From Colwellia sp. (GTDB lineage: Bacteria > Pseudomonadota > Gammaproteobacteria > Enterobacterales > Alteromonadaceae), in NCBI RefSeq assembly GCF_013214175.1, contig NZ_JABSPA010000002.1, positions 1,054,001 to 1,118,000 on the forward strand: a DNA stretch of 64,000 bases, in the 5' to 3' direction. The notes beneath the pieces were generated by a model that saw only the letters and a program-made list of their open reading frames with translations, did no database searches and was not told the DNA's origin. The position numbers were made by a program, and so were the translations under genes. Below are positions 1 to 64,000 of the stretch, in pieces (positions within the stretch are counted from its first letter, which is position 1; each line of letters begins with the position of its first letter).

Positions 1-38
1 TTGTCATTCCCTAGGTTTATGATCGGGAATCCATTGGT

Positions 39-1640
39 TTATCTCTCTAATTCTTGTTTTGTTTGCTTCATATCAGCAATAGTCATTGCTCGGTGAATAC
101 TGTTTAGTGCATGAATCAATGCTTGCCCAGAGGCTTCAATAACATCAGTTTCTAAACCGTAACCGTGGAAATTTCGACCTTGCCAAGTAATGACTAAGTC
201 TGCTTGACCTAAGCCATCTTCACCTGAGCCTTTGTTAGATATTTTGTAATCGCTGACTTCAAAGTCAATATCAACACTTTGTTTGATTGCTTGGTAAAGC
301 GCATCAACTGGACCATTACCTGTGGCCGCATGCACCTTGCTATTATCTTTGCCTTCTTCACTATTGCCGCCTTCGCCGCCTGAGGTAAGTTTAATGCTAG
401 CGGTAGCAAAGTCGCCGTCACCACACTGGACATTAATGGTGTCTAACTGGAAGAAGTCTTGTAAATCTTTTTGCTGTAACTTAAAAACTAACGCTTCTAA
501 ATCATCATCAAACACTTGGCCTTTTTTATCCGCTAGCACGATAAAGTCACAATAAAGTTCTTCGATATCATAATCAGACTCTTGATAGCCTAAACTTGCC
601 ATTCTGTGCTTGATTACATGACGTCCACTACGTGAGGTAAGGTTTAATTTAGTTTTAGCGATACCGACACTTTCTGGGGTCATGATCTCGTAGGTATTGC
701 TAGCTTTTAACATGCCATCTTGATGAATACCTGATGAGTGACTAAAAGCATTACCACCAACAATAGCTTTGTTTAATTGCACCGGCATATTACAAACCGT
801 ACTGACTAACTTAGAGACGCGGGCAATTTCTTGGTGATTGATATTAGTTCTTACACCGAGTAAAGCTTGGCGAGTTTGCATGATCATCGCCACTTCTTCT
901 AATGAACAATTTCCCGCACGTTCACCAATACCGTTGATGGTACATTCAATTTGTCGGGCACCAGCTTGCACTGCTGCCATTGAGTTAGCGACAGCTAAAC
1001 CTAAATCATTATGACAATGTACAGAAATGATTGCTTGGTCGATGTTTGGCACACGATTAAACAAATCAGTGATAATGCCTTGGAATTCAAATGGCATGGT
1101 ATAGCCAACGGTATCAGGAATATTTACCGTGGTAGCGCCCGCTTTAATGGCACTTTCAACCATGCGACATAAATTATCAATGGGTGTACGGCCAGCATCT
1201 TCACAAGAAAACTCAACATCGTCGGTGTATTTCCTCGCATGTTTAACTGCGTGAATAGCCATGGCTTCTACATCGCTAAATTCTTTACGTAATTTTTGTT
1301 TTACGTGTACATCAGAGGTGGAAATAAAAGTATGGATACGAAATTGCTCTGCATCTTTAAGCGCTTGAGCACAAGCATCAATATCGGCTTCAACGGCGCG
1401 TGCTAAACCACAAACACGAGCATTTTTGATGGTACGAGCAATTTGCTGTACCGACTCAAAATCACCCGGCGATGAAACAGGGAAACCAACTTCCATTACA
1501 TCGACACCTAAGCGTTCAATGGCTAAAGCTATTTGCAGCTTTTCATGTACGGATAAACTAGCGTTTAATGCTTGTTCACCATCACGTAAGGTAGTGTCAA
1601 AGATAATGACCTGATCATTGTTAACTTGTGGGTTGCTCAT
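39..1640 (-). CDS. leuA: 2-isopropylmalate synthase LeuA
   Basis: First committed step of leucine synthesis: condensation of acetyl-CoA with 2-oxoisovalerate to 2-isopropylmalate in the cytoplasm. The 533-residue length fits the family (E. coli about 523). The N-terminus carries the signature DTTLRDGEQ (residues 15-23) and the mid-barrel has the metal-binding [12 protein letters not shown] segment; a C-terminal regulatory (LeuA dimer) region follows, with a Gly/Glu-rich linker near residue 430. The ATG is preceded by AAGGA at good spacing. It is the first gene after a leucine leader and attenuator, so leuB, leuC and leuD probably follow to the left, outside the window. Family assignment is secure. 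Confidence 0.97.
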
Positions 1641-1700
1641 ATTTTTGTCCTTGTAAATCTGATGTCTGCTGTAAAATCATTCACTAATAACTGCGGACAT

Positions 1701-1731
1701 AAAAAAACCCGCGATTGTTAGCGCGGGTTTT
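1701..1731 (-). terminator. leu operon attenuator (rho-independent terminator)
   Basis: Perfect 10-bp stem, 1704-1713 pairing with 1722-1731, around an 8-nt loop. Read on the minus strand it ends in a run of seven U. It lies between the leucine-rich leader peptide and leuA, which is the position and form of a transcription attenuator. Confidence 0.9.
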
Positions 1732-1784
1732 AATTAATTTCTACTTAGTTTTTAATATTTAAACTATTGAAGAAGCAACAAAAC

Positions 1785-1847
1785 CTAGCCGCGCACGATG
1801 AGTGCGAGGAGGAGGTTAATGTTAATGTGCTTAATCAATTTAGTCAT
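1785..1847 (-). CDS. leuL: leu operon leader peptide LeuL
   Basis: A 20-codon frame too short for ordinary gene calling. It reads M-T-K-L-I-K-H-I-N-I-N-L-L-L-A-L-I-V-R-G and then stops with TAG. Three CTC leucine codons stand in a row, with a fourth CTC one codon later, and Ile/Val codons surround them. The attenuator hairpin starts about 55 nt after its stop codon and leuA follows. By analogy with enterobacterial leuL, ribosome stalling at the CTC run when charged tRNA-Leu is scarce would prevent the terminator from forming. No strong ribosome-binding site is visible, so initiation strength is unknown. The codon content and position together make the call good. Confidence 0.85.
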   Translation of the reverse strand: MTKLIKHININLLLALIVRG

Positions 1848-2019
1848 TTTATGTTTCGTTTTTAGCGTTTGTGTAAAAATTCACAAAAAGCTAATAAATA
1901 TTCTTTTTAAGAGAAAACTATTCAATGTACTATTAATAGCGCACTTGGCTTAGGAGTGTCAATGGCTAAAATGTAATATGATAGTTAATAAGTAAAGGTT
2001 GGGCGGTGCATTATGTTTA

Positions 2020-3129
2020 TTAATCGAAAAAGCTATTAAGAGCAGTAGTTACCACGTCCACTTCATTTATATAAGGATGCATTGGTAAGCTAAATACTTG
2101 TTTAGCTAATTTCTCTGCTACAGGAAAAACACCTTGCGGATAACTATTTTTTCGAAAGGCTGTTTGCTGATGCATGCATTTAGCATAATAAATTACGCTT
2201 GGTACACCCTTAACTTTCAAATGTTCCATTAGCTCAGCTCTACGCTCATCGACAAGCGTATATTGTGCCCATGAGCTCATATAGTTTTCAGGTACTTGAG
2301 GAGTACAGATGTTTTGAGATAATGCTGCTTGATAAGCGTCAGCCGATACATTGCGATTAATTAACTCTTGGGGAAACTCCGCTAATTTTTCTAATAGTAT
2401 TGCTGCTTGTAATGTATCAAGCCGACTATTCATGCCAATTCTAACATTGTCGTATTTATCACTTCCTTTACCATGTACTCGATATGATTTAATTAATTCA
2501 GCTAATTTATCATCATTAGTAAATACCGCACCACCATCACCATAACAACCTAGCGGTTTAGCTGGAAAAAAAGAAGTCGTCGCAATATCTCCGAAACTAC
2601 CCGCTTTTTTACCATTAAGTGAGCCACCAAAGCCCTGAGCGGCATCTTCGATTAGTTTTAGCTGATATTTTTCAGCAATTTTTTCTATCTCAGGATAGTT
2701 CGCAAGTAAACCAAAAAGGTCAACCGCAATAATGGCTTTAGGTGTAAGTTTACCTTCAGCAATTACGGCTTGAATACGCTTTTCGAGATCTACAGGACAG
2801 ATATTAAATGTAGCGCTATCGGAATCGACAAAAATAGGCGTGGCACCAAAAAATGCTGGCGCTTCTGCTGTCGCAAAAAAGGTAAATGTTGGACAAAAAA
2901 TAGCATCTCCTTGCTTAACATCAAAAGCCATCATTGTAAGTTGCAAGGCATCTGTACCATTTGCACAAGTTATAGCGTGTTTAACCCCCACGTACTCAGC
3001 TAACTTTTCTTCTAGTTCACAAACCTCTGGCCCCATGATGTACTGGCCATGCTCTAGAACTTGTTGGATTCTGCTATTGATTTTTGTTTGTAAGTGTTGA
3101 TATTGCGCTTTTAGATCAATGAATTGCAT
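2020..3129 (-). CDS. wbpE: PLP sugar aminotransferase, WbpE-like (DegT/DnrJ/EryC1 family)
   Basis: Pyridoxal-phosphate aminotransferase that places an amino group on a nucleotide-linked keto sugar. It opens with MQFIDLKAQY as WbpE proteins do, has EDAAQ (Asp162) for the PLP ring nitrogen and the lysine in FFPAKPLGCYGDGG (Lys191) for the Schiff base. The length of 369 residues is normal. It is the last gene of a three-gene minus-strand set with a Gfo/Idh/MocA dehydrogenase and a hexapeptide acyltransferase, the combination that makes UDP-2,3-diacetamido-2,3-dideoxy-glucuronic acid from UDP-GlcNAcA. The expected substrate is therefore UDP-2-acetamido-2-deoxy-3-oxo-glucuronate. The family is certain; the substrate is inferred from resemblance and neighbours. 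Confidence 0.85.
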   Translation of the reverse strand: MQFIDLKAQYQHLQTKINSRIQQVLEHGQYIMGPEVCELEEKLAEYVGVKHAITCANGTDALQLTMMAFDVKQGDAIFCPTFTFFATAEAPAFFGATPIFVDSDSATFNICPVDLEKRIQAVIAEGKLTPKAIIAVDLFGLLANYPEIEKIAEKYQLKLIEDAAQGFGGSLNGKKAGSFGDIATTSFFPAKPLGCYGDGGAVFTNDDKLAELIKSYRVHGKGSDKYDNVRIGMNSRLDTLQAAILLEKLAEFPQELINRNVSADAYQAALSQNICTPQVPENYMSSWAQYTLVDERRAELMEHLKVKGVPSVIYYAKCMHQQTAFRKNSYPQGVFPVAEKLAKQVFSLPMHPYINEVDVVTTALNSFFD

Positions 3130-3143
3130 GAGTGGTAACCAGG

Positions 3144-4010
3144 TTATTTATTTAGTTTTAATAGCTTTGCAGGGTTTCCTGCCACAGTAGTGTTATTCGG
3201 GACGTTCTTTGTAACAACAGCACCTAAGCCGACGATTGAATCAGAACCAATAGTTAAACGTTGTCTTATTGTAGCTTGTGGCGCTATACGTGTTCTTTGT
3301 CCGACAGTAACATAACCGCAGAAAGTAACGCCTGCAGTAATGGTTGAATCAGCTCCAATAACACAGTCATGAGCCACATTAACAAGATTATCTAACTTCA
3401 CTCGTTCGTTAATTAGGGTGTCGCTAATAAGGCCTCTGGCAATACTACAGTTACTGCCAATTTCTACATCATCTTGAATATTCACTCCACCTAAAGCAGG
3501 AAAAGCGATCAAATGACCTGATACATTGGGATAATAGTTATAACTTTGACAGCCTACTGTAGTATTAGAGCGGATAATACAGTTCTTGCCAATTTTTGAA
3601 CCCGAATAGATGACCACATTATGTTCTATAATGCTACCTTCGCCGATTTCAACATTTTCTTCAATGACGACATTTTGTCCAATCTTAACTGTACTGGGTA
3701 AAACAGCATCTTTATACTTTTTAAAGAAGCCAATGCTGCCTTCAATATACTTAATAATATCTACCAGTAATTTTTTTGGATCAGATGAAATAATACAAAT
3801 AAAACCTTCAATCGGTTCTTTAACTAATAAGAATAAATTCTTTTTAGGTTCTGGCAGAATACCTTTGATAAAAACACATACGCTATTCGATTCACTTAAT
3901 TCGGGCTCAGAAATACAATCTAATCTGGTATTGGAATCATTAGGGCAAACAAAATTTAAATTTACGGCAAGTTCCTGTATTTCAATGCTACGGTTAAATT
4001 TATTACTCAT
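3144..4010 (-). CDS. Left-handed beta-helix acyltransferase, LpxD-like, probably acting as WbpD
   Basis: About 288 residues. The C-terminal two thirds is a run of hexapeptide repeats ([LIV]-G-x-x-x-x) forming a left-handed beta-helix, with an LpxD-like NVAHDCVIG segment holding a candidate catalytic His and an ending VVTKNVPNNTTVAGNPAKL typical of sugar O/N-acyltransferases. The first 100 or so residues form a separate LpxD-like N-terminal domain. Classical WbpD is much shorter (about 190 residues), so this is an unusual architecture for the role its neighbours suggest, 3-N-acetylation of a UDP-amino-uronate. I chose the ATG at 4010 (AAGAGA upstream, sequence MSNKFNRSIEI); an in-frame ATG at 4073 would add 21 poorly placed residues. 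Confidence 0.75.
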   Translation of the reverse strand: MSNKFNRSIEIQELAVNLNFVCPNDSNTRLDCISEPELSESNSVCVFIKGILPEPKKNLFLLVKEPIEGFICIISSDPKKLLVDIIKYIEGSIGFFKKYKDAVLPSTVKIGQNVVIEENVEIGEGSIIEHNVVIYSGSKIGKNCIIRSNTTVGCQSYNYYPNVSGHLIAFPALGGVNIQDDVEIGSNCSIARGLISDTLINERVKLDNLVNVAHDCVIGADSTITAGVTFCGYVTVGQRTRIAPQATIRQRLTIGSDSIVGLGAVVTKNVPNNTTVAGNPAKLLKLNK

Positions 4011-4096
4011 ATAGTTGTGGTCTCTTAATGCCGTAATATTAGTAGGTATGCAACTGAATAATTTAAGCAGCATACTTACTAATTAAATCGAAAGTT

Positions 4097-5086
<990 letters not shown>

Positions 5087-5270
5087 CTATAGATAAAGAC
5101 AAGCTAACTTAAATTGTTATTTCTCTGTGATTTTAATCCGTTTCAGCTATTAACAAAACATTTTTACTAATAGAAATATCTGATATTATATGATAATTCT
5201 GCTAATGATTAAAATTAAATCATGAAAATCACTAAAACTTATCCTGCTCCAAAACTAGAGCCGTTATATC

Positions 5271-6134
5271 ATGGATAAACTTTCAATCATTGTTGTTTTG
5301 TATAACTGTGAAATTAAAGACTCCCAAACTTTAGCAGGCATTGCAGCGGCAAAAATACTTTTTGAACAGTCTAATATTATAATCTGGAATAACGGACCCA
5401 AAGCACTGTTAGATAATAATACTGAGCAGCTAACTAAGCTTGGTTTTAATGTGTTTGTTGAGGAAACAGTTAATAATCATTCTCTTGCCGAAATATACAA
5501 TGCCTTTATACAAAAATACCCCGCTAAGCATTATATCATTCTTGACGATGACTCAAGTATTACCAGCAATTACCTCAATCAATTAAAATACTTACAAACA
5601 GAGGTTATTGCTTACCCTATTATTTTAAGTGGCGGTAAACCATGTAGCCCTAAAATTAATAGAAAAAAATTACTTACTAATACTCAGCCAGAAATTATAA
5701 AATTTAATAATGCTGATAAAGTTGAAGCTATTGGTAGTGGCTTAATCATAAGTGATCAATTAGCACAACAAATTCGATCTCATTACGGGGATACCTTTGA
5801 TGAGCGATTTTACATCTATGGTGTCGACACTACATTTTGTTGGCGGGTTGCTCACACTATCCCAACTAGCAAGATAACCGTTGTTCAAGGCTTCTCTCAT
5901 TCGGTATCGCGAAATGATATTGAATCTAAAGCCGTAAAGTTATTTAGGAAAATTGAAAAGGCTAACGCAAAAGGATTGAAAATCCATCATTATCAAAGCA
6001 GCTTTAGAAAGTGGTTCAAAGTATCACAACTATTAGTGTTGTTATGTATCCCTTTTTACCGACAACAAATTAATAAACAATATTTAGGTGCATTAATAAG
6101 CGGGAAGCATTTGAAAGATAGAAGTAGCAAATAA
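5271..6134 (+). CDS. Glycosyltransferase family 2 protein
   Basis: 287 residues with a GT-A fold signature: LSIIVVLYNC at the N-terminus, YIILDDDSSIT near residue 90 (the metal- and nucleotide-binding DxD region) and GSGLIISDQLA/FDERFYIYGVDTTFCWR as the acceptor-side motif. It resembles rhamnosyltransferase-like GT2 proteins. It probably adds one sugar to a lipid-linked polysaccharide repeat. No strong ribosome-binding site precedes the ATG; an 18-codon frame (5222-5278) overlaps the start and could couple translation. Donor and acceptor cannot be told from sequence. Confidence 0.8.
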   Translation: MDKLSIIVVLYNCEIKDSQTLAGIAAAKILFEQSNIIIWNNGPKALLDNNTEQLTKLGFNVFVEETVNNHSLAEIYNAFIQKYPAKHYIILDDDSSITSNYLNQLKYLQTEVIAYPIILSGGKPCSPKINRKKLLTNTQPEIIKFNNADKVEAIGSGLIISDQLAQQIRSHYGDTFDERFYIYGVDTTFCWRVAHTIPTSKITVVQGFSHSVSRNDIESKAVKLFRKIEKANAKGLKIHHYQSSFRKWFKVSQLLVLLCIPFYRQQINKQYLGALISGKHLKDRSSK

Positions 6135-6201
6135 ATTTAAGTATATCGACCTGTTAATACTATTTATTTCAAGCCCGTAAAGTTCTAAAGGAAATGACAA
6201 A

Positions 6202-7419
6202 ATGAAAAGCGCTTTAATATATTTAAATGTAGGTGAATCAGCTAAAACAGGGTCTTTGGTATATTCTCAGCAATATGAAAATGCTCGATTAATAAAAGAA
6301 AAAAATACAGAGTTTGATGATGTTTTTGCTATATCTGTTTTACCGGTAAAAGAGTTTTTAAAAAACAATTTAAAAAATAAAAGTAGCGTAATACAGTGGA
6401 AAAATTTGACCATTCATACTTACTCAACATGGATAAAAATATTCAAATTATCCTCTTTTATATTTAAAGATTATCTTTTAAATCAATCAGCAAAGAAGAT
6501 AATCAAGGACTTAAACTCCTATAGTCGCGTTGTTTTCCATTGCCGATCTTATTATGCCGCAGCTCAAGCATTGGCCATTAAAACTATCGCTCCAAATATT
6601 AAAGTAAATATCATTTTTGATATGCGCAGCTTCCTTCCTGAGGAAATAGCAATGAAATCACGTCAAAATAAGTTCTTTTATTTAGATTATAAAGCGTGGG
6701 AAAAAGAATTAATAATACAGTCTGATATCACCTTTGCCACAACGCAACGTGGCATCAATATTTTTAAAATGACAGCCCCGGCATTAACATTAACATATTT
6801 ACCAAACTGTGGTTTTGAAGTGATTGATAAACAGGAAGACTTATTTGAGCGATTCGATTCAATATGGAAGCAACAAACATTTGGCTATGTCGGCTCTGTC
6901 GGTCCTTGGTATGCACCAGAAAAAATAGAACTAGCGTTAGATTTTTTCAAGTTGAAAATTAATAATTCAACTACCTTCATATTAAACAAAAAAATAAAAA
7001 ATATAGGGCAACATCCTGCAGAATATAAACCTTGGAAAGAGGTTCCCAACAAGATAGCAGGCTCTTTATTTACATTAATCCCAGGTTCATCAAAAAGTGG
7101 TTACCTGTCTGAATTAAAGGTAACCATGAACTTCTTTTCAACCAAAGCAGCTGAATCACTAAGTTTAGGTATACCTTTGGTCGTTAACAGAGATATTACT
7201 GAAGTAGCAGAGTTTATTGAAAGTAATAACTGCGGTATCGTTTTTGATATCATAGACAATAAAATAGTTATTGCTAAAGAGGTTGAAGAGCAGTTAAACA
7301 ATAAAGAGTTCTGGCAATCACTACATAAAAATACATTAATAGCTGGTCAGAAGTTTAAGCGACAAGAAATCATTAAACTTCTTATGTCGTCATATGCTTC
7401 ATTAAGTAAAACTAAATAG
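6202..7419 (+). CDS. GT-B glycosyltransferase-like protein
   Basis: 405 residues, very A+T-rich even for this window. The C-terminal half has the layout of GT4-type enzymes: FGYVGSVGPWYAPEKIELALDFF after an interdomain linker, then FFSTKAAESLSLGIPLVVNRDITEVAEFIESNNCGIVF, which matches the donor-binding E-x7-E region (KAAESLSLGIPLV). The N-terminal half is poorly conserved. AGGA lies upstream of the ATG. It follows the GT2 gene by 67 bp on the same strand and the pair ends at a strong terminator. Assignment to the superfamily is fair; its sugar is unknown. The skewed composition could point to horizontal transfer, which is common in O-antigen loci. Confidence 0.68.
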   Translation: MKSALIYLNVGESAKTGSLVYSQQYENARLIKEKNTEFDDVFAISVLPVKEFLKNNLKNKSSVIQWKNLTIHTYSTWIKIFKLSSFIFKDYLLNQSAKKIIKDLNSYSRVVFHCRSYYAAAQALAIKTIAPNIKVNIIFDMRSFLPEEIAMKSRQNKFFYLDYKAWEKELIIQSDITFATTQRGINIFKMTAPALTLTYLPNCGFEVIDKQEDLFERFDSIWKQQTFGYVGSVGPWYAPEKIELALDFFKLKINNSTTFILNKKIKNIGQHPAEYKPWKEVPNKIAGSLFTLIPGSSKSGYLSELKVTMNFFSTKAAESLSLGIPLVVNRDITEVAEFIESNNCGIVFDIIDNKIVIAKEVEEQLNNKEFWQSLHKNTLIAGQKFKRQEIIKLLMSSYASLSKTK

Positions 7420-7510
7420 AGATAACGTTGCTAGTAGTGAATACCTTGTAGTCGTATTTTTAAGGGAAATAGCAGTACTATAATTAACAATAAACTAGGG
7501 TGTCTTTCTC

Positions 7511-7547
7511 AAACTTATCTAATATAGCTTTTATATTAGATAAGTTT
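7511..7547 (+). terminator. Rho-independent terminator after the two glycosyltransferase genes
   Basis: Perfect 16-bp A+T-rich stem (7511-7526 with 7532-7547), 5-nt loop, followed by further T residues. Confidence 0.8.
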
Positions 7548-7626
7548 TTCAATGAAAGTTGACACTTTTAAGTATAGGTTATTCATTAAACTGATCTTAA
7601 ATCGATTATTCGACGGCTCATCAGTA

Positions 7627-8520
7627 CTACTCTTGTAAACGTCTAATTTTACTACGAACTTTTGATATGTTGGAGTCTTTAGCGTAGCGACCTTTTTGCA
7701 CATGGCGGATTTGGAATACACCATCTATATCTAGTGGGATACCCTCACTGGAGATTAACCATTTGAAAGCTGTATCTTCATAGGTTTTACGCCAGCGATC
7801 ATCTTCTGTTTGAAACATTTTTAACTTTTCACAATAACCGATAGCACGAGCGACATCACCGTGAACAATTTGAAAAGCTCCTTTAGCTTTGTCGCGAGAA
7901 TGCAGGCTAAAGCCGTCGCTATCAATATCGACTAATTGTGGCTCGCTATCTTGACGTAACATAGGATCGTCTTGCGCCAACATTTCTGTAGTACGTTCTT
8001 GCTGAGGGTAGTACAAGCTTTCTTTTTTGCCCTGTAGTTGCTCAGCTAATGAATCTAAACAGTTTTCATGAAAAATAATATCGCAATCGGTATACCATAA
8101 CCAGTCTGCCTTACTTGAGCGAGCCGCCATATTTCGGCCAATACCGCGTCTAAATAATTTACCTTTTGACATCTCTTGGAAGTTCCAAGTGACATTAGCA
8201 ACACTCTTTTGCTTGAAAAAGTCCAACACTGCTTGGGTTTTTACATCTTCTTTGGCATAAAAAACGGTAACGGTAAGTGCACACTTAGTTGGTGGGTAAT
8301 TAACAAAAGAGCTTAATTGGTAGGTGAGCATGTTTGAATAGCCCCAGCAATGACTGACAATTTCTAACTGGAAAAAACCATCAACGGTAGTACGCTCTGA
8401 TTTTCCTGGCAATGCTTCTCTAAACCAGGAAGCCGGTAAAATTCGCGTCATAACAAGACGGAAGAAGTGAATGGCATAAGTATTATACCAGCGAGGAGCG
8501 TGAGTGGTTGTCGTTATCAT
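7627..8520 (-). CDS. GT-A type glycosyltransferase
   Basis: 297 residues. The core ADWLWYTDCDIIFHENCLDSL contains a DxD-type metal site (TDCD), preceded by RRGIGRNMAARSS, the arrangement seen in GT2/GT-A enzymes that pick a nucleotide sugar. The C-terminal part has TEDDRWRKTYEDTAFKWL, a likely acceptor-site acidic cluster. It probably builds surface polysaccharide, as its neighbours are a Wzi-type barrel and other glycosyltransferases. The N-terminal start is uncertain: no clear ribosome-binding site precedes either the ATG used or the in-frame ATG at 8451. Confidence 0.7.
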   Translation of the reverse strand: MITTTTHAPRWYNTYAIHFFRLVMTRILPASWFREALPGKSERTTVDGFFQLEIVSHCWGYSNMLTYQLSSFVNYPPTKCALTVTVFYAKEDVKTQAVLDFFKQKSVANVTWNFQEMSKGKLFRRGIGRNMAARSSKADWLWYTDCDIIFHENCLDSLAEQLQGKKESLYYPQQERTTEMLAQDDPMLRQDSEPQLVDIDSDGFSLHSRDKAKGAFQIVHGDVARAIGYCEKLKMFQTEDDRWRKTYEDTAFKWLISSEGIPLDIDGVFQIRHVQKGRYAKDSNISKVRSKIRRLQE

Positions 8521-8664
8521 TAGCTAGTTCGCATCTTGATTAATCATAATTTTTTAGCCTAGCAGTATATCATAGGTTTCATTTTTAAAATTAGTCGTTT
8601 ATTCTTATTTACTTACTCGTATAAGTCGCGAGGAAATAAGTAAGAATAAATAGTTATTGAAATA

Positions 8665-10215
8665 TTAAAAGCGATATTCCCACTTTACATATGCATCAAA
8701 CTCGGTGCCGTCTTCATAGCTTGGTTCGGTGGCTAAACTGCTATTTTTATTATTTAAAAATTTTGAGTTGGTTACTATCATGCCAAGAGTAAAACGAGAA
8801 TCGAAAGCGATAAATTTATATTGACCATCAAACTGTAATACATCTTCAGCAACCGAAGATACAGGGTTCCCTAGGTTTACATCATTAGGGTAGCGGTCAA
8901 CATTATCGGTATTTAACTGTACTTTTCTAAACTTTAACTGCCAGCTATTGCCAGCGGTTGTTTGTATTAAAAATGTTGCCACTAGAGTTTTTGCATCATT
9001 ATCATAAGTTGAACCAATAGTGCGACGATAATAACGATAACCAGACGCATAAAGACTATGCTCATAAAAACAATTTAGTGTCGGATCGCCACCAGTACAA
9101 GCAACTTGAGTATCGGTAAACTCCAAGTTGGCCATAATACGCTGATTAAATAGCGTGAAGCGGGTTTCAATACCATACATATCGGCTTTATCGGTAATTA
9201 AACCCGCATTAGGTGAGCCATCTTCACCTATTGTTTGAAAGTAAAGGGCATAAGGTAAGTCATACAGTGTATCAGACCATCGAAAATCATAACCAGCTAG
9301 GTGATTACCTAGATAACTGTTAAGTGATGGATCACAATTAGGATCGCCTTTGCCACAGTCTTGACCACCAAAAAGTATGTCGAAGAAATCTTTCATAGAG
9401 CTTGGCTGACCTTCACCGGCCCACTGAAATGACCAAGAACCACCAATTTCTAGACCGCGAAGGGGGCGGAAAGTGGCGCGAGTACTCCACATCATAGTAT
9501 CAGGCACTTCGCGACTTTCTTCTAATTGTGCCATTTGTGCGGTAAGTGTCCAGGGGCCAATCCAACTTAGCCAAGGGGTTTCAAAAGCATCAGAGTTATC
9601 ACGAGTGATACTCATCGCTGGTAACGGTCTTGAGTTGGTGGTCATAATTAAATTAGTATCAATGCCAGGGCCCCACCAGCGTTCAATTGCACCGGCACTT
9701 AATACCCAATTACCTAACTTATAGGCCAGGTAACTGCCGTCAAGGTTCATATCACTGCCTTGATTAAGCTCTGGGTTGTCATCTAGGCCCATTCGATAAT
9801 TAATCTGTATTTTACCTGCTAGGTTACCAACAAAAAATTCATCTGAGAGCTCTACATTACCTTGGTCAAAATTGTCGTTACCGTAACTGGTAAAGCGATT
9901 TTGATTACTGGCTAAGTAAATACTCTTTTTTGTCGTATTTTGATTACTTGACGCATATTTATAGTTATAGCGGACATGATTAAGGGCTTGAATTTGCTCA
10001 TCACTAAGTAATGAGGTGTTAGCCGATAGAATGTCATCCTTAATAGCATTCCACATCAGCGGGTAAGTTGTTACTGGCGCGGTAATTAGACCGATATCAG
10101 CAAGTAGTTGAATATCATTTCTTAAAGCGAGATCATCTGGCTCTACCCAAGGTGCGGCAAAGCTTGAGTTTAAAAAAAGTAAAGATAAAATGGCCAAACT
10201 AGACTTTAACAACAT
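8665..10215 (-). CDS. Capsule assembly Wzi-family outer membrane protein
   Basis: 516 residues. An N-terminal signal peptide ends near SFAAPWVE, followed by the helical entry region typical of the family (PDDLALRNDIQLLADIGLI) and then many alternating aromatic/polar strands of an outer-membrane beta-barrel ending in YVKWEYRF, with a C-terminal Phe as in barrels. Wzi proteins bind capsular or extracellular polysaccharide at the cell surface. It is divergent from a GT-B glycosyltransferase. AGGATG before the ATG supports the start. This is the main evidence that the locus makes an exported polysaccharide rather than only LPS. Confidence 0.88.
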   Translation of the reverse strand: MLLKSSLAILSLLFLNSSFAAPWVEPDDLALRNDIQLLADIGLITAPVTTYPLMWNAIKDDILSANTSLLSDEQIQALNHVRYNYKYASSNQNTTKKSIYLASNQNRFTSYGNDNFDQGNVELSDEFFVGNLAGKIQINYRMGLDDNPELNQGSDMNLDGSYLAYKLGNWVLSAGAIERWWGPGIDTNLIMTTNSRPLPAMSITRDNSDAFETPWLSWIGPWTLTAQMAQLEESREVPDTMMWSTRATFRPLRGLEIGGSWSFQWAGEGQPSSMKDFFDILFGGQDCGKGDPNCDPSLNSYLGNHLAGYDFRWSDTLYDLPYALYFQTIGEDGSPNAGLITDKADMYGIETRFTLFNQRIMANLEFTDTQVACTGGDPTLNCFYEHSLYASGYRYYRRTIGSTYDNDAKTLVATFLIQTTAGNSWQLKFRKVQLNTDNVDRYPNDVNLGNPVSSVAEDVLQFDGQYKFIAFDSRFTLGMIVTNSKFLNNKNSSLATEPSYEDGTEFDAYVKWEYRF

Positions 10216-10411
10216 TAAAACATCCTAAAGAGTGCGGTACACTGATAATAAATAAACACTAAAAAATTGCCGCCTAAAGATATCAAAAATTTGCAACAAT
10301 AAAAATTGCGTAAATTGTAGCAGTGTTAGCTAGTTAACTCATCTACTGTTTAAAGTAAGTAACAAAAAAAACAGCGATAGCTATTAGAGCAATGCGCTAT
10401 TTTCAGGTATT

Positions 10412-11608
10412 ATGCATAGTTTTATTTCCCCTCTTAACTTTCGGTCTTATGCTTTAATGGAACCTAACTGCGTATTATTTATTCCTGTATCTTCACCTTC
10501 CGGCATCGGTGAATACATGCGCTCGATGATTATTGCCAAGGCGCTGAAATTGCGATGGCCTGATATAAACATCCATTTTATTTTAAATGAGCAAGTAGCT
10601 TATTTTAACGACTGTCCTTATACAGTTCATGCCTGTCAGGGGTCACCGACCAAAGATGTAGTAGGAGTTAATGGAATTATTGCTAAGGTTAGCCCTGATT
10701 TAGTGGTTTTTGATGCCTCGGGTCGCGCTAAACAGTTTAAGCAAGCGAAAGCTGTCGGCGCCAAAGTTGCCTTTATCTCCCAGCATAATAAAAAGCGTAG
10801 CAGGGGCTTAAAATTAAACCGCTTATTCAATACCGATATTCACTGGGTAGTTCAGCCTGATTTTTGTATAAAGTCGATAAGTTATTGGCAACGAGCTAAG
10901 CTAGCCTTTTTTAATAAAAAAGCGCCTCAAAATATAGGTCCTGTTTTTGAAGTGAGTAGCAGTTCATACCAAACCCAGCTTATTGAACAGTTTGATTTAA
11001 TTAAAAATGACTATTTTGTTTTTAATGCCGGCTCTGGCGGACATCTGGTTGCGGGGGAACTTGCCGCAGATATCTATTATCAAGCAGCGCAAATTTTTTA
11101 TCGAAAAACAAAAATAAAATGCCTAGTTATATTTGGGGGTAACTACCCTAAAGAGCTCCCTGATGATAGTGATATCACCTGTGTGAAAAGTATTAGCAAT
11201 AAAGATTTTATAGCCTTGAACTCAACCGCTCAAGGCTGTGTTATCAGTGCCGGTGATACCTTATTGCAGTGTATTGCTTTACATAAACCTTGTGTGGCCG
11301 CGCCAGTATCGCCAGATCAACCCGCGCGTTTAAAACTATGTCAGCATAAGCAACTAGTACTTGCGGCTGAAGCAACACCCTATAGCTTAGTAAAGCAGGC
11401 GCTGCGATTAATTGAAAAACAGCAAGCTAAAACGCTCATTAGTAATATGGCACAACTTGCGCCAGTAAAAGCATTAGCCTTGATTGTCGGTGATATCGCT
11501 GCGTTATTTTTTCTTGGTAATGAAAGTGATGTTCAGAAAAACAGTACCCAGAAAAGCAGTATTCAGCAAAAAACAGCTAAAAAAAATAATGTACAGGATA
11601 ATAATTAA
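10412..11608 (+). CDS. MurG-like GT-B glycosyltransferase
   Basis: 398 residues. The layout resembles MurG/UDP-GlcNAc transferase-type proteins: a glycine-containing N-terminal loop (SSPSGIGEYMRSM), a central FNAGSGGHLVAG turn at the start of the second Rossmann domain and a donor-site region VISAGDTLLQCIALHKPCVAAPVSPDQPARL. The last 30 residues are a low-complexity Gln/Asn/Lys/Ser tail made of short near-repeats (QKNST-QKSSI-QQKTA-KKNN). The stop codon is immediately followed by the ATG of the next gene, so the two are translationally linked. The sugar substrate is unknown. Confidence 0.68.
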   Translation: MHSFISPLNFRSYALMEPNCVLFIPVSSPSGIGEYMRSMIIAKALKLRWPDINIHFILNEQVAYFNDCPYTVHACQGSPTKDVVGVNGIIAKVSPDLVVFDASGRAKQFKQAKAVGAKVAFISQHNKKRSRGLKLNRLFNTDIHWVVQPDFCIKSISYWQRAKLAFFNKKAPQNIGPVFEVSSSSYQTQLIEQFDLIKNDYFVFNAGSGGHLVAGELAADIYYQAAQIFYRKTKIKCLVIFGGNYPKELPDDSDITCVKSISNKDFIALNSTAQGCVISAGDTLLQCIALHKPCVAAPVSPDQPARLKLCQHKQLVLAAEATPYSLVKQALRLIEKQQAKTLISNMAQLAPVKALALIVGDIAALFFLGNESDVQKNSTQKSSIQQKTAKKNNVQDNN

Positions 11609-12700
11609 ATGAAAAATATTGCCATAGTCATCGATGGGCTAACGGGAGGCGGGGCTGAACGCGTAATGATCAGTTTAGCCACTGAAATGGTTGCCCAAGG
11701 ACATACTGTCACCATACTATCATTAAGTAATCGTTGTGATTACGCTATTCCTGAAGGGATTAAAGTCTGTTATTTATTTGATCATAAGGCTTCAAAAGTT
11801 GATCGGTTTTGGCAAATAAAAGCCAGTGTTGCTAAACTTGAAGCTTGGTTTGCTGACGTTGAACAGCAACAAGGTAAACCTTCTGATTTAGTGTTATCTA
11901 ATTTAGATCGTAGTAATAACTTACTCGCCAAAAGCCGTATTCGCTCAGTTAATTATATTGTTCATAACAGTGTTGAAGAAGAGTTGCAGCGACAGAAAAA
12001 ACTTGGCCCTTTAGCTTATTGGTACTTACTTAAATCGAAAAAGAACCTGTCTGGCAAGCGTTTAATTGCAGTGTCTAAAGGAATAGAGCAGGAAGTATCT
12101 GAAGGAACTGTCATTTCCCCCAAAAACATAATGACTATTTATAATCCCTTTGATATTGAAGATATTAAGCAGAAGTCATTAATAGCAAATAGTGCCATAC
12201 CCAGTGAACCCTACATTATCCATGTTGGCCGATTAGCGAAACAAAAGCGTCATGACATTTTATTTGCCGCATTTGCCCAAGTTAGCCAAAAAATTAAGCT
12301 AGTGTTATTGTGCAATAAGCCCGAAAAGGCACTTAAGCTTGCAGAGAAATATGGTATTGCGGACCGCCTAATTTTACCTGGCTTCCAAAAAAATGCTTAC
12401 AATTGGATAAAACAAGCGCAAGCCTTAGTACTTAGCTCTGATTATGAAGGGCTACCGACGGTATTATTAGAAGCCATTGCTGTAGGTACTAAGGTTGTTA
12501 GTACCGATTGCCAACATGGACCGGATGAGATATTAACAGGGCAGTTAAGTGATTATTTAGTGCCTAGACGAGATCCTAAGGCGCTGGCATTGGCAATTGA
12601 GCGTGTGCTAATGAGTGAACTTGATTTAGCCGAGGCAGATATTCTTGGTAAGGTAACCGCAAGTAAAATTGCTCAACAATATATAAGCCTAGCCAGGTAA
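11609..12700 (+). CDS. Glycosyltransferase family 4 protein
   Basis: 363 residues, clear GT4: an N-terminal GGGAERVMISLA loop, VGRLAKQKRHDIL at the start of the C-terminal Rossmann domain and SSDYEGLPTVLLEAIAVGTKVVSTDC, the E-x7-E donor site. It directly abuts the preceding glycosyltransferase (TAA then ATG with no gap) and a strong terminator follows, so this pair forms one transcript. It probably transfers a hexose or N-acetylhexosamine from a nucleotide sugar in polysaccharide assembly. Confidence 0.88.
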   Translation: MKNIAIVIDGLTGGGAERVMISLATEMVAQGHTVTILSLSNRCDYAIPEGIKVCYLFDHKASKVDRFWQIKASVAKLEAWFADVEQQQGKPSDLVLSNLDRSNNLLAKSRIRSVNYIVHNSVEEELQRQKKLGPLAYWYLLKSKKNLSGKRLIAVSKGIEQEVSEGTVISPKNIMTIYNPFDIEDIKQKSLIANSAIPSEPYIIHVGRLAKQKRHDILFAAFAQVSQKIKLVLLCNKPEKALKLAEKYGIADRLILPGFQKNAYNWIKQAQALVLSSDYEGLPTVLLEAIAVGTKVVSTDCQHGPDEILTGQLSDYLVPRRDPKALALAIERVLMSELDLAEADILGKVTASKIAQQYISLAR

Positions 12701-12716
12701 TCTGCTAGTGGACAAA

Positions 12717-12753
12717 AAAAAGCTCTTAGGGAGATAATCACTAAGAGCTTTTT
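12717..12753. terminator. Bidirectional rho-independent terminator
   Basis: Perfect 13-bp stem (12717-12729 with 12741-12753), 11-nt loop, A-run on the left and T-run on the right. It separates the plus-strand GT4 gene from the minus-strand ygiM. Confidence 0.9.
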
Positions 12754-12811
12754 ATTTTTAGCATTAAGGTATTAATTATTAAATAATACCTTTAAAGCAT
12801 TAGTTTCGACA

Positions 12812-13417
12812 CTATGACCAGTTTTCCATTGAACCTTTACGGCGAGTGAAGAACCTAGGTAAAATTAAACCTAAAATCAAACCTATACCTAATACCAAGG
12901 CGCCATTGAAGAACCATTGCTTTTTGATGTTGGTATCTTGATCTTTAATTTTTGTGCGTGTTTCTGTCAAGGTAGTGGTTAGCTGCTTCAGTTCTGCCGT
13001 TAACTTTTTCTTATCATTAGTTAATAATGTTACTTGGTTATTCAGGCCATTCACTTCACCATCTAGTTGGCTGGCAAAATTACTGTTAGTAGCAATTTTT
13101 CCATTAAGCTCAGCGACAATAAAGCGAAGTCCGGCTTGTGTGGTTACATATTTACTTTCCACCCAAGTGGCGCGATTCTTATCATCGATAATTTCACTAT
13201 AGCCATTGTCTTGTGAACCGGTAATTTTAACTTCAGATCCTGCGATAACTGTGCCTAAAATTCTATAATTGGTACCTGGGCCTGCATGCATATATATGAA
13301 CAATTCATCAGAGATATAACCCTGCTTGTAATTGTTTTCTGCAGCCTGAGCAGATGAAAAAAGCAAGCTAGATAAAGTGATAGCAATAAATGCTATGACG
13401 TTAATAACGTTATTCAT
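12812..13417 (-). CDS. ygiM: SH3-domain, tail-anchored envelope protein, YgiM family (TIGR04211)
   Basis: 201 residues. The order is signal peptide (cut near AQAAEN), a bacterial SH3 domain (residues about 35-95, YISDELFIYMHAGPGTNYRILGTV), a coiled coil (about 100-165) and a C-terminal membrane helix (FFNGALVLGIGLILGLILPRFF) with a basic tail. This is the layout of E. coli YgiM. The SH3 domain should face the periplasm and may bind peptidoglycan or another envelope ligand. It is divergent from the YgiF-type triphosphatase gene, its conserved neighbour in E. coli. Confidence 0.88.
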   Translation of the reverse strand: MNNVINVIAFIAITLSSLLFSSAQAAENNYKQGYISDELFIYMHAGPGTNYRILGTVIAGSEVKITGSQDNGYSEIIDDKNRATWVESKYVTTQAGLRFIVAELNGKIATNSNFASQLDGEVNGLNNQVTLLTNDKKKLTAELKQLTTTLTETRTKIKDQDTNIKKQWFFNGALVLGIGLILGLILPRFFTRRKGSMENWS

Positions 13418-13709
13418 AAAAAACCAATGTAGTAATTAAATCAAGGAAGACAAGATATTATGTGTTTGCAGCTTTGATGGCAAGCTAAGAATGATTTCAT
13501 TATGCGTAAAAATCAGCTCAAACCTTAAGCATATTTAGCTTTTTATTGGTAAGTTATCAGTAAGTAGAATTAGTTATCTAGTAATGTTTTCGTAGACTAG
13601 CCTGCATTCTATATGAGTTTGCGTTAATTAAGCGGTAACTCTCTATTGGCATATTCATGTACTAACGGTATGATTATTAAGTGATGGCTAAAATACTAAT
13701 TGGAAGATA

Positions 13710-15329
13710 ATGGTTACCGAAATTGAATTAAAATATTCCCTGCTTGAATGTCGTGATATGGCGACAGAACAACAAGTTAAAGCGAAAATATGCCAGTTAC
13801 TAACCGAGCAAGAGTTAACTTTTGTTCATCAGGTTAAGCAGCTAAGTAATCACTATTTTGATAGCGAGAGTTTGTCACTGCGCCAACAACGAATAGCATT
13901 ACGAACTCGGGGCACTCAGGCTCTACAGCAAGGTGTAAGTTTTGAGCAAACCATCAAAACTTCTGGCACCGTCATTGCCGGTTTGCACCAAAGACCAGAA
14001 TACAATGTCGATATTGATGATGCTAAACCTATCCTGGCCCTGTTTCCGGAAGCCATTTGGCGGCCAGCTACGGATATTAAGCAACTACAACAAGAGATTG
14101 TTGAGCTCTTCTCTACTAACTTTACCCGCCATACCTGGTTGGTTACTTTAAGTAATGCGCAAGTGGAAATTGCCTTTGATAGTGGTGAGGTTGCTTGTCA
14201 GGGACATAGTAATAAACCACGTATTTATGAAATTGAGTTAGAGTTAGTGAGTGGTGATACTCAGGCGTTATTTGTCTTAACTAAGCTTTTATTTAGTCAA
14301 TTAGCTTTAAGGCCTGGGCAGTTAACCAAAGCCGCTCGCGGTTATGCCTTATATCATGAGAGTATTGCCGTTAGTGCTAATCTTGAAAATATAGCTATTG
14401 ATGATGACGAACTTGTTGAGCCGATAGCACTGACAATGATAGATTTATCCAAAAATAGCAGCATAGACAGCGCCTTTAATAAAGGCATAGAGTATTCTAT
14501 AACTCAGTTACAGCTCAGTGTTGATAGTTATGTTGATGTGCCGTCATTGTCTAAATTAGCTAAGATAAGTGAATTGCTTGCGGTACTTAGGCAAGGTTTT
14601 TGGCTCTTTAAAGAGTTATTTCCGGCCAACAAATCTCCCTCTGAGCAGCAAGAGTTACGCAGCGAACTTAGTTACTTTATTCGCACCATTCATTGGGTGG
14701 ATAATGCCCGCTATATTCAAGCGCTAACGAGTAAACGAATCTGCAATCAAAAGGCCGCGTTGGTAAAACAAGAGTTGATAACTAAGCTACAGTTGGCTCA
14801 ACAGCGTTACCCTAATGAGTCGCAAGTGTTGGCGATATTGCATAGTGAGCGTTTTAATAATTTTCAATTAAACTTACTGTCATTATTGCTTAAAAGAAAT
14901 AGTGCAGATACAAATAAAACTGAAAATTCATCGTCATTAATTGAGTTTGCTGCTAAGCACTTAACTCATAGCTCTAGGGCGTTAAGTTGTGAACTCGCTA
15001 AGTTGCAAAAAACACCAAGTGCATCATCTAGCGAATTATATTTAACCGCACACAGCTTATTGATTCGCGCACTATTAACCACAAGTTGGTTTGGTGGCCT
15101 AGTTTCTGGGTCAGAGAGCGATATGGTTAGGCGGTTTAGTATGCCTTGGCTTGATATTAAGCAAGGTATTAGTGAATTGCAGTCTTTGAGTTTATTACAG
15201 CAACAATTACGACATTTGCCAGTATCAGAGCCGAAATTAGCGCAATGGTTAACCAATAAAAGTGACAATTTAATTACCGCACTAGATCAATCTAGAGCTA
15301 AAGCCTTAACGATGAAACCCTACTGGTAA
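13710..15329 (+). CDS. ygiF: CYTH-CHAD inorganic triphosphatase, YgiF-like
   Basis: 539 residues. The CYTH domain begins at once with the diagnostic ExExK motif (EIELK, residues 4-8), and alternating charged beta strands run to about residue 210 to form the tunnel that binds triphosphate and metal. A helical CHAD domain, expected to bind polyphosphate, fills about 230-520. E. coli YgiF (about 433 residues) hydrolyses inorganic triphosphate; this one is longer, mostly in the CHAD part. GGAAGA lies just before the ATG. In E. coli ygiF is followed directly by glnE; here about 8 kb of envelope genes separate them. Confidence 0.88.
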   Translation: MVTEIELKYSLLECRDMATEQQVKAKICQLLTEQELTFVHQVKQLSNHYFDSESLSLRQQRIALRTRGTQALQQGVSFEQTIKTSGTVIAGLHQRPEYNVDIDDAKPILALFPEAIWRPATDIKQLQQEIVELFSTNFTRHTWLVTLSNAQVEIAFDSGEVACQGHSNKPRIYEIELELVSGDTQALFVLTKLLFSQLALRPGQLTKAARGYALYHESIAVSANLENIAIDDDELVEPIALTMIDLSKNSSIDSAFNKGIEYSITQLQLSVDSYVDVPSLSKLAKISELLAVLRQGFWLFKELFPANKSPSEQQELRSELSYFIRTIHWVDNARYIQALTSKRICNQKAALVKQELITKLQLAQQRYPNESQVLAILHSERFNNFQLNLLSLLLKRNSADTNKTENSSSLIEFAAKHLTHSSRALSCELAKLQKTPSASSSELYLTAHSLLIRALLTTSWFGGLVSGSESDMVRRFSMPWLDIKQGISELQSLSLLQQQLRHLPVSEPKLAQWLTNKSDNLITALDQSRAKALTMKPYW

Positions 15330-15337
15330 TAGCCGCT

Positions 15338-16255
15338 ATGATAAAAAATAAAAGATCACGCTCTATTTTTATAAACATCTCAATGCAATTGTTACTGTTA
15401 TTTACTCAGCCGTTACTGGCCACCGTTTATGATATAGGTAGTGTTAACAAGCGCCTGATTGGTCAACCTAAAGTTCATATAGTAGTCAAGGGTGATTATT
15501 TTCAGCAACTGGCAGAGCAATATGATGTTGGCTTTTTAGCTTTACTTGCGGCGAACCCACAGCATGACCCATTTTTACTTCAAATTGGTACCGAAGTCGT
15601 TATTCCCAACGAAATGTTATTACCCTTCATTACTCGTCAAGGCATAGTGATAAATCTACCAGAATTACGTTTATACTACTTTTCTCTTGATGGGAATAAA
15701 GTCCATGTTTTTCCTGTCGGGATAGGGCGACAGGGCCTATCAACCCCGTTAACTAGTACTGTTATTGGTGAGAAGAGAAAGGATCCTACTTGGCGGCCAA
15801 CCAAAGAGATGCAAGATCGTTACTTTGCTGAGCATGGCAAGTATTTAGCTAAAGAAGTTGCCGCCGGGCCTAATAATCCTTTTGGTAAATATGCCTTACG
15901 TTTAGGCACCAGTGAATACCTAATTCATGGTTCGAATAAGCGCTTTGGTATAGGTATGCGGGCAAGCTCTGGCTGTATAAGATTATATGATGATGATATA
16001 AAATGGCTTTTTGATCATGTACCACTAAATACTAAAGTGAGAGTGATTAACCAACCAGTAAAAATGTCCTATGAAAATGGTGACAAGCAATTAATAGAAA
16101 TACATCAGCCGTTAACCGATCTTGAATCAAGCAAAGGCAATGTCATTGTAACCAAGGCAATGCAGCGATTTGTCGGCACCAATCGGGAGTACTGGCAGCA
16201 ATTATTACCTATTATTGAAAAACCTCATGGTTTAGTGGTTGAACTCTCCAAGTAA
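15338..16255 (+). CDS. L,D-transpeptidase with LysM domain (ErfK/YbiS/YcfS type)
   Basis: 305 residues. The order is signal peptide (cut near LLATVYD), a LysM-like peptidoglycan-binding module (about 45-92, VKGDYFQQLAEQYDVGFLALLAANP) and a YkuD catalytic domain with HGSNKRFGIG and SSGCIRL; the catalytic Cys is residue 213. Such enzymes either cross-link peptidoglycan 3-3 or attach Lpp-type lipoproteins to it. An Lpp-like gene lies just across the shared terminator in convergent orientation, which favours the Lpp-attaching role. It starts 8 bp after ygiF stops, so it is probably cotranscribed. Confidence 0.9.
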   Translation: MIKNKRSRSIFINISMQLLLLFTQPLLATVYDIGSVNKRLIGQPKVHIVVKGDYFQQLAEQYDVGFLALLAANPQHDPFLLQIGTEVVIPNEMLLPFITRQGIVINLPELRLYYFSLDGNKVHVFPVGIGRQGLSTPLTSTVIGEKRKDPTWRPTKEMQDRYFAEHGKYLAKEVAAGPNNPFGKYALRLGTSEYLIHGSNKRFGIGMRASSGCIRLYDDDIKWLFDHVPLNTKVRVINQPVKMSYENGDKQLIEIHQPLTDLESSKGNVIVTKAMQRFVGTNREYWQQLLPIIEKPHGLVVELSK

Positions 16256-16291
16256 GCAGTAATTTTAGTGACGAATAAACAATAAAATCTG

Positions 16292-16329
16292 GACAACAAA
16301 AAAGCACCAGGAGGTGCTTTTTTGTTGTC
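16292..16329. terminator. Bidirectional rho-independent terminator
   Basis: Perfect 17-bp stem (16292-16308 with 16313-16329) closed by a 4-nt loop, with A and T runs inside the stem. It serves the convergent L,D-transpeptidase and Lpp genes. Confidence 0.93.
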
Positions 16330-16361
16330 TTTTACTTGTTGAGTTAACTCAACGCTAACTA

Positions 16362-16619
16362 TTATTTCTTATAAGAAGCAACAACATTATCAATACGCTC
16401 GTTAGCGGCTTTAGCATCGCTTGCTGCTTGCTCTGCTGCATCTTTAGCTGCTTGTGTATCGCTTGCCATTGATTTTTGCTGAGCTTCTAAATCAGCAACT
16501 TGGGCTGATAAGGCATCAACCTTATTGTTTAATGAGCTAATGTTAGCATCAAGTGCATCAGTGTTTGCGCAAGCCGAAAGTGTTAAGGCGAAAGAAATTG
16601 CGGTGATTTGTTTTAACAT
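16362..16619 (-). CDS. lpp: Lpp-type murein lipoprotein
   Basis: 85 residues. A lipoprotein signal with lipobox LSAC gives a mature N-terminal Cys17, followed by a continuous heptad coiled coil (NISSLNNKVDALSAQVADL...) and a C-terminus ...VVASYKK. Braun-type lipoprotein trimers tether the outer membrane to peptidoglycan through the C-terminal lysine. The final Lys-Lys keeps that attachment point. The middle is rich in Ala/Asp (AAKDAAEQAASDAKAANERID), as in Vibrio/Shewanella homologues. The gene is short, bounded by a strong terminator and probably highly expressed. Naming rests on size, lipobox, heptads and C-terminal Lys. Confidence 0.85.
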   Translation of the reverse strand: MLKQITAISFALTLSACANTDALDANISSLNNKVDALSAQVADLEAQQKSMASDTQAAKDAAEQAASDAKAANERIDNVVASYKK

Positions 16620-16737
16620 AATGATATCCCAAGTGAAGTTATTATTAGATTCCGTTCATTGCAGTATGGCACAAAAAAAAACTTTAACAAAGCAGTTACA
16701 TCTTGAGGTAAGTTATTGATCTCAGACATTGAAATCA

Positions 16738-17076
16738 CTATTTATTTTCGTCGGTATTGCCTAAGTTAATATGCGTGACTAAATCATCCATCAGTCTCTT
16801 TTTAATGCTGAGCTGATCTTCGGCTGGCAGTTGATATTTTTCTGCGAGAATTTGGTAATCACTAGGGGCAAGACTTACAGTTAAACGTGGACGTTTAGGT
16901 CTTTTATTTATCGGTAAACCCAAGATGTCACGAATTTGATCAGATGGACTTAAACCAGCATCGAGCGCCTGCTTACGGATAGACAATTGGATTTTTTCAT
17001 CCATATCAAAAGCAACTTGCACAGCTTTTATTGCTTTAACTGAGGATTGCCATTTCTCGGGGATTTTTCTCGCCAT
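16738..17076 (-). CDS. Small protein resembling two tandem ribbon-helix-helix units; possible regulator of the PspA block
   Basis: 112 residues, no family I can name. Two segments each look like a ribbon-helix-helix unit, a short beta strand then two helices: residues about 16-52 (VQVAFDMDEKIQLSIRKQA, then LSPSDQIRDILGL) and about 62-100 (RLTVSLAPSDYQILAEKYQL, then SIKKRLMDDLV), joined by a basic linker INKRPKRPR. GGAAG precedes the ATG. It is the last gene of the yjfIJK unit. A single-chain double RHH could bind a palindromic operator, and a repeated palindrome lies in both promoters of this block. That link is inference; the protein could instead be a structural partner. Confidence 0.55.
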   Translation of the reverse strand: MARKIPEKWQSSVKAIKAVQVAFDMDEKIQLSIRKQALDAGLSPSDQIRDILGLPINKRPKRPRLTVSLAPSDYQILAEKYQLPAEDQLSIKKRLMDDLVTHINLGNTDENK

Positions 17077-17122
17077 AGTACTTCCGCTTAATTTTTAGAT
17101 TAACTTCTGCTGAAGTTGTCGA

Positions 17123-17764
17123 TTAACTTGCTGGGTACATATCAATGATATCACTAAGTGGCCTAAATAAAGTTAAGCACACTTCGGTATCACCATCTTG
17201 CCAGACTTCAACATCAACGCCTTTGCTTTGCTCTTCATTATAAAGGCTATATAACTCGAACTGCTCGCCGCTGTCTTTGCCTTCATACGCTGATAAATTT
17301 TCACTGCGGTGATCTTTACGATGAAAAAATCCTACCTTAGCAAAAACACTTTGTTGATATTGCTCACTACTCCACATAGCGGTGATTGCTGAGTCAGATT
17401 TTTTTTCCAGAAAAGCTTGTCCGGGCTCATCAAAAACTTCGGCAAAACGCTCTAAGTCAAACAGTGTTTCGACATCTTCATGTTGAATCTTTAATGAAAG
17501 TTTCAGCTCGGTAATATCATCAACTTCTAGCGATAAAAATATCTCTAGCGCATTAGTGCCGACAAGGGCCCATTCTGTTTGTACCTTGTTTTCAAATTCA
17601 TAGCTATTTACTGCTTTCACTTGAAAGTCTTGCCCACGTAACGACTCAGGTAAAGCAAAGCTGTCGGTGAGTACAATAATATCGCCAACGAGTAGTTGAT
17701 TTACTTCTGTTAACTTTCTCTGCTCATTATTTGATTTGTTAAATATTTTTTTTAAAAAATTCAT
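17123..17764 (-). CDS. yjfK: DUF2491 family protein, YjfK-like
   Basis: About 213 residues from the ATG at 17764, which follows TAGG and gives the family's usual start (MNFLKKIF). The longer frame from 17794 adds 10 residues with no good ribosome-binding site. It is a soluble, acidic, mostly beta protein without catalytic motifs I recognise. In E. coli YjfK is encoded in the yjfIJKLMC operon next to a PspA homologue, the same company as here. Its function is unknown; context suggests a cytoplasmic partner of the PspA-like protein. Confidence 0.78.
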   Translation of the reverse strand: MNFLKKIFNKSNNEQRKLTEVNQLLVGDIIVLTDSFALPESLRGQDFQVKAVNSYEFENKVQTEWALVGTNALEIFLSLEVDDITELKLSLKIQHEDVETLFDLERFAEVFDEPGQAFLEKKSDSAITAMWSSEQYQQSVFAKVGFFHRKDHRSENLSAYEGKDSGEQFELYSLYNEEQSKGVDVEVWQDGDTEVCLTLFRPLSDIIDMYPAS

Positions 17765-17905
17765 CTGATGACCTAACGTAGAATGGGCACTCATCTATAG
17801 CTTCATTAAGTAGCGATAAATAATAGTGCCCATTGGGTATTGTTTATTATGCAAAACATTAAACGCATTACCAGCTAAAAGTTATTAGCTGGCTGACACT
17901 TGATA

Positions 17906-18595
17906 CTATTTTTGCTTAGCTTTCAAACGCTCTAATACTGAATTAGCGCTATTATCTTGTGAACCAATACCTGCTGCTTTTAATTGTGCTTGTAATGAGC
18001 TATCTGAGTCTTCAGATTCAAGTAGTTCAGCAGCTTTCATTCTATCATCAAATTTCTGCTGCTTAGCTTTGATACGCTCAAGTGAATCTTTAGCACTTAA
18101 TAACTTAGAGTTACTTGATGAAAAATTGTCGGTAATTGCTGAAGTCGCTTTTTGTACGCTTTCAGTGGTTTTCACCATAGACAACTGACGTTTGTGCTCT
18201 GCGACTTGGCGCTCACTTTTCTTCACTAATTCTTTTAGACGCTCAGAGTTACCACTAAAGCTATCGTGAGCTTGTTGTTGCTCTGCTAAAGTAGTTTCTA
18301 AGTTAGCAATTTTTTCAGCTACAGCTACGGCTAAAGTCTCATCACCTTTTTCAAGTGCTTGCATTGCATAACCTTCGTGCTCAGTAACTTCGCGAGTTAA
18401 GCGGTCTACTTCACGTTTAGCTGACATTTGCTCAGCCATAACGCCGGTTAAGTCACGTTTTGCTTTAGTCAGGTGATTTTCAGCATCACGAATTTCTTGT
18501 TCAAAAATACGGGTTGCATTGGCATCGATAATCGCTTCACCAGCTTCTGATGCACCGCCGCGAATTGCGGTCATAATTTTTTTAAATATACTCAT
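17906..18595 (-). CDS. yjfJ: PspA/IM30 (ESCRT-III-like) protein, YjfJ type
   Basis: About 229 residues, almost wholly helical coiled coil as in PspA, Vipp1 and IM30, with the N-terminal amphipathic helix MSIFKKIMTAIRGG that lets these proteins bind stressed membranes. The C-terminus (LKAAGIGSQDNSANSVLERLKAKQK) matches YjfJ rather than canonical PspA. The start at 18595 is supported by GGAG 7 nt upstream; the frame from 18607 adds four residues. It forms a tight set with yjfI upstream and yjfK downstream. No pspF, pspB or pspC lies nearby, so control must differ from the classical phage-shock system. Confidence 0.88.
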   Translation of the reverse strand: MSIFKKIMTAIRGGASEAGEAIIDANATRIFEQEIRDAENHLTKAKRDLTGVMAEQMSAKREVDRLTREVTEHEGYAMQALEKGDETLAVAVAEKIANLETTLAEQQQAHDSFSGNSERLKELVKKSERQVAEHKRQLSMVKTTESVQKATSAITDNFSSSNSKLLSAKDSLERIKAKQQKFDDRMKAAELLESEDSDSSLQAQLKAAGIGSQDNSANSVLERLKAKQK

Positions 18596-18657
18596 TATTA
18601 ACTCCACTTCTTTCTAATTAGGGGATAATTTAAGGTGATTCTTAATTAGCTATGTAA

Positions 18658-19071
18658 CTAAAGTAAGTAATCACTCATATCATCTATAACTTCTACGGCA
18701 TTATTACTTAATACCGCTAACTCATGTTCAACATCAAGAAAGCTTGAGCTGATAGATAAAGCACCAAAAACTACATATTTATCACCAATTTTTGAAAATG
18801 ATGATAACGGCATAGGGATATTCATTTCCAACATGCTTTCATGCATAGTATTAATACTTTCGGGTTTTACTTCTTCAACGCCCCATAAGTAGGTAATGCA
18901 AATAATTTGGTCTTCGGTTACCGAGACAAAAACGGGTAATTCTTCACGGCCTAAAATACTAATTTGCAGGACGTCAACTTCGCCAGATATTGGTTGGCAA
19001 TCAAAGCTCATTCCTGTGTCTGAATTATCTGCCAAGCTGTTTAAGTGATCGGCTATAGTATGAATATTCAT
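18658..19071 (-). CDS. yjfI: DUF2170 family protein, YjfI-like
   Basis: About 137 residues from the ATG at 19071 (MNIHTIADHLNSL), preceded by AGGATAGGAAATAC and matching E. coli YjfI length (about 133). The longer frame starting at 19116 begins inside a palindromic repeat and is rejected. Conserved-looking core: VLQISILGREELPVFVSVTEDQIICITYLWG and LEMNIPMPLSSFSKIGDKYVVFGALS. Molecular role unknown; YjfI is regularly encoded with the PspA-like YjfJ. It is the first gene of the yjfI-yjfJ-yjfK-RHH unit, with its own promoter region carrying two palindromes. Confidence 0.8.
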   Translation of the reverse strand: MNIHTIADHLNSLADNSDTGMSFDCQPISGEVDVLQISILGREELPVFVSVTEDQIICITYLWGVEEVKPESINTMHESMLEMNIPMPLSSFSKIGDKYVVFGALSISSSFLDVEHELAVLSNNAVEVIDDMSDYLL

Positions 19072-19110
19072 GTATTTCCTATCCTTCCTTTCTTTAGTGA
19101 AAAAGTTAGA

Positions 19111-19163
19111 TGACATATTATGTCGTCTGAGTTAAATTTAACACCTTGACATATTATGTCAAG
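19111..19163 (-). promoter_or_regulatory. yjfI promoter region with two copies of a palindromic operator
   Basis: GACATATTATGTC at 19112-19124 and CTTGACATATTATGTCAAG at 19145-19163. The second is a perfect 9-bp inverted repeat around one central base. Centres are 36 bp apart. The outer copy contains a minus-strand TTGACA (-35, 19157-19162), with TAAATT (-10 like, 19135-19140) 16 bp away, so a bound protein would cover the promoter. A third copy lies at 23089-23101. Confidence 0.7.
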
Positions 19164-19241
19164 ATGTTTTTATAAACTATTTGTTACTGTCTAGTATTAC
19201 TAAGTTTTATTACTACCTAATTACAATTTGGGCATTTCAGC

Positions 19242-20963
19242 TTAATTCAAGCCTTGTTGATCTTGCCAGGCCTTTTGATGTAACTGATAAATGGTATGAC
19301 TACCTAATATATTAATGCCAATATCTGCTTTGTCTTGGTAGAAATTATTAGGGAAAATAAAAGCCGCTTTTAATATAGCCAAATTTAACCATTGATGCGC
19401 TACCGGCAACTGGCTTAGTTTGTTTAATCTTGTTAATGGGCTCGCACCACGCTTAGCAGCTATGGTCCAACCCCACTCTCCAAAGCTGGGCACATTGTCG
19501 TGATATTGCTCAACATGGGCAAACTTTGCCGCTGCCACTGTCTTACCAATAGCAATAAACGAGTCTTTAGCATGATAAGGGCTGGTTGATTGGATTGCGA
19601 TTAAGCCATCGCCGGCAAGTAATAAATTAAGCCGAGCGTAAAAATTAACCGAATAAAGTTTATTTAGATCAGGGTGACTAGGGTCGGGTAAATCAACAAT
19701 GATGGCATCAAATACCTGCCGATCTTTTAACAAGTCATTAATGGTTATAAAAGCATCCGCACGATAAATAGTGACTCGTTCATCTTGCAAGCTTTGTTCA
19801 TTTAACTGCAATATCTGTCGTGCTAAGCGCGGATTTACTAGTCCATTTGGCTTTTGAAAAATATTAATTAGCTCACTATCTAAGTCGATTAACGTGACAC
19901 TTTTTGGGTTATATTTTAATACATCGCGTAAGGCTAAACCGTCACCGCCGCCAATAATTAATATATTATCATGCCGTGCAGAGCCTGCCATGACAGGGGC
20001 AACCAGGTAATCATGATAAATATGTTCATCAATTGAAGAAAACTGTAAACGACCATTGAGGTAAAAGTTAATAATATTATCTTGGTCAAGCCCCATATGG
20101 CGCTCAGTAAAGGTAAGTTGTTGATAGCGAGTTTTGTCGGTATGCACCACCTTATCTAGGTAGAGCAAACTATTCATTTGATTGAGCCATTGATTACCAT
20201 AGTTAAACATTAAAATAATCACCAAAGCTAATAGGCAATGTAAAGTGACAAATGTTTTGCGCCAATGCAGTCGCTGCCAATAGCGCATAATGAAAAAACC
20301 ACCGGCAATAAGGTTTAAACTAGCGGTTATTGCTGCGGCCTTACTGATATCTATACTGAGTAAAAAGATCACCCAAATAGCAGCGCCAATACCGGCACCG
20401 ACATAGTCTGCACCGTAAATTGTGCCTAAGTTATTGGCAAGATGTTGTTGATGGATATTCTCGCGAATACGAGCAATTAGTGGGATCTCCATACCAATAA
20501 AAAAGCCCAGCAGTGCACCGAAGAAATAAGGGCTATTAAAAGCAAGCCAACTCAATTGTTTAAAAAGCCCACCCTGGGGTTTCATATCGGGTGGCAGAGA
20601 TAACATGTTGGAGATTAGCTCTGGGAATATCTGGGTAATGGCAATTAAGCCGCCAATAATTAAAATGGCAGAGCTGCCGAGTAAGGCAATAATGAGTTCA
20701 AGCCAAACAAAGCCATTAAAAGCGCAGCGGACTTTACGCGCTGCAAATGCACCAAGCCCCATAGACACTATCATCAAACCTATCATGGTATAGATAGTAC
20801 TTTCCATAACACCCAACACTCGGCCCGCGTAATGAGAAAGTAAATACTCATAAATAAGGCCACAACCAGCTAACACGGCCATGGTCAAAATAAGTAAGGT
20901 ATCGTCGAGCAGGTGGGACTTATTTTGGAGTAAAGAGTCTTGAGGTAAAGTGTTTTGTGACAT
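19242..20963 (-). CDS. Membrane-anchored aminopropyltransferase (spermidine synthase fold)
   Basis: 573 residues. The first 260 or so form about seven membrane helices, beginning LLILTMAVLAGCGLIYEYLLSHYAGRVLG. The rest is a SpeE-type domain with the nucleotide-binding GGGDG (in ILIIGGGDGLALRDVLKY), TLIDLDSEL and the catalytic-region IVDLPDPSHPDLNKLYSVNFY. Known relatives transfer aminopropyl groups from decarboxylated AdoMet to amines; membrane-fused forms are common in bacteria but little studied. Within a PspA block it may modify a polyamine or envelope molecule at the inner membrane. Whether it makes spermidine, binds polyamines as a sensor, or modifies something else cannot be decided here. 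Confidence 0.85.
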   Translation of the reverse strand: MSQNTLPQDSLLQNKSHLLDDTLLILTMAVLAGCGLIYEYLLSHYAGRVLGVMESTIYTMIGLMIVSMGLGAFAARKVRCAFNGFVWLELIIALLGSSAILIIGGLIAITQIFPELISNMLSLPPDMKPQGGLFKQLSWLAFNSPYFFGALLGFFIGMEIPLIARIRENIHQQHLANNLGTIYGADYVGAGIGAAIWVIFLLSIDISKAAAITASLNLIAGGFFIMRYWQRLHWRKTFVTLHCLLALVIILMFNYGNQWLNQMNSLLYLDKVVHTDKTRYQQLTFTERHMGLDQDNIINFYLNGRLQFSSIDEHIYHDYLVAPVMAGSARHDNILIIGGGDGLALRDVLKYNPKSVTLIDLDSELINIFQKPNGLVNPRLARQILQLNEQSLQDERVTIYRADAFITINDLLKDRQVFDAIIVDLPDPSHPDLNKLYSVNFYARLNLLLAGDGLIAIQSTSPYHAKDSFIAIGKTVAAAKFAHVEQYHDNVPSFGEWGWTIAAKRGASPLTRLNKLSQLPVAHQWLNLAILKAAFIFPNNFYQDKADIGINILGSHTIYQLHQKAWQDQQGLN

Positions 20964-21022
20964 ATTGGTTTTAGTTTCAGAGGAGAGGGAGGTTTAGGGC
21001 AGTGTTTACGTTAATTTTGGCA

Positions 21023-21060
21023 AATCACCATCAACTTTCACTAGAAAATTGATGGTGATT
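21023..21060 (-). other. Intercistronic hairpin between the DUF350 and aminopropyltransferase genes
   Basis: Perfect 12-bp stem (21023-21034 with 21049-21060), 14-nt loop and no U-run on the minus strand. It lies within the probable operon, so it may act as an mRNA processing or stability element or a weak attenuator. Confidence 0.5.
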
Positions 21061-21071
21061 CAATCATGTTG

Positions 21072-21974
21072 TTATGCCATCAGCGCGGTTAAGATCAAAG
21101 CGATAGCAATACTGGTGGCCATTTCAATACTGGCGACACCGATATTATGTTGTTGATCAACTTCCTCAACTAAATCAATACCCCAAAGCACAATGCGTTT
21201 AGCTATTGCGGTAAGTATTGCGACAAGTAAAGTCATTACTACGCCAAACACTAACCAACCTATTAAATTAACTACTAAGGTTTCAGGGCTATAGATAAGG
21301 AAATGGCTGGCTGCAGTTACTGCTAATGCGGTGCTGATCACTTGGCCACTATAGCGAATTGCTAGGGCAAGCTGGCCATTACTTAGTGCTTCTTGCAAAC
21401 AATCTTCTTGGTTGTTTTTCGCATATTGTTTTTCTCTAAGTCGGGTGACAAGAACTAACATGGTTTGTGCAACAATAAAGCCGCTGGTGATGGCAATGAA
21501 TGTGCTTAGGTCTAAGCCATCAACCCAGAGTAATACTGCGCGAATAACAATGGCGGTCGCTATCGCACCAGCGGCATCAATAATGCCTATGGTGAGATTT
21601 TTTTCAATAATTAATGCATTTTTATCTATATGCTGCAGCGCCACTTTATCATGGATAACACGGCCCACTTTTATTAATATTAAGCCATAGCCGCCGTATG
21701 CCAACATGCCAATGGCTTCCATAGCGTAGCTACTTGCGGCTTCTCCGGTTATGGCACCGGTAAGGACAATACCTAAGGCTAAGACACTACCAGCAACACT
21801 GATGCCAAAGGCGAAGTTGTCTTCTGTTGCTAGCTCTTCAGTACTATTAACTTTCGCGCTAATTCCAGAAAGGAAGCGCATAGCCCCTAATAACAAGATG
21901 GCAATGGAAACGTCGATGGCTAAATAAATAAGTAAATCTTGATTAACACCAACGAGCTCGATGAATGTGTTCAT
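21072..21974 (-). CDS. yjfL: Membrane protein with two DUF350 repeats (YjfL-like)
   Basis: 300 residues and about eight membrane helices in two similar halves: each half has a long hydrophobic pair, then a loop with a charged turn (SGISAKVNSTEELATEDNFAFGISVAGSVLALGIVL in the first, LREKQYAKNNQEDCLQEALSNGQLALAIRYSGQVISTALAV in the second). E. coli YjfL has one such unit of about 132 residues, so this is the duplicated form. Function unknown. Genes of this family occur with PspA-like proteins and polyamine-related enzymes, as here, which suggests an inner-membrane component of the same system. Confidence 0.8.
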   Translation of the reverse strand: MNTFIELVGVNQDLLIYLAIDVSIAILLLGAMRFLSGISAKVNSTEELATEDNFAFGISVAGSVLALGIVLTGAITGEAASSYAMEAIGMLAYGGYGLILIKVGRVIHDKVALQHIDKNALIIEKNLTIGIIDAAGAIATAIVIRAVLLWVDGLDLSTFIAITSGFIVAQTMLVLVTRLREKQYAKNNQEDCLQEALSNGQLALAIRYSGQVISTALAVTAASHFLIYSPETLVVNLIGWLVFGVVMTLLVAILTAIAKRIVLWGIDLVEEVDQQHNIGVASIEMATSIAIALILTALMA

Positions 21975-22016
21975 AATTTTGTTGTTCCTATTCTTTTCAT
22001 ATTAACGACTTATTCA

Positions 22017-23003
22017 CTATTTCCCGCGTCTAAAGCCGCGTGAGGTGTTGGTGTTTGAATTTCTAAAGCTTGAGTTTTTACTTTTCGACTTGCTGGCATA
22101 ACTACTTTTCTTAACCGCATTCGTGCGAAAGCGGTTGGCACTTGTTTGAGCGGTTTTGCTTTGGCTAGATAAACTCGATGATCCCGTTCTATTTTTACTG
22201 TAGGGACTGGTAAATTTTTGCCCGCTGCGGCTAAATGATTTCTTCGTGCGAGTATCAAGTGAGTTTTGTTTTTTTAATTGTCCAGGAGAGCTGTAGCGTG
22301 TTCTGCCGTAATCATTGTAATAGCTGTAGTTACGGCTTCTACCCCAATCATTATAAGAGGTAGTTCGACCAAATACGTTGCCCATCATTGAATACATGCC
22401 ATACCAAGCCCAAAAAGACATACCATTACTACCGGTTTGCCAGTTACCATAACTTGGATTGCCAATTAATTGCTCACCAGTACCGAAGTCTTGGGCATTA
22501 TTGGCACGCTGGCTTTGTGCTTTTGATAATGAATTAATGCGCGGCAATTGGCCATCTGACATGTCCGCTAAAACATTAAGCGGATCACTTAAGGCGTCAG
22601 AATAGAGTACCGGATCTGCCGCTTGGTAAATATTAAGTAATTCATTATAAAGTGCCTGCGAAGAGTCAAACATTTGTGGTTGATTCTTGGCAGTGTTCAC
22701 CCTATCCAATAGCGCTTTATACATAGGACCATCGATAGAAGCATCTTTGCGAAACTCGTTAATCAATGGGGTTAAGTGGGCTTTATTAACCTGAACCTTA
22801 TCAGCATATTGGTTAATTAAATTAGCATTGCGAATTTGGCCATTGCTTAAGGCATCACCTAACTGAGCGACTCTTTGTTCAGTGATAGGTAGTTGCTGTT
22901 CGATTTGCGCTTTCACGGGATCGCCACAACCAAAAAGGCTAAGGCTGGTAATTGTGATCAAGAGCAATAAAAAAGGTGTTTTTAGTAAGTGCATTTCTGC
23001 CAT
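22017..23003 (-). CDS. Secretory lipoprotein with low-complexity basic C-terminus (PspA block)
   Basis: About 328 residues. The lipoprotein signal peptide has lipobox LFGC. A helical domain follows (about 30-170), then an aromatic and Gly/Asn-rich stretch (MSFWAWYGMYSMMGNVFG), then a very basic Ser/Arg/Lys/Asn/Thr tail from about 235 to the end. The tail is tract-like (SKSKSKNSSFRNSNTNTSRGFRRGK). It recalls the SFW-rich region and Ser/Arg tail of DUF1190 lipoproteins (YjfM/YgiB) but is not clearly the same family. GAGGAG lies directly before two ATG codons; I chose the second. It is probably the first gene of the block, its promoter region shared with glnE and carrying the palindrome. Confidence 0.65.
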   Translation of the reverse strand: MAEMHLLKTPFLLLLITITSLSLFGCGDPVKAQIEQQLPITEQRVAQLGDALSNGQIRNANLINQYADKVQVNKAHLTPLINEFRKDASIDGPMYKALLDRVNTAKNQPQMFDSSQALYNELLNIYQAADPVLYSDALSDPLNVLADMSDGQLPRINSLSKAQSQRANNAQDFGTGEQLIGNPSYGNWQTGSNGMSFWAWYGMYSMMGNVFGRTTSYNDWGRSRNYSYYNDYGRTRYSSPGQLKKQNSLDTRTKKSFSRSGQKFTSPYSKNRTGSSSLSSQSKTAQTSANRFRTNAVKKSSYASKSKSKNSSFRNSNTNTSRGFRRGK

Positions 23004-23088
23004 CATCTCCTCAAAAATGCTATGTTATCGAAATAGTTAATTAAATTTAGCGATAAATCATAGGCAAGTGTCAATTAATACCATTAAC

Positions 23089-23101
23089 GACATATTATGT
23101 C
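23089..23101. promoter_or_regulatory. Third copy of the PspA-block palindrome, lipoprotein / glnE intergenic region
   Basis: GACATATTATGTC, identical to the 13-bp core upstream of yjfI. It lies about 15 bp upstream of a minus-strand TTGACA (23069-23074) that could serve the lipoprotein gene, and 31 bp before the preferred GTG of glnE. Confidence 0.65.
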
Positions 23102-23132
23102 TATAGGCAACGCTGCTTATGTAGGAATTCTT

Positions 23133-25991
23133 GTGACCTTACCCTTTTCCCCGCTCTTAAAGCAACAACAAACAACAAGTTGGCAACACTTTATTGAACA
23201 ACACTCTCAAGTATCTGCTGAGTTAAGCCAAGAGCAGTTGAGCGCGTTTAAACAAGCTATAACCATAAGTGACTATATTTTTTCTAGTGCTTTACAAGCA
23301 CCTGAGTTGGTAATAGAAATTTTTAAAACGGCTAACGAAGATGTTTTACCAGATTATAAGCAGCTTTTACTTGCCCAATTAGCCGATTGTGTTGATGAAG
23401 CACAATTACATCGCATACTCAGACGTTTTCGCTTACAGCAAATGGTCAGGATAGCCCTTGATGATATGGTGTTTAATATCAGTTTAGATACCTCACTAGC
23501 GCGATTGTCATCTTTGGCCGATGAGCTTATATTAGCGAGCTTGCAGTGGCTGACTGATTTTTGTCGACAGAAGTGGGGTATACCTACCAATGAAAAGGGC
23601 GAACAGCAGATCTTACTGGTTTATGGTATGGGTAAGCTGGGCGGAAAAGAGCTAAATTTCTCTTCCGATATCGATCTTATTTTTACTTATCCTGAATGTG
23701 GTGCAACCCAGGGTTGTCGTCGCAGCATAGATAACCAACAATTTTTTACTCGGTTGGCACAAAAGTTAATAGCCTCATTGCACCAAATCACCTGTGATGG
23801 TTTTGTCTATCGCGTTGATATGCGTTTGCGTCCTTTTGGTGACAGTGGTCCACTGGTATTAACGTTTAATGCCATGGAAGATTATTACCAAGAGCAAGGG
23901 CGAGATTGGGAGCGATACGCCATGCTAAAGGCTAGAGTTATCGGTCAGTCTAAATATCACCAAGAATTATCAAGTATGCTCAGGCCCTTTGTTTATCGTC
24001 GCTATATCGATTTTAGTGTTATCGATAGTTTACGCCGTATGAAAATGATGATTGCTCAAGAAGTTCGCCGAAAGCAGCTAGTCAATAATATTAAGCTAGG
24101 GGCGGGCGGTATTCGTGAAGTTGAGTTTATTGTGCAAGTTTTCCAACTAATTCGCGGCGGACGGGTTAAGGAGTTACAGCAACGCAGTTTATTAACAGTG
24201 TTACCGAAATTAGTGTTGTCAGGGGAGATTACTGACACCAGCAAACAAGTACTTGAAAATGCTTATCGCTTTTTACGGCGTGTGGAAAATATTATTCAAG
24301 CCATTGCCGATAAACAAACACAAACCTTACCGGATAATGAGCTTGACCAACAGCGACTGCTCGCGGTACTTGCCATTGACAGTTGGCCTGAATTTCTATC
24401 TCTACTAGCCAAACATATGGAAGCGGTGCATCAAGAATTCGATTTACTTATTGGTCTTGATAGTCCTAATCATCAAGCACCCGATGAGCATTGGGTTACA
24501 CTTTGGCATAGCCGTTGGAGTGATGAAGAGTCTATTGCTTGGTTGGATCAAGAGGCTCTCGGCTGGCAAAGTGAAAAAGTTTGGCAAACATTAAGTGCTT
24601 TTCGAGAAGATATTGGTAAACGCAGTTTAGGTAATCGTGGCCGACAGGTTTTAGATAAACTAATCCCATTGCTTTTATGTCGACTGCAAAAAAATGTCGA
24701 TGCCGGGCAGGTATTAGCGCGGGTACTGCAAGTTTTTAGTAAAATAGTCACCCGTACCGCTTATCTAGAATTGCTCTTTGAAAATGATGGCGCCTTAAAG
24801 CAACTTATTCATTTATGCCAAGCAAGTAGCTGGGTAGCTGATTATATTGCCAAATACCCAATATTACTTGATGAGCTTATTGATCCTGAATTACTGCATA
24901 ATCCGCCTCAGCTTTGTACTTATGCGGTGGAGTTACGCGAGCGCATGCTGCGAATTCCAGAGGAAGATCTTGAAGCGCAAATGGAGTCGCTACGTCAATT
25001 TAAACAATCGCAGCAATTACGTATTGCTGCGGCTGAAATTGCTGATGTATTACCTGTCGGTAAAGTTAGTGAGCATTTAACCGCTTTGGCCGAAGCGATA
25101 TTATCTGAGGTGATTAACCTTGCTTGGCAGCATGTTAATGAACGCTTTGGTGTGCCAAATTCATGTTTAGGTGGTGCCAAGGAAAAAGGTTTTGGCGTTA
25201 TTGCTTACGGTAAAACCGGTGGCGTTGAACTTGGTTACAGTTCAGACTTAGATTTAGTGTTTGTACATCATAGTGAGCCCGATGAAGTGACTAGTGGTAG
25301 GGCCGATGGTAGTAAGTCGGTACCAGCAAGCCAGTTTTATATGAAGTTAGCACAACGCATTATGCATCTATTTAATACTCGTATGAATAGTGGCATATTG
25401 TATGAGTTAGATATGCGCCTAAGGCCATCAGGTAACTCAGGAGTGCTGGTGGTACATCTAGCTACTTTTGCCCAATATCAAGATGAAGATGCTTGGACTT
25501 GGGAACATCAAGCCTTAGTAAGAGCCCGAATGATTTTCGGTAATGATAAGCTGCAGCAGCAATTCATCGCTATTCGACAAGCTGTATTATCAAAACCCAG
25601 AGAGCTAACTGAGCTTAAAAGCGAAATTATTAGTATGCGGGAAAAAATGCGCAGTCACCTAGATAACTCCACTGAATTACAGTTTGATATTAAGCAGGGC
25701 AAGGGCGGTTTAGTTGATATTGAATTCATTGCCCAGTTTTTAGTGCTCGCTCATGCCAAGCAATATCCTGAATTGATGTTAGCTTGTGATAACTTAGGCA
25801 TATTTAAATTACTGCTCAAGTTTGCTTTACTTAAAAAAGTCGAACAGAAACTGCTTGGCGATATGTATCAAAAGCTGAGAGCGCTAGGGCATCAAGCAAC
25901 CATGGAAAGTGCAGGGCATTTAATTAATAGACAAAACGTCACTGGGCAAGCTGCTATTAGTGATATTTGGCAAAACCGTTTGGTTGATTAA
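23133..25991 (+). CDS. glnE: Bifunctional glutamine synthetase adenylyltransferase/deadenylase GlnE
   Basis: Controls glutamine synthetase by adding or removing AMP under direction of PII. It has two nucleotidyltransferase domains, each with the family signature: GMGKLGGKELNFSSDIDLIF in the N-terminal (deadenylase) half and AYGKTGGVELGYSSDLDLVF in the C-terminal (adenylyltransferase) half; each is followed by its RVDMRLRPFGDSGPLV or ELDMRLRPSGNSGVLV segment. About 952 residues from the GTG at 23133, which has TAGGA upstream and aligns with the E. coli start. The ATG at 23097 lies inside the palindrome and has no ribosome-binding site. It is separated from ygiF, its usual partner. Confidence 0.95.
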   Translation: MTLPFSPLLKQQQTTSWQHFIEQHSQVSAELSQEQLSAFKQAITISDYIFSSALQAPELVIEIFKTANEDVLPDYKQLLLAQLADCVDEAQLHRILRRFRLQQMVRIALDDMVFNISLDTSLARLSSLADELILASLQWLTDFCRQKWGIPTNEKGEQQILLVYGMGKLGGKELNFSSDIDLIFTYPECGATQGCRRSIDNQQFFTRLAQKLIASLHQITCDGFVYRVDMRLRPFGDSGPLVLTFNAMEDYYQEQGRDWERYAMLKARVIGQSKYHQELSSMLRPFVYRRYIDFSVIDSLRRMKMMIAQEVRRKQLVNNIKLGAGGIREVEFIVQVFQLIRGGRVKELQQRSLLTVLPKLVLSGEITDTSKQVLENAYRFLRRVENIIQAIADKQTQTLPDNELDQQRLLAVLAIDSWPEFLSLLAKHMEAVHQEFDLLIGLDSPNHQAPDEHWVTLWHSRWSDEESIAWLDQEALGWQSEKVWQTLSAFREDIGKRSLGNRGRQVLDKLIPLLLCRLQKNVDAGQVLARVLQVFSKIVTRTAYLELLFENDGALKQLIHLCQASSWVADYIAKYPILLDELIDPELLHNPPQLCTYAVELRERMLRIPEEDLEAQMESLRQFKQSQQLRIAAAEIADVLPVGKVSEHLTALAEAILSEVINLAWQHVNERFGVPNSCLGGAKEKGFGVIAYGKTGGVELGYSSDLDLVFVHHSEPDEVTSGRADGSKSVPASQFYMKLAQRIMHLFNTRMNSGILYELDMRLRPSGNSGVLVVHLATFAQYQDEDAWTWEHQALVRARMIFGNDKLQQQFIAIRQAVLSKPRELTELKSEIISMREKMRSHLDNSTELQFDIKQGKGGLVDIEFIAQFLVLAHAKQYPELMLACDNLGIFKLLLKFALLKKVEQKLLGDMYQKLRALGHQATMESAGHLINRQNVTGQAAISDIWQNRLVD

Positions 25992-26024
25992 TAAGGTGAT
26001 TAATAAAGTGAAGCAAAGGGTTTA

Positions 26025-26723
26025 TTAATAAGAATTTTCACTGGCAAGTAAAATACACTCCTCATCCAAAAAAGGCTGAGGAGCACTTTCAATAATGACA
26101 ATAGCGCGTTGACGATTACAAAAGAAAATCGACAGACCCGATTCAAAGTGACCCTCAATGGCCTTAGCTACTTGAAAGGAGGTTTTTAATATATCTTTTT
26201 CAATCCTAAACGGGTCTTTTACCACATAATCTCGGTTTAACCACCAAATTAAATCGATACCATCTTTGTCAGAATATTCGGCAAGCTTTTGATTTAAGGT
26301 TTCACCGCGTCTAAAAGGGCGAGATTCAATACTGCCTTGCCAATTTTTTTTATAAGGGCGTACCACCATTTCTCGCGCTTGCAATAACTTGGTTAAATCA
26401 CCTTTCGGCTCGGGCAGGTAAACAATATTGTTGCGAATTTTCGGACCTTTACCATCCATGTCGCCGTGTAAATTCGCATAGAATCTGGATAGTCCTATCG
26501 CAGCGGCATTGGTTGAAGTCCCACCTTGCTGATAGTTGTTCGCGCTACTTTTTTCTTGTTGGGGCAGTGGAGTTACCGACGTTACACTGCTACTTATGGC
26601 ACTTTGATCAACCTTGCCTAAAGAGCCATCAAGGGACAGTAAAAAGTCTTGGTTGGCAAAAAAGCCCCAAGCAAGCACTGTCAGGAGGAGTCCTAAGATA
26701 ATGTTCCGCAGCCAAAAGTTCAT
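26025..26723 (-). CDS. Membrane-anchored protein with TcpQ-type C-terminal domain
   Basis: 232 residues. A single N-terminal membrane helix (NIILGLLLTVLAWGFFA) is followed by a Ser/Gln-rich linker (about 35-75) and a C-terminal domain that reads like toxin co-regulated pilus protein Q: FRRGETLNQKLAEYSDKDGIDLIWWLNRDYVVKDPFRIEKDILKTSFQVAKAIEG. Such domains bind secretins or lie in pilus and secretion assemblies, but no pilus gene is nearby, so this is an orphan. It converges on glnE. The domain call is by pattern only. Confidence 0.6.
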   Translation of the reverse strand: MNFWLRNIILGLLLTVLAWGFFANQDFLLSLDGSLGKVDQSAISSSVTSVTPLPQQEKSSANNYQQGGTSTNAAAIGLSRFYANLHGDMDGKGPKIRNNIVYLPEPKGDLTKLLQAREMVVRPYKKNWQGSIESRPFRRGETLNQKLAEYSDKDGIDLIWWLNRDYVVKDPFRIEKDILKTSFQVAKAIEGHFESGLSIFFCNRQRAIVIIESAPQPFLDEECILLASENSY

Positions 26724-26896
26724 CGGTTAATCAACACCTTTGTTTTCATTACTTTAATTATAGTGAAGTTAGCTTACTTTACCCAAAGAGTAATATTTAT
26801 ACAAATCTCTCTGTGTTTTTTCCCTCAACGCTATAATGCTAGAGGGACTTGTTGTGTGTGAATCACTATAATAATCAGTTGGTTATATGTTAATGA

Positions 26897-27835
26897 TCAT
26901 TTGTATAGTGAGACATCGTCTGGGTTAGGTCTAGTCTTAAAACGTCGATGTAACCACATATATTGTTCTGGTTGCACTAGAATAGCTTGTTCTAATTCTT
27001 GGTTAATTCGAATTAAATCTTGTTCATCATTATCTGTTGGGAAATTTTCTAATGGCGGTGATACTTCTATGGTGTAACCACTGTCATCGGCATTTCTTCG
27101 CGGAATCATCATCATTGTTTTGGTATTTCGTTTTCGAGCAAAAATCAGCGTACCAGTGGTAGTTGCGGTTTCTTTAACGGCAAAAAAGGGTACAAAGAGA
27201 CTTTTATTACGGCCGTAATCTTGATCGGGTAAATATGCGCAGGCTTCTTTATTCTGCAGTGCTCTTAATAGCCCTTTAACATCACGTTTGCCGACCATAT
27301 ACTTATTTGAACGAGCTCGACCTCTGTGCTGGAAAAACTCCATAAGCGGATTATTATGTGGGCGGTAAAATGCCACCAGTGGGTTATCAATACCTGCGCC
27401 ACGAGCACACAGTTCTAAGCTTAAATTGTGCATAGCTAACACTAATACGCCATTACCTTGAGCTTGTGCTGAAGTAATATGATGGGCGCCAATCACTTTA
27501 ACTTTTTTTGCTACTCGCCAATTTGGCCACCACCAGCCCATACCTGTTTCAAATAAGGCAATACCGGTATTTTCAAAGTTCTTTTTTAAAATACGCTGTA
27601 TTTCTTGCTCGTCTTTCTCTGGAAAACATAAGCGTAAATTAGTCAGGGCAACATGTTTTCGCTTTGACGCAATGTTGAAAATTAACCGGCCTAAAACACG
27701 GCCCATAGCGAGTTGTAATTTGAAAGGTAGCCAAGAAATACTGTAAAGGATAAAAACACCTAGCCAAGTTAACCAGTATTTGGGTAATAAAAAAGATAAC
27801 TTAAAGTTTGGCTGTAACACTTTATTTTTGCTCAA
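26897..27835 (-). CDS. lpxL: Lipid A late acyltransferase, LpxL/HtrB family
   Basis: 312 residues. An N-terminal membrane anchor (YWLTWLGVFILYSISWLPF) precedes the catalytic HX4E motif (His136, Glu141, in LAMHNLSLE) and the LpxL-type PDQDYGRNKSLFVPFFAVKETATTTG. The enzyme adds a secondary acyl chain (usually C12-C16) to Kdo-lipid A at the inner-membrane face. It is divergent from a GT4 glycosyltransferase, which together suggest an LPS locus. Whether it is the LpxL, LpxP or LpxM type cannot be read directly; overall similarity favours LpxL/P. Confidence 0.88.
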   Translation of the reverse strand: MSKNKVLQPNFKLSFLLPKYWLTWLGVFILYSISWLPFKLQLAMGRVLGRLIFNIASKRKHVALTNLRLCFPEKDEQEIQRILKKNFENTGIALFETGMGWWWPNWRVAKKVKVIGAHHITSAQAQGNGVLVLAMHNLSLELCARGAGIDNPLVAFYRPHNNPLMEFFQHRGRARSNKYMVGKRDVKGLLRALQNKEACAYLPDQDYGRNKSLFVPFFAVKETATTTGTLIFARKRNTKTMMMIPRRNADDSGYTIEVSPPLENFPTDNDEQDLIRINQELEQAILVQPEQYMWLHRRFKTRPNPDDVSLYK

Positions 27836-27984
27836 TGTATTTTCTCATCTGACCTTTATTTTAACTATGCATGATTATACGCAAGTTAGTTTGTCTTGGG
27901 CAATGAAGTTATTTACCACTTAATGGGTTTTTCCAGTAGAATAGCGGTCATTAGATCAATAATTGGTATTTTGAGAATTTTTTA

Positions 27985-29079
27985 ATGGATGCAGTGGTTA
28001 ACCAAGCGGTAAGCAGTACTGAGATTGAGCTTATTATTGGAAATTCAAAACGGAATTTTTCTGGAATTACCTCAACTATGTTGCAAGTGGTATCTTACCA
28101 AAAGCACATGATCCCATTACGCATTATGGGAAAAAACAATTTAACCGATACCAGCTTAGCTATTAGCTTCTGGCAAGTGGTCAAAATGTGTCAACGCCCT
28201 TTAACCAATGGCAAGTTACGGATATTTCATGCTCGTCGTGTTGATGAAATGATTCAAGGGGTAGTGTTAAAATACCTTTTTAGAGCCAAAATTAAATTAG
28301 TATTCAGCTCTGCGGCTCAGCGAAAACGCGCAAAATTCACCTGTTGGTTAACTAGACGTATGGATGCGGTTATTGCCATGTGTAAAGCCTCAGCCAGGTA
28401 TTTAGAAAACCCTCCCAGTACCGTAATTTATCATGGCGTTAATACCAGCGCTTATACGGCGAGTGCAGACAAAGAAAAAGCTTGGCAAGCACTTAACTTA
28501 TTAGCGCCCAGTCAAGCCAAAGGCAAACGCGGTATTGCTATTCTTGGCCGAGTGAGAAAACAAAAAGGTGTGCACCTCTTTGTACAAAGCTGTATTGCCA
28601 TATTAAATGACTACCCTGATTATACTGCTGTTATTGTCGGCGGCATTGCCGCTAAGCATGAAAAATATACCCAAGAGCTACGTGACAGCATTGCCCAAGC
28701 TGGCTTATCGGATCGAATAATCTTTGCTGGTGAGCAGGACTTTGCTGATATCCCTAAAATATTTAGCAGTTTATCGCTTGTGGTTGCCCTGAGTGAAAGA
28801 GAAGGCTTCGGCTTAACTATTCTTGAAGCCATGAGTAGTGGTGCTGCTGTACTTGCCAGTGAGGCAGGAGCATGGCCTGAAGTTATTCGTCAAGGAGTCG
28901 ATGGTTATGTCGTTCCGGTAAATGATTTGGCGGCAGTGAAAGATAAAATGGCGTTATTACTGAGTGATGAAACTAAGCTTGCTCAAATGGGCCACTCTGG
29001 TCGTCAGCGTGTTGAGGAATATTATTCTGTCGAAAGAGAAGCAATAGAACTGACCCGTTTCCTTAAAACCCTAGTGTAA
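27985..29079 (+). CDS. Glycosyltransferase family 4 protein, probable LPS core enzyme
   Basis: 364 residues, GT4: IAILGRVRKQKGVHLFVQSC opens the C-terminal Rossmann domain, and SEREGFGLTILEAMSSGAAVLAS is the E-x7-E donor site. The N-terminal SKRNFSGITSTMLQVV resembles LpcC-like core mannosyltransferases. It is divergent from lpxL, consistent with LPS core synthesis. The donor sugar is not certain. Confidence 0.83.
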   Translation: MDAVVNQAVSSTEIELIIGNSKRNFSGITSTMLQVVSYQKHMIPLRIMGKNNLTDTSLAISFWQVVKMCQRPLTNGKLRIFHARRVDEMIQGVVLKYLFRAKIKLVFSSAAQRKRAKFTCWLTRRMDAVIAMCKASARYLENPPSTVIYHGVNTSAYTASADKEKAWQALNLLAPSQAKGKRGIAILGRVRKQKGVHLFVQSCIAILNDYPDYTAVIVGGIAAKHEKYTQELRDSIAQAGLSDRIIFAGEQDFADIPKIFSSLSLVVALSEREGFGLTILEAMSSGAAVLASEAGAWPEVIRQGVDGYVVPVNDLAAVKDKMALLLSDETKLAQMGHSGRQRVEEYYSVEREAIELTRFLKTLV

Positions 29080-29113
29080 TATATGGGATAGAGAGTCGTT
29101 ATTGTTTAACGAC

Positions 29114-29153
29114 TTTACTTACTTATTTACTTACTTATTTACTTATTTATTAA
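29114..29153. repeat. Tetranucleotide microsatellite
   Basis: Imperfect tandem run of TTAC and TTAT units directly after the GT4 gene, in a 474-bp gap that otherwise holds a MITE-like element and the tolC terminator. Confidence 0.75.
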
Positions 29154-29262
29154 GTAACCCTGCTGTTAAACAATCCTGCGCTAAATAGCTTGAACTCAAT
29201 ATAAACTTACTAAGGTAAGTTATTGTTTACCTTATGCGCTGCCAGTGCTCATAACCTTTATT

Positions 29263-29421
29263 ATACCAATGCCATTAAATTATTGCCCACTTATGCAGGG
29301 TGAAATACGTCAAGGCGGCGTTGCTCTCAATCACACACGCCAGCTATTGGTTAATTGGGCGCCTTGCTTAGATTTGTTTTTCCTGTGCACAACAAGATCA
29401 CAAACTTAATTAAACTGCTAT
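29263..29421 (-). mobile_element. 159-bp MITE-like repeat, copy 1 (inverted relative to the others)
   Basis: Begins ATACCAATGCCATTAAATTA and ends as the reverse complement of the left ends of the copies at 57243 and 58624. It includes the internal block matching GATCTTGTTGTGC and the GGCGC...GATTGAGAGCAAC hairpin region. It has the same 159-bp length as those two copies. It carries no reading frame. Confidence 0.85.
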
Positions 29422-29467
29422 TAAACAACGAATATAGTGTGCCTACCTCTGGTTAAATTCCCAATAA

Positions 29468-29503
29468 AAAAAGCCCTAAGCAAAGTATTGCTTAGGGCTT
29501 TTT
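29468..29503. terminator. Bidirectional rho-independent terminator downstream of tolC
   Basis: Perfect 16-bp stem (29468-29483 with 29488-29503), 4-nt loop, A-run and T-run flanks. Confidence 0.93.
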
Positions 29504-29553
29504 AATAGCTTGATTAACAGGCTATTTGTTAAGGAGTATCATTAATCGATAGA

Positions 29554-30933
29554 CTAATTAACTACCATTAAACCTGTGTTAATAGCACTTATATCTTCAT
29601 CGGTAATAGTACCAGCCGCACGTTTCAATAATAAAACGTTTTGAATATAGGCATAGCGTGTTGATGATAAGTTTCGTTTAGCGTTATATAAGTTACGTGT
29701 ACTATCTAATACATCTACTATGGTACGAGTACCCACTTCAAAGCCAGCTTCTGTTGCTTCTAGTGCTTTATTGGCACTGAGAACCGATTGTTCAAAGGCT
29801 TTTATCGCTGAAATAGCAGCAATAACGGTATTGTAAGCATTACGTGTGGTGCGAACAACACCGCGATGTGTTAAAGATAAGTCTTGGCTGGCAAGAACAA
29901 AGCGACTTTGTGCTTGGCGCACTGAACTTTGAATAGCTCCACCAGAATAAATGGGAACGTTTAAGGTAATACCCACCGAGTAATCATTGAAATAAGGTGT
30001 TTCATCAAAGTCTTCATTGAAACCTAGAGCCTCTACACTGGTTTTACTTTTACTACTGCCCCAGTTACCGTTTAGCGATAAAGTTGGATAATGGCCTGCA
30101 CGAGCTATACTGATATTTTCTTGCGCAATATCAATACCGACTTTTGCGGCAATTAAGTCAAGATTTTTTGCTTCAGCCGTTACTTGCCACTCATCAGCAC
30201 TATTGGGCACTGGAGTGCTAGTGCTAAAACGCTGTGTATTCAATACACTGACATTTCTCGGATAAGTATTGGTAATGACTCGTAACTCTTCTTCTGCTTG
30301 AAAAATGGCATTTTCGGCGCGAATCTCTTCAGTAACGGCACTATCAAATTGTGCTTGCGCTTCATAAACATCAGTTATTGCGGTCAAGCCAACAGAGAAC
30401 CTTTGCTTAGTTTGTTCAAGCTGGCGGGCAATGGCATCTTTTTCTGCGGTAGCAAAAACGAGATCATCTTTGGTGCTTAATAAATCAAAATAAGCTTTTG
30501 CTACGCGAGTGATTAAATCTTGTTTGGCAACTTGATAGTTTAAATCACTTTGATGGGCTGATTTTTCGGCGTTACCTAAACGCAACCAGCTATCATGTCG
30601 ATACAGTTGCATGTTTAAATTGGCACCAAAATTAGTTGCATCAGTATTGGAAGTTGTATCATAGACAACCACATCTGAGCCTACTAGTTGAGTTTGTTGT
30701 GATTCACGCTCGCTAATGGATATACCACCCGAGGCATTAATCTGTGGTAATAATACTGAACGCGCTTGTTCAATATCTTCTTTTACGATCATAAACTGCG
30801 CTTGTGCTTTAAGTACCACAGGGTCGTTTAATAATGCCTGCTGGTAAACCGTCAGTAAATCATCAGCTTGGGCTTGTGTACTGCTAAAAGTAGCTGTTAT
30901 CGCTATAATTAGGGTGCTTAGTGTTTTTTTCAT
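29554..30933 (-). CDS. tolC: Outer membrane channel TolC
   Basis: 459 residues with a signal peptide (cut near TQAQADDLL). It has the internal duplication of TolC: each half has long alpha-hairpin coiled-coil segments and a short beta-barrel portion. Landmarks include LLTVYQQALLNDPVVLKAQAQ, LNVPIYSGGAIQSSVRQAQ and the second-half VGTRTIVDVLDSTRNLYNAKRNLSSTRYAYIQNVL. It is slightly shorter than E. coli TolC (493). It forms the exit duct for tripartite pumps and type I secretion. It is divergent from nudF exactly as in E. coli, which supports orthology. HlyD-type adaptors elsewhere in the window are possible partners. Confidence 0.95.
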   Translation of the reverse strand: MKKTLSTLIIAITATFSSTQAQADDLLTVYQQALLNDPVVLKAQAQFMIVKEDIEQARSVLLPQINASGGISISERESQQTQLVGSDVVVYDTTSNTDATNFGANLNMQLYRHDSWLRLGNAEKSAHQSDLNYQVAKQDLITRVAKAYFDLLSTKDDLVFATAEKDAIARQLEQTKQRFSVGLTAITDVYEAQAQFDSAVTEEIRAENAIFQAEEELRVITNTYPRNVSVLNTQRFSTSTPVPNSADEWQVTAEAKNLDLIAAKVGIDIAQENISIARAGHYPTLSLNGNWGSSKSKTSVEALGFNEDFDETPYFNDYSVGITLNVPIYSGGAIQSSVRQAQSRFVLASQDLSLTHRGVVRTTRNAYNTVIAAISAIKAFEQSVLSANKALEATEAGFEVGTRTIVDVLDSTRNLYNAKRNLSSTRYAYIQNVLLLKRAAGTITDEDISAINTGLMVVN

Positions 30934-31088
30934 GAGTAAGGAATTCCTTGGGTGTATTACTCTTGTTATTTATTTATTGGTATTCGCTGATAGAGTATCC
31001 TACATGGATTTTTAAATTAACCAAATAAAATAACTGTTTACTAGTGTAACAAATTATTTTACAAAGTATTTAACCAAAGAGAACCTTG

Positions 31089-31736
31089 ATGAAAGTTAAT
31101 AAAAATAAGCCTTTAGCTATGCTGCAATTCGATAATGAACAGGTGTCGGTGCACTCGGTTGATACCAAGTATCAGGGCTTTTTTAAAATGAATGAATATA
31201 CACTGCAGCACAAACTTTTTTCCGGCCAGCAAAGTCAGACATTTACCCGAGAAGTTTTTGAGCGTGGCGATGCCGTTGTTGTTATGCCTTATGATGTCAA
31301 GCAAGATAAGGTGCTGTTAATAGAACAATTTCGAGCTGGCGCTATCAGGGGAGAAGATAGTCCTTGGTTATTAGAGTTTATTGCCGGTATGTTTGATGAT
31401 AATGAAAGCCCAATTGAGGTCGCTATACGAGAAGCCAAAGAGGAAGCTAATATCAGTATTAGTGCAGATAACTTACAACCGATCATGGAATATCTTTCTA
31501 GCCCTGGCGGTATGAGTGAACGTATTCATCTATATTTAGCGCATTTTGACAGTGAGCAAGTCAGTGATGGTGAAGTTTATGGCCTGATCGAGGAAAATGA
31601 AGATATTTTATTGCACCTTGTTAGTCGCACTAAGGCTCTGGAGTTATTAGCGCAAGGTAAAATCACTAACGCAGCCACTATTATCGGGTTACAATGGCTG
31701 GCTATGAATTATCAATCACTTCTACTGAAGGGATAG
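31089..31736 (+). CDS. nudF: ADP-ribose pyrophosphatase NudF (Nudix hydrolase)
   Basis: Cleaves ADP-ribose to AMP and ribose 5-phosphate. The Nudix box reads GMFDDNESPIEVAIREAKEEANI; it follows GX5EX7REUXEEXGU except that the last Gly is Asn. Upstream VLLIEQFRAGA and downstream YLSSPGGMSERIHLY match the NudF family. 215 residues from the ATG at 31089; a TTG at 31086 is the alternative. First gene of nudF-yqiB-cpdA-yqiA-parE, the same order as in E. coli, and divergent from tolC. Confidence 0.92.
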   Translation: MKVNKNKPLAMLQFDNEQVSVHSVDTKYQGFFKMNEYTLQHKLFSGQQSQTFTREVFERGDAVVVMPYDVKQDKVLLIEQFRAGAIRGEDSPWLLEFIAGMFDDNESPIEVAIREAKEEANISISADNLQPIMEYLSSPGGMSERIHLYLAHFDSEQVSDGEVYGLIEENEDILLHLVSRTKALELLAQGKITNAATIIGLQWLAMNYQSLLLKG

Positions 31737-31823
31737 GCACTAGCGACTAGTACTAAATCTTTCAGTATTAAAACTTCCATTACTAAGTTTTTCAGTAGTA
31801 AAGGAGGTAGTTAAGAGGCAGCT

Positions 31824-32318
31824 ATGAGTTTTTTTCCCAATAGAGCGTTGGTTAATGGGGTTAGAAAGAATTATCAACCTAACTTAGTTAGCTTGATGAC
31901 TTTGTGCGCCAACAACTATATGTTATTGCTGAAAGTGTTAGCGGGAAAATCAACGCTTGATGAAACACGCCATTTTTTTATTAGTGACTCCCTCTCTTAT
32001 CAAGTAACCATAACCGAGGTGACTCGTTATACCTCTGTTATTAGCTTTGAGCAGGAAAGCTTACGCCATTCCCTTAAAAATATTCCCGGTGTTGTCGCCA
32101 GTGCGCTACATCCGCGTATGACTATTCGTTTATATCACGATGCTCGCATGGCGGAAGTACTGGCTACGCAAGATATCAGGCAGGTAAAGCCTCGGTACGA
32201 CTACCCTAATAGTCAAATGCATCAGCAAGATGAAAAGCAGCAAACGAATCAATTTTTAAATGAGTGGCTACATTTATGTTTGCGTCTAGGGCAAGTGAAT
32301 GTTGAGTTGCAGTCTTAA
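31824..32318 (+). CDS. yqiB: DUF1249 family protein YqiB
   Basis: 164 residues. A conserved protein found between nudF and cpdA in many gammaproteobacteria. Landmarks are LMTLCANNYMLLLKV and a C-terminal half ending LNEWLHLCLRLGQVNVE. There is no signal peptide or membrane helix, and its function is unknown. AGGAGG stands upstream of the ATG at 31824. Gene position carries most of the weight for the name. Confidence 0.85.
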   Translation: MSFFPNRALVNGVRKNYQPNLVSLMTLCANNYMLLLKVLAGKSTLDETRHFFISDSLSYQVTITEVTRYTSVISFEQESLRHSLKNIPGVVASALHPRMTIRLYHDARMAEVLATQDIRQVKPRYDYPNSQMHQQDEKQQTNQFLNEWLHLCLRLGQVNVELQS

Positions 32319-32327
32319 TTTATTATT

Positions 32328-33209
32328 ATGAATATGAGCAACCCTACTCCGATAAAAGATAAAGCCATTGTGCTGGCACAAATAACTGATAGTCACTTGT
32401 TCTCAAGCCGAGACGGCATGCACCATGGCCACAATGTTTTCGAAAATCTTAAAAAAGTCTTATTGAGTATTTGTCATAACCCCAAAATTGACTATGTCGT
32501 TTTTACCGGTGATTTAACCCAAGATCACAGCGAGCAGTCCTACCAAAATTTTGCGGACCTTGTCCGTGAATGTGGTGTTGCCATACCTATTTATTATTTA
32601 GCGGGTAATCACGATGAGCCAGAATTGTTAGCTAAGTACTTTTCTGCAGCGCCGTTTTCATCAGATACCTGCATTGAGCACCCGCATTGGCAAATTCAAC
32701 TCGTGGACAGCAAAAGCGCAACACCAGCAGGTTATGTCAGTGAGCAAGCATTGGCTAAATTGAAAACTGCTATCAAGCAGGACAAACATCAGCTCGTTAT
32801 GATGCATCATCATCCTATAGATGTCGGTTATTTTATTGATAAACATGGTTTGCAAAATAAAGCGGACTTTTGGCAAGCCATAAATGACTATGACAATATT
32901 CAAACCATTGCCTGTGGCCATGTACATAGTGCTATGCAACTCTCTAACGAAAGTGAGCCAGCTAAGGTAACTAGCGTAACTAATGCATCTAACGTAATTA
33001 ATACACCTAATGCAACTAAAATAACTAAAGCCGTAACAACTCAATCGACAGCAGTAAATCAAGCCGTTACTTTGTATACCTGTCCAGCAACATCGATACA
33101 ATTTGACCCTAGTGTCGATGGCGTGGCTGCTTTAGCGAAAGGACCGGGTTATCGAATTTTTAATTTATCTGCCGATGGTAACTTGCATACAGATGTCGTT
33201 TACTTATAA
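32328..33209 (+). CDS. cpdA: 3',5'-cyclic AMP phosphodiesterase CpdA
   Basis: Class III metallophosphodiesterase that lowers cAMP and so tunes CRP. Metal-binding motifs are in order: DSHLF, TGDLTQD, GNHD, MMHHHPID and GHVHS. 293 residues; E. coli CpdA has 275. The excess is a low-complexity Asn/Thr/Val/Ala insert after GHVHSAMQLSNESEP (about residues 208-245), encoded by short near-repeats around 32960-33060. The insert sits beyond the last metal ligand, so activity may be kept. The gene starts 10 bp after yqiB. Confidence 0.92.
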   Translation: MNMSNPTPIKDKAIVLAQITDSHLFSSRDGMHHGHNVFENLKKVLLSICHNPKIDYVVFTGDLTQDHSEQSYQNFADLVRECGVAIPIYYLAGNHDEPELLAKYFSAAPFSSDTCIEHPHWQIQLVDSKSATPAGYVSEQALAKLKTAIKQDKHQLVMMHHHPIDVGYFIDKHGLQNKADFWQAINDYDNIQTIACGHVHSAMQLSNESEPAKVTSVTNASNVINTPNATKITKAVTTQSTAVNQAVTLYTCPATSIQFDPSVDGVAALAKGPGYRIFNLSADGNLHTDVVYL

Positions 33210-33331
33210 ATAGTGCGTTTATCCCAGATAGTACAACCTACAGCTACTTCACCTGAAACGGGTATATAGTAGAAGCTCCTTTAAGAAATAGCTGAGTTAC
33301 TGCCGTCATTATTAACAGAATAAATAATATT

Positions 33332-33934
33332 ATGAAAAAAAACATCCTCTACATTCATGGTTTTAACTCTTCGCCATTGTCGCTAAAAGCCGAGCAAACC
33401 CGTCAATACTTAGCTAAAAACCATGCTGATGTTGGCTTTGTCTGCCCGCAATTAGCCTCGACACCAGCCAAAGCTATTAGTCAATTAGAGCAGCTCATTG
33501 AAAGTGACAGCCCAAATAGCCAGTGGTATTTAATAGGCTCTTCATTAGGCGGTTATTTTGCTAGTTACCTGGAGGGAAAATATCACTGTTTAGCGGTGTT
33601 AGTGAATCCAGCAATAACACCTTATAAGTTATTGCATGACTATATTGGTGAGCAAGTTAATCCTTATACAGAAGAAGTGTACCAAGTAACCGAAGAACAT
33701 ATACAGCAATTGCAAGCGCTTGAACAAGCAGCCCCGACAATTGCTGACAAGAAAAAAAATAATTACCTAGTTATGGTACAAACCGGTGATGAAGTGTTAA
33801 ATTACCAACAAGCTGTGGGAAAATATCAACATTGTCGATTAATAGTACAAGAAGGAGGCGATCATAGTTTTATCAATTTTGATAAATGCTTAGCCACCAT
33901 AAGTGACTTCTTTCAACTTGATAATAGTAAATAA
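33332..33934 (+). CDS. yqiA: YqiA family esterase (alpha/beta hydrolase)
   Basis: 200 residues. NILYIHGFNSSPLSLKA is the oxyanion region; GSSLGGYFASYL is the nucleophile elbow (G-x-S-x-G, Ser in GSSLGG); LVMVQTGDEVLNY carries the acid and EGGDHSFINF the catalytic His. Family members hydrolyse short acyl esters; the natural substrate is unknown. In the conserved place just before parE. Confidence 0.9.
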   Translation: MKKNILYIHGFNSSPLSLKAEQTRQYLAKNHADVGFVCPQLASTPAKAISQLEQLIESDSPNSQWYLIGSSLGGYFASYLEGKYHCLAVLVNPAITPYKLLHDYIGEQVNPYTEEVYQVTEEHIQQLQALEQAAPTIADKKKNNYLVMVQTGDEVLNYQQAVGKYQHCRLIVQEGGDHSFINFDKCLATISDFFQLDNSK

Positions 33935-34031
33935 ATTAGTCCTCTTGGCTTCACATGACCACCAATGAAATTAGCGATAGCTGATAGCATAAATATCTAA
34001 ACCTTTTAACCGCGATTAAATTGAGTTTCAA

Positions 34032-35918
34032 ATGACTGACCAATACAACTCCGACTCCATTGAAGTACTCAGTGGCTTAGATCCCGTTCGCCGCCGTCCT
34101 GGTATGTATACCGATACCACAAGACCCAATCATTTAGGTCAAGAGGTAATTGATAACTCAGTGGATGAAGCGCTTGCCGGCCATGCACAAAATATTAGTG
34201 TTATTTTATATGAAGATCAGTCACTTGAAATAATCGATGATGGCCGTGGTATGCCTACTGATATTCACCCTAAAGAAGGGGTTTCAGGGGTAGAACTTAT
34301 CTTTTGTAAGCTGCATGCAGGAGGTAAGTTTTCCAATAAAAGTTACCAGTTTTCCGGTGGTTTACATGGTGTTGGTATTTCGGTGGTAAATGCCTTATCG
34401 ACTCGGGTCGATGTCAGTGTTCGTCGAGACAGTAAAATCTATCAAATGGCCTTTGAAAATGGCTATAAGGTAGAAGAACTGCGCGAAACTGGCACAGTAG
34501 GAAAACGTAACACTGGCACCAGTGTTAAGTTTTGGCCCGATGCTAGCTATTTTGATACCGCTAAATTTTCGGTCCGTCACCTCACCCATTTACTTAAAGC
34601 TAAAGCGGTATTATGCCCGGGCTTAACCATTAAATTCCATGACAAAATTGAAGATAAAAAATATCAATGGTGTTATGAATACGGACTTACCGATTACTTA
34701 AAAGATGCAATAAAAGACTATATATCATTACCTGAAGAACCTTTTACGGGCAGTTTTACTTCTCAACATGAAACGGCCGATTGGGCGGTTACTTGGTTAC
34801 CAGAAGGCGGCGAAAGTATTGGTGAAAGTTACGTTAACTTAATCCCAACGGTTGCTGGAGGTACTCATGTTAATGGTATGCGCCAAGGACTGCTTGAGTC
34901 GATGCGAGAGTTTTGTGAATTTCGTAATATTTTACCGCGCGGGGTAAAACTAACTCCAGATGATATTTGGGATAAATGTAGTTATATCTTATCGATTAAG
35001 ATGCAAGATCCACAATTTGCCGGACAGACTAAAGAGCGATTATCGTCACGTCAATGTGCCGCCTTTGTTACTGGCGTAGTAAAAGATTCTTTTAGTTTGT
35101 GGCTTAATGAACACACAGACAAAGCGGAATTATTGGCAGAGTTTTGTCTCAGTAACGCGCAAAAACGTATGCGAGCCAGTAAGAAGGTAGTACGTAAAAA
35201 AATCACTTCTGGTCCTGCTTTACCCGGTAAGTTGACCGATTGTGGTAGCCAAGATTTAGCCCGTACCGAATTGTTTTTAGTGGAAGGTGACTCCGCTGGC
35301 GGTAGTGCTAAACAAGCGCGGGATCGTGAGTTTCAAGCGATTATGCCGCTACGTGGTAAAATTTTAAATACTTGGGAAGTCGATTCAGGGCAAATATTAG
35401 CATCGGAAGAAGTACATAATATCTCAATAGCTTTAGGGATTGATCCTGACAGTGATGACTTATCAGAGCTACGTTACGGTAAGATTTGTATTTTAGCGGA
35501 TGCCGATTCTGATGGACTGCATATTGCCACCTTATTGTGTGCCTTATTTACTCAGCACTTTTTACCGCTTGTTCAAGCGGGTCATATTTATGTTGCTATG
35601 CCGCCATTATATCGAATCGATATCGGCAAAGAAGTTTTTTATGCTTTAGATGAAGCAGAAAAAGAGGGTATTTTAGATCGAATCGAAGCCGAGAAAAAAC
35701 GCGGTAAAGTCAACGTACAACGCTTTAAAGGCTTGGGTGAAATGAACCCGTTGCAGTTACGTGAAACCACCATGGATCCAAATACTCGGCGCTTAGTACA
35801 ACTTACCGTGGACGATCATAGTGAAACCATGGAATTGATGGATATGTTACTGTCGAAAAAACGTGCCAGTGACCGTAAAGCATGGCTACAAAGTAAAGGT
35901 GATATGGCCGTCGTTTAA
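34032..35918 (+). CDS. parE: DNA topoisomerase IV subunit B ParE
   Basis: 628 residues. GHKL ATPase motifs: EVIDNSVDEALAGHA (Asn for Mg-ATP), IDDGRGMP and GLHGVGISVVNALS. Transducer domain follows, then TOPRIM with LVEGDSAGGSAKQARDREFQAIMPLRGKILN and ILADADSDGLHIATL. The length and the preceding yqiA separate it from GyrB (about 800 residues). Works with ParC, encoded 10 kb further on, to decatenate chromosomes. Confidence 0.97.
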   Translation: MTDQYNSDSIEVLSGLDPVRRRPGMYTDTTRPNHLGQEVIDNSVDEALAGHAQNISVILYEDQSLEIIDDGRGMPTDIHPKEGVSGVELIFCKLHAGGKFSNKSYQFSGGLHGVGISVVNALSTRVDVSVRRDSKIYQMAFENGYKVEELRETGTVGKRNTGTSVKFWPDASYFDTAKFSVRHLTHLLKAKAVLCPGLTIKFHDKIEDKKYQWCYEYGLTDYLKDAIKDYISLPEEPFTGSFTSQHETADWAVTWLPEGGESIGESYVNLIPTVAGGTHVNGMRQGLLESMREFCEFRNILPRGVKLTPDDIWDKCSYILSIKMQDPQFAGQTKERLSSRQCAAFVTGVVKDSFSLWLNEHTDKAELLAEFCLSNAQKRMRASKKVVRKKITSGPALPGKLTDCGSQDLARTELFLVEGDSAGGSAKQARDREFQAIMPLRGKILNTWEVDSGQILASEEVHNISIALGIDPDSDDLSELRYGKICILADADSDGLHIATLLCALFTQHFLPLVQAGHIYVAMPPLYRIDIGKEVFYALDEAEKEGILDRIEAEKKRGKVNVQRFKGLGEMNPLQLRETTMDPNTRRLVQLTVDDHSETMELMDMLLSKKRASDRKAWLQSKGDMAVV

Positions 35919-35987
35919 TCAGGCGTTCAACTGTTGCTATGATAAATGAGTAATATCCAAAATAATAAATAAAATAGGGACATAGAA

Positions 35988-36413
35988 ATGAATACAGAGC
36001 ATATTCCGGGGTATTTGGCTGGCGCTGATAGTGACCCATTAATGGTAGTAATGACTGTTGTTTTGGTAGTGATAATCTTAATAGCAGGTGTTTTATACTT
36101 TAAGTTACACGCTATACCTGAGCACATTGCTCACGGAAAAAATCATAGCCAAATACAGCTTATCGCCATATTAACAATTTTAGCTTTATTTACCCATAAT
36201 AATATTTTTTGGGTGGCGGCCTTAGTATTGGCTGTAGTTGAATTACCCGACTTTTTGGCGCCGTTAAAGTCTATTGCTAAGTCTCTAGAGACCATAGCCC
36301 AAAGTAAGCAGCAAGCAATACAGCCAAGTGCACAAGCTAACTCTCAGCCGAACTCACATTCAGACTCTCAGCTAGAAACGGAAGAGTCAGTGATTATTAA
36401 GGAGCGCAACTAA
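35988..36413 (+). CDS. DUF3302-like inner-membrane protein (YiaW-like)
   Basis: 141 residues. Two membrane helices (LMVVMTVVLVVIILIAGVLYF and IQLIAILTILALFTH...WVAALVLAVVE) flank an LHAIPEHIAHGKNH turn very like E. coli YiaW (LHDIPYLIAKKRNH). A polar Gln/Ser-rich tail follows (about 105-135). It ends one base before the HlyD-type gene, repeating the YiaW-YiaV pair. Probably a small membrane partner of the adaptor. Function unknown. Confidence 0.68.
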   Translation: MNTEHIPGYLAGADSDPLMVVMTVVLVVIILIAGVLYFKLHAIPEHIAHGKNHSQIQLIAILTILALFTHNNIFWVAALVLAVVELPDFLAPLKSIAKSLETIAQSKQQAIQPSAQANSQPNSHSDSQLETEESVIIKERN

Positions 36414-36414
36414 A

Positions 36415-37656
36415 ATGTTAGAAGTTCTTTTATGTTCACTTGTCACCATTTTTCCAGATTACTTGTTCCGAAAATATCGCCAAGGTAAGACTTGGGGTAA
36501 AGAGATTACCTTCTTTACTATGTGGTATGAACTGCGCTGGGGAATATCAGCTTGTGTTATCTTATCTATTTCATTAGTGACTTTGATTTTTTATTACCAC
36601 CCATCAACGACTAACGCCACGCCCATGTTTAGAACAGTCTCTATCATGCCAGAGCAAAGCGGCCGGGTTCAGCATGTCTTTGTTGAAAATCATCAGCATG
36701 TTAAGGCTGGCACGGCACTTTTTAGCATGTATGATGAGTCGCAATTGGCGGCAATTGACCGTGCTAAAGCGAAAGTTAAACAAGTGGAGTCTGAATTTTC
36801 TACTGCCTATGCACAACTTGCTATAACTATTAGCAGTGTTGAAAAAGCTAAGGGTGCTTATTTACGTGCCAAGAATGAATACGACCGTAAGAAGAAGTTA
36901 TCACTTAAAGGTCTAAATATTATCAGTGCCAGTGAAGTACAAAAAATGGCTGATACCGTAGCAATCAATGAAGCTGGCTTAGCCGCTTCATTAGCGAATC
37001 AAGCAGCTGCGCAAGGGGTCATTGAAAGTGTTTTACCAGCGAACAAAGCCAGCGCTATTGAAGAGTTAGAATCTGCAATAGTTGAGGAAGGAAAACGTAC
37101 ACTTTATGCCCATGTTGATGGCGAATTACAGCAATTTGCTTTGCAACCCGGTGATTTTATTAATCCTATGATTCGCTCAGCAGGTATTATTGTACCAAGC
37201 TCGGGCGAGGCATCAGGGAAAGAGGGTGTGCAAGCGGGTTTTAATCAATTAGCGGCCAGTGTTATCAAAGTAGGCACCTTTGCCGAAATTACCTGTTTGT
37301 CTAAGCCATTTACTATCATTCCTATGAGGGTGGCAAGTATTCAAAGTGTTATTGCTAGTGGTCAAATCAGAGCGAATGAAAACTTGTTAGATATACAAGA
37401 TAGAGCAAGACCAGGCACGTTTACGGTAAAGTTAGTGCCTTTATATGAAGGTGGACTTGATGGCGTTGTTCCTGGAACAAAATGTATCGCCAATGCTTAC
37501 AGCTACCATCATGAATTAATCGCTAGTGGCACACTCAGTACCTCTGAGACTATCTATTTACATATGGTTGACGCGGTTGGAGTGGTGCATGCCATTATCC
37601 TGCGTATGCAAGCTTTGTTATTACCGGTAAAAGTCTTAGTCTTTTCAGGGAATTAA
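36415..37656 (+). CDS. HlyD-family membrane fusion protein (YiaV-like)
   Basis: 413 residues. An N-terminal segment (FPDYLFRKYRQGKTWGKE) precedes a membrane helix near residues 45-60, then a biotinyl-lipoyl-like half (VSIMPEQSGRVQHVFVENHQHVKAGTALFSM), an alpha-hairpin coiled coil (about 115-210) and the second lipoyl half with a beta-barrel (about 220-370). Such proteins bridge inner-membrane pumps to TolC-type channels. No pump gene is adjacent apart from the small DUF3302 protein, so the exported substrate and pump are unknown. Cotranscribed with the preceding gene. Confidence 0.8.
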   Translation: MLEVLLCSLVTIFPDYLFRKYRQGKTWGKEITFFTMWYELRWGISACVILSISLVTLIFYYHPSTTNATPMFRTVSIMPEQSGRVQHVFVENHQHVKAGTALFSMYDESQLAAIDRAKAKVKQVESEFSTAYAQLAITISSVEKAKGAYLRAKNEYDRKKKLSLKGLNIISASEVQKMADTVAINEAGLAASLANQAAAQGVIESVLPANKASAIEELESAIVEEGKRTLYAHVDGELQQFALQPGDFINPMIRSAGIIVPSSGEASGKEGVQAGFNQLAASVIKVGTFAEITCLSKPFTIIPMRVASIQSVIASGQIRANENLLDIQDRARPGTFTVKLVPLYEGGLDGVVPGTKCIANAYSYHHELIASGTLSTSETIYLHMVDAVGVVHAIILRMQALLLPVKVLVFSGN

Positions 37657-37728
37657 TTACTTAAGCCATTGCCGCTAAGCTTTGTTATAAAAGTCTTATT
37701 GGTAGGAGCTAGGTAAGTTAGAACACTT

Positions 37729-37768
37729 AAAAAATCCTCTGTCGCTTATTTAGTGCAGAGGATTTTTT
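37729..37768. terminator. Rho-independent terminator after the HlyD-type gene
   Basis: Perfect 13-bp stem (37729-37741 with 37756-37768), ending in six T on the plus strand and six T on the minus strand. Confidence 0.9.
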
Positions 37769-37946
37769 ATGGCTAAAATAAAGTGAGTTGATCACCAATA
37801 CATTCCCGTAGTTCTTAATGCAAAATTGTCTAAGTGAATCTACTACAGCAAGTCTGAATGACTAGATAGTGAGGAAGCTATGGTGCTGGTGTGCATTATT
37901 GAGGTTTTTTACTGATATGTTTTAGTGAGGGGAAATAAAAGTAGCT

Positions 37947-37982
37947 TGATTAAATCACATAATACTTATTGTGATTTAATCA
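37947..37982. terminator. A+T-rich hairpin downstream of the NCS2 permease
   Basis: Perfect 13-bp stem (37947-37959 with 37970-37982), 10-nt loop. There is no long U-run on either side, so it is a weaker terminator candidate for the minus-strand permease. The remaining bases of this 350-bp gap show nothing else I recognise. Confidence 0.5.
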
Positions 37983-38006
37983 GGCCATTTAACAATAATT
38001 CTATTT

Positions 38007-39395
38007 TTATGAGGTTGAAGGAACTTCTTTGGTAGTCGCTAGCTCTTCTGCTACCGATGACTCAGCAGTTATTAAAGCTTCTGTAAGTTCATCTTCTTCA
38101 TCAAAATCAACGACATCACCGTCAGGAAGAATTGCATTTAAAAGTAGGGCAATTAGCGAGCCGGTAGTAATACCGGAGGCTAAAATTACTTTAATAAAAT
38201 CAGGTAATTGACTTAGTAATTCTGGACGAACGGTTACTGCCATACCTGCACCAATACTTACCGCGATAATAATACCGTTTCTTTTGCTATGTTTAGTCTC
38301 AGATAAAATATTTATGCCTGCAGTGATTATCATAGCGAACATAACTAAGCCTGCTCCGCCAAGTACGGGCAGTGGTATAGCTACTACTAATGCACCGATA
38401 ACTGGGAAAAGCCCAGCAAGAATCAACATAGCACCAGTAATCGCCACAACATAGCGACTAGCAACACCTGTCATACCTATGATACCTACATTTTGCGAGA
38501 AAGAAGAAAAAGGCGTGGTCGAGAATATTGACGCTAAAGCCGAACCTAGCCCGTCACACAAAATACCGCTAGATAATTTCTTACCGGTTAGTTTGGTTTT
38601 AGTCACATTCGATAAAGCTAAGAAATCACCTGTTGACTCAACTATGGTAACTAAATAGGCGATAGACATACCGATAATACCGCTAATTGGAAAAGATAAG
38701 CCAAAATGGAAAGGGCTAGGTAAAGCAAATAATGGTGCTTCTTGTACTGGTGTAAAGTCAACAAGGCCTAAGGTAACACAAACAATAAACCCGACTACCA
38801 TACCAATAACTACAGCGGCTGCAGACAATATGCCTTTACCAAACATAGATAACAACACTACGGTTATTAACACCAGCATACCTATGGCTAAGTTTGGTAA
38901 TGAAGCATAACCTTCACTGCCAACTTGTCCACCAGCAAACCAATCAACGGCAACTGGGATTAACGACAGACCAATCAAGGTAACTACAGTACCGGTAACA
39001 ATCGGCGGGAAAAATTTTCTGATTAATGGCATAAAGAAGCTGCCAATTATCATCACGAGTGAAGCAACAAGCGCTGAGCCCAAGATGCCAGCAACGCCAT
39101 GCTCAAAGCCAATGGCAATAGAAACACCAACAAAGGTAAAGCTAGTACCCATAACACAAGGAAGTCTGATACCTACTGGGCCAACACCTTTACATTGAAT
39201 AATAGTAACCACACCAGAAACAAGCATTGCCGCGTTAACTAGTACTACAATATCTTCTACCGGCAAACCTAAAACGCCGCCAACCACTAAAGGCACGGTA
39301 ATTATTGCCCCTAAAGCAGCAAGTAAATGCTGGGCTGCCAATATCAGGCTGGTGCCTGTCGGTGGTTTATCTTCAACGTTATATAATATTTCCAT
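38007..39395 (-). CDS. Nucleobase:cation symporter-2 (xanthine/uracil permease family)
   Basis: 462 residues, about 14 membrane helices. Family marks: QHLLAALGAIITVPLVVGGVLGL at the start, an IVESTGDFLALSNV substrate-site motif (the ESxGD signature), a GLGSALASIFSTTPFSSFSQNVGIIGMTGVASRYV stretch and the following gating helices. The motif and overall look favour purine (xanthine/urate) over uracil, not certainly. Acidic C-terminal tail is unusual (DFDEEDELTEALITAESSVAEEL). Stands alone, with no purine catabolic gene nearby; I looked for a purine riboswitch in its 5' region and saw none. Confidence 0.87.
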   Translation of the reverse strand: MEILYNVEDKPPTGTSLILAAQHLLAALGAIITVPLVVGGVLGLPVEDIVVLVNAAMLVSGVVTIIQCKGVGPVGIRLPCVMGTSFTFVGVSIAIGFEHGVAGILGSALVASLVMIIGSFFMPLIRKFFPPIVTGTVVTLIGLSLIPVAVDWFAGGQVGSEGYASLPNLAIGMLVLITVVLLSMFGKGILSAAAVVIGMVVGFIVCVTLGLVDFTPVQEAPLFALPSPFHFGLSFPISGIIGMSIAYLVTIVESTGDFLALSNVTKTKLTGKKLSSGILCDGLGSALASIFSTTPFSSFSQNVGIIGMTGVASRYVVAITGAMLILAGLFPVIGALVVAIPLPVLGGAGLVMFAMIITAGINILSETKHSKRNGIIIAVSIGAGMAVTVRPELLSQLPDFIKVILASGITTGSLIALLLNAILPDGDVVDFDEEDELTEALITAESSVAEELATTKEVPSTS

Positions 39396-39810
39396 AATAG
39401 CTCTCTCTGTTATTTTCTTTATTATTTTAATAGGTTACAGCCGGTCCTTAGCTAGAAACTAGCCAGTACTGTGGCAACTTTGTGAAAAAAACTGTGTTAA
39501 AAATCTACATAAAGCTGTCACTAGTGTCAATTAATGACCGTTAAAATATTATGGCTATTTACTTGGTGGGTGGTTGTTTTTACATCAATGTAATATTTTA
39601 CCGAGCAAAGAGTTTGGCTACACAGTTTTAGTAATGCTGGTAAAACAAAGAGCTAGCGACTTTTTCATGCAATGCCGATGTGTGATAAGTGTACAGTTTG
39701 AATTTCACATGATGAAAAAAGTTTTTAAGGGGCAGATTTTATAAAACACATTTTTATAAAGAAATAACTGTTAGGTTAACTCTTTATTATTGAGTATTTT
39801 AACTAAACGC

Positions 39811-39843
39811 TTGCATATACATATGAAAAAACATATGTATAAT
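39811..39843 (+). promoter_or_regulatory. arsR promoter with ArsR-type operator
   Basis: A 10-bp perfect inverted repeat, TATACATATG (39816-39825) and CATATGTATA (39832-39841), separated by six A. Overlaps a TATAAT -10 hexamer (39838-39843) about 50 bp before the arsR start. This is the layout of an autorepressed ArsR/SmtB operator. The rest of the 499-bp gap back to the permease shows no other element I can name. Confidence 0.75.
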
Positions 39844-39894
39844 GTTTGGCAACTAATCGCAGCGAACAAGTTCTAGTGAACGAGACAGAAAATA

Positions 39895-40272
39895 ATGAAT
39901 ACTGCTACAAATCGAGTTAGGGAAAGTGACTGCTTATTATTTTTTAAAGTCATGGCTGATGATACACGCTTGAAAATCATATTGATGTTGATGTGTGAAA
40001 GTGAATTGTGTGTTTGTGAGCTGACTCATGCGTTGGAGTTATCTCAGCCGAAAATATCTCGCCACATAGCATTATTAAAGAAACAACAGTTACTTAGTGA
40101 ACGTAAGTCAGGTCGTTGGGTTTATTACTCTATGGCAAAACCTCTTTCTCAATGGAAGCAAATAGTCATCAAAAGTTGCTTTGAGGAAAACTTGCCGGTG
40201 ATTGATGAATGTCTTAGAAATTTAGCAATGATGGGTGAACGCCCTGAACGTGCGCAACAGTGTTGTAATTAA
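39895..40272 (+). CDS. arsR: Arsenical-responsive repressor ArsR
   Basis: 125 residues with a winged-helix fold. The As(III)-binding motif ELCVCEL (residues 37-43) supplies Cys39 and Cys41; the third Cys of the E. coli protein (ELCVCDLC) is Thr here. Recognition helix region SQPKISRHIALLKKQQLL is nearly the E. coli sequence. Extra Cys at 34 and a C-terminal CC pair could also bind metal. It should repress its own operon until arsenite is present. First gene of arsR-GAPDH-arsJ. Confidence 0.93.
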   Translation: MNTATNRVRESDCLLFFKVMADDTRLKIILMLMCESELCVCELTHALELSQPKISRHIALLKKQQLLSERKSGRWVYYSMAKPLSQWKQIVIKSCFEENLPVIDECLRNLAMMGERPERAQQCCN

Positions 40273-40305
40273 ATCAGCTAGTTTAGAGAATAATAGGAAG
40301 AACTA

Positions 40306-41352
40306 ATGACAATAAAAGTAGGCATAAATGGCTTTGGCCGTATGGGACGATTAATTTTACGCGCTGCCTGGCATTGGCCAGAGGTGCAATTTATTCAGAT
40401 TAATGATCCCGCAGGTGATGCCGCAACACTGGCTCATTTGCTTAATTTTGATTCTATTCATGGTCGTTGGCAATATGAAGCGACAGCTAGCGATACGGTA
40501 ATGCATATTGAAGACAAGCAGTTGCTCGTTAGCCAGAATAATGGCATAGCTGAAACTGACTGGTCAGCGTGTGATTTAGTTATTGAAGCTTCAGGCGTGA
40601 TGCGTGATAAAGCTAAGCTGCAAGCTTACTTTACTCAAGGTGTTCAAAAAGTACTGGTTACCGCGCCGATGAAGTTAGCGCAAGATAGCTCTGGTAATAT
40701 TTTAGATAAGGATATTGTTAATATTGTTATGGGTGTTAATCAACATTTATACCAAGCAAATAAACATAGTATTGTCACTGCCGCCTCATGTACCACTAAC
40801 TGTTTAGCGCCTGTGGTTAAAGTATTACAAGATAATATTGGCATAAAACATGGCAGCATGACGACCATTCACGATATTACTAATACCCAAACCATTTTAG
40901 ATGCACCGCATAAAGACTTACGCCGTGCCCGTGCTTGTGGCCAGTCGCTCATTCCAACCACAACCGGCTCAGCAAAAGCCATCACCGATATTTTCCCCGA
41001 GCTAAAAGGTAAATTAAATGGTCATGCGGTGCGAGTGCCACTGGCAAATGCCTCGCTAACTGATTGTGTTTTTGAAATGCAGCGTAATGTCAGTGTTGAG
41101 GAAATAAATCAATTAATGTCTGATGCCGCGGCAGGGCAGTTAAAAGGAATTTTGGGCTATGAAGAAAGGCCTTTAGTGTCTGTTGATTATAAAACCGATG
41201 CTAGATCCTGTGTCGTCGATGCTTTGTCTACCATGGTAGTTAATGATACGCAGTTGAAAATGTATTTATGGTATGACAATGAATGGGGCTATGCTAATCG
41301 TAGTGCGGAGTTGATGAAACTTATGGCAAATAGCTTAAGTAGGGTCTGTTGA
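40306..41352 (+). CDS. ArsJ-associated glyceraldehyde-3-phosphate dehydrogenase
   Basis: 348 residues. NAD-binding [16 protein letters not shown] at the N-terminus, catalytic Cys162 in AASCTTNC, and [12 protein letters not shown] near the end. In arsenate resistance operons of this type the enzyme uses arsenate in place of phosphate, making 1-arseno-3-phosphoglycerate, which ArsJ exports. Position between arsR and arsJ is the evidence for the arsenate role rather than glycolysis. The last three codons and the stop (AGG GTC TGT TGA) come from the terminal repeat of an inserted element, so the native C-terminus has been replaced. Confidence 0.9.
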
Positions 41353-41606
41353 TCTTTCGAGATTACTTTTACAGCAACATGTTTGATATTTAGGCAAGGC
41401 AGAGCATGTGAAGTGTAGCTAGCTACATGAACATACGATAACGCCGTTTAAATTTCAAACAAGTGCTGCCCTTTGGGTTCATTTAAAACGAACTTACTCC
41501 TTGTTGCTTGCTTTTTTAATAGAATAACTATGATACAAAGCTCGCGCCGCGATTAAGCCCGTTTTAAATTGAATCAAATTTAACCCTGAAAGATCAACAA
41601 ACCCTA
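41340..41606. mobile_element. 267-bp MITE-like element inserted between GAPDH and arsJ
   Basis: 19-bp terminal inverted repeats with one mismatch: TAGGGTCTGTTGATCTTTC at 41340-41358 and the reverse complement of TAGGGTTTGTTGATCTTTC at 41588-41606. No transposase frame inside. The left end overlaps the last codons of the GAPDH gene; the right end lies 18 bp before the arsJ start. It is a different family from the 159-bp repeats. Confidence 0.82.
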
Positions 41607-41624
41607 GCCTTAGCGAGTAATAGC

Positions 41625-42863
41625 TTGTTTTCATTAAGTTCACTGTTTCCATCAGTAAAGTTGTCTGCACCGGTAAAAAAATACCTAGTGATCACTGCTA
41701 ACTATTGGGCCTTTACCTTAACCGATGGCGCGTTGCGCATGTTGGTATTGCTGTATTTTTATCAATTAGGTTATAGCCCATTAGCGCTAGCTAGCTTATT
41801 TATTCTTTATGAAGTTTTTGGCGTTATTACTAACCTTGTTGGTGGCTGGTTGGGGGCTCGTATTGGCTTAAATAAAACCATGTTCATTGGTTTAGTGATA
41901 CAGGTATTCGCTTTATCAATGTTGGCAGTGCCAAGTGAGTACTTAAGTATTGCCTACGTCATGTTTGCGCAAGCATTGTCGGGCATTGCTAAAGATCTCA
42001 ATAAAATGAGTGCTAAGTCGAGTATTAAGTTATTAGTCACAGGTCTAGATAGCGAGCAAGGGCAAAGTAAGCTTTTTAAGTGGGTGGCTTTACTGACAGG
42101 CTCCAAAAACACCTTAAAAGGTGTCGGTTATTTTCTTGGCGGTTTATTGTTGGCTCTTTTGGGCTTTCAAAACTCACTATTACTGATGGCTGTTACCTTA
42201 GCAATTGTTGCTTTAAGTACTTATCCTTTGCTGCGTGGTGATATAGGTAAAACCCGTTATAAAGCTAAATTCAGTCAGTTATTCTCAAACAATGCACCGT
42301 TAAATTATTTATCTGCAGCGCGTTTATGTCTGTTTGCTGGTCGTGATGTTTGGTTTGTTATTGCATTACCTGTTTATTTGGTAAGCCAATTGCAATGGCA
42401 ACACCAAGGCGTCGGCACTTTTCTTGCCAGTTGGATTATATTTTATGGCATCATTCAAGCGAACGCGCCCAAGTTGCTTTGCTTGTTATCTAGTAAGAGG
42501 GAAAGAAACAGTTATCAACAAACAGGGTTTTGGTCGGTATTACTGGCACTGGTAACCTTACTTTTATCTGTCGCTATTTACCTTTTTCCGCAGAGTAATA
42601 ACGTACTCATTTCAGGCTTATTTATATTTGCTGCAGCCTTTGCTATAAATTCATCCTTACATAGTTATCTTATTATCAGCCTTGCTAGAGATGAAGGTGT
42701 GTCTATGGATGTCGGTTTCTATTATATGGCTAATGCCATGGGCCGGCTGCTAGGAACCGTTCTCTCAGGTGTTATATTTCAGCAGTTTGGCTTAACAGCC
42801 TGTATGTTTATTGCCTTTATATTCATGTTACTCGCCAGTTACTTTGTGCGAAAAGTAGCGTAA
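41625..42863 (+). CDS. arsJ: Organoarsenical efflux MFS transporter ArsJ
   Basis: 412 residues, 12 membrane helices of the major facilitator type. The N-terminal ANYWAFTLTDGALRMLVLLYFYQLGYSPLALASLF is characteristic of ArsJ, and motif A-like GWLGARIGLNKTM follows. It exports 1-arseno-3-phosphoglycerate made by the adjacent GAPDH; the product then breaks down outside to arsenate. Start is a TTG only 18 bp beyond the MITE-like element with a weak ribosome-binding site (GCGAG), so the insertion may have removed a better start signal. Identity is strong from sequence and operon. Confidence 0.92.
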   Translation: MFSLSSLFPSVKLSAPVKKYLVITANYWAFTLTDGALRMLVLLYFYQLGYSPLALASLFILYEVFGVITNLVGGWLGARIGLNKTMFIGLVIQVFALSMLAVPSEYLSIAYVMFAQALSGIAKDLNKMSAKSSIKLLVTGLDSEQGQSKLFKWVALLTGSKNTLKGVGYFLGGLLLALLGFQNSLLLMAVTLAIVALSTYPLLRGDIGKTRYKAKFSQLFSNNAPLNYLSAARLCLFAGRDVWFVIALPVYLVSQLQWQHQGVGTFLASWIIFYGIIQANAPKLLCLLSSKRERNSYQQTGFWSVLLALVTLLLSVAIYLFPQSNNVLISGLFIFAAAFAINSSLHSYLIISLARDEGVSMDVGFYYMANAMGRLLGTVLSGVIFQQFGLTACMFIAFIFMLLASYFVRKVA

Positions 42864-42955
42864 AAAGTCAAAGATTACGGTTTAACTCTTAGAGTAAATC
42901 GTTTTATACTGCCTTATCCGATCAAGTCGTTTTGCTTTATTTAAGGAACTACAGT

Positions 42956-44866
42956 TTGTTGTGTTTTGCTAAAAAAATTGCTCAAGCAATACAAATTGTT
43001 ATCAGTATTAGCTGCCTGTTATTCCCCGTGGTTAGTGTCAGTCAAACAAGAGTGGATCTTAAGCAATTTAACCAAGTAGCTGAGCAAGTTGAAGAGTTGA
43101 AAAAAACTGACTTGTCACTCTCCCTCAAACAACTCATGATTTATGAAGACTCACTGAGTGCACTGACCATAGAGCAAAATTTATTATATTTTAAACTGCT
43201 TAGTGAAATACAAATAGAGCAGAACAAATATACTAGGGCTATGAAAACGGCCAATCAGGGCTTAACCATAGCGAAAAGGCTGTCGAGCCCCAGTATTTTA
43301 ATTAGCGAACTTTTGTATTTAAAGGGCTTTGCTTTTGAGAACTTAGGCAAGATTACTCAAGCAGCTAAAGAATATAAAAAAGGTTTAGAAGTTGCAGAGT
43401 CTTTACATGACAAAGTACAAGTTGCTCTAGGTCTTATTAATTTAGGTGCTATAGCTTATCTCACTAATGACTATAAGCGCTCTTTAGTCTTGCTTAACGA
43501 CGCCTATAATATTGCCGGACAAACCGATGATGAAGATCTGAAAGGTACGGTAAATAGTGAGCTTGGTATTGTCTATTCTTATTTACGGCAAGAAAAGCAG
43601 TCAATGGCCTATTACCAGCAGTCATATTCTCACTTTAAAAAAGCGGGCTTACTCTTAGCTGCACAAAACAGCTTGTATAATATTGCCATTATGCATACCT
43701 ATAAAAAAGATTATCAGCAAGCGATAACTGTTTTCAATACTATAATTGCCGAATCAAATAAAGATAGCCCAAGCGAAAGGATGTTTATCGTTTATTCGGG
43801 CATGGCTTGGGCACACTTAAAAAAAGCAGACAGTAATCCTGATGCTGCCTATCAATACTTAATGATGGCTAAGCAGTATTTGCAATTAACCGAGCGGTTC
43901 GATTATCAGTTACAGTTTTATTATGATCAGGCTTATGTTTTATTTAAATTGGACCGTTTTGATGATGTTTTGCTCAGCATAGCTAAAGTAGAGAAAGTAG
44001 TCGCTAATCATCAGCAGTTGTCACAAATTAAACAACGAAACTATGTCAATATTATTGACCTAAAAGCTCGTGTATATAATAAGCAAAAAAAATTCAAACA
44101 GGCCTATAAAAGCCAATCTCAAGTGATCGCTTTAACCGATAAATTGTATGAAAATGAAGATGTTCTTTCTATTGCTCAAGTACGTCTAAGGCTTGAAGGA
44201 GAGCAGGCTGATAAACAAAATAAAATTTTACATAATGAACAAGATCTTTATGACGAAAACTTACGCGAAGCTAAGTTAGAAAATGAAGAGCAGCGCTTGT
44301 ACCTTATTGTCAGTGCCCTGATTACTTTAGCATTTGCTTGGATACTGGTTAAACTGCTGCAAAGTCAACATAAGCTTAAAGTAGCCGCTAATATCGATGC
44401 CCTTACGGGAGTGGCTAATAGACGAAGTTTAATGAAGCAAGCTCAACAGGCTTTTAAGTTGGCTCAAGCAAAGCCGAGCCATTTAAGTATTATGATGATA
44501 GATGTCGACCACTTTAAAGACATTAATGACTCTTTAGGTCATAGCTCAGGCGATAAAGTGTTAGCGAAAGTTGCTAATCTTGGCGCGAAAATGATGCGGA
44601 AAAGTGATATGTTTGGTCGCTTTGGAGGTGAGGAGTTTATGGTCTGCTTACCAAAAACAACGCTGAAATCAGCATTAGAGGTAAGTGAGCGTATTCGCTT
44701 AGGGGTTAATCAACACGTTTGGGCGTTTAATAAACTTGAAAAAGTCACGGTAAGTATTGGTGTTGCAACTTTTTCAGGTGATGATGACTTAATTAGTTTG
44801 ATAAAGCGAGCCGATGAACAGCTTTATCAAGCCAAGGCATCAGGAAGAAATAAGGTTTGTGGCTAA
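42956..44866 (+). CDS. TPR-repeat diguanylate cyclase (GGDEF) with membrane anchor
   Basis: About 636 residues. Signal/anchor (IVISISCLLFPVVSVSQT), then about eight tetratricopeptide repeats (residues 50-400), a coiled coil, a membrane helix (LYLIVSALITLAFAWILVKLL) and a C-terminal GGDEF domain with an intact active site (GRFGGEEFMVCLP). It should make cyclic di-GMP in response to a periplasmic partner bound by the TPRs. No EAL domain. TTG at 42956 is preferred because AGGAA lies 7 nt upstream; a longer frame would begin with TTG at 42932. Overlaps the next gene by one base. Confidence 0.85.
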   Translation: MLCFAKKIAQAIQIVISISCLLFPVVSVSQTRVDLKQFNQVAEQVEELKKTDLSLSLKQLMIYEDSLSALTIEQNLLYFKLLSEIQIEQNKYTRAMKTANQGLTIAKRLSSPSILISELLYLKGFAFENLGKITQAAKEYKKGLEVAESLHDKVQVALGLINLGAIAYLTNDYKRSLVLLNDAYNIAGQTDDEDLKGTVNSELGIVYSYLRQEKQSMAYYQQSYSHFKKAGLLLAAQNSLYNIAIMHTYKKDYQQAITVFNTIIAESNKDSPSERMFIVYSGMAWAHLKKADSNPDAAYQYLMMAKQYLQLTERFDYQLQFYYDQAYVLFKLDRFDDVLLSIAKVEKVVANHQQLSQIKQRNYVNIIDLKARVYNKQKKFKQAYKSQSQVIALTDKLYENEDVLSIAQVRLRLEGEQADKQNKILHNEQDLYDENLREAKLENEEQRLYLIVSALITLAFAWILVKLLQSQHKLKVAANIDALTGVANRRSLMKQAQQAFKLAQAKPSHLSIMMIDVDHFKDINDSLGHSSGDKVLAKVANLGAKMMRKSDMFGRFGGEEFMVCLPKTTLKSALEVSERIRLGVNQHVWAFNKLEKVTVSIGVATFSGDDDLISLIKRADEQLYQAKASGRNKVCG

Positions 44867-46167
44867 TGAAAATGATCAATCCAAGTTTGCTAATTATCTT
44901 ACTAATGCCGCTACTTTTGCCATCTTTTAGTCTAGCAAAAGAGTCCCCTAGTGCCTTGGTCGTTGCAGAGCCCCAAGATAATAAAAATAAATTATTACAT
45001 TTAGCTGCAGTAAGTGTATTGCCAATAAATGCCGAACTACTGGCTTTAATGACACAGCTTAGGCAAACGAGTATCGATAGTGAGAAAATTGAACTAGCAC
45101 TTACTCGACTAAGCTTTGCTAAAGCAACACTTAATGTTGCAGAGCAATACTTACTGTTAGTTACACAGGCATTATTAAAAAACAAGGCCACGGATAAGGG
45201 GAACGACCGTGAAAATAGCCGCGATATTATTGTACTTTTAGAGCAGGCTACTAAGTTATCGGCACAAATTTTTGAGCCGCAATTGCACCAGCCAAACTTT
45301 TTACAATTACATTTAATATTAGCCGAGAATTATGCACAACAAGGTCAATTTGATTTAGCTTACCTCGAGAAAAAAGCCTATTTAAAAAAATACCATAGCT
45401 ATCGTAAAGAGAAGCGCTTAGCAATGATAGCGTCTTTAGAGCAATCGTTTGAAGTGAACGATAAAAAGGCCAGCAACAGCTTGTTGGCAAGTCAAAATCA
45501 ATTAAAAGTTCGTCGTGTTGCTGAAGTACAAGATCAAAAAGCCACCCAGCAGTATAATTTCACCTTAATTATCAGTACCGCTATCGTTTTTATGCTGCTT
45601 TTTTTTAGGCAGTTAAGAATACGTAACAAGTTAATTCGATTGACCCGAACAGATGCCTTAACTGGCTTAGGGAATCGCAGTGCCTTATTTGAACATGGTG
45701 AACATATGGTAGCTAGTTTTGCTTCGCAACCAGAAGAGTTATCGGTGTTATTGTTGGACCTAGATCATTTCAAAAAAATTAATGATAACTTTGGTCATCA
45801 TGCTGGCGATAAAACACTTAAGGTCATCTCACAACTGGTAAAAGAAACCATGCGTTCAAGAGATGTATTTTATCGTTTAGGTGGTGAGGAATTCGTCGCG
45901 ATATTACCATTTGCTGATTGTAACAAAGCGAAAGCGATAGCTATGCGTATTAATGAAAAAATAGCACAGCATGACTTCTCATCGTTAATTCTGCAGAGCA
46001 AGGTGACTGTCAGTATTGGTGTGGCAACCATGGCGCCTAATCAATTGACCTTTGAGCAAGTATTACACTGTGCTGACTTGGCAATGTATCAAGCGAAAGA
46101 GCTAGGTCGAAATAGTGTTGTTTGTTATCAGAACATCGCCCAAGCACAAGAAAGACGGGATAATTAA
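44866..46167 (+). CDS. Membrane diguanylate cyclase (GGDEF)
   Basis: 433 residues from the ATG in the TAATG overlap with the preceding gene (AAGG upstream). The order is signal peptide (LLIILLMPLLLPSFSLAKES), a helical periplasmic region, a membrane helix (FTLIISTAIVFMLLFFRQL) and a GGDEF domain with active-site LGGEEFVAILPF. It has the same layout as its neighbour but with a shorter sensor lacking clear TPRs. The two are cotranscribed and probably arose by duplication. It makes cyclic di-GMP. Confidence 0.87.
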   Translation: MKMINPSLLIILLMPLLLPSFSLAKESPSALVVAEPQDNKNKLLHLAAVSVLPINAELLALMTQLRQTSIDSEKIELALTRLSFAKATLNVAEQYLLLVTQALLKNKATDKGNDRENSRDIIVLLEQATKLSAQIFEPQLHQPNFLQLHLILAENYAQQGQFDLAYLEKKAYLKKYHSYRKEKRLAMIASLEQSFEVNDKKASNSLLASQNQLKVRRVAEVQDQKATQQYNFTLIISTAIVFMLLFFRQLRIRNKLIRLTRTDALTGLGNRSALFEHGEHMVASFASQPEELSVLLLDLDHFKKINDNFGHHAGDKTLKVISQLVKETMRSRDVFYRLGGEEFVAILPFADCNKAKAIAMRINEKIAQHDFSSLILQSKVTVSIGVATMAPNQLTFEQVLHCADLAMYQAKELGRNSVVCYQNIAQAQERRDN

Positions 46168-46263
46168 CTGTTTTGTTACCTTAGCTATTTTTTATAAGGT
46201 CATAATCAGATAAGCTATAACTTTATAAAATAACTAAATTTGTACGATCAGGAAAATCATTTC

Positions 46264-48570
46264 ATGTCAGATGCGCTCGAATATAGCCTTGATGGAGTAG
46301 AACAAGTTCCATTAAGGCGGTTTACTGAAGAAGCTTATTTAAACTATTCCATGTACGTTATTATGGATCGCGCCTTGCCACATATTGGTGATGGCTTAAA
46401 GCCCGTACAAAGACGCATAGTTTATGCAATGTCTGAGCTTGGTTTATCTGCGACGGCTAAATATAAAAAATCAGCACGTACCGTTGGTGATGTACTAGGT
46501 AAATTTCACCCACACGGTGATAGCGCCTGTTATGAAGCCATGGTATTAATGGCGCAACCTTTCTCGTATCGCTATCCTTTAGTTGATGGTCAAGGTAACT
46601 GGGGCGCACCCGATGATCCTAAATCTTTTGCCGCCATGCGTTATACCGAGTCGCGCTTATCAAAGTTTAGTGAAGTATTACTGGCGGAATTAGGGCAAGG
46701 CACTGTTGATTGGCAGCCAAACTTTGATGGCACCATGAAAGAGCCAATTACCCTACCAGCTCGTTTACCACATATTCTACTGAACGGCATTACCGGTATT
46801 GCCGTGGGTATGGCAACGGATATTCCGCCACACAATGTCCGTGAAGTGGCTGATGCTTGTGTGCACTTAATTGAAAACCCTAAAGCAGAAGTCAGTGACT
46901 TACTTGAGTTTGTGAAAGGACCTGATTATCCAACAGATGCTGAGATTATCACGCCAAAAGCTGATATTGAAAAAATTTATCAAACCGGTCGCGGCAGTAT
47001 TAGAATGCGCGCTGTCTATGATGTTGAACACGGTGATATTATTATTACCGCACTGCCACATCAAGCCTCTGGCGGTAAAATATTAGAACAAATTGCTGGG
47101 CAAATGACGGCGAAAAAACTGCCTATGGTAGCTGATCTTCGTGATGAGTCTGATCATGAAAACCCAGTTCGCTTGGTAATAATGCCACGTTCAAATCGTG
47201 TCGATATAGAACAGTTAATGCAGCATTTATTTGCCAGTACCGATTTAGAAAAAAGCTATCGCGTCAATATCAACATGATAGGCCTAGATAACCGTCCAGC
47301 AGTTAAAAACTTATTAGTCATTTTATCTGAATGGTTGGAGTTTCGTCGTGAAACCGTGCGTCGACGCTTGCAGTATCGTTTAGATAAAGTATTAGCACGT
47401 TTACATATTCTTGATGGTTTACTGGTTGCTTATTTAAATATTGATGAAGTAATTGAGATCATCCGTGGTTTTGATGATCCTAAAGCAGAATTAATGTCGC
47501 GTTTTTCTTTATCAGAAACTCAAGCGCACTCTATTTTAGAAATTAAACTGCGTCAACTTGCCAAGCTTGAAGAATTCAAAATTCGCGCCGAGCAAGATGA
47601 ATTACATATTGAGCAAGAATACTTAGAGAAAATCCTTAATTCAAAAGCGCGCATGAGCACACTAATGAAAAAAGAAATTCTTGCTGCAGCTATTGAATAC
47701 GGCGATGATCGTCGCTCTAGAATAGTCGAGCGTACTGAATCAAAAGCACTTACTGAAAAAGATTTAGTGCCAAGTGAGTCGGTTACTGTTGTGGTATCTG
47801 ATAAAGGTTGGGCACGCTGCGCTAAAGGCCATGATATTGATCCAACCAGCTTAAGTTATAAAGCGGGTGATGGTTATTTATGCTCCTCAAAAGGGCGCAG
47901 TAATCGTCCTGTGGTATTTATCGGCTCTGATGGCCGGGCATTCACCACTGACGCCCATACTTTACCGACGGCTCGCTCTCAAGGCGAACCGCTTACCGGT
48001 CGTTTTAATTTGACCACAGGGCGAACATTTGTGCATAGCATAATGTCAGATGACGAGGCAAAGTACTTATTAGTCAGTGATGCTGGTTATGGCTTTGTTA
48101 CTAGCTTTGCCGATATGGTTAGTCGCAATAAAAATGGTAAGGCACTGATTAGCTTACCTGAAGCCGCTAAAGTAATGGTGCCGCAATTAATTAGTAATAT
48201 TGATAGTGATTACTGTCTAACAATTACTAGCGAAGGGCGCATGCTGGTTTTTCCAGTACAAAACTTACCGATACTCAGTAAAGGTAAAGGTAACAAGATT
48301 ATTAATATACCTTCTGCCCGTGCAAAAACGAGAGAAGAGTTTGTTAGTTTACTGAGTATTATTCCACAAGGGGCTGCGATTACCTTGCATGCGGGTAAAC
48401 GGAAACTTACCCTTAAGGCTAGCGATATTGAGCACTATATGGGTGAGCGTGGTCGTCGTGGTAATAAGTTGCCTCGAGGTTTACAGCGTGTTTCACAAAT
48501 AGATATTGAGCCTGCTGGCGTCAATAATGTCGGTGAAGATGTTGCTGAAACACCCCAAGCAAGTGAATAA
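46264..48570 (+). CDS. parC: DNA topoisomerase IV subunit A ParC
   Basis: 768 residues from the ATG at 46264 (AGGA upstream); an in-frame TTG at 46240 is not needed. The sequence [19 protein letters not shown] matches the quinolone-resistance region of E. coli ParC with the wild-type Ser and Glu. The catalytic Tyr lies in [11 protein letters not shown]. The C-terminal domain is the shorter ParC-type propeller without the GyrA box. Partner of the parE gene at 34 kb. Confidence 0.96.
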
Positions 48571-48618
48571 AGTTTTTACTTGTTAATAACAATTAATGTC
48601 TCATTGTAATGATGAAAT

Positions 48619-48657
48619 AAAAAAGGCCAACAAATGTGAAATTTGTTGGCCTTTTTT
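48619..48657. terminator. Rho-independent terminator after parC
   Basis: Perfect 17-bp stem (48619-48635 with 48641-48657), 5-nt loop, six A and six T at the ends. Confidence 0.93.
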
Positions 48658-48668
48658 ATGTTGAGCTA

Positions 48669-48801
48669 ATACCAGTTTCATTAAGTTTTTGATCTTGTTG
48701 TGCACAGAAAAAATAAATCAAAGCAAGGCGCTCGATTGACCAATAGCGGGCTATTGGGATTGAGAGCAACACCGCCTTGGAGTATTTTATCCCGCACAAC
48801 T
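48669..48801 (+). mobile_element. MITE-like repeat, copy 2 (right end lost)
   Basis: Begins ATACCAGTTTCATTAAGTTT and follows the 57243 and 58624 copies through the GGCGCTCGATTGA...GGGATTGAGAGCAAC block, then diverges at the stop codon of the minus-strand regulator. About 26 bp of the right terminal repeat are missing. Confidence 0.82.
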
Positions 48802-51004
48802 AAAACAGTTTTTTGCTAGCAACCATGTTGATATTAGCTTGAGGAAAACTGCTGCTGGTGTAGAGCAAGCGATCTTTTGTAGCAACATAGGTAAGACTAT
48901 CATTTTTAGATATGGAGTTTAACGGTAACCTCACTAGCGGCGTTTTGATTTTTTCTTCAATATCGTAGGATATCAATTGATAGTGATCATCAAAGGTTTT
49001 TTGATAATAAACATGACCTTTTTCATAAGTCCAAGCGTATAAGGTATTAAATATACTCCCTTTAATAACTCTATGACCAGCTTGCACATCATTGATGTTT
49101 TTTTGCCATAAACCTTTCTTCAGTTTGGTATAAAGTAAAGTGTCAGCTGATATCATTACTCCATATCGGCCACCATCGACAGTTAGGCGCTTAGTACTGG
49201 CATCACTAATACTAATGCTATAAATATCGGTATGATGATTACCATAAATGGCCGAGATAATTTGATTGTCATCCATGGACCAATTTGGACGATTATGCTG
49301 GTTAAAGGGACTTTTGAGTAATGTAACCCGCTCATTTTTCATAGAGTATATATATATACCATCGCCTCTATCTTCAGATAATGGCGCTAAAAAGGCCACC
49401 ATTTCACCGTTATGTGACCATTTAGGATAACGCAGTGTTTGTTTTAAATTGGTTAACTGTTTACGCGCGCTACCATCGGGTTTGGCTGACCAAAGCTCAT
49501 CAAAGCCAGATTCATTTGAAGAAAATACCACTAAATCATTGATTGCACTGTAATCAGGTGATTCATAAGTGAAGTTCGATTGTAGAACAGGGAATGGGCT
49601 ACTGGCTATGGCATCATTAAGCTGCAAGCTAGAAAGTGAAGAACTCTCTATGCGTTCTTGGTAATACAGCTGCTGTGATTCTTTGGCAATACTGGGGTAG
49701 CTAAAGCCAGTTAGGTTTAATGCTTGCTTTACTCTACTTTGAATATCGATAACAAAGCCAAAGCGATTATCAGCGCGTTGCGCTGCAAAGACTAACTTTT
49801 GGCTATCGCCTAACCAAGACATACCAACAATATCTTCTTCATCATAAGTAAGTTGTTCTGTCTCTTTAGTTGCTAGATTAATGAGATAGATATTTTCACT
49901 TAAGCGGTTTATTCTTCTAGAAACAGCCATGTATTTACCGTTGGAAGAAAAAGACATATCCCTATCTTTATAAGTACAATCACTATCACAAGAGAAACGT
50001 GTCATGGCAAAGTTTTTTGACGATAAATCAATAAAGTAGATTCCAGTTCTTTTAGCAAACACGCCCTTGTTATAGACAGCGAGAGTCTGGTCATCAGGGG
50101 ATATATCAAGGTAATAATAAACCCCTTGCATTGGGCAAGTGGCTAGTTGCGTTTCTTGCTGGCTAGAGACTTTTAATTGAATGTAATAACAGCTGTTGTT
50201 CGCTTTATCTTTACGAGCAAAATACAAATATTGGCCATTGTTACTCCAAACACTATGCATCTCAATAGCATTATCAAAGGTTAATTGCTTAGGCGGCAAT
50301 TCAACTTGATGGGTATCTTTCATAAACAAATTGGTTGGTTTATTAGTTGATACTTGGCTGTAGACCAAAAAACGACCATCCGGTGACGGAGAAGGAAACA
50401 GCTCACTGCCGGGATGTTTAGTGATGGCGGTAATTTTAATATCGTCGTCATCGGAAAATTGCTGAATATAAAGCAGCACTAACAAGCTGAGGATTAAAGT
50501 CACCAGTACATGGGTACTGCTTATATTAAACACTTTACTCTTATTAGCAGTATGCTCAGCGGAATTCACTGCTTGCGGATTACTTACTATACTTTGTGTT
50601 TGGTATACCGGAATATCAGCTGAATTTTCAATGGCGCTATCAACGGAGTAATTTATTGAACTTGCTAGTAGTTCAGGGCTAACTTGCCATTGCGGCTCTG
50701 GCATTAACTGATAGCCAGCTTTTCGAATGGTCTTAATTATTTCTTCGTCGTCAGCGCAGCTGAGTTTTTTACGTAAATGCCAGATAGCATTAGTTAAGCT
50801 TTTTTCACCAACATAACTATCTTGGCCCCAGATGTGATCAATAAGTTCATCTCTTGGCACAACCCGACCATGGTGCTCTGCTAAATAAAATAATACTTCA
50901 ATAAATTTTGGCTGTAATGACTGCTTATCAAAGCCATCGGCTTGAATGGAGAATTCTGCAGGTGTTACCTGATATTGATTAATCTTAAATGGTTTATTAC
51001 GCAT
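48800..51004 (-). CDS. CadC-like membrane transcriptional regulator with TolB-type propeller
   Basis: 734 residues. The N-terminal winged helix of OmpR/PhoB type (residues about 10-105, PKFIEVLFYLAEHHGRVVPRDELIDHIWG...GEKSLTNAIWHLRKKL) is followed by a linker, a membrane helix (HVLVTLILSLLVLLYIQQF, about 170-190) and a periplasmic TolB/WD40-like beta-propeller (repeats with SPSPDGRFLVYS, WSNNGQYLYFA, SPDDQTLAVY, SSNGKYMAVS). It is a one-component sensor that should bind DNA in the cytoplasm while sensing through the propeller. It is divergent from a TonB receptor gene, the likely target. Its last codons meet a truncated MITE-like repeat. Confidence 0.87.
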   Translation of the reverse strand: MRNKPFKINQYQVTPAEFSIQADGFDKQSLQPKFIEVLFYLAEHHGRVVPRDELIDHIWGQDSYVGEKSLTNAIWHLRKKLSCADDEEIIKTIRKAGYQLMPEPQWQVSPELLASSINYSVDSAIENSADIPVYQTQSIVSNPQAVNSAEHTANKSKVFNISSTHVLVTLILSLLVLLYIQQFSDDDDIKITAITKHPGSELFPSPSPDGRFLVYSQVSTNKPTNLFMKDTHQVELPPKQLTFDNAIEMHSVWSNNGQYLYFARKDKANNSCYYIQLKVSSQQETQLATCPMQGVYYYLDISPDDQTLAVYNKGVFAKRTGIYFIDLSSKNFAMTRFSCDSDCTYKDRDMSFSSNGKYMAVSRRINRLSENIYLINLATKETEQLTYDEEDIVGMSWLGDSQKLVFAAQRADNRFGFVIDIQSRVKQALNLTGFSYPSIAKESQQLYYQERIESSSLSSLQLNDAIASSPFPVLQSNFTYESPDYSAINDLVVFSSNESGFDELWSAKPDGSARKQLTNLKQTLRYPKWSHNGEMVAFLAPLSEDRGDGIYIYSMKNERVTLLKSPFNQHNRPNWSMDDNQIISAIYGNHHTDIYSISISDASTKRLTVDGGRYGVMISADTLLYTKLKKGLWQKNINDVQAGHRVIKGSIFNTLYAWTYEKGHVYYQKTFDDHYQLISYDIEEKIKTPLVRLPLNSISKNDSLTYVATKDRLLYTSSSFPQANINMVASKKLF

Positions 51005-51572
51005 GATTTGGATTATGTATTGCTTTAAGTAGTCTAATTTTTTGACTTTATCGTCGCTGCTACTTGTCCTTGTAGTTACCTTAACAACCCCTCCTTAGGC
51101 TAATTTAATGCTAACAAAATTATCAAAGCTAAGTAACTTGTTTATCCAAATATTATCTAATTTGTAGTCATTATGTTTTTGATTATCTAAAAGTTGAGTG
51201 ATGTGGTTTTTAAGTGTGACTTTTGTAACCTTATGTTTTCATGGTTTTATTTTCGTGTTTTTTGGTAATAGATATTAAATCGATGTACAAATGATTTTCT
51301 ATAGATTGTATATGTAGACGTAGTTACTTAAAACAGAGAAAAGCTTAATTTGTTCTACGTTTTATTAACACAAAGTTACTTGAAACCAAGATGTTTGCTT
51401 TTGTGAGTTTTGCTTATGACCTGATCTGTCAATACACGTTTGTAAGTAGCTCAACTATTACTAACAGCAGTAAAATTCTCTGCTATTAGCGGTAAACCTA
51501 AATATAAAAAATATAAAAATAATATTAAAAATATAAATAACAAAACTTAAACAAAAACATTAAGAGAGATGA
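51005..51572. promoter_or_regulatory. Divergent 568-bp regulatory region between the CadC-like regulator and the TonB receptor
   Basis: A+T-rich and gene-free. A near-perfect 10-bp inverted repeat with one mismatch (51461-51470 with 51480-51489) and a poly-A/T tract (51500-51550) precede the receptor's AAGAGAG ribosome-binding site. The length suits binding by a CadC-type regulator, but I can name no operator. Confidence 0.45.
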
Positions 51573-54500
51573 ATGATGAATAAAAGTCCAATCACCATCG
51601 CAATTCAAACTGCTATATATACTGCCATTGCTGGTTCAGCATTAGCATTTGCACCAGCAACCTTTGCTGCTGACGCTGAAAATGCAGTTGCTAAACCTGT
51701 TGCCAAAACAGCATCGGCTGAAGAAACAAAAAAAGTCGAAGCTGATGAGAAAATAATCGTGACTGGTTCACGTTTACGTCGTGACAGTTTTAGTGTGGCC
51801 ACGCCTTTAGCAACAATGGATAGAGAAGCCATTGAAGATGCAGGTATTGGTTCATTAGCCGATATATTAATTGATGAATTGCCACAACTTGCTGAAGGTT
51901 TTAGTAACTCAAATTCACAATCAAGTGTCTCAGGCACTGGACTTTCAACGGTTGACTTACGAAACTTAGGCACAAATCGTACCTTAACGCTTATTGATGG
52001 TCGACGTACTGTTTCAAATAGCTATTCAGGTAATTATATCAGTTTATCAACCATTCCTTCAGGTATGGTTCAAAGCGTTGAAGTTATCACAGGTGGTGCA
52101 TCAGCTGCTTATGGCTCAGATGCAATTGCCGGTGTAGTTAACATTATCACCCAGAAAGATAAAGAAGGTTTCTCTTTCAAAGCTCGTGGCGGTGAAAGTA
52201 CAGAAGGTGGCGCTAAAGAGTTAGGTCTTGATTTAGACTTCGGTTCTTCATTTAATGATGACCGCGGTTATATGTTTTTCAGTACTTCTTATGATAAAGA
52301 TTGGGGGCTAACTTTTGATGATAGAGACCGCGCTCAACAACAAGACTCATGGGATTATGATGAAGAGCTAATGTGTAACTTAATGCAGACTGAAGATGGC
52401 GATCAGTGTATGCGTGATATCACCAAAGCTGACTGGCGTAGTCTTAGTGACTCAATCCCCGGTGGTGTTTTTGATGAGTCAAGTAGCACTAAGGATAATG
52501 CAGGTTATTGGTACAATAGCGATGGTTATCAAGGTGATACCTGGAAAGAAGAACGTGACGGTATCAATACCAATCAATTTGTCATGCTTAAAGTGCCAGA
52601 TGAAAAAGCTTCAGCAGCAATTAAGGTTGATTATGATTTAACTGATGATGTGATGTTCTATGGGCAGCTACAATACAGTTATAACCGTTCAATCAACCAT
52701 AAAGCGCCAGAGAGTGAAGATGAGTGTGACAAAATCGTAACTCGTGATCTTGATACTGGTGAGTTTGGTGAAGATTGTATTGGTCGTATTCCAGCAAATA
52801 ATCCGTATATGCATCCTGAAATAGCTGATCAAGCTAGTTCTAAAGGGGTAAAGTGGGATCGTAACTTTGCTGAAGTAGGTAATATTATCAATGATAATAC
52901 CCGTACTACGATTCGTTCATGGGCTGGCTTACAAGGCACTATGTTTGATGGCGATTGGGATTGGGATTTATCTGCAGGTTACGGTAAGTTTAATCAAGAG
53001 CAAGTTCGCTCGAATGAACTTTATGTTGCTAATGTTCGTAATGCCTTAGATGTGGTTAGTGATGGTAACGGTGGTTATCAATGTGCTGATGCTGATGCCA
53101 TGGCTGCTGGTTGTGTACCGCTAAATATGTTTGGCGAAGGCTCTATTTCTCCTGAAGCGGCTGATTATATCCGCGCTAACCCTGAAATTAATACCGAGAT
53201 TGAACAAGTTAATGTGCTTGGTTACATTGCTGGTGATTTATTTGAAATGCCTGCTGGCAAGGTATCATCAGTATTTGGTTTTGAATACCGTAAAGATTCA
53301 CAAGATGTAAGTACTAACGTGCCAGAGGGTGGTGTGACTTTTAACTATGTACCAGATTTTAAAGGTGCTATCAGTGTTTCTGAAGTTTTTGCTGAAGCTG
53401 CTTTCCCACTATTAAGAGATGTTGTTGGTGCTAAAAGCTTAACCGCTGAAGTATCGGGACGTATTGGCCAATATGACCTTGATAATGTTGATGTAGTCCA
53501 AAGTTATAAAATTGGTTTAGTATGGGAAGCTATTGAAGGTTACGCCTTCCGTGCTAACTGGTCAACTGCACAGCGTGCACCAACCATTACTGAGGCTATG
53601 TCGCCACCACGTGGTGATTATGACTCGTTTGATGACATTTGTGATGGCGTTACTGCAACGTCTGCAGGTAGAGCAGACGATAACTGTCGTAAAGATGCCG
53701 GTGTAATGGCTACTATTAATGCCGACGGTGTATTTGAAGATGACAACAATGGTTATTCACCAAACGTAGGTAACCCTGACTTATTTGAAGAAACGGCTGA
53801 AACCTTTACTCTAGGTCTTACTATGGCACCAGCCTTTTTAGAAGACTTTAGGTTAGCTATTGATTACTATGATATTTCAATTGAAGATGCAATAACTTCA
53901 TTTGGTAATGAAGATATTCTAGAGTTTTGTTATGACTCATCTTTAGAATACGGCGATGATAACTCTTTCTGTAATGATGTAAGTCGTGACCCGGATGGAC
54001 AAATTACCGGTGTAATGCAACGTGTTTATAACCAAGATGAAATCCGTACTAGTGGTGTTGATGTGGCCGCGGCATACAGCTTAGATTTAGATACTTATGG
54101 TCGTTTTAAGTTTAAACTAGACTGGGTACACGTACTTAGTCATGAAGAAACCAAGACTGCACCTGATGGCCAATATACCATTGATTATACTGGTTCATTG
54201 TCTGAAGGTATTTTCGAAGACAAAGTAACCGCATCAACTACTTGGTATAAAGATGGCTGGCGCGTACGTTGGAGCATGAAGTATAAAAGTGGTGTAAATT
54301 CTAGCCAGTCTCGTAATGAAGACTTCTATGGCACCGATGGTATCTTTGCTACCTACGAAGCTAACTGTGCCGCCGATGCAAGTGCATGTGTAGATAATCC
54401 TGAAGCACCTTACCAATTAGCTTTACCTTCATACGTAAGAAATGATGTCTCAGTATCTTACACTATGGATATTGCAAGTGAAGGTGACCTACGCTTATTT

Positions 54501-54626
54501 GGTGGTGTTAATAACATCTTCGATAATAATGGTCCGTTCATCCTAGGTGGTAAAGGTAACTATGATAGTCAATACGGTGGTGGTAAAGGCCGTTTCATCT
54601 ATGCGGGTGCTGAAATCAGCTTTTAA
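51573..54626 (+). CDS. TonB-dependent outer membrane receptor
   Basis: 1017 residues. Signal peptide (cut near TFAADAEN), a TonB-box-like DEKIIVTGS, plug domain (about 60-190: RDSFSVATPLATMDREAIEDAGIGSLADIL, then LRNLGTNRTLTLIDGRR and VEVITGGASAAYGSDAIAGVVNIIT) and a 22-strand-type barrel ending with a C-terminal Phe (FIYAGAEISF). Substrate unknown; the type is like the large receptors for peptides or oligosaccharides in marine gammaproteobacteria. The divergent CadC-like sensor and the following phosphatase suggest a linked uptake regulon. A terminator follows. Confidence 0.92.
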   Translation: MMNKSPITIAIQTAIYTAIAGSALAFAPATFAADAENAVAKPVAKTASAEETKKVEADEKIIVTGSRLRRDSFSVATPLATMDREAIEDAGIGSLADILIDELPQLAEGFSNSNSQSSVSGTGLSTVDLRNLGTNRTLTLIDGRRTVSNSYSGNYISLSTIPSGMVQSVEVITGGASAAYGSDAIAGVVNIITQKDKEGFSFKARGGESTEGGAKELGLDLDFGSSFNDDRGYMFFSTSYDKDWGLTFDDRDRAQQQDSWDYDEELMCNLMQTEDGDQCMRDITKADWRSLSDSIPGGVFDESSSTKDNAGYWYNSDGYQGDTWKEERDGINTNQFVMLKVPDEKASAAIKVDYDLTDDVMFYGQLQYSYNRSINHKAPESEDECDKIVTRDLDTGEFGEDCIGRIPANNPYMHPEIADQASSKGVKWDRNFAEVGNIINDNTRTTIRSWAGLQGTMFDGDWDWDLSAGYGKFNQEQVRSNELYVANVRNALDVVSDGNGGYQCADADAMAAGCVPLNMFGEGSISPEAADYIRANPEINTEIEQVNVLGYIAGDLFEMPAGKVSSVFGFEYRKDSQDVSTNVPEGGVTFNYVPDFKGAISVSEVFAEAAFPLLRDVVGAKSLTAEVSGRIGQYDLDNVDVVQSYKIGLVWEAIEGYAFRANWSTAQRAPTITEAMSPPRGDYDSFDDICDGVTATSAGRADDNCRKDAGVMATINADGVFEDDNNGYSPNVGNPDLFEETAETFTLGLTMAPAFLEDFRLAIDYYDISIEDAITSFGNEDILEFCYDSSLEYGDDNSFCNDVSRDPDGQITGVMQRVYNQDEIRTSGVDVAAAYSLDLDTYGRFKFKLDWVHVLSHEETKTAPDGQYTIDYTGSLSEGIFEDKVTASTTWYKDGWRVRWSMKYKSGVNSSQSRNEDFYGTDGIFATYEANCAADASACVDNPEAPYQLALPSYVRNDVSVSYTMDIASEGDLRLFGGVNNIFDNNGPFILGGKGNYDSQYGGGKGRFIYAGAEISF

Positions 54627-54650
54627 ACTTAATATATTAAGCTAACTGTT

Positions 54651-54681
54651 ATGGAGGCTAGCTAAGCTAGCCTCCATTTTT
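54651..54681 (+). terminator. Rho-independent terminator after the TonB receptor
   Basis: 10-bp stem (54651-54660 with 54668-54677) extendable inward, 7-nt loop, then five T. Confidence 0.88.
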
Positions 54682-54773
54682 AATTCTCACACGGAAGTGG
54701 TTTTCTTCTCTAGTAAGACGTTTCCTGCAGTACCTTATCCTTTACCTTGTTTACCTCATTTTCCGGAGTTTCT

Positions 54774-55931
54774 ATGTTTATTCTCACTTGCATTGCTAAG
54801 CGTTTAACCGCTATTTCATCCATATTACTTTTAGCAACGAGTGCTTCAACTTTTGCTTTGCCTCCTTCTACTAATGTATCCGATGAGAAAGCAAAAGCTG
54901 ACGCATTAGCGCCAGTAAATGATGGTCCCTATGTTTTTGTTAATGAACAGCAACAACTTGAATCTTACTGGCTGTGCCAAGGGGGAGTGCTAACACAAAC
55001 CACTAAAATGGTTAATTTTCCTCTGTCGGTATCTGCTTGTAATATGCCAGCAGCGATACATGCTTTAAGCAGTATTGAAAATAAAGTGCTTGAATTTTCT
55101 GGTGATTATCCTGTCGCCGCCTTAAGTGATTTTCACGGTAAATATGACTTAATGATTGAGCTATTAACCAATAACAATATTATCGATGAAGATAAAAACT
55201 GGGCTTTTGGCGAAGGTCACTTTGTCATTACCGGTGATATTTTTGACCGCGGTGATAAGGTCACCGAAATATTATGGTTTTTATATGATTTAGAGCAGCA
55301 GGCACAAAAAGCCGGTGGTGATATTCACCTTACTTTAGGCAATCATGAGGTTATGGTACTTAATGGTGACTTACGTTACTTACACCCTAAATATATTGAA
55401 ACAGCTAAACAGTTAAATAAGCCATTTGAAAAACTATTTACCAAAGATAGCATTATCGGTAGCTGGTTACGTAGCAAGCCGGTATTAGTAAAAGTAAATA
55501 ATATGCTATTTGCCCATGGTGGCTTTCATCCAAGTTTAGCCACAGAAAAACGCACTTTAGTGGAAATTAATACTGTCTTTAAAGATAGTATGATTAAGGC
55601 TGAGCTTGATAAACCACGTGAAGGCTGGGCAAAGTACTTGCACAAAACCAATGGCCCTATTTGGTATCGTGGTTACTTTTCTGCTGATCGCGGTAAAGAT
55701 GGTGGCGCAACATCTACTGAAATTGACTTGTTACTTAAGCATTTTGATGTCGAACATCTCATTGTCGGTCACACCTCACAAAAACAAATAGAGACACGCT
55801 ATCAAGGTCGCGTAATTGCTATAGATTCAAGTATCAAACGTGGTAACTATGGTGAGATATTATTTATAGAAAACGGTAAAAAATGGCGTGGCAGCTTAAG
55901 TGGTAAAGTATTACCACTTTACCATCAATAA
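54774..55931 (+). CDS. Secreted PPP-type metallophosphatase
   Basis: 385 residues from the ATG at 54774 (GGAG 6 nt upstream; a TTG at 54747 would add nine residues). A signal peptide (ISSILLLATSASTFA) directs it to the periplasm. Motifs of PPP-family phosphatases appear in order: SDFHGKYD, GDIFDRGDKV, LGNHEVM, AHGGFHP, GHTSQ. These bind two metals; it resembles the Shewanella-like (Shelph) group. The substrate, protein or small phosphoester, is unknown. A broken copy of its 3' end follows. Confidence 0.85.
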   Translation: MFILTCIAKRLTAISSILLLATSASTFALPPSTNVSDEKAKADALAPVNDGPYVFVNEQQQLESYWLCQGGVLTQTTKMVNFPLSVSACNMPAAIHALSSIENKVLEFSGDYPVAALSDFHGKYDLMIELLTNNNIIDEDKNWAFGEGHFVITGDIFDRGDKVTEILWFLYDLEQQAQKAGGDIHLTLGNHEVMVLNGDLRYLHPKYIETAKQLNKPFEKLFTKDSIIGSWLRSKPVLVKVNNMLFAHGGFHPSLATEKRTLVEINTVFKDSMIKAELDKPREGWAKYLHKTNGPIWYRGYFSADRGKDGGATSTEIDLLLKHFDVEHLIVGHTSQKQIETRYQGRVIAIDSSIKRGNYGEILFIENGKKWRGSLSGKVLPLYHQ

Positions 55932-55954
55932 TGTAGTCAATGACTGTGGACAAA

Positions 55955-56118
55955 TTGAAACCGTAAGCCTATACGATAAAGGTCGTATGAACGCTATAGA
56001 TTCAAGTATTAAACATGATGATTATGGTAGTAAAGTACGGTGATATGTATTTATTGAAAACGGTAAAAAATGGCGTGGTAGTTTAAGTGGTAAAGTGCTG
56101 CCGCTTTATCATCAATAA
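55955..56118 (+). pseudogene. Degenerate tandem copy of the 3' end of the phosphatase gene
   Basis: Matches the last 50 or so codons of the preceding gene (GCTATAGATTCAAGTAT, GAAAACGGTAAAAAATGGCG, GGTAAAGT) and ends with the same CATCAATAA. Stop-to-stop distance is 187 bp. The copy has indels and an internal in-frame stop, so it encodes nothing. Confidence 0.85.
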
Positions 56119-56178
56119 GGCATCAATAAGGTATTAGTAAATACGCCTTGATTAGGTGTTACCTATGTCATACAAACT

Positions 56179-56212
56179 AAAAAGCCAATATCATTGATGA
56201 TATTGGCTTTTT
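56179..56212. terminator. Bidirectional terminator between the phosphatase and YebC-family genes
   Basis: Perfect 15-bp stem (56179-56193 with 56198-56212), 4-nt loop, A and T runs. A second 9-bp hairpin (56214-56222 with 56234-56242) abuts it on the side of the minus-strand gene. Confidence 0.9.
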
Positions 56213-56263
56213 GGCTTTAGCTAAGGTAACAGTAGCTAAAGCAGTTAGTCGTAGCTATAGAGT

Positions 56264-56989
56264 TTAAGCTTTAAGTTCAGCATTATGATAAACGTTTTGC
56301 ACGTCATCACAATCATCTAACATGGCAATAAACTTCTCAAAGTTTGCTAAGTCTTCTTCACCTTCTACATCAATGTAGTTTTGTGGAACCCAAGTGATTT
56401 CTTCAACTTCTAGCTCAAACTCTGGCATAGAGTTAGCAAATTCAGTTTTGATTTTGAAAAACTCAGTATGAGGGGCATATACGGTAATAATGCCGTCTTC
56501 TAATTCAACGTCACTTATATCAATATCGGCCATCATTAGGTTTTCTAATACAGTTTCATCATCTTCACCTTTAAAAGCAAAAACAGCTTGATGATCAAAC
56601 ATATGAGAAACAGTACCTGATGAACCAATTTTTGCATTACTTTTAGAAAAACATTGGCGAACATCTTTGATGGTACGGTTACCGTTATCGGTTAAACAGT
56701 CAATAATTACCATGCAGTTACCTGGGCCAAAGCCTTCGTAACGTGCTTCAACGAAATCTTCACCGCCAGCACCAGAAGCTTTCTTAATCGCATTTTCAAT
56801 TACGTGAGTAGGAACTTGGTCTTTCTTGGCGCGGTCAATTAAGCCACGTAAAGTAAGGTTACCATCGGGATCAATACCACCATTTTTAGCACAAACGTAA
56901 ATTGCTTTACCGTACTTAGAGTAAACTTTAGTTTTGGCCCCAGCGGTTTTGGCCATAGATAATTTGCGGTTTTGGTAAGCTCTGCCCAT
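56264..56989 (-). CDS. YebC/TACO1-family protein (YeeN-like)
   Basis: 241 residues from the ATG at 56989 ([32 protein letters not shown]), the usual family start; a longer frame to 57082 is rejected. Three-domain family marks: [47 protein letters not shown], and [18 protein letters not shown]. Family members act as ribosome-associated factors helping translation of difficult sequences or as DNA-binding regulators; the evidence for this branch is limited. It resembles E. coli YeeN more than YebC. Not next to ruvC, so it is probably the paralogue. Confidence 0.87.
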
Positions 56990-57242
56990 CTCAATGTCTT
57001 CTTTTATGTTCGAAAAATATAATGCGTTAGATTCTACCAGCCTCAATGGTAGCTTGACTAGTGTTCTTACGGAAAATAGCAAAATACAGCCTTTACTCGT
57101 GGGGCTATGATCTAGCTGGTCTTTATTATTAAGTTACCGCAGATGTTTAATAATCAAAATATTATTCATAGCTACAATAATCAGCTAATGCAGTGCTTAC
57201 TTAAACAAGTCCGTAACTAACAATTATATCTGCCAGTAAGTT

Positions 57243-57401
57243 ATACCAGTTTCATTAAGTTTGTGATCTTGTTGTGCATAGGGAAAATATATCAGGGCAA
57301 GGCGCTCGATTGAGTAATAGCTGGCTATTGGGATTGAGAGCAATGCAGATATGGCGTATTTTAACCAGCACAAGTGAGCAATAATTTAGTGACATTGGTA
57401 T
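57243..57401 (+). mobile_element. 159-bp MITE-like repeat, copy 3
   Basis: Complete copy from ATACCAGTTTCATTAAGT to AGTGACATTGGTAT. The ends form an imperfect inverted repeat; the middle has GCGCTCGATTG and GGGATTGAGAGC able to pair. The flanking TA at each end could be the target duplication. The rest of the 426-bp gap around it shows nothing else. Confidence 0.87.
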
Positions 57402-57508
57402 TAGCAGTGAGCTGGAATTACAGTTAATAGCATTAAGTTACCTGACTTTGAAGTATTATTAAGCTTATGATATAACCGTATTTACCATCTAGCTTAGGGA
57501 GTTCGATT

Positions 57509-58375
57509 GTGACTGAGCAACTAACAGAACAATTAGCAGAGCATTTAACAGAACAAGAAATTATTAATAAGATTAGCCAGCGACAATGTTTTAAAGCGAC
57601 TATTGACGGTGGCGCATTTACATTGAAAATTGAGCGCTATACTCCTGCAATGTCAGCAGCAATTCATGATGGCGGAAATTTCCGCGCAGAATTAGCAGAT
57701 AACTGTTTGTTGGAAAAAGCAGATCGTTATTATGAAGAAGATCCTTATACCGGTAGTTTTATTAGTAAGCAAGCCATCACTTTAATCGCCCACGACTCGC
57801 GTTATGAATATGACTTAAATCGTAATACTGATGAATGTGTCTATGAAACTGCTTGGGGCAAAGAAATATGGAAAACACCACTCAGTGAAGAGATGATTAG
57901 CAAAAATAAGGCAAAACATGCGCAGTTTTATCGTATTGTTGCGGCTGTAGTTGAAGCCTTAGTGGAAGATTTTGCTCAATGTGTTGTTTATGATAATCAC
58001 TCTTATAACTTCAAGCGCCATGAGAGAACAGATCTACCTGTAATTAACGTCGGCACAACTTCTGTTAAAGGTGAGCAATGGCGACCGATTATTGATAGCT
58101 GGCTAAGTGCGCTACAAGGCATGAAAGTTGACGGTACTGACATTACTGCCGCAGAAAATGATATTTTTTATGGTAAAGGCCGTTTAGCGGGTTTTTGCCA
58201 TAGTCGCTATGACAATGTTTTAGTGCTGGCGACGGAAGCGAAAAAAGTCTTTATGGATGAACTCACCGGCCAAGCTGATGATGTGGTATTACCCTCACTA
58301 CAGCGTGTTTATAACGAGACTGTTGCTCAACATACTCAGTGGTATATCAACAACTACCATAAAAACTCAGGTTAA
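57509..58375 (+). CDS. N-formylglutamate amidohydrolase-like protein
   Basis: 288 residues from a GTG with AGGGAG upstream. The middle resembles the FGase family: ERYTPAMSAAIHDGGNF (metal site region), ADRYYEEDPYTGSFISKQAITLIAHDSRYEYDLNR (DLNR as in family members) and VVYDNHSYN. Family enzymes hydrolyse N-formylglutamate or related N-acyl amino acids using zinc. The N-terminus is a small repeat (TEQLTEQLAEHLTEQE). No histidine-degradation gene is nearby, so the substrate may differ. The last codons have been copied twice downstream. Confidence 0.7.
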   Translation: MTEQLTEQLAEHLTEQEIINKISQRQCFKATIDGGAFTLKIERYTPAMSAAIHDGGNFRAELADNCLLEKADRYYEEDPYTGSFISKQAITLIAHDSRYEYDLNRNTDECVYETAWGKEIWKTPLSEEMISKNKAKHAQFYRIVAAVVEALVEDFAQCVVYDNHSYNFKRHERTDLPVINVGTTSVKGEQWRPIIDSWLSALQGMKVDGTDITAAENDIFYGKGRLAGFCHSRYDNVLVLATEAKKVFMDELTGQADDVVLPSLQRVYNETVAQHTQWYINNYHKNSG

Positions 58376-58620
58376 TAGTAACTAAAGAGGATTTAGCCTA
58401 GCGAAATTTTATAATAAGACTATTGCTCAAGCATGATCAACATAGCCAGTGGTATATCAATAACTACCATAAAAACTCAGGTTAATAGTAACTAAAGAGG
58501 ATTTAGCCTAGCGCAATTTTATAATGAGACTATTGCTCAAGCATGATCAACATAGCCAGTGGTATATCAATAACTACCATAAAAGCTTAGGTAATAGCAG
58601 CTAAAGGGACTTAGCTTGAA
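58311..58620 (+). repeat. Tandem triplication of the 3' end of the FGase-like gene
   Basis: Unit 1 is the gene's own end (from 58311). Units 2 and 3 are 110-bp repeats starting at 58411 and 58521, each with a 10-bp insertion relative to unit 1 (GCATGATCAA region) and carrying the CAGTGGTATATCAA and ACTACCATAAAA segments. Units 2 and 3 are nearly identical; the last is diverging at its 3' end. They have no open frame. Confidence 0.9.
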
Positions 58621-58623
58621 GTA

Positions 58624-58782
58624 ATACCATTTTCATTAAGTATGTGACCTTGTTGTGCTTAGGGAAAATATCTCAGGACAAGGCGCTCGATTGACTAATA
58701 GCTGGCTATTGGGATTGAGAGCAACGTAGTCGTGGGCTATGTTAACCAGCACAAGTGGGCAATAACTTAGTGGAATTGGTAT
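58624..58782 (+). mobile_element. 159-bp MITE-like repeat, copy 4
   Basis: Complete copy starting ATACCATTTTCATTAAGT and ending AGTGGAATTGGTAT, same length and order as copy 3. It lies directly after the tandem 3'-end repeats. Confidence 0.87.
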
Positions 58783-58811
58783 AAATTTATCCCTAATAGT
58801 TACAGCCAATA

Positions 58812-58850
58812 AAAAAGCACCTTACTGATAATATAAGTAAGGTGCTTTTT
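58812..58850. terminator. Bidirectional terminator downstream of the symporter fusion gene
   Basis: Perfect 15-bp stem (58812-58826 with 58836-58850), 9-nt loop, A and T runs. Confidence 0.9.
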
Positions 58851-58883
58851 AATATCTAATTAGTTAGCTAACGCTTGTGGCAG

Positions 58884-61049
58884 CTAAATCCAACCTAATA
58901 CATCTTTCATTACCGACCAGCGCGGCTTTTTCGCTTTCGGGTTTTTACCTAAAATCCAATAGTCATAGACCTTTTCTTGGAAGCCATTCTCTTTTTTCAG
59001 TTTTAGCCAAGTATTCATATATTGCACATAATCTAATTGAGCTTTTGGCATGACAAAGGCTACAGGTGCTCTGAATCTCAGGCCTTTAGGGATCACTGCT
59101 GAATAATTAGGGTATAACATAGCCCAAGCTGAGGCAGCCTCAGTTGAGAAAATTAAGGCGTCTACACCTTCATACCCCCCTTTAAGAAACTTTCTAACTT
59201 TAGTGACCTCTGTTAACTGTGCATTGGGGAAATATTCTTTAACAATGTCTTGGTAATATTTATTTTTACCCATGCCTAAATTTAACATATCCATTGCTTG
59301 AATCTTATAGAGATCGGAAAACTCATCACGCTTAGCATCATTTACTAATAAGCCGAGCGTATGAAAAGAGTAAGGATCTGAAAAGGTCACTTCTAGTGCA
59401 CGTTTAGGGGTAATAGTGAGGCCACCAATAATGATGTCGACACTACCGTCAGCTAACAGCTCGGCGCCATCAGCTTTATCTTCAATAAGGATCAGTGAAA
59501 TATTGATATCAAGATCTTTAGCAAATTGATTAAGAAGCTCAACATCAAAACCGATCATACGACCACCTTTGTTTCTAAAAGCATAAGGTAAGCTGTCATA
59601 ATGATAACCCACACGAATACTTTTACGGGCAAGTATTACCTCAAGACGTGGCTGTTGCTGCTCAAAGTAGCCTATGGGAGTAAGCTCTTTATATCGGTCT
59701 GTTTTGGCGCTGACATTCATCGACTTCATTGATTCAAAGGTTTGCACACCTTCATATTCATAGGGGATTAATGATTTTAAAGTAAAACCAGCGGCAATCA
59801 TAACGCCGAAAGTGATGGCTAAATGCAGGCCAATGGCTTGCATCATTCTATGCCACTTAAGCTTTTTCAGTACCGCGGAAGCAACCAGTAAAGTCACCAC
59901 AAAGCCATGCAATGCAGCTAAACCAGTAGCAAAACGTGCTGTTACCACGCTGCCTAATAAATATAACTGGAATTGATCAGCTGGTAAGTCAAAGAAGTCG
60001 AGTAAAAATGGAATAGCGACAGCCATGCTACCAAAAGCAGTTAATGCGCCCATCACTACAAAAGATATATAGTCATCAAAGCCAAGAGGCGAGCCCACAT
60101 ACCAAGCAGAGAATAATATAAAACCTAAGCCGAGCAGAGTCCCTGTGCTAGGAAAACTGTAGGCAGTAGGTACAAGTACATCAACAGTTGAATCAGTCTC
60201 TTCACATTCCATACCGTGCTTAGCTAACAGCGCTTTACTGCGCTCAATTATCATCGGCAGTACCACTAATACCGTACCGGTAGCTAACGCCGTGACTACG
60301 GCTTCACCTGCGGTTGATATTATTTCACGATAAGAGAATGGCGTTGCCCAATGAATTACCAGTGGTAAAAACACGAAAGCTAGTAAGGCCGCTGCGGTAA
60401 TATAGACCCACAAAAATACTTGTAAGCGACCTAGTTCTTCAACCTCAAGCGTACCTGCGGCAGAGGCTGAAATAGCAAAAATACCTAAAGGCGCTAACTT
60501 AGCTATATAAGAAGCGACTTTCATTAAGCTGTCACCAATATTGGTGGTTAAGGTTAGTAACGTTTCTTTATTTTTAACTTGAATAAGTGCTACGCCCATT
60601 AATAATGAGAATAATACGACGGCAGGCACAATGGTTTCTGATAACGATGCAAAAATATTGCTAGGGATATACAGCTTTACAAAATTAAAGGTGGCGGGTT
60701 CAGCAATCATACTAGTACTGAAGAAACCTGCTGTTTGCCAGTCAGGGTAAGCTAGTGGTAATAATAATAAGGTTGCCATAACCGACAACCACATAATCAC
60801 TATTACTTTCACAGCTCTTAGGCCTATTCGGCTGGCCATATTACTGTCTAACCTACCCAGGCCACCAATAATTGAGACCAGAACATAAGGTAAAACGGTC
60901 ATTTGTAGTAAACGAATATATACATCGCCAATGACTGCAATATTGCCCGCAGGCTCACCAACAAAAATACCGGTTGATATACCGAGTATTAAGGCAATGA
61001 TAACCCGTTGAAAGGGGCTCAGTTTTTTATATAGTCTAACTAGTGGCAT
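58884..61049 (-). CDS. Dicarboxylate/amino acid:cation symporter fused to a periplasmic solute-binding domain
   Basis: 721 residues. Residues about 1-430 are a DAACS-family symporter (GltP/DctA-like): several membrane helices, the SLSETIVPAVVLFSLLMGVAL and APLGIFAISASAAGT stretches, and a VPTAYSFPSTGTLLGLG segment in the place of the substrate-binding hairpin. From about 455 to 700 is an extracytoplasmic type-3 solute-binding domain: IRVGYHYDSLPYAFRNKGGRMIGFDVELLNQFAKDL, GSVDIIIGGLTITPKRALEVTFSDPY. The binding domain would present ligand to the carrier or sense it. Such one-piece fusions are unusual. The ligand is probably an amino acid or dicarboxylate. Confidence 0.87.
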   Translation of the reverse strand: MPLVRLYKKLSPFQRVIIALILGISTGIFVGEPAGNIAVIGDVYIRLLQMTVLPYVLVSIIGGLGRLDSNMASRIGLRAVKVIVIMWLSVMATLLLLPLAYPDWQTAGFFSTSMIAEPATFNFVKLYIPSNIFASLSETIVPAVVLFSLLMGVALIQVKNKETLLTLTTNIGDSLMKVASYIAKLAPLGIFAISASAAGTLEVEELGRLQVFLWVYITAAALLAFVFLPLVIHWATPFSYREIISTAGEAVVTALATGTVLVVLPMIIERSKALLAKHGMECEETDSTVDVLVPTAYSFPSTGTLLGLGFILFSAWYVGSPLGFDDYISFVVMGALTAFGSMAVAIPFLLDFFDLPADQFQLYLLGSVVTARFATGLAALHGFVVTLLVASAVLKKLKWHRMMQAIGLHLAITFGVMIAAGFTLKSLIPYEYEGVQTFESMKSMNVSAKTDRYKELTPIGYFEQQQPRLEVILARKSIRVGYHYDSLPYAFRNKGGRMIGFDVELLNQFAKDLDINISLILIEDKADGAELLADGSVDIIIGGLTITPKRALEVTFSDPYSFHTLGLLVNDAKRDEFSDLYKIQAMDMLNLGMGKNKYYQDIVKEYFPNAQLTEVTKVRKFLKGGYEGVDALIFSTEAASAWAMLYPNYSAVIPKGLRFRAPVAFVMPKAQLDYVQYMNTWLKLKKENGFQEKVYDYWILGKNPKAKKPRWSVMKDVLGWI

Positions 61050-61167
61050 TTTGTCTCCGTACTGAAATAGCGCATAGGCTTGATTTTTCGTGTTGTTATT
61101 ATCGCTTTTCTATTCGCTTATTCAAGTAGTTAGATAAGTTAAATAATTAGCTTGTTAGGTAAAAGTC

Positions 61168-61302
61168 ATGCTTAGTGGCCATTTACAGCAATCTAAGCGA
61201 GAAAATAGGCAATATATCGACAAGATTTTCGGGTGTTATTTTCCTATAGAAGATGACTTATCGATGATAATATCGAATAAAGTTAAGATGAGTGTCGCTT
61301 AA
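61168..61302 (+). CDS. Possible 44-residue small protein in the divergent gap
   Basis: Open frame with ATG (AGG about 9 nt upstream) reading MLSGHLQQSKRENRQY at the start and ending in KMSVA. No family recognised. It may be chance in a 313-bp A+T-rich gap between the symporter fusion and the HlyD gene. Otherwise this gap shows only promoters I cannot resolve. Confidence 0.22.
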   Translation: MLSGHLQQSKRENRQYIDKIFGCYFPIEDDLSMIISNKVKMSVA

Positions 61303-61362
61303 TACCTTGTTGTATTTAATAAAATACTCAAATGTAAATTTAATTAGGGAAAGATAAATAGC

Positions 61363-62481
61363 ATGTCAGAACAAGAGCAAAAACAAAAAACGACCGAAGT
61401 AGCAGAGGTAACAGAAGTTAGCCATGATCCGGTACGCAAGATCACTAAATATGTTTTGGCTATTACCGCTTTAATCTTTATCTGGTACATCATAGCTGAC
61501 AGACATGCGCCTTGGTCAGATCAGGCCAGAGTACAAACTTATGTTATCCCTATTGTGCCGCAAGTGTCAGGTCGGGTAACGGAAGTACTGGTTAAACAAG
61601 ATCAAATAGTAACAGCGGGTGAGGTCTTATTTCGTATTGACCCAAGTGATTATGAGTTGGCCGTTGAAGATGCTGAAGCTGCATTGGAGTTAGCTGGACA
61701 AGAAATTGGTGCTGGCATGGCCTCTGTGGTTACAGCACAAGCTCAACTTGTGGTGGCAGAAACCAATGTTGAACATGTTAACGCACAAAGTGCTCGTGTT
61801 TTTGAAATGGAGCGTAAAAACGTGCTTTCACATTCAGACGGTGACAAAGCACGTGCGGCAATCAAGGCGAGTAAAGCTCAGGTAATTAGTGCGGCAGCGA
61901 ACTTAGATAAAGCCAAGCAAGCATTAGGTGTTGAAGGCAATGATAACCCTCGTATTCGCTCTGCCATGGCAAAATTGAAAAAAACACAACTTGATTTAAG
62001 CCGAACAGTAGTACTTTCACCATCTTTAGGTGGCATTACTAACTTGCAAATTGATACCGGTTTTTATGCTAAAGCTGGCGCGGCAGCTATGACTTTTATT
62101 GAGGGTAATACAGCTTGGATTCAAGTGAATTTACGCGAGAATAATTTAGCCAATTTAGCCATAGGTAACCCAGTTGAAATAGCGCTAGATGTTGATCCTG
62201 GTACTATTTATCACGGAAAAATAAGTAGTATTGGTTTCGCCGTTGATACTTCTTCTACCAGTGCCGTTGGTGGGTTAGCAAATGTTGAGTCAAAAACTGG
62301 CTGGCTTAGAGATGCTCAACGTTTCCCGGTAATGATCACTTTTGATGATGACAGTACCAAAGGTAAGCGCCGTTTAGGCGGGCAAGCCGATGTGCAAATT
62401 TATACCGGCGATAACTGGTTTGTGAACAGTTTAGGTTGGTTGTGGATTCGAGTACTAAGCATACTTTCTTATGTCTACTAG
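61363..62481 (+). CDS. HlyD/EmrA-type efflux periplasmic adaptor
   Basis: 372 residues. Membrane helix (ITKYVLAITALIFIWYIIA, about 25-45), first lipoyl half (YVIPIVPQVSGRVTEVLVKQDQIVTAGEVLFRIDPSDY), alpha-hairpin (about 95-205), second lipoyl half (VVLSPSLGGITNLQIDTGFYAKAGAAAMTFIEG) and beta-barrel. It links an inner-membrane pump to a TolC-type channel. The next gene overlaps it by 11 bp and encodes the membrane partner, so together they form an AaeAB-like aromatic acid or drug efflux pair; tolC lies at 29.5 kb. Confidence 0.88.
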   Translation: MSEQEQKQKTTEVAEVTEVSHDPVRKITKYVLAITALIFIWYIIADRHAPWSDQARVQTYVIPIVPQVSGRVTEVLVKQDQIVTAGEVLFRIDPSDYELAVEDAEAALELAGQEIGAGMASVVTAQAQLVVAETNVEHVNAQSARVFEMERKNVLSHSDGDKARAAIKASKAQVISAAANLDKAKQALGVEGNDNPRIRSAMAKLKKTQLDLSRTVVLSPSLGGITNLQIDTGFYAKAGAAAMTFIEGNTAWIQVNLRENNLANLAIGNPVEIALDVDPGTIYHGKISSIGFAVDTSSTSAVGGLANVESKTGWLRDAQRFPVMITFDDDSTKGKRRLGGQADVQIYTGDNWFVNSLGWLWIRVLSILSYVY

Positions 62482-63529
62482 CATAAAAGCTAAGGTAAGT
62501 GCCAGGCCAGCTAGTTTTATCTCGACACTATATGCAGATGTTAATGCTATGCGGATCTTGCGCTTTGCTTTTGGTGTTACTGTTGCTTGCGCTTTAGCTT
62601 ATGGCATTAATTGGCCTCTGGCTTTTTTAATGCCTGTTTTTACGGCGTTGCTTTTAGCAATGCCATTGCCAAAACCTTCGGTGAAAGCTAGCCTCAACAA
62701 CATGATGAGTACCTTACAAGCATTTGCTCTAGGGTTGGCTTTCTCACTGTTTTTTTTACAATATCCTATCGCCTATTTAATTACCCTGGCCTTAGTGTTA
62801 TTTCATTTATATTATTATTTAAACCGTGGTGGCTCGTTTTGGTTTACTTTAATGTCGATGATTGCCATTTTAGTGTTACCTATGATTGCTAATAGTAATG
62901 AAGGTTTAGCCATAGGCTTTTCGGCAGGTTTTGTTTATTCAAGCTGGTTAACCATTGCTATGCTTTGGCTGGCGCATTTTGTTTTTCCTGATCCAAGTTT
63001 CACCCAGTTTCCAGTAAAACCAAAATACACTAATCGCTATAGCAAAGTCGCCGCTCAGCTTGCCCTTAAAAGTACCTTAGTTACTTTTCCAATTGCCGCT
63101 GTATTTATTACTTTTGGCTTGAGTGATTATTTGTTGGTAATGATTTTTTCAGCGATATTCATCTTAAAACCTGATTTAACTCAAGGTAAAGAAGCCGGTC
63201 GAAACTCATTGTTGTCGACCTTGCTTGGTGGTGTGTTTGCTTGGTTTTTCTATTGGCTAATTGTTGCGGTACCACAATTTTACTTTTACTTGCTACTGTT
63301 ACTCGCTACGACCTTATTTTTTGGTCGCCACATATTTTCCGGTACTAATATGTCGAAGTACTACAGCTCAGGGTTTATTGCCTTATTAGTGATTATAAAT
63401 AGTGCTATGGCGGCAGACTCAAATTTTAATGCAATTTTAGCCCAGCGTATTTTTTTAATATCAGGCGCTATTATTTACATTGTTTGTGCATTAAAAGTAC
63501 TTGAACGTTTTTTCTTTACCACTAAATAA
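62471..63529 (+). CDS. DUF2955 / FUSC-like efflux membrane protein
   Basis: 352 residues, about ten membrane helices in two sets (about 30-170 and 200-345) with the FUSC-like pattern of aromatic-rich helices. The DUF2955 start is MRILRFAFGVTVACALAYGINWPLAFLMPVFTALLLAMP. Overlaps the HlyD gene by 11 bp, showing translational coupling and joint function. Related to AaeB-type exporters but shorter. Substrate unknown. Confidence 0.82.
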   Translation: MSTSIKAKVSARPASFISTLYADVNAMRILRFAFGVTVACALAYGINWPLAFLMPVFTALLLAMPLPKPSVKASLNNMMSTLQAFALGLAFSLFFLQYPIAYLITLALVLFHLYYYLNRGGSFWFTLMSMIAILVLPMIANSNEGLAIGFSAGFVYSSWLTIAMLWLAHFVFPDPSFTQFPVKPKYTNRYSKVAAQLALKSTLVTFPIAAVFITFGLSDYLLVMIFSAIFILKPDLTQGKEAGRNSLLSTLLGGVFAWFFYWLIVAVPQFYFYLLLLLATTLFFGRHIFSGTNMSKYYSSGFIALLVIINSAMAADSNFNAILAQRIFLISGAIIYIVCALKVLERFFFTTK

Positions 63530-63608
63530 GGACTATTTAGTGCCGGGGGAATAGTTGTTAACTCTAAAGAGGCTGAAGGTTGGTTTTTCTTTTAATGGCC
63601 TATGAACG

Positions 63609-63654
63609 CTGATTAACATAGTTACTTATCAAGAAATATAGTTATGTTAATCAG
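63609..63654. terminator. Hairpin between the convergent DUF2955 and receiver-domain genes
   Basis: 12-bp stem (63609-63620 with 63643-63654) reaching into the receiver gene's stop codon. Long loop and no U-run, so it is a weak terminator candidate. Confidence 0.4.
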
Positions 63655-64000
63655 GCTTGTTCTATTAAATACTTTTGGCTGTGAACTTCTTCAACCAGGA
63701 GTTCATTCATCACTGTCAGTAGCACAGAAAGGTCTAGCGGCTTTGCACAGACTGCATCCATGCCATTGGCTAGATACTGTTTAATGTTTTGGCTATCTAT
63801 ATCGGCAGTTAGGGCAATTATAGGAATGGTCGACTTATTGCAGCCCCAGCTTCTAATGACCTTAGTCGCTTCTAAACCATCCATTATCGGCATTCTAATA
63901 TCCATTAAAACAAGATCAAAATCACCATGCTTAAGTTGGCTGAGTGCTTCCTCGCCATTACTTGCCACGGCAACTTCATGGCTAAGGTTGCCTAGTACAG
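63651..64000 (-). CDS. Receiver-domain protein, C-terminal part (cut by window edge)
   Basis: The frame is open to the right edge; about 116 residues are visible. Reads LGNLSHEVAVASNGEEAL, then DLVLMDIRMPIMDGLEAT with the phospho-accepting Asp, PIIALTAD (conserved Thr) and AVCAKPLDLSVL (conserved Lys). This is a complete response-regulator fold apart from its first strand. The style of the sequence and the lack of an output domain suggest the final receiver of a hybrid sensor kinase; a stand-alone regulator is also possible. The GTG at 63968 is internal and is not taken as the start. Confidence 0.82.
   Translation of the reverse strand, partial: VLGNLSHEVAVASNGEEALSQLKHGDFDLVLMDIRMPIMDGLEATKVIRSWGCNKSTIPIIALTADIDSQNIKQYLANGMDAVCAKPLDLSVLLTVMNELLVEEVHSQKYLIEQA

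What the first reader, a model, noticed from the sequence alone, without database searches (positions are those of the whole stretch)
16738..23101. A PspA-YjfIK-DUF350-aminopropyltransferase-lipoprotein block with its own shared palindrome: candidate envelope-stress/polyamine system
Seven minus-strand genes join an ESCRT-III-like PspA protein (YjfJ), YjfI, YjfK, a double DUF350 membrane protein, a membrane spermidine-synthase-fold enzyme, a lipoprotein with a highly basic tail, and a small double ribbon-helix-helix-like protein. The yjfIJKL association is known from E. coli, where no function is firmly assigned. The integral-membrane aminopropyltransferase in place of the E. coli YjfC ATP-grasp enzyme, and the small putative regulator, make this arrangement distinct. 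No pspF/B/C is present, so sensing must differ from the phage-shock response.
Basis: partly seen in the sequence, partly recalled or inferred. Interest (0 to 1): 0.85.

Follow-up and report, generated by a model that had tools for sequence, protein, structure and literature searches.

The report
Repressor regulon for bacterial membrane upkeep
A known membrane-stress gene block in Colwellia carries a small DNA-binding protein and a matching DNA palindrome, and that palindrome also sits in front of scattered genes for membrane scaffolds, repair and salt/pH balance, which suggests an unrecognised switch that runs membrane upkeep in many marine bacteria.

Summary
The seven genes are real, but the block is already described: it is the second CesT/Tir-PspA operon type of Ravi et al. 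2024 (PMC11237479), optional terminal ribbon-helix-helix (RHH) gene included. What my searches did not find described is the palindrome. GACATAWTATGTC stands as a pair around the DUF2170-PspA promoter in 44 of 44 RHH-bearing genomes of the family sample: one copy contains the -35 hexamer, the other covers the start point, a repressor layout. It tracks the RHH gene (44 of 44 RHH+ against 1 of 54 RHH- genomes, though 34 RHH- genomes have DUF2170). Elsewhere in these genomes it lies upstream of flotillin, NfeD-stomatin, prohibitin, second-PspA, HtpX, YidC-like, Yip1, NhaA/Mrp and carbonic-anhydrase genes (69 of 81 target promoters read, by script; 70 after one hand correction). The RHH protein models as a tandem RHH like TraY and single-chain Arc. 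I infer a tandem-RHH autorepressor joining PspA, SPFH scaffolds, membrane proteolysis/insertion and ion balance in one regulon, in content like the Bacillus sigma-W response. The polyamine reading is weak: 26 of 43 genomes with the SpeE-like gene lack a detectable AdoMet decarboxylase. Signal unknown; all evidence is computational.

The parts
16738..17076 (-). tandem ribbon-helix-helix protein (112 aa), proposed repressor
   Evidence: AF2 model strand-helix-helix twice, pLDDT 69.8, pTM 0.55; VIA-align: TraY Z 7.3, single-chain Arc 6.7, AvtR 6.0, CopG 4.8 (protein name TraY recalled, the entry title says F plasmid relaxosome); presence tracks the palindrome
17123..17764 (-).
   Evidence: Pfam DUF4178 17.2 bits, below cut-off; 23 of 27 homologues match; AF2 pLDDT 88.3, mostly strands; no PDB match at E <= 0.001
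17906..18595 (-). PspA/IM30-family protein (YjfJ type, 229 aa)
   Evidence: PF04012 136.5 bits; TIGR02977 classical PspA only 18.3 bits, cut-off 242.95
18658..19071 (-). DUF2170 (YjfI/BacA; CesT/Tir-like chaperone according to PMC11237479) protein, 137 aa from the ATG at 19071
   Evidence: PF09938 126.6 bits; solved relative 8q8o E 6e-7; the upstream ATG at 19116 lies inside operator 2, so 19071 is the likelier start
19111..19125 (.). operator 2 (CGACATAATATGTCA read on the - strand), at about +1 to +16 (start point estimated from the -10)
19135..19162 (-). promoter TTGACA-16-TAAATT with TG before the -10; its -35 lies on operator 1
   Evidence: same layout in relatives
19147..19161 (.). operator 1 (exact TGACATAATATGTCA)
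   Evidence: a pair in 44 of 44 family RHH+ genomes and 80 of 80 named loci
19242..20963 (-). membrane aminopropyltransferase-like protein (hydrophobic N-terminal region plus SpeE domain, 573 aa)
   Evidence: NF002956 600 bits; six hydrophobic segments before residue 260; GGGDG at 338 and DLPDP at 424 align with solved spermidine synthases
21072..21974 (-). double DUF350 membrane protein (300 aa)
   Evidence: PF03994, two stretches
22017..23006 (-). lipoprotein with basic C-terminal tail (329 aa)
   Evidence: sequence; no Pfam family above cut-off
23088..23102 (.). operator 3, upstream of the lipoprotein-DUF350-SpeE unit (core 13-mer exact, both outer bases differ)
   Evidence: a site with <= 2 mismatches at that distance in 34 of 44 genomes

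Best explanation
The block is the control unit of a membrane-maintenance regulon. SHOWN by sequence: the palindrome GACATAWTATGTC is paired at the DUF2170-PspA-DUF4178-RHH promoter, single at the lipoprotein-DUF350-SpeE promoter in 34 of 44 genomes, and recurs upstream of flotillin, NfeD-stomatin, prohibitin, second-PspA, HtpX, YidC-like, Yip1, Na+/H+ antiporter and carbonic-anhydrase genes; it is nearly confined to genomes with the RHH gene. INFERRED: the tandem-RHH protein binds it, probably two chains per palindrome, and represses by covering the -35, the -10 or the start site, its own promoter included. When the inner membrane is stressed, repression is lifted and the cell makes PspA together with the SPFH scaffolds that anchor it, the HtpX protease and insertase to deal with damaged membrane proteins, and ion/pH transport to protect the proton gradient. 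SPECULATIVE (about 0.3): DUF2170, a T3SS-chaperone-like protein, is the anti-repressor. PspA moving to damaged membrane would free it to capture the RHH repressor, as ExsC-type chaperones switch partners.
For: Palindrome tracks RHH, not the PspA dyad: exact 15-mer in 36 of 44 RHH+ and 0 of 54 RHH- genomes; core 13-mer 44 of 44 against 1 of 54, reversed-pattern control 2 hits in 98 genomes, although DUF2170 is also in 34 of the 54 RHH- genomes. Order sample: 61 of 77 RHH+ against 13 of 170 RHH-. Class sample: 9 of 13 against 4 of 356. Layout: pair 33-39 bp apart in 44 of 44; T before the palindrome, making TTGACA, in all 38 with spacing 35 or 36; best -10 at one fixed offset in 35 of 44. Distal sites: 86 core sites, 0 inside ORFs of >= 90 aa (random 73%), 81 within 300 bp upstream of such an ORF (random 30%). 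46 of 81 have TTGACA across the operator edge; the other 35 are oriented 29:6 so that TATTAT reads as a -10 (p 1e-4). Coherent targets: 69 of 81 (70 with L241), representatives Pfam-named. NhaA lies beside an Lrp-type gene in 6 of 8 loci, and Mrp does in the own genome and in L228. In G213 (L384) the operon is DUF2170-PspA-RHH-x-flotillin behind the palindrome pair. In 20 loci of other families DUF2170 lies with RHH in 19 and PspA in 17. Fold: tandem RHH. PspA membrane localisation needs an SPFH protein in B. subtilis (PMC8581546, passages).
Against: No binding, expression or phenotype data. The RHH model is only moderately confident, Foldseek matches are not significant (best E 0.66), and a VIA Z of about 7 can mean only a common arrangement. 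Of 14 members, 1 touches Pfam RHH_1 (E 0.027) and 4 NikA-like (best 0.003). Part of the co-occurrence is built in, because the operator pair and the RHH gene share an operon, and genomes are related by descent; RHH absence in the family sample rests on a single-sequence search. In family f11, 16 of 17 RHH+ genomes lack the exact core; variant operators were readable in 5 of the 7 f11 loci fetched. 4 of 13 RHH+ genomes of the class sample lack the core. Ten of 44 genomes have no third site before the lipoprotein unit. In G119 (L382) the RHH gene has neither DUF2170, PspA nor a palindrome pair beside it, and L378 and L383 lack PspA. The -10 matches at distal class A sites are no better than shuffled sequence. 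11 or 12 of 81 target promoters fit no membrane theme.
Confidence: 0.8

Rival explanations
1. The palindrome is the site of a different, unlinked regulator, and the RHH protein is only a passenger of the operon (or regulates something else).
For: No binding data exist; the RHH fold call is weak by sequence. 13 of 170 RHH- genomes of the order sample hold a core site, one of them with 4 sites (G202, 88% complete); the reversed control has 3 sites in that sample.
Against: Palindrome and RHH stay together in three nested samples and across changes of operon content: without SpeE at the locus (f11 in variant form, f12), and without DUF4178 but with flotillin (f7). Predicted strand-1 residues A18, Q20, A22, F23 are invariant in 14 of 14 members while identity falls to 36%.
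Confidence: 0.1
2. The RHH protein is an activator at these sites rather than a repressor.
For: Position alone does not prove the sign; class A distal sites lack strong -10 elements, as activator-dependent promoters can.
Against: Operator 1 overlaps a perfect -35 and operator 2 covers the estimated start of a promoter with an extended -10; operators overlap a -35 or a -10 at distal sites.
Confidence: 0.12
3. One reading: a self-contained envelope-stress/polyamine system in which the aminopropyltransferase makes a polyamine for the membrane.
For: SpeE-domain motifs are kept in all but at most one of 43 aligned proteins and align with solved enzymes; the gene is in 43 of 44 RHH+ genomes; the window's own genome has an AdoMet decarboxylase match.
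Against: 26 of 43 SpeE-carrying genomes show no AdoMet decarboxylase (PF02675), the source of the aminopropyl donor in the textbook pathway (pathway from general knowledge). SpeE is at the locus in only 5 of 20 RHH loci of other families, while DUF2170 is in 19 (selected loci, rest of the genomes not searched).
Confidence: 0.1
4. The inverted repeats are RNA hairpins, terminators or attenuators rather than operators.
For: They are perfect inverted repeats, one copy lies near the transcript start, and the pattern scan lists two of them as terminator-like on the + strand.
Against: Arms with a single central base leave no normal hairpin loop; operator 1 overlaps the -35, which is not transcribed; no Rfam match at gathering score in 16000-23500.
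Confidence: 0.03

Closest known systems
CesT/Tir(YjfI)-PspA operon, second group of Ravi et al. 2024 (PMC11237479; example AAN56744-AAN56747)
   Same: Same genes: DUF2170, PspA, SpeE domain fused to a TM region, DUF350, lipoprotein, DUF4178, and in some cases a final RHH gene (section 19 read)
   Different: A search within its main text finds no 'operator' or 'palindrome' and 'regulon' only in references; supplements were not seen. Here the RHH gene is tied to a palindrome and a genome-wide promoter set
Bacillus subtilis sigma-W envelope-stress regulon (FloA, FloT, pspA-ydjGHI)
   Same: One regulon joining PspA and SPFH/flotillin genes, induced in Bacillus by alkaline shock and membrane stress (PMC8581546, passages); SPFH protein YdjI needed for PspA at the membrane
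   Different: Controlled by an ECF sigma factor, not by a repressor with a palindrome; the analogy is of content, not descent
E. coli-type yjf block (gene names recalled; third group of Ravi et al.)
   Same: DUF2170-PspA dyad and a DUF350 protein
   Different: Ion channel, DUF2491, DUF1190 and glutathionylspermidine-synthase-like gene instead of SpeE, DUF4178, lipoprotein and RHH
Classical Psp response (PspF-PspA-PspBC)
   Same: PspA/IM30 protein
   Different: No PspF, PspB or PspC in the block; PspA fails the classical model. The genome has a separate sigma-54-activator/pspA/pspC locus
P. aeruginosa bac operon (BacA = DUF2170, BacB = PspA-like; PMC10948618, passages)
   Same: DUF2170-PspA dyad; BacA likened there to T3SS chaperones
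   Different: sigma-54 site proposed and no spermidine synthase in or around it according to that paper; biofilm phenotype
Single-chain tandem RHH proteins (F-plasmid TraY, AvtR, permuted single-chain Arc)
   Same: Two strand-helix-helix units in one chain (that TraY and AvtR are tandem RHH is recalled)
   Different: About 10-15% identity; other biological roles

Membership tests
Ravi et al. second-group CesT/Tir-PspA operon | DUF2170-PspA dyad | tested here: met
   44 of 44 and 80 of 80 RHH+ loci
Ravi et al. second-group CesT/Tir-PspA operon | SpeE domain fused to N-terminal TM region | tested here: met
   NF002956 over nearly the whole length; six hydrophobic segments before residue 260 (the paper says 7TM); gene in 43 of 44
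Ravi et al. second-group CesT/Tir-PspA operon | DUF350 membrane protein, lipoprotein, DUF4178 | tested here: met
   DUF4178 of the window protein itself is below Pfam's cut-off; the Ctha_1186 name of the lipoprotein was not tested
Ravi et al. second-group CesT/Tir-PspA operon | final RHH gene (optional) | tested here: met
E. coli-type yjf block | DUF2491 (YjfK) and ATP-grasp YjfC | tested here: not met
   contrast L198
Classical Psp system | PspF/PspB/PspC linked to PspA | tested here: not met
   for the block; a separate locus has an activator and PspC
Ribbon-helix-helix DNA-binding proteins | strand-helix-helix fold, here twice | tested here: met
   model of moderate confidence, VIA neighbours TraY, Arc, AvtR, CopG; Foldseek not significant
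Ribbon-helix-helix DNA-binding proteins | sequence match to an RHH family model | tested here: inconclusive
   1 of 14 members to RHH_1 at E 0.027; 4 of 14 to NikA-like, best 0.003
Ribbon-helix-helix DNA-binding proteins | specific DNA binding | not testable with these tools
   needs gel shift or ChIP
Spermidine synthases | donor-binding and catalytic motifs (GGGDG, D-x-x-DP; roles recalled) | tested here: met
Spermidine synthases | AdoMet decarboxylase in the same genome | tested here: inconclusive
   present in the window's own genome; no PF02675 match in 26 of 43 genomes with the gene
sigma-W-type regulon | ECF sigma/anti-sigma control | not tested
   no search made for an ECF factor; claimed only as 'works like'

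The most novel reading that the evidence does not exclude
A so far undescribed global regulator of inner-membrane maintenance in Gammaproteobacteria: a single-chain tandem-RHH repressor whose operator GACATAWTATGTC joins two PspA operons, several classes of SPFH scaffolds (flotillin, stomatin-NfeD, prohibitin), the HtpX protease, a YidC-like insertase, Na+/H+ antiporters and carbonic anhydrases of up to three unrelated families into one response. It does by repression what sigma-W does in Bacillus, and may be switched by DUF2170 exchanging PspA for the repressor.
Probability: 0.72. Interest if true: 0.82.

Novelty: new variant of a known kind. Interest (0 to 1): 0.72.

Why it matters
How YjfJ-type PspA systems are controlled without PspF, and what their partners do, is open. 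A named operator and a candidate repressor make this directly testable: one gel shift and one deletion RNA-seq would settle it. The target list also gives independent evidence that PspA, SPFH scaffolds, HtpX and Na+/H+ or pH control are one physiological unit in Gram-negative bacteria, and it offers the SpeE-like, DUF350, DUF4178 and lipoprotein genes a testable role.

Tried and rejected
Ideas dropped: (1) RNA element: no Rfam match at gathering score. (2) A simple polyamine enzyme role: weakened by no AdoMet decarboxylase match in 26 of 43 genomes; absence by one Pfam model is not proof, and the window's own genome has a match. (3) A function for DUF4178 from its fold: confident model (pLDDT 88.3) but no PDB match at E <= 0.001. 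(4) Literature for the motif: exact strings searched (the 15-mers occurred in none of the 20 papers listed of the 4,353 that hold a half-site string; the one paper is on plants, seen as a listing); RHH with PspA (nine papers, judged from the listing only); guessed Shewanella locus tags (none). Only open-licence PMC papers are held, so a description elsewhere may have been missed. (5) The sigma-70 scan of the block as a whole is not above chance (16 found, mean 20.8 in shuffles); the operator-1 promoter is one of its two best hits (10 of 12) and the only one with TG before the -10. (6) Distal class A -10 boxes: no better than shuffled. (7) The script, which looks at genes within 1.3 kb downstream, put three NhaA loci under SPFH because an SPFH gene follows NhaA there, and missed the carbonic anhydrase of L241; checked. 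(8) My ORF filter missed genes in L378, L379, L382 and L383; rechecked with tblastn, which shows that L378 and L383 hold DUF2170 and RHH but no PspA hit, and L382 only DUF4178 and RHH.

Rows dropped or limited: one search listed sites only up to part of G049, so distal 13-mer sites were fetched for a chosen part of the genomes (39 loci, besides all 42 distal exact 15-mer sites); 11 listed distal sites were not fetched. L215 (G026, RHH-) was left out of the 86-site counts. The 254 core sites in RHH+ genomes were typed into. Outputs were cut. The family, order and class samples overlap in some genomes. Distal versus operon-proximal was assigned by me from coordinates. The f-labels are the tool's labels for unnamed families.


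Full report
WHAT IS THERE. The window lies in a Colwellia-like genome (G000, 5.0 Mb; the nearest named RHH relatives are Colwellia, best 98%). Seven minus-strand genes lie at 16738-23006: lipoprotein, double DUF350 protein, membrane aminopropyltransferase-like protein, then DUF2170, PspA, a DUF4178-like protein and a 112-aa protein. DUF2170 most likely starts at 19071, because the upstream ATG (19116) lies inside a palindrome. The genome has three PspA genes and a separate locus with a sigma-54 activator, PspA and a PspC-domain gene.

THE BLOCK IS KNOWN. Section 19 of Ravi et al. 2024 (PMC11237479, read) describes this operon: CesT/Tir(DUF2170)-PspA with a spermidine-synthase domain fused to a 7TM region, 8TM DUF350, a lipoprotein, DUF4178 and in some cases a final RHH gene. 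The block with ion channel, DUF2491, single DUF350, DUF1190 and a glutathionylspermidine-synthase-like gene is a different arrangement: named by Pfam in one RHH- locus (L198), and the same gene pattern is seen by eye in most of the 17 RHH- loci examined (output partly cut).

THE PALINDROME. TGACATAWTATGTCA is exact at 19147-19161, with one mismatch at 19111-19125 and two at 23088-23102. In 5.0 Mb the exact 15-mer occurs three times. The other two copies lie 97 bp before a YqiJ-flotillin operon and 79 bp before a prohibitin-like SPFH gene. One-mismatch copies lie before a Bax1-I/YccA-like gene, an Mrp antiporter operon and a beta-carbonic anhydrase.

IT TRACKS THE RHH GENE. In 98 genomes of the family the RHH protein is found in 44 (single-sequence search). 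The exact 15-mer is in 36 of these 44 and in 0 of the 54 others. The 13-mer core is in 44 of 44 and in 1 of 54 (G026), with a reversed-pattern control of 2 hits in 98 genomes. By genus that is 25 of 25 against 1 of 27; Fisher values are and ignore ancestry. DUF2170 is in 78 of 98 genomes, thus also in 34 RHH- genomes, so the palindrome follows RHH and not the PspA dyad. In 247 genomes of the order: RHH in 77, core in 61 of 77 against 13 of 170 (17 sites; reversed control 3 sites). The 16 RHH+ genomes without a core are all in one family, f11. There, 5 of 7 fetched loci show readable variant copies (such as TGACATATAATGACA and GACATTAAATGTC) at the same two places. In 369 genomes of the class: RHH in 13, core in 9 of 13 against 4 of 356, reversed control in 9 genomes.

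OPERATOR ANATOMY. All 44 RHH+ genomes carry two copies 33-39 bp apart before DUF2170 (35 bp in 21, 36 bp in 17; up to 2 mismatches each), and so do 80 of 80 named loci with up to 3 mismatches each. The base before the first copy is T in all 38 genomes with spacing 35 or 36, giving a perfect TTGACA. A TGnTAAATT-like -10 follows (best at offset 21 in 35 of 44), which would put the second copy at about +1 to +16. In the window this is TTGACA-16-TAAATT with TG before the -10 (19162-19135). A third copy precedes the lipoprotein unit in 34 of 44 genomes.

DISTAL TARGETS. All 42 distal exact 15-mers (27 of 44 RHH+ genomes; none in RHH- genomes) and 39 further 13-mer loci were read. Of 86 core sites, 81 lie within 300 bp upstream of an ORF of at least 90 aa and none inside one; random positions in the same loci give 30% and 73%. 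By first gene: NfeD plus SPFH 18, YqiJ-flotillin 10, SPFH/prohibitin 8, NhaA 8, second PspA 11 (seven of them through a ~100-aa gene just before it), HtpX-type M48 protease 4, Yip1 3, YidC-like 2, alpha- and delta-carbonic anhydrase 2 each, Mrp 1. By script, 69 of 81 target promoters have a gene of these groups within 1.3 kb downstream (70 with L241). Pfam supports the names on one representative each. 46 of 81 sites contain TTGACA; the other 35 are oriented 29 to 6 so that TATTAT reads as a -10. NhaA in 6 of 8 loci, and Mrp in the own genome (one mismatch) and L228, sit under the operator beside an Lrp-type gene. Three unrelated carbonic-anhydrase families carry it (alpha and delta with the exact core, beta in the own genome with one mismatch), so the function rather than the gene appears to be what is kept. 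The G000-type flotillin occurs in 6 RHH+ and 8 RHH- genomes; comparing coordinates, 4 of the 6 and none of the 8 have the core upstream.

CORE OF THE UNIT. In 20 selected RHH loci of other families (tblastn) DUF2170 lies with RHH in 19, PspA in 17, DUF4178 in 16, DUF350 in 7 and SpeE in 5. In L378 and L383 DUF2170 and RHH stand without PspA at the locus; in L382 RHH has only DUF4178. In f7 (L384) the operon is DUF2170-PspA-RHH-x-flotillin behind a palindrome pair; in f17 (L381) RHH is followed by YqiJ- and flotillin-like genes, its upstream end not held. Two RHH- genomes have DUF2170-PspA-YqiJ-flotillin in one operon (L202, L214). What some genomes join by operon, Colwellia joins by operator.

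THE PROTEIN. The AF2 model has strand-helix-helix twice (pLDDT 69.8, pTM 0.55). Foldseek gave nothing significant. VIA-align ranks the F-plasmid relaxosome chain (TraY, name recalled; Z 7.3), permuted single-chain Arc (6.7), AvtR (6.0), DndE (5.4) and CopG (4.8) highest. Pfam contact with RHH models is marginal. Residues A18, Q20, A22, F23 and D24 in or next to the first predicted strand are invariant in 14 of 14 members down to 36% identity, as expected if the operator is fixed.

MECHANISM. Shown: operator anatomy, its link to the RHH gene, and the target list. Inferred: repression by promoter occlusion with autoregulation, and a physiological role in membrane upkeep. In B. subtilis FloA, FloT and pspA-ydjGHI share sigma-W, which responds to alkaline shock and membrane stress, and the SPFH protein YdjI is required to bring PspA to the membrane (PMC8581546, passages); the Colwellia regulon joins the same two classes of protein. 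Speculative: DUF2170 as anti-repressor. PMC10948618 (passages) likens the DUF2170 protein BacA to T3SS chaperones such as ExsC, and DUF2170 is the partner most often kept with RHH. That two loci keep DUF2170 and RHH without PspA fits a DUF2170-RHH pair but not the PspA step, unless PspA is encoded elsewhere there, which I did not search.

THE SpeE-LIKE ENZYME. Its motifs align with solved aminopropyltransferases, but 26 of 43 genomes with the gene have no AdoMet decarboxylase match. Either it uses another donor, or the decarboxylase is of a type that PF02675 misses, or it does not make spermidine. I leave this open.

VERDICT. The gene block is ordinary and published; the operator and regulon are, as far as these searches go, undescribed. 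Interest is high because a specific, cheap test exists. Novelty: a new variant of a known kind (an envelope-stress regulon built on PspA).

Noticed in passing
L023:5268-8067 and L024:6909-7943 (own genome): A sigma-54-activator/PspA/PspC locus and a third PspA with a PspC-domain gene exist elsewhere; in 11 fetched loci of other RHH+ genomes a second PspA carries the palindrome, but in the own genome no copy with <= 2 mismatches lies in either locus.
   Followed up: partly
L215 (G026, RHH-): The only RHH- genome of the family sample with the 13-mer has two copies 8.5 kb apart, beside genes unlike the other targets.
   Followed up: partly
L384 (G213) and L381 (G113): RHH gene next to DUF2170-PspA and flotillin-like genes, a different packaging of the same regulon.
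   Followed up: partly
L378, L383, L382: RHH loci without PspA (DUF2170-RHH, or DUF4178-RHH alone); in G119 a palindrome pair 36 bp apart lies on another contig (C6:129797).
   Followed up: no
L224, L227, L237: An SPFH gene directly follows NhaA under the palindrome, which suggests an SPFH partner for the antiporter.
   Followed up: no
L198:6848-7132 and similar RHH- loci: RHH- genomes with the E. coli-type block have a divergent small gene (DUF6471 in L198) that may be their own regulator.
   Followed up: no
L405, L406, L412-L414 (class sample): In distant families the palindrome pair is spaced only 15-18 bp, before DUF2170 where that gene is in view, so the spacing evolves.
   Followed up: no
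window 16362-16619: Lpp/OprI-type alanine-zipper lipoprotein just after the RHH gene; a homologue was found in 16 of 44 RHH+ loci, with a terminator-like hairpin after it in the window.
   Followed up: no
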